Below are positions 1-34,819 of a stretch of DNA of 34,819 nucleotides, one piece after another. The first letter of the stretch is position 1; the number at the start of each line of letters is the position of its first letter. Origin of the DNA: Desulfobacterales bacterium GWB2_56_26 (lineage in GTDB: Bacteria > Desulfobacterota > Desulfobulbia > Desulfobulbales > Desulfocapsaceae); contig MGTI01000079.1 in NCBI GenBank assembly GCA_001799365.1, positions 1 to 34,819 on the forward strand, written 5' to 3'. The notes under the pieces are model-generated. The model made no database searches. It was not told the origin of the DNA and was given only the letters and a program-made list of their open reading frames with translations. A program made the position numbers and the translations under genes.

Positions 1-1381
1 CAAGATAATGGGCAATGGAAGTGGCAATGATGAAATAGCCGTCGGCCAACCCCTGCATGAGGGCGCTGGCGCCCAGCCGATTCGCGCCATGGTCGGAGAA
101 ATTGCATTCGCCGATGGCGAAAAGACCGGGGATGGTGGTCATCAGGTCGTAATCGACCCACAGCCCGCCCATGGTATAGTGCACGGCAGGGTAGATCATC
201 ATCGGTTCGACCATCGGATTGCTGTCGGTGATCTTTTCGTACATCAGGAAAAGATTGCCGTATTTCCTGAAGATCGTGTCCTTGCCGTCGCGTTTTATAG
301 CATCGGCGAAATCGAGATACACCGCGAGTCCGGTGCTGCCGACGCCTTTGCCGAGATCACATTGCTCTTTGGCGTTGCGCGAGGCGACATCCCGCGGCAC
401 CAGATTGCCGAAGCTCGGATACTTGTTTTCGAGGTAGTAATCGCGCTCTTCTTCCGGAATGTCGGCTGGTTTTCTGGTGTCGCCCTTCTTCTTCGGCACC
501 CAGACCCGGCCGTCGTTCCGCAGGCTCTCGCTCATCAAGGTGAGTTTAGATTGATAGTCGCCATGGACAGGGATGCACGTGGGGTGAATCTGAACAAACG
601 AAGGATTGGCAAACCCCGCCCCCTTTTTATGGGCACGCCAGGAGGCAGTCACGTTGGAGGCCATGGCGTTGGTCGACAGAAAATAGACGTTGCCGTATCC
701 GCCCGTAGCCAGGATAACCACATCGGCGGCATGGCTCTCGATTTCACCGGTTATGATATTTCTGGTGGTGATCCCTCTGGCCCGGCCGTCAACCAGGACG
801 ACATCCATCATCTCCCTGCGGTGAAACATTTTTACCCGGCCGGCGCGAATCTGGCGGCTGAGCGCACCGTAGGCCCCCAACAGGAGCTGCTGTCCGGTCT
901 GGCCGCGGGCATAAAAGGTTCGAGATACCTGAGCCCCGCCAAACGATCGGTTGGCGAGCGTCCCGCCGTATTCTCTGGCAAAGGGGACGCCCTGGGCAAC
1001 GCACTGATCGATAATCTGATTGCTCACCTCGGCCAGGCGATAGACGTTCGCCTCCCTTGCGCGAAAGTCGCCACCCTTTATAGTATCGTAAAACAAGCGA
1101 TACACAGAATCGCCATCGTTCTGGTAATTCTTGGCGGCATTGATGCCACCCTGGGCCGCGATGGAGTGGGCTCTTCTGGGGCTGTCCTGAATGCAGAAGG
1201 TCTTCACCTGGTATCCCTGCTCCGCCAGGGTAGCGGAAGCCGATGCCCCGGCGAGTCCGGTACCGACCACTATGGCGCTGTATTTTCTTCTGTTGGCGGG
1301 ATTAACAAGTTTATTGGAAAATTGATGGTTGTTCCATTTTTTATCGAGTGGGCCGGACGGTACACGAGAATTGAGTTCCAT
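1..1381 (-). CDS. sdhA: Succinate dehydrogenase/fumarate reductase flavoprotein subunit, 3' part missing (window edge)
   Basis: This is the FAD-carrying subunit that interconverts succinate and fumarate on the cytoplasmic face of the membrane. I translated the minus strand by hand: 460 codons are open and no stop occurs before the window edge. The N-terminus carries a Rossmann motif (VVGTGLAG, about residues 38-45). It is followed by the covalent-FAD region [13 protein letters not shown], with the likely flavin-linked His near residue 72. Further on come [22 protein letters not shown] and the [16 protein letters not shown] motif. The ATG at 1381 has AAGG about 8 nt upstream. The sequence is of the Bacillus/Bacteroidetes-like type B class, matching the single dihaem anchor sdhC 76 nt upstream. 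The iron-sulfur subunit sdhB is expected beyond the left edge. The direction of reaction (Sdh or Frd) cannot be told from sequence. Confidence 0.95.
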
Positions 1382-1457
1382 TTTCAAGACCTTTTAATTT
1401 CTTTTGGTTGATAGTCCTGTGAATCGGTTAGGATAGCGGCATTTGGTTTGCAGTGCA

Positions 1458-2105
1458 TCAGTACGATGCGCCGAGGCCGGTCATGAAATAAAAAGCTATC
1501 CCCCCAAATATCAAAAGAAAAAACAGTGGGAAGGCAATGGTGAGTCTGGCAATCAACGTATTGTATCTGGGGTGATTGAGGCCGAAAGTCTGCAGCATGC
1601 TCCAGAAGCCATGACTCAGGTGGATCGCCAGGATAATAAAGGAAACGATATAGAAGAGGGCGTAGAAGAAATCGCTCAACCGGTCCCTGACGGTAACCGA
1701 GATAAGGATATCCTCGGGAGCGAAGGTGAAGCTGGTGATATGAACAAGAAGAAATATGAGAATTAACGCGCCGGTATACGGCATGGTCTGCGAGGCGAAG
1801 GAATTCTTGACAACGCGGTCGTAAACGGCGTATCTGGAGTGGCTCTCTTCTCTGTTCTGATAAAAGAGATAGAGACCGACAACGATATGGGCAAGAAAAA
1901 TCAGCAGAAGGATCGCACTGACGACGAGAACTATCAGGGGGTGACTGTGCAGTTCATCGGCATAGCCCTGGAAAACATCACTGCCCATAAAGATGGTAGC
2001 GTTGCCGGCTAAATGAGTACATAAAAACAGGAACAGCAGCAACCCCGTGGTTGCCATGATAAGTTTCTTGCCGATCGATGAGGTTAAAAACCTGACGAAC
2101 CACAT
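1458..2105 (-). CDS. sdhC: Succinate dehydrogenase cytochrome b558 subunit (type B membrane anchor)
   Basis: This 215-residue protein is the membrane anchor that carries haem b and passes electrons between the flavoprotein/iron-sulfur subunits and the quinone. Five hydrophobic helices are visible, at about 15-35, 57-80, 108-127, 148-170 and 185-208. Candidate haem-ligand histidines H31, H73, H122 and H162 sit one per helix. Their spacing is close to that of the four ligands of the dihaem Wolinella FrdC, so a two-haem type B enzyme is likely. It is the first gene of the minus-strand operon, followed by sdhA. The ATG at 2105 is preceded by GGGGTG at 6 nt. A single anchor subunit, rather than the sdhC/sdhD pair, fits the type B architecture. 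Confidence 0.92.
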   Translation of the reverse strand: MWFVRFLTSSIGKKLIMATTGLLLFLFLCTHLAGNATIFMGSDVFQGYADELHSHPLIVLVVSAILLLIFLAHIVVGLYLFYQNREESHSRYAVYDRVVKNSFASQTMPYTGALILIFLLVHITSFTFAPEDILISVTVRDRLSDFFYALFYIVSFIILAIHLSHGFWSMLQTFGLNHPRYNTLIARLTIAFPLFFLLIFGGIAFYFMTGLGASY

Positions 2106-2298
2106 AAGCGCACCCCGGGAAAAGAATTATGAGTTGGTGAAGCTGTTTTTATTGTGGTGATAATATAAAAAAATCTGAAAAAAGAAAGGGAAATATGGTT
2201 TTTTCCTGGCGCCGCTTATGAGAATTGTTTATCTATCACTCCATTTTATCTCGCGCACAGGACGTAACCTTCTCATTTTCCCCAGGGATATCTGAATA

Positions 2299-2958
2299 AT
2301 GAGGTATACATCAATAATATTTGATTTGGATGGTACTCTTCTTGATACTCTGGCAGGGCTTGTTACCACGTGCAATGCAGTGCTTGCCAGACACGGTTTT
2401 CCTCCGCACGAGAGCGAAAAATATCGGTATTTCGTCGGTGACGGATTGACGACTCTGATGGAGAGAATAGCGCCTGCAGGGACAGGCAAATCTCTCCTTG
2501 ACGAGTGTTGCGGACTTTTCTCCGAGTTGTATGAAAAAAACTGGAAGTATTCCTGCTTGCCATACGCCGGTGTTCCCGAGATGTTGGCAGCATTGCGGGA
2601 AAATTCATTTCATCTCGCCGTATTATCGAATAAACCGCATGCATTCACGTCCCTGATCGTTGAGGATTTTTTCCCGGGAGAGGTATTTTCGCAGGTATAC
2701 GGCCAAAGGGATGGGTTTGCCAAAAAACCGGATCCTGAAGTCGCCTTGGAAATTGCCGCAAGATTCGGTTCGAAACCTTCGGAAACCATTTTTGTCGGAG
2801 ATTCGGGTGTGGATATCCGAACCGGCAAGTCAGCCGGTATGATGACGGTCGGAGTTGCCTGGGGTTTTCGAAAAAGAGAAGAGTTGATGGAAAATAAAGC
2901 AGATATAATCATTAATAGTCCTATGGAGCTGTTGCATCATGTTGCCCCTCTCACCTGA
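2299..2958 (+). CDS. gph: HAD-family phosphatase, probable phosphoglycolate phosphatase
   Basis: This 219-residue haloacid dehalogenase hydrolase shows the four HAD motifs. Motif I is FDLDGTLLDT with nucleophile D9 and acid/base D11. Motif II is LSNKPH. The lysine of motif III lies in KKPDPE, and motif IV is VGDSGVDI. A helical cap follows motif I. The length and motif spacing match phosphoglycolate phosphatase, which clears 2-phosphoglycolate formed during DNA repair. Related HAD enzymes such as pyrophosphatase PpaX look similar, so the substrate is inferred. The ATG at 2299 has only a weak ribosome-binding site (AGGG about 12 nt upstream). The last 20 nt overlap the start of the DUF445 gene, so the two are probably co-translated. 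Confidence 0.85.
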   Translation: MRYTSIIFDLDGTLLDTLAGLVTTCNAVLARHGFPPHESEKYRYFVGDGLTTLMERIAPAGTGKSLLDECCGLFSELYEKNWKYSCLPYAGVPEMLAALRENSFHLAVLSNKPHAFTSLIVEDFFPGEVFSQVYGQRDGFAKKPDPEVALEIAARFGSKPSETIFVGDSGVDIRTGKSAGMMTVGVAWGFRKREELMENKADIIINSPMELLHHVAPLT

Positions 2959-4543
2959 GTTGCTTGTCTATGCCAAATATATTACTCCGCCGCTGGTCGG
3001 CGCATTCATCGGCTATCTGACCAATAAAGTTGCTATTCGCATGCTGTTTCGGCCACTCGCCGCCTGGAGAATCATGGGGATGCGGGTGCCGATGACACCC
3101 GGTGTTATCCCTGCCAAGAGAGAGGAGTTGGCCAGGAATTTGGGTGATGTTGTCGGCGATCATCTGCTTACCGGCAAAGATATCGCCAAAGGGTTGCAGC
3201 ATGAGGTGTTTCAGCGCCATCTCTATAACCTCATCCATGAGCGGATGGAGGGAATATTGCAAAAGGACCTGGGCACGCTCTCTTCGGTCATACCGGATAA
3301 GTTTCAGGTGTATTTCGAGGTCGGCAAAAAGACCTTGAACTATCAGATTAAGGAACAGATCCACAACTTCATTGCATCGTCCCAATTTCAGTCCATAGTC
3401 GAACAGGTTATCGGCGATAAACTCGATCACTTTCTAGAAAATGATGCGGATTTGGTTTTTTCCTCGGAACGAAGGGAAGCGGCATATTCGTTTGTAGAAC
3501 AGAATATTGCCAGAATGATTGCCGACCAAACCATGGAACAGTGGGTGGGGGATACCATTAGCCGGAAGGTTGCGGATATTCTACAAAGGGAGAAATCATT
3601 AACCGACATTCTTCCCGTTTCACTCACCGAACTGCTGACTACAACCATCGTCAATCAGACGCCGTCGCTGCTCAACAAGCTGGCGACGCTGATCGGCGAA
3701 CCGGAGGTGAGGGATAAGATCGTCAAAGGGGCCTGTGCGGGTATCGATAACTTCATCGGCACCCTTGGCGGCATGGCCGAAATGGTTCGGGGTTTTTTGC
3801 GGATGGATACCGTGGAGGGAAAGATCCGCACCTATCTCATCGACAAAGAAGACGATATTACCGCCTGGCTGCAGTCGGAGGAAGTTCAGGCCAGGTTGGT
3901 TGCCATCCTCAGTGAGCGCAGTCAGGATTTTCTCCGGAAACCCATAGCAGAATGGGTGAAGACGGAAGAAGATTTTGTGGCGGCTTTTTGCAGCCAGTGC
4001 ACCGGACAGGTGTTGGCGGTGCTGAAAAGTGAAGAAGTGCCGGTCATGCTGACGGCAATGATACGAAATAATATCGAAGATTATTTCCAGACTGGTGGCA
4101 TGAGCCTGCAACAACTCGGCTCTGTCTTCATCGGCGACCGGGCAATGGCATCGGCCAGGAACTGGCTCACCAGCGAAATAAGCGAGATTCTTCAGTCACC
4201 GGCCACCATGGAGACTGTCGATTCTGTGGTGGATCTGTTGCTCTCTTCGCTGCTGCAGAAACGGCTGGGAAAACTCGCGAACATCATTCCTGCCGGAGTG
4301 CGGCAGGGAATGGCGCAATCCCTGCAAAAGATGGCGGCAGACATGCTGGAGATAGAGGTGCCGGGTCTGGTTCAGTCGCTCAATATCAAAAAAATCGTCA
4401 CCGATAAGGTCAATTCTCTGGATATCCTGAAGCTGGAAGGCTTGCTGTTGTCCATCATGGAGGAGCAATTCAAATATATCAACCTGTTCGGGGCGCTGCT
4501 CGGTTTTCTGATTGGTTGCGGCAATCTCCTGCTTCTTCTCTAG
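2939..4543 (+). CDS. DUF445 family membrane protein
   Basis: This 534-residue protein is of unknown function. A hydrophobic N-terminal segment (about residues 13-32) contains GAFIGYLTNKVAIRMLFRP, characteristic of DUF445 proteins such as Bacillus YheB. It is followed by VPMTPGVIPAKREELA. A long, mostly helical middle region (about 60-505) follows, then a C-terminal membrane helix ending in a run of leucines (about 510-533). Both ends therefore appear to be in the membrane. The gene overlaps gph by 20 nt. Its TAG stop codon lies inside the CTAG that bounds the inverted-repeat element at 4540-4687, so the original C-terminus may have been set or altered by that insertion. The biological role is not known. 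Confidence 0.88.
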   Translation: MLPLSPELLVYAKYITPPLVGAFIGYLTNKVAIRMLFRPLAAWRIMGMRVPMTPGVIPAKREELARNLGDVVGDHLLTGKDIAKGLQHEVFQRHLYNLIHERMEGILQKDLGTLSSVIPDKFQVYFEVGKKTLNYQIKEQIHNFIASSQFQSIVEQVIGDKLDHFLENDADLVFSSERREAAYSFVEQNIARMIADQTMEQWVGDTISRKVADILQREKSLTDILPVSLTELLTTTIVNQTPSLLNKLATLIGEPEVRDKIVKGACAGIDNFIGTLGGMAEMVRGFLRMDTVEGKIRTYLIDKEDDITAWLQSEEVQARLVAILSERSQDFLRKPIAEWVKTEEDFVAAFCSQCTGQVLAVLKSEEVPVMLTAMIRNNIEDYFQTGGMSLQQLGSVFIGDRAMASARNWLTSEISEILQSPATMETVDSVVDLLLSSLLQKRLGKLANIIPAGVRQGMAQSLQKMAADMLEIEVPGLVQSLNIKKIVTDKVNSLDILKLEGLLLSIMEEQFKYINLFGALLGFLIGCGNLLLLL

Positions 4544-4687
4544 GAGGCTGTCCGAGAATGCCCTTTTCACCATATCTTCATTAAACTCGAAAAAATTATC
4601 CTCGGAATATTAAATATATGCCTCCGGTAATTTTTTCAAGTTTGCCTCGATCTGAGAAAAAATTGCTATTCTCGGACAACCTCCTAG
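4540..4687. repeat. MITE-like inverted-repeat element between convergent genes
   Basis: The arms are 4540-4559 (starts CTAGGAGGCTGTCC) and 4668-4687 (the reverse complement, starting CTAGGAGGTTGTCC). They match at 19 of 20 positions. A second, nested inverted repeat lies at 4583-4598 and 4628-4643, with 15 of 16 matches. There is no coding capacity. CTAG at both outer edges looks like a 4-bp target duplication, leaving a 140-bp element with 16-bp terminal repeats. The GGCTGTCC-type ends resemble insertion-sequence termini, so a non-autonomous element moved by a transposase elsewhere is likely. It sits exactly between the DUF445 and rlmN stop codons. Its RNA would fold into a long hairpin on either strand, so it may also act as a bidirectional terminator. 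Confidence 0.75.
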
Positions 4688-4693
4688 CGTCAG

Positions 4694-5782
4694 TCACTCG
4701 CTATCAGAATCCTGAGGAACTGATTTTTCAGTGGCAAGCTGACCGCAGGCGGCGGAGATATCGGCGCCGCGGCTGTTTCTGATAAATACCGTGTAATGCG
4801 CCTCCAGCAGAATTTGCTGGAAGGCCAGAAGCCGGTCCATTCCGGGGCTTTGGTAGGGCAGGCCCGCGGACTCATTATAGGGCAGAAGATTGATCTTACA
4901 GGGAATCCCCGAGAGTTTTCGGGCCAGTTCCCTGGCATCCCGGTCGGAATCGTTAATGCCTTTCAACAGGATGTACTCGAACATAATCCTTTTTCTTTTC
5001 GGCATGGGAAAATCCCGGCAGGCATCCAACAACTCGTCGATGGAATAGCGATCGTTGATGGGCATCAGCCTGCGCCGCGTTTCATCGTCTACGGCATGCA
5101 GGGAAATGGCCAGATTCACCGGCGATTTCTCCCCCAGTTCGCGCATTTTCGGTACTATCCCGCAGGTCGAGACGGTAATTCGCCGGGGGGTGAGGTCGAG
5201 GCCTTTCTGTTCGGTTACGATCGACAGCGAGTCGAGGACATTCTCAAGATTGTTGAGAGGTTCGCCCATCCCCATAAAGACCACATTGGTTACCCGATCC
5301 GGCCCGATAAGCTGCTCGCGGGGCTGAGCGAGGAGGTAGTCTCTTACGCCGCAGATCTGGTTGACGATCTCCGCAGGGGTGAGATTTCTCTTGAAGCCCA
5401 TGGTTCCGGTAAGGCAGAAGGCACATCCCATGGCGCAGCCCACCTGCGAAGAGATGCACAGGGTGTTTCGGTCCGGTTCCGGAATGAGGACCGATTCGAT
5501 AATGTTGCCGTCACCGAGCCGGAAGCCGAACTTGACGCAGCCGTCTGCCGATTTCTCGATAAGCGGATCGGTGAAACGGGAAATAAAGGCATGCTCCGCC
5601 AGGATACTCCTGAATTCCTTTGCCAGATCGGTCATCTGGGCAAAATCCGTAACCCCCGGGCGATAGAGCCAACCCATTATCTGTTTGCCGCGAAAGGCCG
5701 GCTGGCCGAGGCTTTCGACGTAGGCAACGAGTCCCGCCTGGGTGAGATTCTTCAAATCGACTTTATTTACGGTACTGCTCAC
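4694..5782 (-). CDS. rlmN: Dual-specificity 23S rRNA/tRNA adenine C2-methyltransferase RlmN
   Basis: This radical SAM enzyme makes 2-methyladenosine at 23S rRNA A2503 and, in many bacteria, at tRNA A37. It has 362 residues, normal for the family. The 4Fe-4S site is C116-X3-C120-X2-C123 within SSQVGCAMGCAFC, followed by GMGEP at 171-175. The two catalytic cysteines of the family correspond to C109 and C346 (GADISAACGQ). The start is GTG at 5782, with AGGAG 6 nt upstream. It overlaps the preceding radical SAM gene as GTGA, a coupled arrangement. It is the last gene of the trmL-serC-radical SAM-rlmN run. The stop codon lies 7 nt from the inverted repeat at 4540-4687. Confidence 0.96.
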   Translation of the reverse strand: MSSTVNKVDLKNLTQAGLVAYVESLGQPAFRGKQIMGWLYRPGVTDFAQMTDLAKEFRSILAEHAFISRFTDPLIEKSADGCVKFGFRLGDGNIIESVLIPEPDRNTLCISSQVGCAMGCAFCLTGTMGFKRNLTPAEIVNQICGVRDYLLAQPREQLIGPDRVTNVVFMGMGEPLNNLENVLDSLSIVTEQKGLDLTPRRITVSTCGIVPKMRELGEKSPVNLAISLHAVDDETRRRLMPINDRYSIDELLDACRDFPMPKRKRIMFEYILLKGINDSDRDARELARKLSGIPCKINLLPYNESAGLPYQSPGMDRLLAFQQILLEAHYTVFIRNSRGADISAACGQLATEKSVPQDSDSE

Positions 5783-6648
5783 AAGGCTCTCCTGAATTCA
5801 GGCACAAGGGGAACGGCTCCGGCCATGGCATGTTCTATTGTTCGCAAAAGATAATCACGGTCTTTCGGCAATCTGCCGGCAAGGGGCAGATAGGTCGAGG
5901 CATGATTGGCGTGAAATTGACATCTGGTTTCGGTAAGTTGAAAGAGAACTTCATAAAGTTCTTTAAGTATTGTCTGCGGCCCCGGCAGATGAAACCTGCC
6001 GGCCAGCACATCCTGTCCCAAGGCGGTGTTTTCGAGAGGGATGAGCGTGAGCAGGGCGATCTGCCGTGGCGCCATGGCAGCCAGGACCTTGCCCGTCTCG
6101 TGGGCATGTCGCTCGGAGAGGGTAACTCCGCTCAGACCGAGCAGAGCGGTGACGGAGAGAAAAATCCCGGCCTCATTCACTGAGGCCGCAGCAGCACGGA
6201 GAGTCTCTGGCGTTTCACCCTTTTTCACGGCCTGCAGGACTTCGGCGCAGCCGCTTTCCAGGCCCATGTATATTCGACTGAGGCCGTGGGCCTTTAATTC
6301 CAGGAGTTGATCGACACTCTTGCTCCGTATCGCCCGGGCATTCCCGTACAAGGATATTCGATTGATCCATGGCAGGTACTCACGGATCATGCGGAAAAGT
6401 TTCAACAATCTTTTCTGGGAGAGAATAAGCACATCTCCGTCGGCAAGAAAGAGGCGATTGGCGTTGCGGCAATACTTTTGGGCGAAGAGCAGATCCTCTT
6501 TTATCGCCTCATCGTCTTTGAGGGAGAATGGAACGTCTTTGTAGGCACCGCAGAAGGTGCATGCATTATAAGAACATCCGACCGCCACCTGGAGGATGAT
6601 GGAATCCGCCTCACTGGGCGGTCGGATGACATTGCCGACATACTGCAT
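5779..6648 (-). CDS. Radical SAM protein of unknown function
   Basis: This 289-residue protein has an N-terminal cysteine cluster C25-X4-C30-X2-C33 (GCSYNACTFC). The spacing is one residue longer than the usual CX3CX2C. Similar CX4CX2C clusters occur in a group of uncharacterised radical SAM proteins. The barrel continues through LADGDVL, ISLYGNAR and IYMGLESG (the GxExG-like SAM contact), then LLGLSG. There is no recognisable B12-binding or C-terminal accessory domain. It overlaps serC by one base (TGATG) and rlmN by four (GTGA), so the three are likely translated together. The cluster contains RNA-modifying enzymes, but nothing in this protein reveals its substrate. Confidence 0.85.
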   Translation of the reverse strand: MQYVGNVIRPPSEADSIILQVAVGCSYNACTFCGAYKDVPFSLKDDEAIKEDLLFAQKYCRNANRLFLADGDVLILSQKRLLKLFRMIREYLPWINRISLYGNARAIRSKSVDQLLELKAHGLSRIYMGLESGCAEVLQAVKKGETPETLRAAAASVNEAGIFLSVTALLGLSGVTLSERHAHETGKVLAAMAPRQIALLTLIPLENTALGQDVLAGRFHLPGPQTILKELYEVLFQLTETRCQFHANHASTYLPLAGRLPKDRDYLLRTIEHAMAGAVPLVPEFRRAL

Positions 6649-7733
6649 CAGGCCGGATTTTTCGCCTCGAATTCCTTCATGAATTGCACGAGCTTCTGCA
6701 CACCCTCCTTAGGGAAGGCATTATAGATGGAAGCGCGGCAGCCGCCCACCGAACGATGTCCTTTGAGACCGTTCAGGCCAATCGCCGTTGCCTCGGCGAT
6801 GAATTTCGCCTCAAGTTCCTTGGAGGGAAGGGTAAAGGGAACGTTCATCAACGAACGGGAATCCTTATCGGCATGCCCACGGTAATAGTCACTGCTGTCG
6901 ATGGCATTGTACAGCAGCCCTGCCTTTTCGATATTCATTTCCTCGATGGCCCTGACGCCGCCCAGCTGCTTCAGCCATTTCAAGACCTCGCCGACCACGT
7001 AGAGGGCAAAACAAGGCGGCGTATTGAACATGGAACCCTTGTCGGCATGGGTCTTGTAGGAGAGCATGGTCGGAGTCTTGGCGGGAGTCCTGGTCAGCAG
7101 GTCTTCCCGGATGATGACGATGGTCACCCCCGCCGGTCCCAGATTTTTTTGAGCGCCAGCAAAGATCAGGCCGTGCTTGGCGACATCCACCGGGCGGGAG
7201 AGGATGTCGGAGCTCATGTCGCTGATCAGCATCTTCTCGGACACCGGGATATGCGGGAATTGCGTGCCGTAGATGGTGTTGTTGGAGACGTAATATAAGT
7301 ATTCGGAATCGGCTGATACTTTGTATTCACCCGGTTTCGGTACCCGCTTAAAGCCGGTCTCTTCGCTTGAAAAGGGCACTTCGACTTCGCCAAAGAGCTG
7401 CGCTTCCTTGATCGCCTTTTTTGACCACGTCCCGGTATTGAGGTACGAACCTTTTTTGCCGGGTCCCAGCAGGTTCATGGGGATCATAAAAAATTGCGAT
7501 GAGGCGCCGCCCTGCAGAAACAAAACCTTATAGTTGTCGGGGATGCCCATCAGAGCCCGGAGATTGGCTTCAGTCTCATCGGTGATGGCAATAAATTCCT
7601 TGGAACGGTGGCTCATTTCAATGAGTCCTATTCCGGTTTCCTGATAATTGACAACATCTTTGCCTGCTTTCAGCAATACCTCGTAGGGGAGCATTGCCGG
7701 TCCGGGACTGAAATTGAATACGCGGTCAGCCAT
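6648..7733 (-). CDS. serC: Phosphoserine aminotransferase
   Basis: This PLP enzyme converts 3-phosphohydroxypyruvate and glutamate to phosphoserine and 2-oxoglutarate, the second step of serine synthesis. It has 361 residues, as in E. coli. The N-terminus NFSPGPAMLP is the family signature, with EMSHRSKEF at about 39-47, LQGGASSQF near 73-81 and the likely PLP lysine K196 in FAGAQKNLGPAG. The C-terminal GHRSVGGCRASIYNAF is also typical. The start at 7733 has AGGAG about 8 nt upstream. It lies 85 nt downstream of trmL and ends one base into the radical SAM gene. Confidence 0.97.
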   Translation of the reverse strand: MADRVFNFSPGPAMLPYEVLLKAGKDVVNYQETGIGLIEMSHRSKEFIAITDETEANLRALMGIPDNYKVLFLQGGASSQFFMIPMNLLGPGKKGSYLNTGTWSKKAIKEAQLFGEVEVPFSSEETGFKRVPKPGEYKVSADSEYLYYVSNNTIYGTQFPHIPVSEKMLISDMSSDILSRPVDVAKHGLIFAGAQKNLGPAGVTIVIIREDLLTRTPAKTPTMLSYKTHADKGSMFNTPPCFALYVVGEVLKWLKQLGGVRAIEEMNIEKAGLLYNAIDSSDYYRGHADKDSRSLMNVPFTLPSKELEAKFIAEATAIGLNGLKGHRSVGGCRASIYNAFPKEGVQKLVQFMKEFEAKNPA

Positions 7734-7818
7734 TGATTTCTTCTCCTGTGATGAATGGGGGTGAATGAAGCGTTGTTAAAGACGAAATATCAATTGCCTT
7801 TTCTTATCTGTTCAGAGA

Positions 7819-8289
7819 TTACTCTGATACACATTGCCGTAATGCCTCATATAAGACAATCCCCGCCGTCATGGCAAGATTCAAACTTCTGATATTCGAA
7901 TTCTCCATCGGCAGGGTATAGCACCTGTCATGATACAACTGCAGGATATCTTCAGGCAACCCTTTAGTTTCCTTGCCGAAAATAAGGAAGCATCCGGGTG
8001 TGAAGCGGGCCGAGGTATATCTTCTGTCAACCTTGGTGGTAAAGAAAAACAGCTGCAGTTCCTGTTGGGCCTGTAAAAATTCATCCAGGCTTGCCCAGTG
8101 ATGAATCTTGACAAATTGCCAATAATCCAGACCGGCGCGGATCAGGTGTTTGTCATCGGTGGAAAAACCAAGGGGATGGACAAGATGCAAAACCGTATTG
8201 GTCGCACCGCACAACCTGGCAATGGAACCGGTGTTGGGCGGGATCTCGGGCTCTACCAGTACAATGTTGAAAAAATGCGTATTATCCAT
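7819..8289 (-). CDS. trmL: tRNA (cytidine/uridine-34-2'-O)-methyltransferase TrmL
   Basis: This SPOUT-family methyltransferase modifies the 2'-hydroxyl of wobble base 34, in E. coli in the two tRNA-Leu species. It has 156 residues, the family's usual size. The three SPOUT motifs are clear: EPEIPPNTGSIARLC at 13-27, FGKETKGLP at 104-112, and the knot-forming SNIRSLNLAMTAGIVLYE at 131-148. A good sigma70-type promoter lies 43 nt upstream at 8332-8360 on the same strand. The gene heads the minus-strand run trmL-serC-radical SAM-rlmN. The Shine-Dalgarno sequence before the ATG is weak. Confidence 0.95.
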   Translation of the reverse strand: MDNTHFFNIVLVEPEIPPNTGSIARLCGATNTVLHLVHPLGFSTDDKHLIRAGLDYWQFVKIHHWASLDEFLQAQQELQLFFFTTKVDRRYTSARFTPGCFLIFGKETKGLPEDILQLYHDRCYTLPMENSNIRSLNLAMTAGIVLYEALRQCVSE

Positions 8290-8331
8290 GGGATGCTTTT
8301 GGTGTAAAGAGGAATAAATTCGAAAACAAGC

Positions 8332-8360
8332 TATATACCTCGTAAGCTAAGGCAAGACAA
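8332..8360 (-). promoter_or_regulatory. Probable sigma70 promoter of trmL
   Basis: Reading the minus strand, TTGTCT (8360-8355) and TATATA (8337-8332) are separated by exactly 17 nt. Transcription would start near 8325, giving a leader of about 36 nt before the trmL ATG. Confidence 0.55.
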
Positions 8361-8510
8361 CGAAATTCGCCGGATCACCGCAAGGCAGGCCAAATAACGT
8401 TGCATTTTTGCAATGAACGGATAGATTTCTGCCCAAATAATTATTGCTATGGCTTTCCTCTCGCAAGTTGCAATCATTCGTAATAAACATCTGTCTTGAA
8501 ACCGAAAATC

Positions 8511-8933
8511 ATGGGTGATGGGCGAGTACAACTCATTTTTGTAATTATATTTTTGTATTTTGCTCAGGAGATTTCGAGTAAATATTTTTTTCCGGATTTC
8601 GAGTCACCTGTAAAAACAGCGTATTTCAGGTCTGTTGCACCGACTCAGCTTGTTGTCGAAGCGGAGCCGGCGCATGATCGTGAGGGAAATGGACATACTC
8701 TTCCGGCAGTCCATGCACCATTTTTCTTCCAAGCCATCCCCCTAAACAGTGCCGATAAAGAGATGCTGATGACGGTAAAAGGCATCGGGCCTACCTTGGC
8801 CGAATCCATTATTACCTATCGCCAAAATTACGGTCCTTTAAAGAATATCGAAGATTTGACGAAAATTCCGGGCGTAGGAACAAAACGGGCAGCGTCCTTA
8901 GCCCCCTTTCTACTATTAGGTGAGGCGCCGTGA
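8511..8933 (+). CDS. ComEA-like helix-hairpin-helix protein
   Basis: This protein has about 140 residues from the ATG at 8511. A TTG five codons earlier is possible, and neither start has a strong ribosome-binding site. A membrane helix near the N-terminus (QLIFVIIFLYFAQ) is followed by a low-complexity linker. The C-terminal domain of about 60 residues has the paired helix-hairpin-helix motifs of ComEA: IPLNSADKEMLMTVKGIGPTLAESII, then LTKIPGVGTKRAASL. Such proteins bind double-stranded DNA at the outer face of the membrane and serve DNA uptake in competent bacteria. Many non-competent bacteria have similar proteins of unclear role. The stop codon overlaps the miaA start. A comM homologue lies elsewhere in the window (31940-33469). 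Confidence 0.82.
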   Translation: MGDGRVQLIFVIIFLYFAQEISSKYFFPDFESPVKTAYFRSVAPTQLVVEAEPAHDREGNGHTLPAVHAPFFFQAIPLNSADKEMLMTVKGIGPTLAESIITYRQNYGPLKNIEDLTKIPGVGTKRAASLAPFLLLGEAP

Positions 8934-9889
8934 CAGCCGGCAGCATATTCGATAAGCCCCTTTTAGTGATAGTCGGTCCGACAGCCATCGGCAAAACGGC
9001 TTTATCCCTGCGTATTGCCCGACACCACGATTGCGAAATTGTCAGTGTCGATTCCATGCAGGTTTACCGATATATGGATATCGGAACTGCCAAGGCATCT
9101 TTGGCGGAGCGGCGGGAAATTCCCCACCATTTGATCGATGTCGTCAATCCGGACGAAACGTATGATGCGGCCCGGTTTGCCGAAGATGCGCTGCTTGTCA
9201 TCAGGGATATACATGCGCGCGGAAAACTTCCTCTATTGACCGGCGGCACGGGACTCTACCTGCGGGCTCTTCTTGAAGGCATCTTTCCCGGCGCCCCGAG
9301 CGATGAAGAGGTGCGAGCCCGGTTACGGTTGCGCCTACAGACCGAGGGATCCTCGAAACTTCACGAAGAATTGGCTGTAGTCGACCGTCTTTCCGCCGAA
9401 AGAATCCATCAAAACGATACCCAAAGGCTGTTGCGGGCGCTGGAAGTATACTATTCCACCGGCCTGCCTTGGTCGGAGCACCTAAAGGATCACAAATCGC
9501 ATGCCATGCCGACTCGCTTCACCAATGCCCTCGAGATAGGTTTGACCTGCGACCGGCATCTCCTCTATGAAAGAATCAATCGCCGATGTGAGCAAATGCT
9601 GGACGACGGTCTTGAAGGTGAAGTGAAAAATCTGCTGGAGATGGGTTACCACTGGCAACTGAGAGCAATGGGGGCACTCGGCTATCGCCACATGGTGGGC
9701 TACCTTAACCGTGAGTACCCCTGGCAGGAGATGGCTGATCTTCTGGCACGGGATACGAGACGATATGCGAAGAGACAATATACCTGGTTCCGCACCATTG
9801 AAGCCTTGCGCTGGTATGAAGTAATGGAAGAAGAAGAAATTATGGCAGCGGTTGACAGTTGGCTGGCGCAACAGAATTGGGGAGAGTAA
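8930..9889 (+). CDS. miaA: tRNA dimethylallyltransferase
   Basis: MiaA attaches the isopentenyl group from dimethylallyl diphosphate to N6 of A37 in tRNAs reading codons that start with U. It has 319 residues. The Walker A motif is GPTAIGKT (16-23), followed by VDSMQVYRYMDIGTAK, DVVNPDETYDAARF and LTGGTGLYLRALLEG, all family hallmarks. Near the C-terminus are GYRHM and RRYAKRQYTWFR. The start is GTG at 8930, overlapping the comEA stop as GTGA, with GGTGAGG 4 nt upstream. No in-frame ATG exists before the P-loop. The recJ gene follows with no spacer. MiaB, which acts on the MiaA product, is encoded at 13689-15071 on the same strand. Confidence 0.97.
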   Translation: MTAGSIFDKPLLVIVGPTAIGKTALSLRIARHHDCEIVSVDSMQVYRYMDIGTAKASLAERREIPHHLIDVVNPDETYDAARFAEDALLVIRDIHARGKLPLLTGGTGLYLRALLEGIFPGAPSDEEVRARLRLRLQTEGSSKLHEELAVVDRLSAERIHQNDTQRLLRALEVYYSTGLPWSEHLKDHKSHAMPTRFTNALEIGLTCDRHLLYERINRRCEQMLDDGLEGEVKNLLEMGYHWQLRAMGALGYRHMVGYLNREYPWQEMADLLARDTRRYAKRQYTWFRTIEALRWYEVMEEEEIMAAVDSWLAQQNWGE

Positions 9890-11602
9890 ATGGTACCGAA
9901 GAAATGTGCAACCACGGACAGCGAATCGAGAGAAATACCACATGTCTTTAACGAGTTGTTAAAAAAACGTGGGGTAGTAGGTGAAGAAATGGTGCGCAGG
10001 TTCCTCTATCCTCGTCTCTCCGATCTTCCGCAGCCCCAAGCTATGAAGAATCTTCCTGAGGCGGTTCGTCTTGTCGTTCAATGCATAACATCCGGAAAGC
10101 AGATTGTGGTATGGGGCGATTACGATGTCGACGGCACCACGGGCACCGCACTTATGGTGAATTTTTTCCGAGAGTTCGGGGTGGATGTTCTCTGGCATAT
10201 CCCCAACAGGCTGACGGAAGGATATGGACTGAACACCGATTGGTTCCTGGAGCGGAGAAAAATCGATTTGTCCAAGGATTTCCTTCTGATTACAGTAGAC
10301 TGCGGTATCTCAAACGCTCCGCAGATCGAACTCATTCAAAGAATCGGCGGGACAGTTATCGTCACCGATCATCACAACATCCCGGAGAACGGCTTGCCGT
10401 CCTGTCTTATTCTCAATCCTGCCCAGGCTGCCTGTGGTTTTCACCGTGAGCATCTAGCCGGCGTGGGCGTAGTATTTTATCTGGCGGCAGGAATACGGAC
10501 CGAGTACTGCAGTAGGGCAGGATCAGCAGTGTTGCCGGAAAAAATGAATCTTAAGAAGTACCTTGCTCTTGTAGCCCTTGGAACCATAGCCGATGTCGTT
10601 GATTTGACGGCAACCAACAGGATCCTGGTGAGGGCGGGACTTGAGGCGCTGGCTGAAACAACTTTTCCAGGCCTTCAGGAATTGCTCATCTCATGTGACA
10701 TTTGTAAGGGAGATATAACTTCTGAAGACATCGGGTATCTGATCGGTCCAAAAATAAATGCTGCGGGCAGGTTAGGGGAGAGCGATCTCGTGGTAAATAT
10801 CCTCACTGCAAAAAGTCGCAAAGAAGCCAAGGGCTTGGTTCAAAAACTCACGGAACTCAATGAACTCCGCAGAAGAATAACCGCAGACAGTCTAGAAACA
10901 GCTTTAAGTATTATTCGCAAGTATCATGCAGAAGACAACAAATGCCTCATTGTCAAAGGAGAGTTGCACCAGGGTGTTGCCGGAATTGTTGCCGCAAGGC
11001 TCGTTGAAATGTATGGAGTGCCTTCCATAGTTTTCGCGAAAAAGAATACGCCGGATGGTTCGGTGAGCTTTGTGGGGTCGGCGAGATCTATCGAAGGAAT
11101 GCACATTCTTGACATGATCAACGTATGCTCGAAATGGGTCGATCGCTACGGTGGTCATGAAATGGCTGCAGGTTTGTCGATAAGCCTCGAAAAAATGGCA
11201 GATTTTGAGTTGGCGTTCGTTGCGGCAGCCCAAGATAAATGGGAGCAACGATCCCTGGTGAAAAAGCGGCGCTTTGATGTCGAGTGCTCCGTCGATCAGC
11301 TGATGACAACTGATTATATCGCATTTTTTAAACTGCTGGAACCCTTCGGGCCGGGCAATTTGCAGCCGATTTTTTATGATAATTCGGTCCGAATAGTTGA
11401 CTCAAAAACGGTGGGCAAGGATTCCGAACATCTGCATCTGACCATCCGCGGCAAATATGCAAACCTCAAAGGTATAGGTTTTAGTTTAGGGGGACGGATT
11501 GACGAGGTGCAAAAGGTTCCGGAACGAAGCATTCTCTTTGTGCCAATCATCAATCGTTTTCGCGGTAATATCAGTTGGCAGGTGAGGGTGATTGATTTGT
11601 AG
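9890..11602 (+). CDS. recJ: Single-stranded-DNA-specific exonuclease RecJ
   Basis: RecJ is a 5'-3' exonuclease on single-stranded DNA, acting in RecFOR recombination, mismatch and base excision repair. The protein has 570 residues. The DHH-family metal motifs are WGDYDVDGTTG (about 75-85), TVDCGI (135-140) and TDHH (159-162). A DHHA1 region with GGHEMAAGLSI follows near residue 420. An OB-like C-terminal part contains LLEPFGPGN. The ATG at 9890 directly follows the miaA TAA with no gap, so it is probably translated by coupling. It is the last gene of the comEA-miaA-recJ run. Confidence 0.96.
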   Translation: MVPKKCATTDSESREIPHVFNELLKKRGVVGEEMVRRFLYPRLSDLPQPQAMKNLPEAVRLVVQCITSGKQIVVWGDYDVDGTTGTALMVNFFREFGVDVLWHIPNRLTEGYGLNTDWFLERRKIDLSKDFLLITVDCGISNAPQIELIQRIGGTVIVTDHHNIPENGLPSCLILNPAQAACGFHREHLAGVGVVFYLAAGIRTEYCSRAGSAVLPEKMNLKKYLALVALGTIADVVDLTATNRILVRAGLEALAETTFPGLQELLISCDICKGDITSEDIGYLIGPKINAAGRLGESDLVVNILTAKSRKEAKGLVQKLTELNELRRRITADSLETALSIIRKYHAEDNKCLIVKGELHQGVAGIVAARLVEMYGVPSIVFAKKNTPDGSVSFVGSARSIEGMHILDMINVCSKWVDRYGGHEMAAGLSISLEKMADFELAFVAAAQDKWEQRSLVKKRRFDVECSVDQLMTTDYIAFFKLLEPFGPGNLQPIFYDNSVRIVDSKTVGKDSEHLHLTIRGKYANLKGIGFSLGGRIDEVQKVPERSILFVPIINRFRGNISWQVRVIDL

Positions 11603-12006
11603 CACCAGAGAATGTCGTGAAATATCACCCTGATGATTGGAAAAATAAATCCACAATGTCCACAGTCTTGATCCTGTCTCGATATCTTTGTTTGAGTGGG
11701 TTGGTTCAAGTCGCGGCGGGTTCGCCATATTTCAGAAAACCACCTGTGCTAATTTGTACAATGTATCGTGTTGATATTTATAATTTAAATATTTATATAC
11801 ATAATATACATTATGCGACATAGCAAAATATGGGATAATGCCGGATAGACGGAGGTTTTTCTGACGTGGGTTTATTTCTTTTGCCAAAGATGCTATAAAT
11901 ACGCTCTTTATTGCCGCAGGATGATTGCCGGAAAGCAAGAATAGATTTAAATAAAACCGTAAGTACAACAAGATAAGAAGTATATCTCAAGCTGAACGGA
12001 GCCCTT
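11603..12006 (+). other. 404-bp intergenic region before purB, with AT-rich tract
   Basis: No convincing gene lies here; a 68-codon open frame at 11617-11823 has no family features. The stretch 11759-11815 is strikingly A+T rich and contains TTGATA and TATATA spaced by 17 nt (11771-11799). A second, better-placed promoter candidate with an extended -10 lies at 11871-11899. No clear terminator for the recJ operon could be found. Confidence 0.6.
11871..11899 (+). promoter_or_regulatory. Candidate promoter of purB operon (extended -10)
   Basis: TTTATT (11871-11876) and TATAAA (11894-11899) are 17 nt apart, with TGC immediately before the -10 (extended -10). The predicted start near 11906 leaves a leader of about 100 nt before the purB ATG. 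The -35 match is weak. Confidence 0.42.
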
Positions 12007-13452
12007 ATGTCTCGTGATATCTATCAGGAACCTCTCGTGAGTCGCTACACGAGCCTGGCCATGCAGCAGCTGTTTTCCGAAAAAACCAAGTTTACGCTGT
12101 GGCGAAAATGCTGGCTCGCGCTCGCCGAAGCCCAACACGAAATGGGCTTGACGGATATTGTCACGGCAGAAATGTTGGATGAAATGCGCGCCAACATCGA
12201 GAATATCGATTATGAGGTAGCCGCCAAAAAGGAAAAAGAGATCAGGCACGACGTTATGGCCCATGTCTTCGAATTTGGGCTGAGATGCCCCAAAGCTGCA
12301 GGCATCATCCATCTCGGCGCCACCTCCCAGTTCGTCGTGTGCAACAGCGATCTCATTGTGCAAAAGAAGGCAATGCATCTGGTGCGCGCTTCCCTGCTCC
12401 AGGTTATCAAAAATCTGGCATCTTTTTGCGAAAAGCATAAATCCCTTGCCACTCTTGGCTTTACCCATTATCAGCCTGCCCAGCCGACGACAGTTGGTAA
12501 ACGAAATACGTTGTATCTTCAAGATCTGGTAATGGACCTTGAATACATTGACAATTACTTGAGACAGGTAAAGGCCCGAGGTGCCAAGGGTACGGTTGGT
12601 ACTCAGGCGACTTTTCTGGAACTGTTCAAGGGGGATCATGATACAGTTCGAAAGTTGGATCAGCTTGTTGCCGAAAAGCTTGGATTTGAAGAAACTTTTC
12701 ACGTAACCGGCCAAACCTACACCCGAAAACTGGATATGAAACTGGCGGAAACGCTTGCCGGAATTGGTGCGACTGCCCACAAATTTGCCGTGGATCTCCG
12801 TTTGCTCTCCAATCTTAAGGTGCAGGAGGAACCGTTTGAGAAAAATCAGACCGGCTCTTCGGCCATGGCCTACAAAAGAAACCCCATGCGGTGCGAACGG
12901 ATGACGGGTCTGGCGCGCAAGCTGATGAACTTGCCCCAGAATTTTGCAGCAACGTATGCCAATCAATGGTTTGAAAGAACGCTGGATGACTCGGCCATCC
13001 GGAGGATGGATATCCCCCAGGCCTTTCTGCTTACCGACGCAATTCTTAAACTCTTTGTTAATATTACCTCAGATATGGTTGTATTTCCGTCTCAAATTAA
13101 TAAGTATCTAGAGACGGAATTGCCTTTCATGGCCACCGAAAAGATTCTTATGGATGCGGTTGGCAAGGGAAAAAGCCGGCAGGAGATGCACGAGGTGGTC
13201 AAGGAGCATTCCCTTGCTGCCGGCAAAAGAGTCAAGGAGCAGGGAAAGGAAAACGATCTGTTGGAGCGTCTTGCCGAAGATGATCGCATCCCCTTCTCCG
13301 CCGTGGAACTCAAGGCGATGATTTCCGACTACTCTCAGTTTACCGGCAGGGCTAAAGAACAGACTGAAGAATTTCTCTGTGAAGTAATCTCTCCACTTCT
13401 CGCCGCAAATGCCCATAGCATGATGGAAATCGATTCTACACTTGCGGTATAG
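12007..13452 (+). CDS. purB: Adenylosuccinate lyase, long eukaryote-like form
   Basis: This lyase of the fumarase/aspartase superfamily splits SAICAR and adenylosuccinate, releasing fumarate in purine synthesis. It has 481 residues, longer than the ~430-residue Bacillus form and close to human ADSL. IRHDVMAHV holds H81; HLGATSQFVVCNSD (102-115) resembles the animal enzyme's version of the motif. H154 in TLGFTHYQPAQPTT is the probable general acid. The flexible signature loop GSSAMAYKRNPMRCE (283-297) carries the catalytic serine. A GGAG site lies 6 nt before the ATG. It is followed after 3 nt by the DUF4911-like gene and then miaB. The released fumarate could feed the Sdh/Frd system encoded at the left edge. 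Confidence 0.95.
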   Translation: MSRDIYQEPLVSRYTSLAMQQLFSEKTKFTLWRKCWLALAEAQHEMGLTDIVTAEMLDEMRANIENIDYEVAAKKEKEIRHDVMAHVFEFGLRCPKAAGIIHLGATSQFVVCNSDLIVQKKAMHLVRASLLQVIKNLASFCEKHKSLATLGFTHYQPAQPTTVGKRNTLYLQDLVMDLEYIDNYLRQVKARGAKGTVGTQATFLELFKGDHDTVRKLDQLVAEKLGFEETFHVTGQTYTRKLDMKLAETLAGIGATAHKFAVDLRLLSNLKVQEEPFEKNQTGSSAMAYKRNPMRCERMTGLARKLMNLPQNFAATYANQWFERTLDDSAIRRMDIPQAFLLTDAILKLFVNITSDMVVFPSQINKYLETELPFMATEKILMDAVGKGKSRQEMHEVVKEHSLAAGKRVKEQGKENDLLERLAEDDRIPFSAVELKAMISDYSQFTGRAKEQTEEFLCEVISPLLAANAHSMMEIDSTLAV

Positions 13453-13455
13453 CTG

Positions 13456-13677
13456 ATGACGGAAAAAAGACTCGACGAGTTGTATTTACGGATTTCCTTT
13501 AAAAGGTTCCATTTTTTGAAATTCATTCTGGAGGGGTATGACAACCTTGCCATTCTGTCGAGCTATGACTGCTCTGCCGGTCTGGTAGTCATCAGGTACC
13601 CTGGCGCGATGATCGGTGAATTAATGCAATTATTGGGACAAATAGCCGGGTCGTTGACCGGAGAAGCAGAGATATAG
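13456..13677 (+). CDS. Small DUF4911-like protein upstream of miaB
   Basis: This 73-residue protein has no known function. The pattern LYLRISFKRFHFLKFILEGYDNLAILSS followed by GLVVIRYP resembles DUF4911. I recall that family as small proteins encoded next to miaB in deltaproteobacteria; the assignment is by memory and moderate. It is predicted to fold as a short beta-alpha-beta unit with no signal peptide or cysteine motif (one Cys only). It begins 3 nt after the purB stop and ends 11 nt before the miaB start, so it is part of that operon. Its position suggests a role with tRNA modification or MiaB, but this is not shown by the sequence. Confidence 0.72.
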   Translation: MTEKRLDELYLRISFKRFHFLKFILEGYDNLAILSSYDCSAGLVVIRYPGAMIGELMQLLGQIAGSLTGEAEI

Positions 13678-13688
13678 CAGGGATGGTG

Positions 13689-15071
13689 ATGGAGCAAAAA
13701 ATATTTTATATAAAAACATTCGGCTGTCAAATGAATGAAAGAGATTCGGAGATTATGGCGCAGTCTCTTTCAGGATACGGATATATCGAAGGTATGGAGA
13801 TGAATGAGGCGGACCTCGTGATCCTCAATACCTGTTCAATTCGCGCCAAAGCTGAACAGAAAGTGTTGAGTTTGCTGGGCTATCTCCGCAAAACCAAGTT
13901 GAAAAGGCCGGCAATGAAAATATGTGTCGCCGGGTGTGTCGCCCAACAGGAAGGCAATCGTCTTCTTGACCGGATGCCCCATATCGATCTGGTTATAGGT
14001 ACGCAAAATATCTATAATATCGGTCCACTCCTGCTACGCGCCGAAACGGATGGCAGCCGAGTAGTTACAGAACTGCGGGACGATTACGCCATTCCCAAAT
14101 TTCTGCCGGCCCTTTCTCCGATGGCAGCTGACCGGGCCGAGAGTGCTTGTGCCGCCCCTTCTATTCAATTCAGTAAATTCGTCACGATCATGCAGGGGTG
14201 CAATAATTACTGCACCTACTGTGTCGTTCCTTATACCCGTGGCAGGGAAATATCGCGAAATGTTGACGACATAATTGAAGAAGTTAACATTTTGGTGAAA
14301 GCCGGAGTCAAGGAGATAACCCTTCTTGGTCAGAATGTAAACAGCTACGGAAAAGCCAATGCGGTAACTGCGGACAGAAGGCCGTACAATTTCTCCGATC
14401 TGTTGCGGGAGGTTTCGAGTGTTGAGGGGTTGGCTCGGCTACGTTTTACCACTTCCAATCCCAAAGATCTCACGGATGCCCTGATGAAAAGCTTTCGGGA
14501 TGTAAAAAATCTTTGCCCACAGTTTCATCTGCCGGTGCAATCGGGTTCGGACCGGATTCTCAAAAGTATGAACCGGAAGTATACAGCCGCGCAATACCTG
14601 GAAAAAGTTGAGAAACTACGTGAATATATGCCTGGAATCGCCCTTACTACCGACATTATTGTCGGCTTCCCCGGTGAGAGTGATGAGGATTTTCAGGATA
14701 CCATGAATCTTCTCGAAGAAGTCCGCTTCCACGGTTCTTTTTCCTTTAAATATTCCGATCGGCCAGGTACCCAAGCAAGTAAATTAGCCGAGAAGGTGGA
14801 TGAGAGAGTCAAGATGGAGCGGCTGGCCGTATTTCAACAGAGGCAGGACGAGATCAGCTTGTTGCGCAACAGAGAGTATGTTGGTCATGGCCAATCGGTC
14901 ATGCTTGAAGAGTGTAGTGAGTCTGGAGGAAAAGGACGCACCGGCACCAATCATATTGTCCATTTTTCAGAATGCCGCGGGCATGTGGCCGGCGATATCG
15001 TCAGGATGAAAATTGTCCATGCTGGGCAACATTCACTTAGGGGAGAAATCGAGAAAACGGATGAAGTGTAG
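13689..15071 (+). CDS. miaB: tRNA-2-methylthio-N6-dimethylallyladenosine synthase MiaB
   Basis: This radical SAM methylthiotransferase converts i6A37 made by MiaA to ms2i6A37. It has about 460 residues. The N-terminal MTTase domain begins YIKTFGCQMNERDSE, with cluster cysteines C13, C49 (NTCSIR) and C83 (VAGCVAQ). The radical SAM cluster is C171-X3-C175-X2-C178 (GCNNYCTYC), followed by VPYTRGRE. A TRAM domain for RNA binding covers about 385-450. I chose the second ATG (13689) because AGGG lies 6 nt before it; an in-frame ATG at 13683 has no room for a ribosome-binding site. It is the last gene of the purB operon, facing parC. Confidence 0.96.
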   Translation: MEQKIFYIKTFGCQMNERDSEIMAQSLSGYGYIEGMEMNEADLVILNTCSIRAKAEQKVLSLLGYLRKTKLKRPAMKICVAGCVAQQEGNRLLDRMPHIDLVIGTQNIYNIGPLLLRAETDGSRVVTELRDDYAIPKFLPALSPMAADRAESACAAPSIQFSKFVTIMQGCNNYCTYCVVPYTRGREISRNVDDIIEEVNILVKAGVKEITLLGQNVNSYGKANAVTADRRPYNFSDLLREVSSVEGLARLRFTTSNPKDLTDALMKSFRDVKNLCPQFHLPVQSGSDRILKSMNRKYTAAQYLEKVEKLREYMPGIALTTDIIVGFPGESDEDFQDTMNLLEEVRFHGSFSFKYSDRPGTQASKLAEKVDERVKMERLAVFQQRQDEISLLRNREYVGHGQSVMLEECSESGGKGRTGTNHIVHFSECRGHVAGDIVRMKIVHAGQHSLRGEIEKTDEV

Positions 15072-15146
15072 CAGGTAATTTCCTGGATTGTCGACTGAGC
15101 CGTTGTCAAAAAATAACATGGCCAAGGTAATTGCTCGAAAGGTCTA

Positions 15147-15200
15147 AGGAGCCATAACGAAATGAGATGATAATAGCCTGGTTATTTCGTAACGGCTCCT
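15147..15200. repeat. Imperfect inverted repeat between convergent miaB and parC
   Basis: AGGAGCCATAACGAAAT (15147-15163) pairs with ATTTCGTAACGGCTCCT (15184-15200) at 15 of 17 positions, around a 20-nt loop. No T-run follows on either strand. It lies midway between two convergent stop codons and could act as a bidirectional terminator or be a small dispersed repeat. It differs in sequence from the element at 4540-4687. Confidence 0.55.
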
Positions 15201-15241
15201 AAACAGATCCTGGCTGAGAAATTATTGCTTCTCTTTTTGTT

Positions 15242-17254
15242 CTATTCTTCGTGTTCGGTATCCTCTCCCCTTCCCTTTGGCGGCTGATCGAAAGGCAGAG
15301 GAAGAATGTGTTTCTCGGGCGGCCTGCTTTCGCCCGACGATGGTACTATTTTTCTGACTGCGCGATTGGAAAGCCGTTTTCCTTTTGCGGCAACATTTTT
15401 GATCAGGAAATCGTCAAAAGCCACTCCCATGCTGTTGGTTCGTGCCCTGGACGACGGGGCCAGACCAATTTTTACGTGCTTATTCTCCCCGAAATCCAGA
15501 TGCAGGATCCTCGACCTTTTATGTTCCGGAAACAGGCGATATTCCTTTTCGAGAATAAAGCTGGGGGTCGTGAACCGTTTGAGATAGGCATAGTTCTCCG
15601 CGCCGTCCCGGTAAATAATGTTGAAGATGATGTCCTTTTCGACAATGCCGAACCAGTAAAGATCGTCGCCCACGTAGAGTTTTTCCGTCACCGGAATCAC
15701 TTTGTAGAGACCGTCGGCAAAGAGTAAAAGCAGCTTGTCGTACTCGGAACAGGCCACGCTCTTATCGTCCGGATCCTCTTCTTTGATCTGATGTCCCAGG
15801 AACCCTGATTTCCGGTTGTAGACGACAATGAGATTGGAAAGAGCAACTGTCCGGATGCTGATTTCGGAAAAGCTGGTGATCTCAGTCTGGCGCGGATAGA
15901 GGTGGCCGTATTTTTTCAGCAGATCATCAAGGAAGGAGATCGTAAAACCCACCATATCCTGCAAGGATTTGTGAATTTCTTTCATTCTTTTCCGGATCTC
16001 TTTGATTTCCTGGTGATGTTTGTTGATATCATGGCGGGAGATGCGTTTGATTTTGATCTCGAGAAGCCGTTCGATATCCTCTTTGCTGGCCGGTCGAATG
16101 AGCTGTTCTCGATATGCCGCGAGTGAATTATCTACCGATTTTATAACGGCCTGATAGCTGGTCTCCTCTTCGATATTTTTATACAGTCGCTCCTCGATAA
16201 AGATTTGTTCGAGAACCTTGGCGTGCAGCTTCTCTTCCAGCCGTCCCAATTCGATTTCAAGTTCTTTCTGAAGATCGTTCTGTAACTTCCTGGTGTTCTG
16301 ATGTAATACCTCGCTTACAGTCGAGGTCTCGGGGTTCATTCCATTGATCAGGGTAAGATTAGGAACGATGGAGACTTCGCAATCGGTAAAGGCATAGAGG
16401 GCTTCGATGGTGTCCTTGGCGTATATGCCTCTGGCCAGTTTGATCTCGATCTCGATATTCTCCGCCGTATAATCGTTGATCGAGACTATCTTGATTTTCC
16501 CTGCCCTTGCCGCTTTTTCAATGGAATCGGTCAAGGACTGGGTGGTAGTCGAGTAGGGAATCTCTCTGATTATTATGGTTTTTTCGTTGGATTCCTCGAT
16601 CCTTGCCCGGCATCTGACCTTGCCGTTGCCATCCTCGTAGTTGCTGACATCCATAATCCCCTTTTGCTGAAAATCGGGATACAGCACGAACTCTTCCCCG
16701 CGCAGGATATTTTTTTGGGCTTCGAGCACCTCGCAAAAATTGTGGGGAAGGATTTTGGTGGCCATGCCGACGGCAATGCCTTCCGCGCCCAGGAGCAGCA
16801 ACAACGGAATTTTTGCCGGAAGAGTAACCGGCTCGAGCATCCTGCCGTCGTAGGATTCGATGAAATCGGTAAGATCTTTGTTGAACAGAATCTCTTTGCC
16901 AAGGGGGGAAAGCCGGCATTCGATATACCGCGCAGCCGAGGCTCGATCTCCGGTGAAGATGTTGCCGAAATTTCCCTGCTGTTCAATCAGATACTGTTTG
17001 TTGCTCAGGTTGACGAGAGCCGCAAAGATGGATTGGTCGCCATGGGGATGGAGCTTCATGGTCTCCCCCACTACGTTGGCAACCTTGTGAAACCGGCCGT
17101 CCTCCATGTTGTGCAGAGTCTGGAGCAGGCGTCGCTGGACGGGTTTCAAGCCATCTTCAAGGGATGGGATCGCTCTTTCACGAATAACATAAGAGGTGTA
17201 TTCGATGAAGTTCTTGTCAAATAACTGATGCAGCTTGCCTGGATGGGGTTCCAT
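15242..17254 (-). CDS. parC: DNA topoisomerase IV subunit A, Bacteroidetes-like type
   Basis: This is the DNA-cleaving subunit of a type IIA topoisomerase. It has 670 residues, shorter than GyrA or E. coli ParC. Motifs include GLKPVQRRLLQTL (QRR, 40-42), HPHGDQS (69-75) and ASAARYIECRLSPL with catalytic Y110. A long helical coiled region spans about 325-445. The C-terminal domain is degenerate and lacks a recognisable GyrA box, which argues for decatenation/relaxation rather than supercoiling. The positions of the GyrA quinolone-contact residues S83 and D87 are Q74 and A78 here. The C-terminal tail is charged and low complexity. It follows parE by 82 nt. The class resembles second topoisomerase pairs of Bacteroidetes and Chlamydia, so a separate gyrase is expected elsewhere. 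Confidence 0.88.
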   Translation of the reverse strand: MEPHPGKLHQLFDKNFIEYTSYVIRERAIPSLEDGLKPVQRRLLQTLHNMEDGRFHKVANVVGETMKLHPHGDQSIFAALVNLSNKQYLIEQQGNFGNIFTGDRASAARYIECRLSPLGKEILFNKDLTDFIESYDGRMLEPVTLPAKIPLLLLLGAEGIAVGMATKILPHNFCEVLEAQKNILRGEEFVLYPDFQQKGIMDVSNYEDGNGKVRCRARIEESNEKTIIIREIPYSTTTQSLTDSIEKAARAGKIKIVSINDYTAENIEIEIKLARGIYAKDTIEALYAFTDCEVSIVPNLTLINGMNPETSTVSEVLHQNTRKLQNDLQKELEIELGRLEEKLHAKVLEQIFIEERLYKNIEEETSYQAVIKSVDNSLAAYREQLIRPASKEDIERLLEIKIKRISRHDINKHHQEIKEIRKRMKEIHKSLQDMVGFTISFLDDLLKKYGHLYPRQTEITSFSEISIRTVALSNLIVVYNRKSGFLGHQIKEEDPDDKSVACSEYDKLLLLFADGLYKVIPVTEKLYVGDDLYWFGIVEKDIIFNIIYRDGAENYAYLKRFTTPSFILEKEYRLFPEHKRSRILHLDFGENKHVKIGLAPSSRARTNSMGVAFDDFLIKNVAAKGKRLSNRAVRKIVPSSGESRPPEKHILPLPFDQPPKGRGEDTEHEE

Positions 17255-17336
17255 TGTCTCTCGGTAAAGTGAATGCGAACGCGGTTCGTCTTGATCCCTT
17301 GGATTCTATTCTTATTGGAGCGTTATGAAATGCGGA

Positions 17337-19169
17337 CTAATTGACGACGACCAGGTGATCCATAATATACTTTCGTCGAATCGGCGTGTTCTTGCCCATG
17401 TAGAAAGAGAGCACCTTGTGTACCTCGCTCAAGGAATCGAGGGTCACGCTTTTGATGCGGATGTCGGGGCCGATAAATTGTTTGAATTCCTTGGGAGATA
17501 TCTCACCCAAACCTTTGAACCGGGTGGTTTCCACCACGGCAGCTTTGTTGCCCTTACTTAATTTTTTGGTCGCTTCCTGCTTTTCCTGCTCCGAGTAACA
17601 GTATATCGTTTCCTGTTTGTTCCGGACCCGGAAGATAGGGGTCTCGAGGACGTAGACGTAGCCTAGTTTGACCAAGGGCTCGAAATAATGAAGAAAAAAA
17701 GTGAGCAGCAGGTTTCGGATATGCAAACCGTCGACATCGGCATCTGTGGCCAGAATGACCTTGTCATACCTGATGTCGGAAATGGATTCTTCGATATTGA
17801 GAGCCCTCATCAGGGCGTACAGTTCTTCGTTTTTATACAGCATTGCCATTTTCTGGCCGTAGACATTCATCGGTTTTCCCTTCAGCGAAAAAACCGCCTG
17901 AGTCATCGGGTCCCTCGATGAGACGATCGAGCCGGCCGCCGATTGGCCTTCCGTAATGAAGATCAAACTCTCTTTGCCGGGTTCCGTCGGCTTGTTCTTG
18001 GTCGGATGGTATTTGCAATCCTTGAGCTGATCGATTTTCAGAGCCACTTTCTTGGCATTGGCCCGGGCTTCCGAGCGGACGCTCTGTAGTTCCTTTCTGA
18101 CATTTTCATTGCGGATGATCTTTTCGATCAGCCTTTGCGCGGATTCGGTGTCCTTGTACAGTGCGCTGGAGACGGCATCCCTTACCTTGCCGGCAATCCA
18201 TGACCTGATTTCGGTATTGCCCAGTTTGTTTTTGGTCTGCGACTCGAAGACGGGATCTTTGACTTTGATGGCCAGGGTACCGACTATGCCGTCGCGCACG
18301 TCGGTGTTGATAAATTTCTTGCCGGAAAACTCATTGATACCCTTCAGGATCCCTTCGCGGAAGGCGGAAAGGTGGGTGCCTCCTTCGCTGGTGTAGGTGC
18401 CGTTGACAAAGGTGAAGTAGCAGTCGCTGAAGGTGTCGGTATGGGAAAAAGCAAACTCAAGCGTTGCATCGCGGTAGTAGATGGGGGTGTACAACTCTGC
18501 GCCGTCCAGTTCCTTGCCGAGCAGGTCAAGCAAGCCATTGGCCGAGTAAAATACCTTCTTGTCAAAGTAAATTTTCAGCCCGGCATTGAGGTAGGCATAT
18601 CGCCAAAGGCGTTTTTCGACAAACAACGAATCGAAAGCAAAGTCGGGAAACATGGCAGCCGATGGCAGAAACTCGATGCAGGTGCCGTTTTTCTCTTCGG
18701 TCTCACCTTCCTGTTGATCAATCAGTTTGCCGTCATTGAATTTGGCAGCAACAAATTTGCCGTCCCGATAGGAAGTTACAATGAAAAGCTCAGATAAGGC
18801 ATTGACTGCCTTGGTCCCCACACCGTTCAAACCGACGGAAAACTGGAATACATCGGTGTTGTATTTTGCCCCGGTGTTGATGGTCGAAACACAGTCGACG
18901 ACTTTGCCAAGCGGAATCCCCCTGCCGAAATCCCTCACCGTCACATAGCCGGTGGGATCGATGGCGATATTAATCCGTTTGCCCGCTCCCATGATGAATT
19001 CGTCAATGGAATTATCGACAACCTCTTTCAAAAGAATATAGATGCCGTCATCATGGTTGGAGCCATCTCCCAGCCGACCGATATACATCCCCGGACGCTT
19101 TCGGATATGGTCGAGAGAACTCAGGGTTTTTATCTTGCTTTCATCGTAAGTAGTTGTAGATACGTTCAT
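17337..19169 (-). CDS. parE: DNA topoisomerase IV subunit B, Bacteroidetes-like type
   Basis: This 610-residue protein is the ATPase subunit partnering ParC. The GHKL fold shows HIRKRPGMYIG (21-31), EVVDNSID with N53, RDFGRGIP (79-86), and the ATP lid GLNGVGTKAVNALS (113-126). The transducer QTK loop is Q311-T312-K313. The TOPRIM domain has EGQSAAGS (407-414) where the usual sequence is EGDSAGGS or EGDSASGS. It also has the metal-binding DADVDG (476-481). TTRFKGLGEISP (548-559) is typical. A promoter lies 45 nt upstream at 19214-19242. ParC is the next gene. Position 409 is Gln instead of Asp, the residue equivalent to E. coli GyrB D426, whose change is linked with quinolone resistance. Confidence 0.92.
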   Translation of the reverse strand: MNVSTTTYDESKIKTLSSLDHIRKRPGMYIGRLGDGSNHDDGIYILLKEVVDNSIDEFIMGAGKRINIAIDPTGYVTVRDFGRGIPLGKVVDCVSTINTGAKYNTDVFQFSVGLNGVGTKAVNALSELFIVTSYRDGKFVAAKFNDGKLIDQQEGETEEKNGTCIEFLPSAAMFPDFAFDSLFVEKRLWRYAYLNAGLKIYFDKKVFYSANGLLDLLGKELDGAELYTPIYYRDATLEFAFSHTDTFSDCYFTFVNGTYTSEGGTHLSAFREGILKGINEFSGKKFINTDVRDGIVGTLAIKVKDPVFESQTKNKLGNTEIRSWIAGKVRDAVSSALYKDTESAQRLIEKIIRNENVRKELQSVRSEARANAKKVALKIDQLKDCKYHPTKNKPTEPGKESLIFITEGQSAAGSIVSSRDPMTQAVFSLKGKPMNVYGQKMAMLYKNEELYALMRALNIEESISDIRYDKVILATDADVDGLHIRNLLLTFFLHYFEPLVKLGYVYVLETPIFRVRNKQETIYCYSEQEKQEATKKLSKGNKAAVVETTRFKGLGEISPKEFKQFIGPDIRIKSVTLDSLSEVHKVLSFYMGKNTPIRRKYIMDHLVVVN

Positions 19170-19213
19170 ATTTAGATCAATCCGGCAGAGTGGAAGTAGG
19201 TTGATGACACGGC

Positions 19214-19242
19214 ATATTATTGCATTTCCAGTGAAGACGCAA
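19214..19242 (-). promoter_or_regulatory. Probable sigma70 promoter of parE-parC
   Basis: On the minus strand TTGCGT (19242-19237) and TAATAT (19219-19214) are 17 nt apart. Transcription from about 19207 would leave a leader of roughly 38 nt. This supports parE-parC as a unit separate from the upstream cutA pair. Confidence 0.55.
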
Positions 19243-19340
19243 CCCTTCTGGAGCTCTTCCTGTGGTTGACACCGGGAATGATTCGAACGCTCGGAAGAAA
19301 TAACGTAAGGGGAAAGAAAGTCAAGAATCCGGTGAGGCAG

Positions 19341-19547
19341 CTACATCATGCGTATTCGTTCGCAGTCCGGACAGATCCAGGTGGGGCCGTTGCTGATGCC
19401 CCATTTATTTTCTTCGAAACAGTCCTTGCAGATCATGAAGCCGCACGGGCAACTCCAGCAGAATTGCTGGGGTTTTTTGCAGCAGTGGCAGACGTAGTCG
19501 CCGCTTTTCCGTTTTCGATATCCTTGTGGGGCATCTTTATCTTTCAT
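19341..19547 (-). CDS. Small cysteine-rich putative zinc-binding protein, coupled to cutA
   Basis: This 68-residue protein contains ten cysteines: C20, C22, C23, C30, C33, C35, C40, C43, C59 and C62. They are mostly arranged as CxC and CxxC pairs, consistent with two or more zinc sites (CHCC, CWSCPC, CKDC, CPDC). The N-terminal 19 residues are basic and polar. The start is the ATG at 19547, overlapping the cutA stop as ATGA with GGAG 7 nt upstream. An ATG five codons earlier at 19562 lies inside cutA and is less likely. I do not recognise a named family. The overlap with a metal-tolerance-associated gene suggests a metal link, but that is inference. Confidence 0.75.
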   Translation of the reverse strand: MKDKDAPQGYRKRKSGDYVCHCCKKPQQFCWSCPCGFMICKDCFEENKWGISNGPTWICPDCERIRMM

Positions 19548-19861
19548 TGTACTTCTCCGCAAACCCAGTCGTAATAAGCATCGCTCACGTGTTGTATCTC
19601 CTGTCCAACGATTTCGGGCAGTTCATAGGGATGTTCCCGGACGAGGATGTCCTGCAGGGTTTGCCAGCGCTGCGGGGTGGTTTTTACGCTCATGGTAAAC
19701 TCCGGCGTGGTGTTGACCTTTCCCTGCCAGCGATAGACGCTGGTGATGGGGCCTGAAATGTGGGCACAGGCGATAAGCTTGCGGTCAAGCAGCAACTGGG
19801 CGATGCGTTCGGCATCTTCTTTGCGGCTGAAAGTGGTTGATACCAACAGGAGAGTATTCAT
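19544..19861 (-). CDS. cutA: CutA divalent-cation tolerance family protein
   Basis: This 105-residue protein is predicted to form the CutA trimer of ferredoxin-like subunits. Diagnostic segments are VSTTFSRKEDAERIAQLLLDRKLIACAHI (about 7-35), SVYRWQGK and HPYELPEIV. The family was named for copper tolerance in E. coli, but its biochemical role is unsettled. The open frame extends 30 codons upstream to 19951, but the internal ATG at 19861 has GGAG 6 nt upstream and gives the family's normal length, so I chose it. The stop overlaps the start of the cysteine-rich gene. It is divergent from coaX. Confidence 0.92.
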   Translation of the reverse strand: MNTLLLVSTTFSRKEDAERIAQLLLDRKLIACAHISGPITSVYRWQGKVNTTPEFTMSVKTTPQRWQTLQDILVREHPYELPEIVGQEIQHVSDAYYDWVCGEVQ

Positions 19862-19970
19862 AGTTACTCCATCTTGAGGAGGCGAATCGAAAGTTACTGA
19901 CGGCGTTTCGACGGAATCGTCGCTCGCGATAGCCATCGATCTGTTTTTCATGCATCTCTTCTTCGCATCT

Positions 19971-19997
19971 ATTATAATCTCTTGTCCGGCAATTCAA
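19971..19997 (-). promoter_or_regulatory. Candidate promoter of cutA
   Basis: A perfect TATAAT -10 (19976-19971, minus strand) is preceded by TTGAAT (19997-19992) at a short spacing of 15 nt. Transcription would start near 19964, about 100 nt before the preferred cutA ATG. Confidence 0.42.
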
Positions 19998-20037
19998 GGC
20001 GAAACAACAAATATCTATGACATTCAACAGGTGCAAT

Positions 20038-20838
20038 ATGTTTCTAGTGGTTGACATCGGAAACTCTCATACGGTGACGGGTATGTACGAGAACGACATA
20101 CTCATCGGCCAATGGCGGCTGAAATCCGATCCCAAGAGTACCGTCGATGAACTGGCGATACGCTATCACACGCTGTTTACCATGGTTGGTATTCAGAAGG
20201 AAAAGATCAGGGGAATAATCGTCGCCAGTGTCGTGCCCACCCTGGAAACGGCGTGGGTGTCATGCTGCCGGAAGCATTTTTCGGCTTTTCTGGAAAACGA
20301 TATTGTTGTCGTTGCCGTGGATCGTCTGGTCGATATGATTCGGGTTAAACTCGACAATCCGCAGGAAGTTGGGGCCGATCGTCTGGTCAATTCCATCGCC
20401 GCCTGGGACACTGCGAAGTGCAAGCAGGTGGTCATCGATTTCGGCACAGCCATTACCTTTGACTGTGTCACCGAAAAATGCGATTATCTGGGCGGCACCA
20501 TCCTTCCCGGTATTGCCATTTCCCTCGAGGCCCTGGCCCAAAGAACCGCCAAGCTTCCCCATATCGATGTTTCGGAGGCGCCCGCCAGCATCATCGGTAA
20601 ATCGACGGTTCAGGCGATGAAGAGCGGCATTTTGTATGGCTATGGCGCGATGATCGACGGTCTGGTCAGCGGGATCAGAAAGGAAATGGTGGAAAAGGCG
20701 GACGAGCCGTTTCGGGTGGTGGCAACCGGCGGGATGTCCGGTCTCATCGCCCCATTTGCCACGACCATCGATGTCATCGATCCCCTGCTGACCCTGAACG
20801 GTCTGGCCATCATTTACCGGAAATTGACGCAACGATGA
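20038..20838 (+). CDS. coaX: Type III pantothenate kinase
   Basis: CoaX phosphorylates pantothenate, the first step of coenzyme A synthesis. It belongs to the ASKHA (actin/Hsp70-like) fold. The N-terminal phosphate loop is VVDIGNSHT, followed by ADRLVNSIAA, VIDFGTAITFD and the LGGTILPGIAISLEALAQRTA segment. VVATGGMSGLIAP lies near the C-terminus. The family does not respond to CoA feedback and needs a monovalent cation. I start it at the ATG at 20038 (266 residues) because that begins the conserved core and has an AGG upstream. The open frame runs seven codons further to 20017. It overlaps the LD-carboxypeptidase gene as ATGA. Confidence 0.95.
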   Translation: MFLVVDIGNSHTVTGMYENDILIGQWRLKSDPKSTVDELAIRYHTLFTMVGIQKEKIRGIIVASVVPTLETAWVSCCRKHFSAFLENDIVVVAVDRLVDMIRVKLDNPQEVGADRLVNSIAAWDTAKCKQVVIDFGTAITFDCVTEKCDYLGGTILPGIAISLEALAQRTAKLPHIDVSEAPASIIGKSTVQAMKSGILYGYGAMIDGLVSGIRKEMVEKADEPFRVVATGGMSGLIAPFATTIDVIDPLLTLNGLAIIYRKLTQR

Positions 20839-21770
20839 TCATTCCTCTTTATCCACCTGTCTTGCAGAAAGGCGATACGATTGGCGTAATCGCACCGGCC
20901 GGCCATTTGGCCAACCGGGAGCGTTTTTCCCGCGGGGTCGGAATCCTGCAGGAAATGGGCTTTCATGTGAAGTTCCCGCGGGAGTTCTGGCCCGGCCACG
21001 ATTACCTTGCCGACACCGATGACAATCGAGGCGGGGAAATCAATGAATTGTACCGGGACCCGGAGGTGAAGGCCCTCATTGCTCTCCGGGGAGGCTATGG
21101 CTGTATCCGGATGATCGATAAAGTAGACCTGGAATTGATCCGCAACAATCCAAAGCCAATCATCGGTTTTTCCGACATCACCATCCTGCTGAACTACCTT
21201 TTTGCCAAAACCGGCCTTGTGTCCTTTCATGGACCGGTGACGGCCTCGCTCGGAGACGCCAGCCGGGAAGCGCTTGAACGGCTGTATCTTTCCCTCACCG
21301 GCGGGTGGTCGCAGCCGATATCCGCTGGGGAAACGGAGATACTGAAGAAAGGGCCGACGGCTACGGCCCCCCTCGTGGGAGGGAACCTGGCAAGCCTTGT
21401 CACCCTTCTCGGCACCGCCTATGATTCTTCATGGGATGGCAAGATAGTTTTTTTGGAGGACGTGAGCGAGCCCGCCTATAAAATCGACAGGATGCTCACG
21501 CAATTGAAGCTGGCCGGCAAACTCGACCACATCGCCGGCCTCATCCTCGGCAATTTCTCCTTCGCTCACCACTCGCATGCCGAAAAGGCGAGCTATCTGG
21601 ATAGGATATGGATCCGTGCACTGGAACTCTGTAAGAGCAAAAGGATAGCTGTCTGGGGGAATTTTCCGTCAGGCCATTGCCCCCGCAATCTGACGCTGCC
21701 CCTTGGGGCAGTAGCCGAAATGGATGGCGATAGGCCATTGCTCTCCTTTCCTCCGGCATACGGCGCCTAA
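20835..21770 (+). CDS. LD-carboxypeptidase, peptidase family S66 (LdcA-like)
   Basis: This 311-residue cytoplasmic enzyme is predicted to remove the terminal D-alanine from murein tetrapeptides during cell-wall recycling. The Ser-Glu-His triad of S66 is visible: nucleophile S113 in IIGFSDIT, a glutamate in FLEDVSEPAYKIDRML (E208 or E212) and H281 in FPSGHCP. GVIAPAG at 17-23 and LRGGYG at 84-89 are also conserved. There is no signal peptide, as expected. Some S66 members (MccF) act on microcin antibiotics, so the substrate is inferred. Translation is probably coupled to coaX through the 4-nt overlap. The neighbour downstream is a secreted SH3b protein with its own promoter. Confidence 0.9.
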   Translation: MIIPLYPPVLQKGDTIGVIAPAGHLANRERFSRGVGILQEMGFHVKFPREFWPGHDYLADTDDNRGGEINELYRDPEVKALIALRGGYGCIRMIDKVDLELIRNNPKPIIGFSDITILLNYLFAKTGLVSFHGPVTASLGDASREALERLYLSLTGGWSQPISAGETEILKKGPTATAPLVGGNLASLVTLLGTAYDSSWDGKIVFLEDVSEPAYKIDRMLTQLKLAGKLDHIAGLILGNFSFAHHSHAEKASYLDRIWIRALELCKSKRIAVWGNFPSGHCPRNLTLPLGAVAEMDGDRPLLSFPPAYGA

Positions 21771-21782
21771 GGGATATGATGT

Positions 21783-21811
21783 TTGACTTGCACGGCGATA
21801 CATGCTATAGA
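21783..21811 (+). promoter_or_regulatory. Probable sigma70 promoter of the SH3b gene
   Basis: TTGACT (21783-21788) and TATAGA (21806-21811) are 17 nt apart, with TGC before the -10 (extended). Transcription would start near 21818, about 70 nt before the ATG at 21888. Confidence 0.65.
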
Positions 21812-21887
21812 AAGGAGGCATGCAAGGGCAATGATGTGTAACTTGTTCATTAACCTCAACAATTAATAATAAACGTTACGTGAACGC

Positions 21888-22337
21888 ATGAAACGACCAT
21901 TCCATACCATTCTGCTCACCGGACTCTTCGGTCTCTTTCTCTCTACTTCAGCAGGCGCCGCCGATTATCTCACCGTAACCACCGACAATGCCAATGTGCG
22001 CACCGGTGCCGGAACCAATTATCCTTCCTCGATGGAGCTTTTTCAGGGTTACCCGCTCAAGGTATTGAAAAAAGTCGGCGAATGGTACCAGGTCGCAGAT
22101 TTTGAGAATGACTCCGGCTGGATCCATCAGAGTGTGGTGAAAAAAGGTGATTCGGCAATCGTGAATTCCGACAAGAGCGTGAATATGCGCAGCGAGCCAT
22201 CGACCGAAAGCGCCGTGGTTGCCGATGTCGAACGGGGGGTAGTGGTAACGGTACTGGCGACCAAGGGTAAATGGACGCAGGTACGTCATGCGAGCGGCAC
22301 CACCGGGTGGATATTTGCTCCCTTGCTCTGGCCCTGA
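21888..22337 (+). CDS. Secreted protein with two bacterial SH3 domains
   Basis: This 149-residue protein has a signal peptide of about 24 residues (MKRPFHTILLTGLFGLFLSTS, with probable cleavage after AGA). Two SH3b repeats follow. The first, about 27-85, contains NVRTGAGTNYPSSMELFQG and GEWYQVADFENDSGWIH. The second, about 90-149, contains NMRSEPSTESAVVADVERG and GKWTQVRHASGTTGWIF. Such proteins usually bind peptidoglycan or act as periplasmic adaptors; no enzyme domain is present. A stop codon lies in frame just upstream, so the ATG at 21888 is fixed, yet no clear Shine-Dalgarno sequence precedes it. Its 3' end overlaps the 3' end of the convergent helicase gene by 52 nt. The preceding gene also acts on peptidoglycan. 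Confidence 0.88.
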   Translation: MKRPFHTILLTGLFGLFLSTSAGAADYLTVTTDNANVRTGAGTNYPSSMELFQGYPLKVLKKVGEWYQVADFENDSGWIHQSVVKKGDSAIVNSDKSVNMRSEPSTESAVVADVERGVVVTVLATKGKWTQVRHASGTTGWIFAPLLWP

Positions 22338-25291
22338 TAGAGGATGTCGCAGATCGTCTTGTCCAGGGTCAAGGGCAGACGCACCTTCTGTTTCGATTTG
22401 TTGGCGAAGAGAAAATAGCCTTCCTCCAAGCCATGCAAGAGTAGGTTTTTAGTGATTTCCACATCTTTTCGGCAGTACTGCCGAATGAGATCGAGGCGCC
22501 CTTCCTTATACCACTGCAGGGCCTGCAGCCCATCCGCCGTTTTTTTCGTGCCGAGAGTGTGTTCGGCAAGGCTGTCAAGGCGCAGTCGATAGCCAAGGTA
22601 TTTATGGACTTCCTCCAGAAGGTCAAGTGAGGGAAGTCGGTTGAGATCGAGATCGGTATAGCCGGACAACACCCTGTTATCAAACCGTTTGTTGTTGAAG
22701 CCAACCACCAGGTCGAAGCTGTTCAGGTGATCGACAAGCTGATCGATTTCATCCTCCAGATAGGTAACATAATCGTCCATTTCCGAATCGAACACAATCG
22801 CCACAGACACTCCCATGCGGTGGGCCTGGTTCCAGCCTCCGACTTCCTCGGCGGAGCGGATCGTTTCAAGATCAAAAACCCCGTACTTGGCCGGCAGGGC
22901 GTCGAGCCCCATTCGGGCTGGACGAAGGTGATGTACTGCAAGGCCTTTGGGAAAGAATGAAATCCCAGGAAGAGTCAATTCCTCCACTGCTCTCGCCGCT
23001 TCCGGCTGGTCGGCCGGTTGTTCCTGCTCCTTCAGCATTTCCTCCAGTAACCTGAGGCAGGCCTGCTTGTCGATCGGTCTGTTGCCGGAACCGCATTTCG
23101 GCGAATGCACGCATGACGGACAACCAGTTTCGCAACCGCAGGAAGCGATGGTCCGGCGGGCTTCCCGCAGGAGAAGATCTATCTGCCGGAATGCCTCTTT
23201 GGCCAGGCCGACTCCCCCCGGATACCCGTCATAGACAAAGATCGAGGCTTGTTCCGTCTGGGCATGGAAGGGGCAGGAGATGCCGCCGATATCGTTGCGG
23301 TCGCATAGCACAAGTAACGGAAAAAGGGCGATCATCGCATGTTCCAGGGCGTGGATCGCTCCCATGAAGTGCAGCTTTTCCTGCTCGAATAAGGCGACTA
23401 AAGAAGGCGGGATGTCGAGCCACAGCCCCTCGCTTTCAATCGTCTGCTCGGGCAGTTCCAGGCTCGCGGTCGAAACCAGTTTCTGCGTATGATTATTGCG
23501 TTTTTGGTAACCTGTCACCTTTTCGGTGACCCTCACCCTGCCAAAAGATACTCGGGCGGAAAAAGTGGCTTTGGTGGCAATTACCTCCAGGATCTCCGTC
23601 CTTTTTTCCGCCATCGGCCTGGTGAAATAGCTGGGAGACTCACGTCGAACGAGAATTTCGTTGGCCTCAAGATCAAAGTGATCGACAACCCAGATTTTCG
23701 AGCGATGCAGATACACCGCGCCGGGGTGACATTCTTTCAGTCCGCGAAGGTTGTCGATCTCGCCGATAATCTCGCCTGATTCCCCGTCGATAATGGCCAT
23801 TTGCGCCCCTCCGCCGCGCAGGCTGACATGGCGCTGGGGGTATTTTCTTGCCGAGATCCACTGGTCGCCTGCGGCAGTCTGCAGCAGCGCGCCGGAAAGA
23901 GCGAGCGCCTCGACCCGTTGCTGGATCATCAAGCTTTCAAGAAGCTTTTCCGACACGAAGATCGGCAGTTCGGCGCCGCAGCAGTGGAGATGGCAATCCA
24001 TGATCGAGGTATTGTCCGGGTTGAGCACCGCTGATTCCGGCGATCTGCGGAAAAAATCCTCGGGTTGTTTCATGAAGTGCTGATCCAGGGCATCTTCCTG
24101 GCCGATAAGGATGGTGGCGGAATTTCTTCGTCCCCGGCCCACTCTGCCGCCACGCTGCCAGGTGGCCATGATCGACCCCGGATATCCCACCAGGATGCAG
24201 AGATCCAAGTCGCCGATGTCGATGCCCAGTTCGAGGGCGGAGGTGGAGATGACCCCCAGAAGTTCGCCGGAGAAGAGCATCTTTTCGATCTCGCGCCGTT
24301 CTTCCGGCAAGAATCCGGCGCGGTAGGCACTGAGTTTGGCGGAAAGTTCCCCCAGGCGCGGGGCGGTCCACATGTTGATGAGTTCGGTCATCTTGCGCGA
24401 CTGGGTGTAGACGATGGTCCTGAGGCCCCTCTTCACCGCCGCCTCGAGAAGCTGGCAGGCGGTGTAGGCGGCACTGTCCCAGGGGTTGATGAACAGCATA
24501 TGTTTTTCCGCCTGGGGGGCGCCCGATTCGGCGATTACCTCGACCGGCCGGTCCAGCAACAGTCTCCCCAGTTCCCCGGGGTTGCCGATGGTCGCGGACA
24601 GCAGAATGAAAACCGGCTGCGCCCCGTAATGGGCCGCGATGCGGACCAAACGGCGGATGACCCAGGCCATATGGCTGCCGAGCACCCCGCGGTAGCTGTG
24701 TACCTCATCGATGACCACATATCGCAGCCTGCCGAAAAAAGACTGCCAGTTGCGGTGATACGGGAGCATGGACAGATGCAGCATTTCCGGGTTGGAGAGT
24801 AGAACCTTGGGCGGATTCTCACGAATCTTTCTTCTGGCGTAGCTCGAGGTGTCGCCATCAAAGAGGGCGGCGAAATGCGGATGATTGCTGCGGATTTCGT
24901 CTGGAAGCCTGGCAAACAAGCCTTCCAGCACCTTGTACTGATCCTGGGCGAGGGCCTTCAAGGGGAAGAGATAGAGCGAATGGCCGGGATCCTGCCGAAA
25001 AAGATCGTTCAGGACCGGGAGATTGTATATCATGCTCTTGCCCGAGGCGGTGGGCGTGGCGACCAGAACATCCCGGCCTTCGAGGATCTTTGCTATTGCC
25101 CGGCACTGGTGGGTGTAGAGGCGTTCGATCCCTGCCTGCCCGAGACATCCCCGCAGCGGGTCGGATAGCGGGGGGAATTGGGGATCATACTCCCCCTCTT
25201 TTTCCGGTTGAATTCTGTGACAGACCACCTGCGGACCGAATTTGGCCGAGGCCTTGAGCGAGGCTACATATTCTGCAATGTCTGCGATCAT
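22286..25291 (-). CDS. MrfA-like DEAH helicase with DUF1998 fused to MrfB-like DEDD exonuclease
   Basis: This 1001-residue protein joins two repair modules. Helicase core: a Q-like motif LYTHQ (59-62), Walker A TPTASGKS (79-86), DEVH (195-198), SAT (232-234), TSALELGID (350-358) and QRGGRVGRGRR (379-389). The middle is a YprA/MrfA-type region ending in a DUF1998 domain. Its metal-binding cysteines are C718, C720, C724, C727 and C733. The C-terminal part (about 800-970) is a DnaQ-like nuclease with D807/E809 (FDLET), D871 (FNNKRFD) and Y939/D943 (YCRKDVEI), the full DEDDy set. In Bacillus subtilis MrfA and MrfB are separate and together repair mitomycin lesions; here they form one chain. The ATG at 25291 has no good ribosome-binding site. 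Confidence 0.88.
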   Translation of the reverse strand: MIADIAEYVASLKASAKFGPQVVCHRIQPEKEGEYDPQFPPLSDPLRGCLGQAGIERLYTHQCRAIAKILEGRDVLVATPTASGKSMIYNLPVLNDLFRQDPGHSLYLFPLKALAQDQYKVLEGLFARLPDEIRSNHPHFAALFDGDTSSYARRKIRENPPKVLLSNPEMLHLSMLPYHRNWQSFFGRLRYVVIDEVHSYRGVLGSHMAWVIRRLVRIAAHYGAQPVFILLSATIGNPGELGRLLLDRPVEVIAESGAPQAEKHMLFINPWDSAAYTACQLLEAAVKRGLRTIVYTQSRKMTELINMWTAPRLGELSAKLSAYRAGFLPEERREIEKMLFSGELLGVISTSALELGIDIGDLDLCILVGYPGSIMATWQRGGRVGRGRRNSATILIGQEDALDQHFMKQPEDFFRRSPESAVLNPDNTSIMDCHLHCCGAELPIFVSEKLLESLMIQQRVEALALSGALLQTAAGDQWISARKYPQRHVSLRGGGAQMAIIDGESGEIIGEIDNLRGLKECHPGAVYLHRSKIWVVDHFDLEANEILVRRESPSYFTRPMAEKRTEILEVIATKATFSARVSFGRVRVTEKVTGYQKRNNHTQKLVSTASLELPEQTIESEGLWLDIPPSLVALFEQEKLHFMGAIHALEHAMIALFPLLVLCDRNDIGGISCPFHAQTEQASIFVYDGYPGGVGLAKEAFRQIDLLLREARRTIASCGCETGCPSCVHSPKCGSGNRPIDKQACLRLLEEMLKEQEQPADQPEAARAVEELTLPGISFFPKGLAVHHLRPARMGLDALPAKYGVFDLETIRSAEEVGGWNQAHRMGVSVAIVFDSEMDDYVTYLEDEIDQLVDHLNSFDLVVGFNNKRFDNRVLSGYTDLDLNRLPSLDLLEEVHKYLGYRLRLDSLAEHTLGTKKTADGLQALQWYKEGRLDLIRQYCRKDVEITKNLLLHGLEEGYFLFANKSKQKVRLPLTLDKTICDILYQGQSKGANIHPVVPLA

Positions 25292-25337
25292 GATGAAGTG
25301 CGAAGCGACCCGAAGCTGCCCAGGCTATTATAAACAG

Positions 25338-25366
25338 TTGCTTAAAGACTTGATTATGGATATTTT
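25338..25366 (+). promoter_or_regulatory. Candidate promoter of the prephenate fusion gene
   Basis: TTGCTT (25338-25343) and TATTTT (25361-25366) are 17 nt apart, giving a leader of about 95 nt. On the opposite strand a TATAAT at 25332-25327, lacking a good -35, may serve the helicase gene. Confidence 0.38.
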
Positions 25367-25467
25367 GCACAGCATCTTTGCAAATATGTAATGCCCGGTG
25401 ATTTTCCCTTTTATACCACATTCAGCCGGGAAACAACGAATCTTTCACTCCGACGATACGTTCAATC

Positions 25468-27165
25468 ATGCTTTCCATCGCCACCCTCGGTCCTGTCGGA
25501 TCCGATAGCCATCAAGCGGCCTGCCAATATGCTCCGGGTGCAGAGTTGCTCCTGTTCAACCGCATTGCTGATGTCCTTGCGGCCTTTCGTGATGGTCTGG
25601 CCGATCGCCTGCTGATTCCGGTTTACAATACCCGGGAGGGAGAAATAAAGGATTATTTTCGGCTGGTTGCGAGAATGGAGCAAGGTTTCTGGGTGGATAA
25701 TATCGTCCTGCCCATTCATCTTTCCTTAGGTGCCCTGGCAAATCCCGATAAGGGAGGAGCGGAAATCACCACCATCGTCGGCCGGGGGTCGGTGTTCAGG
25801 CAATGCGACGAATTTATCGATGAACATTATCCGTACGCCACGCTGATGAAGGTTCCGGATATCGAAGCGGCGATGACGGCTATCAAGTCGGAAAACAAGC
25901 AAGGTCATGCGGTGATCGATTCCGAGGAGCTAGTCAAAAAGCATGGTTTTACGCTGATCGCACGAGAAGTGGTCGCCCATAATCGCACGAGGTTTGCCAT
26001 CATCGGCCGGGAATTGGCACCGGTCTCGGGTTACGATGCCACCGCAGTCATAACCAGGCCTCTGCGCGACCGGGTGGGAATGCTCGCCGATATCCTGGGA
26101 GAGTTCACCCGGCGGGGAATCAATATCCTCGATTTGCAGTCGGAAAACGATATCAAGACCCAGAAATTGCAGATCTACGTTGAAATAGAGGGCCACGTCA
26201 ACGACCGCATGCTGAAAGACGCCCTGCAGACCATTGAGAAAGTTGTTATTCAGGAGGACGACTCGTTGAAGGTTCTGGGTTCTTTTCCCCGGGTGGATAT
26301 GCGGGTGAAGAAAATCAAAGCCTTCGGGTTCATCGGCAGCGGGGCCATGTCCAAATGGTTCGCCGACCGGCTGCAGAACGAAGGGTATAAAACTCTCGTT
26401 ACCGGCCGTTCAACCCCCGTTACTCCGGAAGAAATGATCAACCAGGTAGATGTAGTCGCCGTCTGTGTGCCGATCTCGGTCACATCCGAAACTATCAGAA
26501 ATTATGGTCCCCTGCTGCGGGACGGCCAGGCTCTGATCATCCTGGCCGGCGAATCGGAAAATACTATCAAGGCTTCACTCGAGTCAACCAGTCCCGGGGT
26601 CGAGGTGATGTTTGTCCACAATCTCTGGGGGCCGCAGGCCCTGACCATGAAGGAAAAGAATGCCGCTATTGTGCGCACCCATAGAAGCGGATGCTTTTGC
26701 AGTGAATTCGAAGCTTTTCTCTACAAACACGGGGCAGACATCAATCACGACAGCGCCTCCGAACACGATCTGCTCATGGGAGTCGGACAAAAATTGCCGA
26801 CTACGATTTCCGTGGCTCTCGCCAAGACGCTGCGGGAACACCGGATAAATTGCGACGATATTAACAGCCATTCTACCCTGACTTCTCTCTACGGAATCCT
26901 GGCAATGGCTCGCGTTCACAATCAGAATCCCCGAACTTATGCGGAAATAATGGCCACATCCGGAGACGGCAGAAAGATTGTGCGGACTTTTGCTAAGAAT
27001 CTCATTCTGCTCATCGAACTCGCCGAGCAGGGCAAGATTACCGAACTCACTACAATTATGGATGAAAATACCGACTTTATGCCCTCGTCGTTCCTCCAGG
27101 CCAGGATGAAACAGGCAAAGGCGGTCGACGAGCTGATGAGTCATCCCAACATGAAGATTTATTAA
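25468..27165 (+). CDS. Prephenate dehydratase-like/ACT/prephenate dehydrogenase fusion protein
   Basis: This 565-residue protein has three parts. Residues 1-182 resemble prephenate dehydratase (PheA): LGPVGSDSHQAA stands where GPxGTxS is usual, and the catalytic TRF motif is T174-R175-F176. Residues 193-262 form an ACT domain (RVGMLADILGEFTRRGINILDLQS), the usual site of amino-acid feedback. Residues 283-545 are a TyrA dehydrogenase with a nucleotide loop GFIGSGAMSKW and VDVVAVCVP. VHNLWGP (383-389) appears in place of HPMFGP, and SEHDLLMGVGQ follows. The chain could lead prephenate to both phenylalanine and tyrosine. The dehydratase segment PVYNTREG replaces the common PIENSxxG, so it may be regulatory or altered. 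No clear Shine-Dalgarno site precedes the ATG. Confidence 0.85.
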   Translation: MLSIATLGPVGSDSHQAACQYAPGAELLLFNRIADVLAAFRDGLADRLLIPVYNTREGEIKDYFRLVARMEQGFWVDNIVLPIHLSLGALANPDKGGAEITTIVGRGSVFRQCDEFIDEHYPYATLMKVPDIEAAMTAIKSENKQGHAVIDSEELVKKHGFTLIAREVVAHNRTRFAIIGRELAPVSGYDATAVITRPLRDRVGMLADILGEFTRRGINILDLQSENDIKTQKLQIYVEIEGHVNDRMLKDALQTIEKVVIQEDDSLKVLGSFPRVDMRVKKIKAFGFIGSGAMSKWFADRLQNEGYKTLVTGRSTPVTPEEMINQVDVVAVCVPISVTSETIRNYGPLLRDGQALIILAGESENTIKASLESTSPGVEVMFVHNLWGPQALTMKEKNAAIVRTHRSGCFCSEFEAFLYKHGADINHDSASEHDLLMGVGQKLPTTISVALAKTLREHRINCDDINSHSTLTSLYGILAMARVHNQNPRTYAEIMATSGDGRKIVRTFAKNLILLIELAEQGKITELTTIMDENTDFMPSSFLQARMKQAKAVDELMSHPNMKIY

Positions 27166-27181
27166 AATCGATTGTAATTTT

Positions 27182-27210
27182 TTGCATACGCAAATTAGAG
27201 TGCATAATAT
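27182..27210 (+). promoter_or_regulatory. Probable promoter of the zinc-ribbon gene
   Basis: TTGCAT (27182-27187) and TAATAT (27205-27210) are 17 nt apart. A start near 27217 would place the palindrome at 27232-27245 inside the leader. Confidence 0.5.
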
Positions 27211-27231
27211 TTTCACTTACAATCAATACCC

Positions 27232-27253
27232 GCCGGTGCACCGGCAGTTTTCT
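27232..27253 (+). terminator. GC palindrome followed by T-rich stretch (terminator or leader hairpin)
   Basis: GCCGGTGCACCGGC (27232-27245) is a perfect 14-nt palindrome followed by AGTTTTCT. It could end the prephenate fusion transcript. However, it lies downstream of a good promoter and only 28 nt before the next ATG, so it may instead be a hairpin in that gene's leader. Confidence 0.42.
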
Positions 27254-27273
27254 ATTGTTTCAAGGAGCGGTAT

Positions 27274-27921
27274 ATGAGTTACAATTTGAGTTTTCTAGAT
27301 GAGGAAAAGATCTGTCCGAAATGCCAGGGAAAGCTGTCCTGCTGTGAGGCGCCGCCTATTCATGTGGGCGACGGCCTGGGCTGGGGATCGGAGGTTCTTT
27401 TTATCTGCCTCAATGATGCCTGTCCGACTTTCCTGAACGGCTGGGACCAGATTGAAAAGCGCTACGGACATCATGCTTCCTATCGATATATGGAACTGCC
27501 GGGCAGCAAGGAAGGCAACTTCATGATGGTTGGCAACAGTGATGCCTTCAAGGGTTGTGTGATCGACAGGGAAATCCTGAAAGCGCAAAATGAGCGATTT
27601 GTCCGGGAAAAGGCAGCGGTCGAGGGCATGAAAACGTGCGTCGCAGAGAAAAATCTCGCTCCGGTCATGACCCTGCTGCTCGATGAGGCCGCCACTACGG
27701 ACGCCAGGAAGTCCGCCGTAACCTATCTCATCAAATTGAACGATACGGCGTGCATCGATCCGCTCAGAAACCATAAGTTCAGAGATACCGCCTTTGAACA
27801 TGAGGTCAATCTGGCGATACAAGCAATTCTCAAAGCGAATTTCAAGCAAGAGTGCCCGCATTGCCTGGAGATTATTAAAGCTCAAGCAAAAAAATGTTTA
27901 CACTGCAAAGAAAACCTGTAA
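27274..27921 (+). CDS. Zinc-ribbon protein with N- and C-terminal cysteine clusters
   Basis: This 215-residue soluble protein is of unknown function. The N-terminal cluster is C14-X2-C17 plus C45-X4-C50 (CPKC, CLNDAC), and the C-terminal ribbon is C194-X2-C197 plus C208-X2-C211 (CPHC, CLHC). Between them lies a helical region (about 98-190) that could form HEAT-like repeats (LLLDEAATTDARKSAVTYLIKL, then HEVNLAIQAIL). There is no signal peptide or membrane helix. AAGGAG lies 6 nt before the ATG, a strong site. It has its own promoter candidate at 27182-27210 and is followed by tRNA-His, which has a separate promoter. The ribbons point to protein or nucleic-acid binding but not to a specific role. 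Confidence 0.82.
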   Translation: MSYNLSFLDEEKICPKCQGKLSCCEAPPIHVGDGLGWGSEVLFICLNDACPTFLNGWDQIEKRYGHHASYRYMELPGSKEGNFMMVGNSDAFKGCVIDREILKAQNERFVREKAAVEGMKTCVAEKNLAPVMTLLLDEAATTDARKSAVTYLIKLNDTACIDPLRNHKFRDTAFEHEVNLAIQAILKANFKQECPHCLEIIKAQAKKCLHCKENL

Positions 27922-27932
27922 GAAATTTGCCC

Positions 27933-27961
27933 TTGCAAAAGGTTTTTCAAACGAGTATATA
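27933..27961 (+). promoter_or_regulatory. Probable sigma70 promoter of tRNA-His
   Basis: TTGCAA (27933-27938) and TATATA (27956-27961) are 17 nt apart and are followed by a GC-rich discriminator (GGACAGG). The predicted start near 27968 lies about 25 nt before the tRNA. Confidence 0.65.
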
Positions 27962-27992
27962 GGACAGGCTTTTCAGCACAATATGTAACGTG

Positions 27993-28069
27993 GTGGGCGT
28001 AGCTCAATTGGTTAGAGCACCTGGTTGTGGCCCAGGAGGCCGTGGGTTCAAGTCCCATCGCTCACCCCA
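27993..28069 (+). tRNA. tRNA-His (GTG anticodon)
   Basis: The cloverleaf folds fully. The acceptor is GTGGGCG pairing with CGCTCAC. The D-arm is GCTC...GAGC. The anticodon stem is CCTGG/CCAGG with loop TTGTGGC and anticodon GTG at 28027-28029. The T-arm is GTGGG TTCAAGT CCCAT. The extra G-1 that marks tRNA-His is encoded at 27992 opposite C73, and the 3' CCA is encoded at 28067-28069. A promoter precedes it and a terminator follows within 50 nt, so it is a single-gene unit. Confidence 0.98.
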
Positions 28070-28079
28070 CGATAAGGAA

Positions 28080-28116
28080 AACGGGCTCAGGTGAACAACC
28101 TGCAGCCCGTTTTTTT
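28080..28116 (+). terminator. Rho-independent terminator of tRNA-His
   Basis: AACGGGCT pairs with AGCCCGTT, with an inner GGT/ACC pairing, and a run of seven T follows (28110-28116). It begins 11 nt after the CCA end. Confidence 0.85.
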
Positions 28117-28294
28117 GTCCAGGCGACTGAGTTGTTGCCGTTACGGTGTTGTCTCTTCGCGAAAACCATAATCTCTTGGGTGTTGCCAGGCCCTCGATAC
28201 TCGTGTCTGTCCAGAAATGAGATATTTTGTTCTAAATCGAGGCGCTCGATAAATTTAACCGCAGGCATATAGTTGATATTCCGAGGATTAAATT

Positions 28295-28323
28295 TTGAGA
28301 GCAACGAAGAGTTAGGGTAAAAT
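28295..28323 (+). promoter_or_regulatory. Candidate promoter of the alpha/beta hydrolase gene
   Basis: TTGAGA (28295-28300) and TAAAAT (28318-28323) are 17 nt apart. Transcription from about 28330 would leave a leader of roughly 100 nt. Confidence 0.48.
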
Positions 28324-28427
28324 AGCCATTTATGGACAGATACTAGCTTTTTCAGGGAAAATCTTTTACAGTACGTGCCCTTACAGCAAGTTTCGCTCTT
28401 TGCCCCTTTACCTTGGTCAGGTTGTCC

Positions 28428-29273
28428 ATGCCGAATTTTATATCAATCGACACTCCGGAAATACTCCCGCTGCTTTTTCAGCCACCTGGGCACATACCAG
28501 ACGATTGTCCGGCCTATGCTCAAGACATCGTACTGACTGTAGCACCGGAAATATCCTTGGCCTGCCGATTCTACAACTGTGCGCCCGATGCCCCCACCCT
28601 CCTCTATTTCCCCGGCGGCAATGAATCCTGCGCAAGCTTCGATGTCGAGGCGGAAAATTTTATCCGACACGGTATGAACGTATTTCTCGCATCGTACCGG
28701 GGCGATGGCCGGAGTACCGGGACTCCCTCGGTTGCAGCATTAATAAGCGACGGCAGAAGCCTTTTGCTCCAGGCCGCCGAGTGGTTGCAGTCCCAGGGTT
28801 ATTCCGGAGCTCTTTTTGTCATGGGGCGATCGCTGGGGTCCGTCTGCGCCATCGATATCGTTCTCAGCCATGGCGAAATGGTGAAGGGATTGTTCATCGA
28901 AAGCGGGTTCAGTGAAACTGCGTCAATCCTGCAGGCGCTGGGCGTGCCGCCATCCGCCGTACCGTGTACGGAGGCTGAAGGTTTTGACAACTTACGCAAG
29001 ATTGCCGGAATAAAATTGCCGACGATAATTTTTCACGGTGTAAAAGATTGTCTTGTACCGGTGGTGCAGGCAGAAAAGCTGCAGGCAGCGTCCGGGGCCA
29101 GAAACAAGCAGTTCTATATTATTCCCGGTGCGGATCACAATACGGTCAGCAAAACTGGGGGAACACTCTATTATCAAAAGATCAAAGAGGTTATCAATGG
29201 GGTTTGCGGTGTGAACACCTGGCGTCAGCGCCGCAGGGAATTCAAGGGAGGCCGGACGGGAGAGAGTGCATGA
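28428..29273 (+). CDS. Alpha/beta hydrolase of unknown substrate
   Basis: This soluble protein has about 281 residues. The catalytic triad is visible: nucleophile S135 in GRSLGS, D207 in FHGVKDCLVP and H237 in PGADHNT. The oxyanion segment is YFPGGNES (60-67), and ASYRGDGRSTGTP (88-100) is typical of the family. A signal peptide is absent. The start is taken as the ATG at 28428, with AGG 6 nt upstream; a TTG five codons earlier is possible. The stop overlaps the dCMP deaminase start as ATGA. Esterase, lipase or peptidase-like activity is possible; nothing narrows the substrate. Confidence 0.86.
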   Translation: MPNFISIDTPEILPLLFQPPGHIPDDCPAYAQDIVLTVAPEISLACRFYNCAPDAPTLLYFPGGNESCASFDVEAENFIRHGMNVFLASYRGDGRSTGTPSVAALISDGRSLLLQAAEWLQSQGYSGALFVMGRSLGSVCAIDIVLSHGEMVKGLFIESGFSETASILQALGVPPSAVPCTEAEGFDNLRKIAGIKLPTIIFHGVKDCLVPVVQAEKLQAASGARNKQFYIIPGADHNTVSKTGGTLYYQKIKEVINGVCGVNTWRQRRREFKGGRTGESA

Positions 29274-29767
29274 AGAGAACGAATTACCTTTCCTGGGATG
29301 AGTATTTCATGGCGGTTGCCCTGTTATCGGCCCAACGCAGCAAAGATCCGAATACTCAGGTGGGTGCCTGCGTTGCCAACGAACAGAATAAAATCGTCGG
29401 TGTCGGATACAACGGCTTTCCCTGGGGGTGCTCGGACGACGAACTGCCTTGGGAACGCCAGGGCAAATATCTTGACACCAAATATCCCTATGTCTGTCAT
29501 GCGGAACTGAACGCCGTGCTCAATTCCATCTCGATGGATCTCAGAAACTGCCGTATTTACGTCGGCTTATTTCCCTGTAACGAATGCACCAAGGTTATCA
29601 TCCAGGCCGGCATAAAAGAGATTATCTATCTGTCCGACAAGTACAGCGCCACCGATCAGATCAAAGCGGCGAAGATCATGCTCGATAAATGCCCTGCCAT
29701 TTCCTACAGGCAATTGAAGACCAGTCTCAAGGAACTGACGATAAGTTTTGTCCCTCCCGAGTTGTAG
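29270..29767 (+). CDS. Deoxycytidylate (dCMP) deaminase
   Basis: This 165-residue zinc-dependent deaminase converts dCMP to dUMP for thymidylate synthesis. The zinc and catalytic motif is C76-H77-A78-E79 (HAE), and the second cysteine pair is P102-C103-x-x-C106 (PCNEC). Flanking segments SKDPNTQVGACV (24-35) and GVGYNGFPWGCSDD (44-57) are characteristic of dCMP deaminases rather than cytidine or tRNA adenosine deaminases. The ATG at 29270 overlaps the hydrolase stop and has GGAG about 8 nt upstream. An open frame continues upstream to 29048, but that part lies inside the hydrolase gene. The gene converges on the 120-residue unknown, with 20 nt between the stops. Confidence 0.94.
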   Translation: MKRTNYLSWDEYFMAVALLSAQRSKDPNTQVGACVANEQNKIVGVGYNGFPWGCSDDELPWERQGKYLDTKYPYVCHAELNAVLNSISMDLRNCRIYVGLFPCNECTKVIIQAGIKEIIYLSDKYSATDQIKAAKIMLDKCPAISYRQLKTSLKELTISFVPPEL

Positions 29768-29787
29768 GGCCCTGGCGCGTATTTCCG

Positions 29788-30150
29788 TTATTTGATACGC
29801 TTCAATGGAGAAGATGTCTTGCCGCTTTTCTCTGCGGAGCTTTGGGTCTCTCCGTTTTCATCAAAGTCCACCGCTTTGACAAAACGTTCCTCCCCGCCCA
29901 TGGTGAAGATTTCCTGGCCGCTGAATTGTGCCGTCCTAAGAGTCCATGTCATCTTTTGCAGCGGCACGGAAAGCAGGGTGAAATGGACATGCCACCATTC
30001 ATCCCGACGGGTGGAGTCCCTCTCAATTTTGTTCACATAGGCGTAAAAAAGCATCTTCGGCTCTTTCGCCGCAATCAGCACAATATCTCCGGCACTGGTG
30101 GTGTCTTTGAAGGAGATAAGCCGTTTCAGTTCTTCTACAATCTTTTGCAT
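29788..30150 (-). CDS. Conserved-looking hypothetical protein, 120 residues
   Basis: I do not recognise this protein. Residues 1-90 look like a compact mixed alpha/beta fold (VEELKRLISFKDTTSAGDIVLI, then FYAYVNKIERD and WWHVHFTLLSVP). The last 30 residues are polar and low complexity. There is no signal peptide, membrane helix or cysteine motif. The start has GGAG 6 nt upstream, and that site lies at the stop codon of the 598-residue protein only 3 nt away, so the two are co-translated. It is the last gene of the minus-strand trmN6-comM operon. Confidence 0.72.
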   Translation of the reverse strand: MQKIVEELKRLISFKDTTSAGDIVLIAAKEPKMLFYAYVNKIERDSTRRDEWWHVHFTLLSVPLQKMTWTLRTAQFSGQEIFTMGGEERFVKAVDFDENGETQSSAEKSGKTSSPLKRIK

Positions 30151-30153
30151 ATC

Positions 30154-31950
30154 TTACTCCTTTGCAGTGCTTGAGTTGTTGGAAATGTCCGTGACGGAAT
30201 CGATGATCAACATGTGGTCGGTGATATGGCTGCGGGAGGTGGAAGACCTGTACATCATGGCCCCATCCAGGAGAGGATTGACGATCTTTTTCAGGACGAT
30301 GCGAATTTTCATGGCGATCTCTCGATCTTCGATGGCGATGAAGGTGCCAAGTACCTCAAGAAAATTTTCTACCATGGATATGAGTTGAACGTTGTTGAGA
30401 TAGGTTACCGAGTTGTTCTTCTCGGCAACCCCCGGATCGATTTTTCGAACCGCAGCAATATTCGCCAGAGAGATCTTGCTGCCATGGGTATCGATTACCC
30501 TGCGCAACAGTGCAGTGCTATTGCCGAAAAAAAAGTAGTCCTGCCAAAAGCCGTAGAGGGGCAGCAGGCCATCCTGAGGCCCCTGGCTCCAGTAGCGAAA
30601 CCAGGCTGAACCGTAATCTTCCTCTTGCAGCGGCAAATCGTATGTTTGCAGGAGCTTGTCGATGATGCCCTTGAATTCCTCGATTTTGTCGACCCGGATA
30701 AAAAAGATGCCGAGAGGAAAGGGAAACAGGGCGTCCCGGGGGCCTTGCTCCACGATCATGCTCGCTTCTTCGCCAAAGAGGGCAAAGGTTGACGAAGCAT
30801 CTTTTCCGGTAACCGTCTTCAGCCGATCCAAAAAATCCGCCAGCCGACGATCATGCTGGGCACCGTCCTCGATATACATCGAAAAATTCTTAAAATTTAA
30901 AGTGTTCGACCAATAATAGATCATCGGGTCCCCAGTGGCGAGAGACAGCATGGAAGATTTCACCGGCGGAGTCTGCACGTAGTTTATGGCAAATGCATTG
31001 ACTTCCTGTTTCTCAAAACGAATGAGTATTTTGTTTTCTATCCGCTCTTCCTTTCTCCAGGCAAGATACCCCAGGCCATTGAAACCGGCAGTGGAATGCA
31101 ATCCCCGCAACAGCAGGTCTTTGCCCGGAAAACTGTAGCCTTCGCCAATGGATGAGATGAACTGACGGACTTTCTTCATCGGCACGAAGATAAAGCTGTC
31201 CGGGGCGGTGAAATGTTCTCTGATCTCCTTAAAGTCGAGATCTGTCGTCAGGGCGGGCAGTTCCCCGTCGACGGTATCGATACAGCGGCGCAAATGATTT
31301 TCGTTTCTGCTCAAAACTGCAAAACCCTTCAGGAGTACGAGCGAAAAAGGTTGTTCACCAAGGAGGACTCGATGTATCCGATACGTACCGTATTGTGAAC
31401 TGGAGAGCATGCGGTTGTCGCTGTCGGCTGAGTTTTTTCCCGTAATGTCGTGCCACTCCCGTGGGTTCTTGGGCTGCATGACGACGACTGTGTTATTTTG
31501 CAGAAAACCAATGGCATCCGTTTCCGCTTCTGAATCAACCGGCTGCATCAGGGCCACAGCCACTTTCTTACCCAGGACCTTATGAAAAATCGGATCGTCC
31601 TGTGCGACTTTATATGTATTCAGAATACTTTTTATCAAAGTTACGGAGTTATCCTGAACGCCGATTTCTTGAGCTACAGCCATAAAATCAATAGACTCAA
31701 GATGTTGACCAAACCGTGAGGCGGCAAACCGTTTCAAGGCATCTGCACCTTCTTGCTGTTCCAGATAGAGGAGTACGGTCTGGGGAATAAATCTTGCCAT
31801 ATCATCTTCTTCATCAACCTCAATGCGCATGGTGAACAGGTAGACAAAGACGAGAAGGATCGAGGCGTAGATCAGAAATGCACTGGTCTTCATGAGAGGG
31901 TTCTGGGTTGTTCCTGCCTGAAGTTGAGGGATGATGAACTCATATCTCAT
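30154..31950 (-). CDS. Large membrane-anchored protein of unknown function (DUF3352-like)
   Basis: This protein has 598 residues from the ATG at 31950, which overlaps the comM stop by 11 nt. A second ATG at 31893 would begin it directly at the membrane helix. Neither start has a clear ribosome-binding site. One transmembrane segment (about 24-41) is followed by a long, presumably periplasmic domain. Right after the anchor comes ARFIPQTVLLYLEQQEGADALKRF. This opening, and the later 'FVPMKKVRQFI' and 'FFIRVDKIEEFKGII' units, faintly recall DUF3352 proteins. I see no catalytic motif. The small unknown gene follows after 3 nt, suggesting a functional pair. Confidence 0.75.
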   Translation of the reverse strand: MRYEFIIPQLQAGTTQNPLMKTSAFLIYASILLVFVYLFTMRIEVDEEDDMARFIPQTVLLYLEQQEGADALKRFAASRFGQHLESIDFMAVAQEIGVQDNSVTLIKSILNTYKVAQDDPIFHKVLGKKVAVALMQPVDSEAETDAIGFLQNNTVVVMQPKNPREWHDITGKNSADSDNRMLSSSQYGTYRIHRVLLGEQPFSLVLLKGFAVLSRNENHLRRCIDTVDGELPALTTDLDFKEIREHFTAPDSFIFVPMKKVRQFISSIGEGYSFPGKDLLLRGLHSTAGFNGLGYLAWRKEERIENKILIRFEKQEVNAFAINYVQTPPVKSSMLSLATGDPMIYYWSNTLNFKNFSMYIEDGAQHDRRLADFLDRLKTVTGKDASSTFALFGEEASMIVEQGPRDALFPFPLGIFFIRVDKIEEFKGIIDKLLQTYDLPLQEEDYGSAWFRYWSQGPQDGLLPLYGFWQDYFFFGNSTALLRRVIDTHGSKISLANIAAVRKIDPGVAEKNNSVTYLNNVQLISMVENFLEVLGTFIAIEDREIAMKIRIVLKKIVNPLLDGAMMYRSSTSRSHITDHMLIIDSVTDISNNSSTAKE

Positions 31951-33469
31951 GACGGCAGAATTGCACCGCCTCGGCGATATGCGCCGTTTCTATGGCCGGC
32001 GCCATATTCATGTCGGCTATGGTTCGGGCAATCTTCAGCACCCGGTGGTAGGCTCTGGCTGAAAGGCCCAGCCTCTCGACGCTTCTTTTCAAAAGCTGAG
32101 CCGACGAGGAATCGAGCCGGCAAAACTCCTCCAGGAGCCGGGCGCCCATCTGACTGTTGCAATAGATCCCGGGATAGTCAGCAAATCTTTGCTCCTGAAC
32201 ACTCCTGGTTCGGTCCACACGCGCTTTGATTTCCCTGGAACTCTCGCCTCGCTGGCTGTCGCTCATTTCACTGTAGTCGAGGGCCGCGACCTCAAGGTGC
32301 AGATCGATTCGATCGATGAGCGGGCCGGAGATCTTGCCGGTATACCGTTTGATATCCGCTTCCGTACAGTTGCATCTGTTGCGACGATCGCCGGAAAAGC
32401 CGCAGGGACAGGGATTCATGGCGGCAATAAGGGTGAAACGGGCTGGAAAGGTCAGTGTCATGTTGGCGCGGGCGATGGTCACCTCGCCGTCTTCGAGCGG
32501 CTGGCGCAGCACTTCCAGGACATGTTTTTTGAATTCCGGCAACTCATCGAGGAAAAGGACACCGTTATGGGCAAAGGAAACCTCTCCCGGTTGCGGAATG
32601 CTGCCGCCCCCGATAAGACCGGCATCGGAGATGGTATGATGGGGCGATCGGAAGGGTCGGGTGGAAAAGACCGTGGTTTTTTCGGCATTGATGCCGGCGA
32701 CACTGTAGATTTTGGTGGTTTCCAGGACCTCATCGAGGGTCATGGCCGGCAGAATGGTCGGAAATCGTCTGGCAAGCATAGTCTTGCCCGAGCCGGGCGG
32801 ACCTTTCAGCAGGATGTTGTGCCCGCCCGACGCCGCGATCTCAAGTGCCCTCTTGACATGTTGCTGCCCTTTGATTTCGGCAAAATCGACATCGTAGGTT
32901 GTGGTATTCGCCATCTCCGAGAGCGGAGCCCGGGAGAACACCGCTGTTGATGAGGGCAACCCGGCAAGAAACTCCACTGCCTGGGGAAGGGACGAGACGG
33001 GGATAATGTCAATGCCATCGAGTGCAATCTGCGCCTCGGCAATATTTTCTTCCGGAATGATAATGCCTGTCAGACCCTGTTCTTTGGCCGCGAGAATAAT
33101 CGGCAGAATGCCGTTCACCCTGTGGACTCCGCCGTCAAGGGAGAGTTCGCCGACGATGCAGTACCGCCCGTCCCTGCCCCTCTTTAAGATTTCAGTGGCT
33201 TCCAGAATACCGATGGCGATCGGCAGATCGAACCCGGCGCCTTCTTTTTTTATATCCGCCGGGGCAAGATTGACGGTTATCCTGTTGTTCGGAAATTTGT
33301 AGTTGCAGTTCTTGATAGCCGCTTTGACCCGGTCCTTGCTTTCCCTTACTGAACTGTCGGGCAGGCCCACCGTCGAAAACGTCGGCAGGCCGTTGGCAAC
33401 GTCAACCTCGACCTGAATCAACCATCCGTGAATGCCGAGAACTGAACAACTGGTAATTTGAGCGAGCAT
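31940..33469 (-). CDS. comM: ComM/YifB family Mg-chelatase-like AAA+ ATPase
   Basis: This 509-residue AAA+ protein is related to ComM, a hexameric branch-migration helicase that aids integration of incoming DNA in natural transformation. The N-terminal ChlI-like domain has TVGLPDSSVRESKDRVKAAI (33-52) and GELSLDGGVHRVNG (107-120). Walker A is GPPGSGKT (223-230). Walker B is VLFLDELPEF, followed by a cysteine cluster in NPCPCGFSGDRRNRCNC. The C-terminus has SARAYHRVLKIARTIADM, the family's closing motif. It is also widespread in non-competent bacteria. It lies 38 nt after trmN6 and overlaps the 598-residue protein. Confidence 0.94.
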   Translation of the reverse strand: MLAQITSCSVLGIHGWLIQVEVDVANGLPTFSTVGLPDSSVRESKDRVKAAIKNCNYKFPNNRITVNLAPADIKKEGAGFDLPIAIGILEATEILKRGRDGRYCIVGELSLDGGVHRVNGILPIILAAKEQGLTGIIIPEENIAEAQIALDGIDIIPVSSLPQAVEFLAGLPSSTAVFSRAPLSEMANTTTYDVDFAEIKGQQHVKRALEIAASGGHNILLKGPPGSGKTMLARRFPTILPAMTLDEVLETTKIYSVAGINAEKTTVFSTRPFRSPHHTISDAGLIGGGSIPQPGEVSFAHNGVLFLDELPEFKKHVLEVLRQPLEDGEVTIARANMTLTFPARFTLIAAMNPCPCGFSGDRRNRCNCTEADIKRYTGKISGPLIDRIDLHLEVAALDYSEMSDSQRGESSREIKARVDRTRSVQEQRFADYPGIYCNSQMGARLLEEFCRLDSSSAQLLKRSVERLGLSARAYHRVLKIARTIADMNMAPAIETAHIAEAVQFCRHEI

Positions 33470-33507
33470 GTTTTTGTGTTTTGAGGCGAACCGAGTAGTC
33501 GAATGAA

Positions 33508-34284
33508 TTACAGCACTATGTTTTTCTGGTAAAATTTCTGCATTTCCGGCGAAAATGCACCATTTTTTTGGCTATAGACATAAAATGGCGGGAGGATCTT
33601 CGTACCGGTTCCGCCGTTTTTCAGACAATGGACGAGAACCAGCCGGGCTTCGCTTTCTTCCTGCGGGTAGCCGTAGATAAACTGCAGCTTTTTGACTTCG
33701 AGCCGGTAACGACTAGCCAGAACAGTAAATCGGGCGATCTGGCCCGCCGGATAGATGCAGTACACGGAACCCTTATTTCGTACTGCCGCAGCCGACGCCT
33801 GCAGAAAATCATCGAGGGTAGCAAGGCATTGGTGACGCGCCAGTTTGGCCTCCGTATTATCGCTTTCCCGGCCTGAACCGCATTGATAAAACGGTGGATT
33901 ACAGACGACGGTATCAAACGACTCGGCTGGAACCAAATCTAGGATTTTTTTGATATCACCTGCCAAGACCCTGCCCTTTTGTCCCAGCCCGTTGACTTTC
34001 AGGTTACTTGCCGCAAGATCGGTCAGACCCTCCTGGATTTCCAGACCCACTACTTCCTGTATCCGCTCCCCCCAGCGATAGAGCAGAATCAGCATAATGA
34101 TGCCGCAGCCGGTACCCAAGTCAAGAATGCGGTCGCCTCTGCGCACTTCGGCAAAATGGGCGAGCAGCACCGCATCAATCGAGAAACGATAACCTGCCGT
34201 ATGCTGGCAACAGGTCAGGTCTCCGTCGAAGAGACTGTCTCCTGTTATCCCCTCTTTGTCTTGCGAATTATCGCGTTCCTCCAC
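33508..34284 (-). CDS. trmN6: tRNA1(Val) (adenine-37-N6)-methyltransferase-like protein
   Basis: This class I SAM-dependent methyltransferase of the YfiC/TrmN6 type adds a methyl to N6 of A37 in one tRNA-Val. The N-terminal region YRFSIDAVLLAHFA is the family signature. It is followed by the SAM-binding ILDLGTGCGIIMLIL and the catalytic NPPF in VVCNPPFYQCG. I place the start at GTG 34284 (about 258 residues) because GGAG lies 6 nt upstream and the length fits the family. The open frame extends 43 codons further to an ATG at 34413, which lacks a ribosome-binding site and adds an unfamiliar segment. It is the first gene of the minus-strand operon with comM. Confidence 0.85.
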   Translation of the reverse strand: MEERDNSQDKEGITGDSLFDGDLTCCQHTAGYRFSIDAVLLAHFAEVRRGDRILDLGTGCGIIMLILLYRWGERIQEVVGLEIQEGLTDLAASNLKVNGLGQKGRVLAGDIKKILDLVPAESFDTVVCNPPFYQCGSGRESDNTEAKLARHQCLATLDDFLQASAAAVRNKGSVYCIYPAGQIARFTVLASRYRLEVKKLQFIYGYPQEESEARLVLVHCLKNGGTGTKILPPFYVYSQKNGAFSPEMQKFYQKNIVL

Positions 34285-34571
34285 GAACCACTCCAGGATC
34301 AAAAAACCGATGAATTTTGGGTTGACGATGGCAAAAGGAATGTATACCTCCTGAAAGAAATGTAAACTGAATTCTTGCGGTTTTGATTTCTCTGCCGGTC
34401 CTCGAAGTCTCATTTCAGATTGGGCAGGGTCTCCTGAAAAATGTCCCGAAGGTGTAGCGGCGAGGAGACAAATAGTAGATGATTTAATCCCGGGATGGTA
34501 TTACATTCCGCGAGCTGCAATTCTTTGCCATGTTCGGCATACGGTTGAGAGATATTTCAAAGGAGACCATC

Positions 34572-34819
34572 ATGTTTGATATATTCATTAAGACGCATTT
34601 CGCCGGAGCTCATCACTTGAGAGAGTATCCGGGGGATTGTGAACAGCCGCACGGGCATAACTGGAAGGTGGAAGTGACGGTTCGGGCCACCGAACTGGAC
34701 AGATACGGAATGGGTATCGATTTCAAAGTGTTAAAAAAGTTCGTCAAAGAGGTTATCGACAAACTCGATCATCACGATCTGAACAACCTCCCCTACTTCC
34801 AGGACAAAAATCCCTCTTC
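34572..34819 (+). CDS. queD: 6-carboxytetrahydropterin synthase QueD, N-terminal part (window edge)
   Basis: QueD makes 6-carboxy-5,6,7,8-tetrahydropterin from dihydroneopterin triphosphate, an early step of queuosine synthesis. I translated it by hand: about 82 codons are present and open to the window edge. The zinc histidines are visible in HFAGAHHL (H14/H15) and in PHGHNW (H27, H29). C23 in GDCEQPHGH is the likely catalytic cysteine. MGIDFKVLK and LDHHDLNNL follow, as in the family. AGGAG lies 6 nt before the ATG. The related eukaryotic PTPS shares the fold, but the bacterial cysteine arrangement favours QueD. It is divergent from trmN6. Confidence 0.93.
   Translation, partial: MFDIFIKTHFAGAHHLREYPGDCEQPHGHNWKVEVTVRATELDRYGMGIDFKVLKKFVKEVIDKLDHHDLNNLPYFQDKNPS

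Follow-up and report, generated by a model that had tools for sequence, protein, structure and literature searches.

An MrfA-type helicase joined in one chain to a DEDDy exonuclease-type domain in Desulfobacterota

The closest described counterparts of the protein analysed here are the helicase MrfA (YprA) and the exonuclease MrfB (YprB) of Bacillus subtilis. According to excerpts of the work on MrfB, this nuclease is a DEDDh enzyme (His258) encoded by a separate gene, carries an N-terminal extension and a TPR tail, and itself resembles archaeal B-family proofreading domains (PMC11194089); the same excerpts present a model of the MrfAB complex and leave the interaction with MrfA as an open question (PMC11194089). 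YprA helicases fused to MrfB/YprB homologs are mentioned in excerpts of a 2025 preprint, which also place related YprA helicases in DISARM, Dpd and Druantia and state that an allele must be closely related in order to complement (PMC12458937). MrfAB raises the question of how a helicase and a nuclease act together, and a natural single chain fixes their stoichiometry.

We analysed a window of 34,819 nucleotides from Desulfobacterales bacterium GWB2_56_26 (contig MGTI01000079.1), a bacterium with kinship to sulfate reducers. At 22286..25291 the minus strand holds an uninterrupted frame of 1001 aa with an ATG start, a single gene for an MrfA-type SF2 helicase followed by a DEDDy 3'-5' exonuclease-type domain; the original prediction had given these coordinates correctly and had left out the strand. 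Three SOS-type patterns tried in 25201-25500 gave no match. The helicase half, which had been described as a full DEAH core, does contain the SF2 core domains by Pfam, but its motif II reads DEVH: the RecA1/DEAD domain (residues 60-236, 24584..25114, minus strand; PF00270, 103 bits) carries the Walker A motif TASGKS (K85) and DEVH at 195-198, and is followed by RecA2/Helicase_C (residues 279-386, 24134..24457, minus strand; PF00271, 47.2 bits), a candidate HRQ1-type winged helix (residues 424-493, 23813..24022, minus strand; PF22982, 25.8 bits, below the cut-off of 27) and the MrfA Zn-binding domain MZB, formerly DUF1998 (residues 649-728, 23108..23347, minus strand; PF09369, 84.7 bits, cut-off 24.2). 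A cysteine cluster comprises C718, C720, C724 and C727, with C733 just past the end of the MZB domain. K85, D195, E196 and all five cysteines are kept in 67/67 rows of an alignment composed of the window protein and 66 of the 72 full-length named loci introduced below. Residues 22-732 resemble MrfA/YprA (PDB 6znp, E 3e-151) in a comparison with PDB sequences, and MrfA entries took the top four places in a fold search with the full model (best E 5e-72). With an intact SF2 core, an MZB domain with its cysteine cluster, and MrfA as the closest solved structure over the full helicase length, the helicase half is of MrfA/YprA type (DUF1998/MZB family); by analogy with MrfA, its polarity would be 3'-5'.

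Both its profile matches and its fold mark the C-terminal part as RNase H-like. The DEDDy exonuclease domain spans residues ~797-985 (22337..22903, minus strand), leaving 16 residues to the end of the chain at 1001, and matches RNase_H_2 (PF13482) at 29.5 bits when searched alone; on the whole protein the match covers residues 850-950 at 25.1 bits (cut-off 22) and profile positions 49-160 only, and 26/29 members match this profile at E 0.01. The AF2 model of the stand-alone nuclease has a pLDDT of 94.8, and when it is compared with PDB structures, B-family and T7 polymerase proofreading domains score best among the 50 matches listed (Z 14.6 to 13.7). The catalytic residues lie in Exo I (D807-x-E809, FDLET; 22865..22873), Exo II (D871, GFNNKRFD; 22679..22681) and Exo III (Y939-x3-D943, YCRKD, within helix 933-957; 22463..22477), all on the minus strand; these five, like C718 and C733, stand exactly where they had been predicted. 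They are kept in 67/67 rows from the named loci and the window; in a second set of relatives Y939 and D943 are present in the 29/29 rows that reach them and D807, E809 and D871 in 30/30, and among 20 phylum-wide members, hand-picked from the 120 strong-match genomes described below, 19/20 keep all five and 20/20 the tyrosine, although these three sets are not independent of one another since named loci and other genomes may share species. One member, L219, has N at 807 and 943 and so reads N-E-D-Y-N, and in G026 (locus L154) the nuclease domain is lost. Retention of the nuclease in the family is therefore incomplete, even if nearly all relatives checked preserve the DEDD residues. Neither outcome named in the original prediction as overturning it, a C-terminal part unlike RNase H or a loss of the DEDD residues in all homologues, was seen. 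Between the two halves, residues 760-789 (22925..23014, minus strand) have an AF2 pLDDT below 50 and probably form a disordered linker, which suits a tether better than a stiff connection; across the 67 rows the stretch 750-798 varies from 29 to 58 residues, and mean identity to relatives is 19% at 751-800 versus 67% in the nuclease at 800-960.

The fusion is not unique to this genome and is widespread in Desulfobacterota. A nuclease match occurs in at least 129/395 genomes of the phylum, a lower bound because the scan scored at most 8 candidates per genome. Matches were weak or cut in nine of the 129 (G061, G085, G093, G132, G172, G190, G216, G409 and G426), and in 117 of the remaining 120 genomes the nuclease lies in a frame of 581-1210 aa. 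Among 80 named loci, the best 80 of 262 relatives from a search of genome contigs, 72 match in a single frame across more than 850 residues, six are incomplete where the contig breaks off within the gene, and in two (L108 and L142) the frame is broken; recurrence in one frame at 72/80 loci shows that the fusion is not due to chance. Full-length fused genes are present at L080 of Desulfoprunum benzoelyticum DSM 28570 and at L075 of Desulforhopalus singaporensis DSM 12130, both cultured. Broken or recoded genes had appeared to be present in G016, G017, G019, G030 and G035, but the corresponding loci (L020, L017, L024, L023 and L025) are single open frames, and the apparent internal stops arose because the matches extended beyond the natural stop. 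A plasmid search gave no match. Other arrangements exist in the phylum. G261 holds a split form, in which the gene of a 414-aa DEDDh MrfB begins 19 bases after the end of that of a 772-aa helicase, and G279 holds a free-standing copy of the nuclease, with no MZB helicase found there. Eight helicases were at first labelled nuclease-free, from which we set aside L155, with a frame still open at the contig end, and L157, in which the stop lies ~50 bases from a contig end and whose genome has a nuclease piece on another contig; both still carry the nuclease-free label in our two trees, which thus overstate that group. Six remain (L145, L146, L147, L148, L150 and L154), L150 with its stop 12 bases from the contig end. 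L151 sat on a very long branch in the first tree and was omitted, with 12 close fused rows, from the second.

The original prediction called the nuclease MrfB-like, which does not hold beyond the common DEDD fold. Because MrfB resembles B-family proofreading domains, fold alone cannot set the fused domain apart from it, and 8un9 (MrfB) is not among the 50 matches listed in the fold searches with the nuclease model, an absence that excludes nothing. The catalytic residues and the profiles speak for a different type. The fused domain has Tyr at the fifth catalytic position in every row that reaches it, against His in the three MrfBs (L196, L197 and L199) that adjoin MrfA-type helicases in the phylum. 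The C-terminal TPR of MrfB is absent from the fused protein as well; this tail is a weak marker, because L197 and L199 do not extend beyond the nuclease domain either and L196 has no Pfam TPR match. Compared with hhalign, the fused domain reaches 99.6% (E 2.5e-24) to the 'putative exonuclease' gp06 of Bdellovibrio phage phi1422 together with L143, an IMG/VR contig, versus 19.9% (E 1e-3, distant at best) to an MrfB profile of only four sequences, one taken from a printed alignment and one cut at a contig end. Its match to a free-standing YprB-like family is 42% (E 3e-4), and that family, by contrast, matches MrfB at 97.8% and reaches 8un9 at 4e-5, whereas the fused domain found no 8un9 match in the PDB sequence search (E up to 10), nor did its family profile (E up to 1). 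The two phage-type proteins are free-standing (214 and 202 aa), are 30-33% identical to the fused domain and share its GW and YC-x2-DV positions; near gp06, phi1422 has a gene for a 482-aa 'putative helicase' of ResIII/Helicase_C kind with no MZB match. PHROG 403 ('DNA polymerase exonuclease subunit') matches the fused domain at E 4e-13, PF10108 scores 24.1 bits against a cut-off of 24 when the domain is searched by itself and 19.4 bits with the whole protein, and the closest viral structure model is H9C0I0 (E 3.5e-13). A smaller domain alignment combined 48 of the 66 loci with the window domain and L143. A viral scan seeded with L143 returned only L143 itself, and L143 compared with phage records gave no match.

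These data bear directly on whether the protein is instead a true MrfA-MrfB fusion, its C-terminal domain derived from an mrfB that once adjoined mrfA and later diverged from His to Tyr. The adjacent pair in G261 shows that such a starting point exists in the phylum, the domain scores above the RNase_H_2 cut-off, the fusions in the preprint excerpts are attributed to MrfB/YprB homologs (PMC12458937), and with the YprB-like profile as query the fused rows score 14-20 bits, within the 12-31 bits of the four MrfB sequences. Against it stand the constant tyrosine, the profile comparisons and the helicase tree, which separates the helicases adjoining mrfB from those of fused form, albeit on long branches and with a midpoint root; we consider this origin unlikely and, given the missing 8un9 match and the hhalign value, do not take an in-cis MrfB orthologue as the leading explanation. 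Elsewhere in the genome of the window a separate gene is more MrfB-related, and absences in our PF13482 genome scan are soft, because it missed the window's own domain though hmmscan detects it. A nuclease that is catalytically idle and only binds 3' ends would have a precedent in the substituted relative L219, but with all five residues intact in the window protein and in 67/67 rows we regard this as highly improbable. The substrate, too, might differ from mitomycin-type adducts and be, for example, R-loops, recombination 3' ends or foreign DNA. Consistent with this, PADLOC helicase models (BrxH, DruE, DpdF and others) match the helicase half, relatives of YprA act in the defence systems named above, and the nuclease stands free in G279. 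Yet it is largely the SF2 motor that the PADLOC matches cover, with one DruE model matching 676-769, four neighbour genes gave no PADLOC match (0/4), and in relatives, too, the gene lies beside aromatic-acid and vitamin genes, unlike a defence island, so that a defence-island gene was rejected and we hold a different substrate to be rather improbable. Relatives of the SH3 gene occur in 65/80 and of the PDT-PDH gene in 63/80 named loci, counted as presence within the locus over all 80 loci, many of them cut by contig ends; the recurrent neighbours mark a stably kept chromosomal gene.

We therefore favour, as probably correct, a housekeeping DNA-repair enzyme of Desulfobacterota that acts in an MrfAB-like manner, in which an MrfA/YprA-type helicase is flexibly linked to a DEDDy 3'-5' exonuclease of proofreading/phage type that is not MrfB; computation establishes its architecture, conservation, nuclease type and distribution in the phylum, and we infer the exonuclease activity, the repair role and the coupling. 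In such an enzyme the helicase would load on single-stranded DNA and translocate 3'-5' along a strand whose 3' end would trail the motor and be presented to the tethered exonuclease, the exonuclease would trim back the damaged strand (monoadduct or intrastrand crosslink), and a polymerase would then refill it. Direct coupling of unwinding and degradation, as originally proposed, is plausible; since the single chain fixes the 1:1 ratio and lends itself to purification as a single protein, coupling is testable by changes to the linker and the active sites. It is possible, if still tentative, that MrfA helicases acquired a 3'-5' exonuclease on two or more occasions and from distinct sources, as the separate DEDDh MrfB and as an in-chain DEDDy domain of proofreading/phage type in Desulfobacterota. 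If so, a coupled unwinding-and-trimming repair machine would have evolved convergently, and the fused form would offer a ready-made single-chain system in which to study how both activities cooperate.

Set beside known systems, the protein shares with B. subtilis MrfA (6znp/6znq/6zns) the helicase half at 22-732 including the Zn-binding domain, and differs in adding a linker and a DEDDy exonuclease to what in the PDB is a chain of 751 residues without a nuclease. With MrfB (8un9) it has in common the DEDD RNase H-like 3'-5' exonuclease fold and the partnership with an MrfA helicase, but the fused domain is DEDDy and about 190 aa long, without the extension and TPR of the DEDDh enzyme. The fusions in the preprint belong to the same helicase family, carry the nuclease in cis and probably include the present group; in the excerpts that mention them, the nuclease is not characterised as DEDDy or phage-type (PMC12458937). 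Staphylococcus aureus DinG likewise unites a helicase and a 3'-5' exonuclease in one chain, although its exonuclease is DEDDh and N-terminal and its helicase has 5'-3' polarity. If the nuclease described here differs in origin from MrfB, the pairing would not be peculiar to one gene pair, and helicase plus 3'-5' exonuclease would be the unit under selection, with S. aureus DinG as a parallel.

The frame predicted at 22286-25291 was confirmed as an ATG-initiated, minus-strand gene of 1001 residues, in which Pfam places DEAD (residues 60-236), Helicase_C (279-386) and MZB, the MrfA Zn-binding domain (649-728), followed by a weak RNase_H_2 match (850-950; 25.1 bits versus a cut-off of 22) and DNA_pol_B_exo2 (888-945), the latter under its cut-off. 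The original prediction read this protein as an MrfA-like helicase joined to an MrfB-like exonuclease, and its helicase half held up: the closest solved chain in a PDB sequence search is B. subtilis YprA/MrfA (residues 22-732, E 3e-151), MrfA entries are the first four PDB fold matches of a confident full-length AF2 model (mean pLDDT 88.8, pTM 0.88), and the top NCBIfam model is the putative DEAH-box helicase TIGR03817, at a score below its cut-off (693.9 versus 874.1). The presence of helicase and nuclease in one chain was also borne out, by the single frame in the window and by fused frames matching over more than 850 residues in 72 of 80 named loci (the best 80 of 262 relatives), the remainder being truncated by contig ends (6/80) or broken in frame (2/80). 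The top-scoring named records come from Desulfobulbaceae MAGs, Desulforhopalus and Desulfopila, which suggests that the organism is a member of the Desulfobulbales.

The genome is 89% complete, its 4.5 Mb spread over 263 contigs of which the window is C79. The fused gene converges with an SH3-domain gene (21888-22337, plus strand), their ends overlapping by 52 bases (22286-22337), and on its other side diverges from a prephenate dehydratase-dehydrogenase gene (PDT + ACT, PDH_C; 25468-27165, plus strand) that forms one frame of 565 residues. Since relatives of these neighbours recur (SH3 gene in 65 and PDT-PDH in 63 of the 80 named loci) and PADLOC gave no match in the four neighbour genes examined, the setting speaks for a stable housekeeping gene. 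The window also encodes a PRK09631-like A subunit of the topoisomerase IV/gyrase type (946.9 bits) with an adjoining 610-residue B subunit (15242-17254 and 17337-19169, minus strand), a RecJ-type frame (DHH, DHHA1, RecJ_OB; 9890-11602, plus strand) and tRNA-His (GTG; 27993-28069, plus strand).

The predicted catalytic residues are all present. Among 30 rows comprising the window protein and 29 relatives from the same genus, family or order, D807, E809 and D871 are kept in 30/30 and Y939 and D943 in all 29 rows long enough, the thirtieth ending at a contig end before these positions. A larger set of 67 rows, made up of the window protein plus 66 of the 72 full-length named loci, keeps these five residues throughout, together with Walker A, motif II and five cysteines of the Zn cluster, and the catalytic set is complete in 19 of 20 members hand-picked across the phylum. 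The exception, the fused member L219 from genome G127, reads N-E-D-Y-N, with two catalytic aspartates (807 and 943) replaced by asparagine, and judging from its sequence may possibly be a natural nuclease-dead form; its close kin L218 retains both. The linker between the halves is weakly conserved (19%), is modelled with low confidence by AF2, and spans 29-58 residues in the 67 rows; among the phylum-wide members, where its length was taken somewhat differently, it reaches 124 residues. A fused frame of 1210 residues (L204, genome G163) has a linker of about 124 residues and an insertion of about 25 residues that interrupts its helicase match.

The designation of the nuclease as MrfB-like, in contrast, was not sustained. 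B. subtilis MrfB is a DEDDh enzyme (His258) with a TPR tail (PMC11194089). Among 19 genomes picked as lacking the fused form or odd in other ways, 14 gave an RNase_H_2 match, and in three an MrfB gene adjoins an MrfA-type helicase: G261 (414 residues, 19 bases downstream), G322 and G078 (both upstream, the G078 copy truncated by a contig end). All three carry His at the fifth position, where the fused domain has Tyr. In profile comparisons the fused domain reached 19.9% with MrfB (a profile of only four sequences) and 42% with the YprB-like family, versus 99.6% (E 2.5e-24) with phage exonucleases, namely gp06 of Bdellovibrio phage phi1422 and a protein on an IMG/VR contig (L143); the YprB-like family reached 97.8% with the same four-sequence MrfB profile. 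PDB sequence searches with the YprB-like family retrieved the MrfB entry 8un9 (E 4e-5), and those with the fused domain gave no match to it. The fused domain also has a match, at 4e-13, to PHROG 403 ('DNA polymerase exonuclease subunit'). Modelled alone (pLDDT 94.8), the nuclease resembles the proofreading domains of Pyrobaculum, Thermococcus and T7 DNA polymerases (Foldseek E ~3e-6; Z 14.6-13.7 over ~160-170 residues among the matches listed), and in a search of viral models it matches H9C0I0 (E 3.5e-13, 214 residues, 29%), which equals phi1422 gp06 in length and is presumably the same protein.

It seems unlikely to us that the protein is a true MrfA-MrfB fusion whose C-terminal domain is MrfB, although several observations fit such a reading. 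With the YprB-like profile as query, the fused rows score 14-20 bits, inside the 12-31 bits of the four MrfB sequences; the YprB-like protein, too, has a PHROG 403 match, though a weaker one (8.5e-7); and the MrfB fold has itself been likened to B-family proofreading domains (PMC11194089). The TPR tail is a poor marker of MrfB here, the G322 and G078 proteins stopping at the nuclease domain and Pfam finding no TPR in that of G261. This leaves Tyr in place of His, and the comparison with the four-sequence MrfB profile, as the distinguishing evidence; on that footing MrfB identity is not established, the fused nuclease is nearer to phage and proofreading enzymes, and its assignment to the MrfB family is probably wrong.

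Related nucleases occur in other settings. The window's own genome encodes a second, free-standing DEDDy YprB-like protein (L001:1246-2085, 279 residues) beside a DeaD/DbpA-type RNA helicase gene; counting this genome, 37 of 57 related genomes have a relative of it. Compared with the fused domain it is closer to MrfB, yet it carries Tyr. In phi1422 (L144:2432-3076 and 3958-5406), a few short genes separate gp06 from gp02, which encodes a ResIII-type SF2 helicase, a further case of a helicase and a DEDDy exonuclease in proximity.

Across the phylum, the nuclease profile matches at least 129 of 395 sampled genomes at E 0.001, strongly in 120, and 117 of the strong matches lie within an open frame of 581-1210 residues (113 of these at least 940). 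The other three are at contig ends (G344 and G437) or free-standing (G279; L041:1465-2124, minus strand, 219 residues, just downstream of an HD-domain phosphohydrolase gene); a profile search of G279, which is 99% complete, gave no MZB helicase. MZB helicases occur in 197/395 genomes, and in six of the genomes inspected (L145-L148, L150 and L154) an MrfA-type helicase stops after MZB with no adjoining nuclease of the fused type. L154 belongs to a genome of the window's own family and most likely lost its nuclease domain, as its helicase nests within the fused group in helicase trees; the other five form a single clade. This pattern fits a single fusion event and at least two losses, on midpoint-rooted trees whose deep branching is poorly supported.

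The helicase-nuclease fusion as such is not new, because a 2025 preprint already mentions YprA helicases fused to MrfB/YprB homologs (PMC12458937); the portion of it available to us does not separate the fused nuclease from MrfB. Among the matches listed, the open-licence literature on MrfA/MrfB, YprA/YprB and DUF1998 contained no further paper on the fusion. MrfA unwinds DNA in the 3'-5' direction, and MrfB is an exonuclease of that same polarity (PMC12458937); they act in a UvrABC-independent mitomycin C response, and an AlphaFold model of MrfAB places a free 3' end close to the MrfB active site (PMC11194089). Argued from polarity, a 3'-5' motor would release a 5' flap from the strand it displaces, and the 3' end of the strand it tracks would trail behind, so that the tracked strand would be the most natural target of a 3'-5' exonuclease tethered to the motor. 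The fused protein would then divide labour as MrfAB does, but in cis. A working precedent is S. aureus DinG, a single chain with helicase and 3'-5' exonuclease, which its authors named a natural MrfA-MrfB fusion (PMC12345164).
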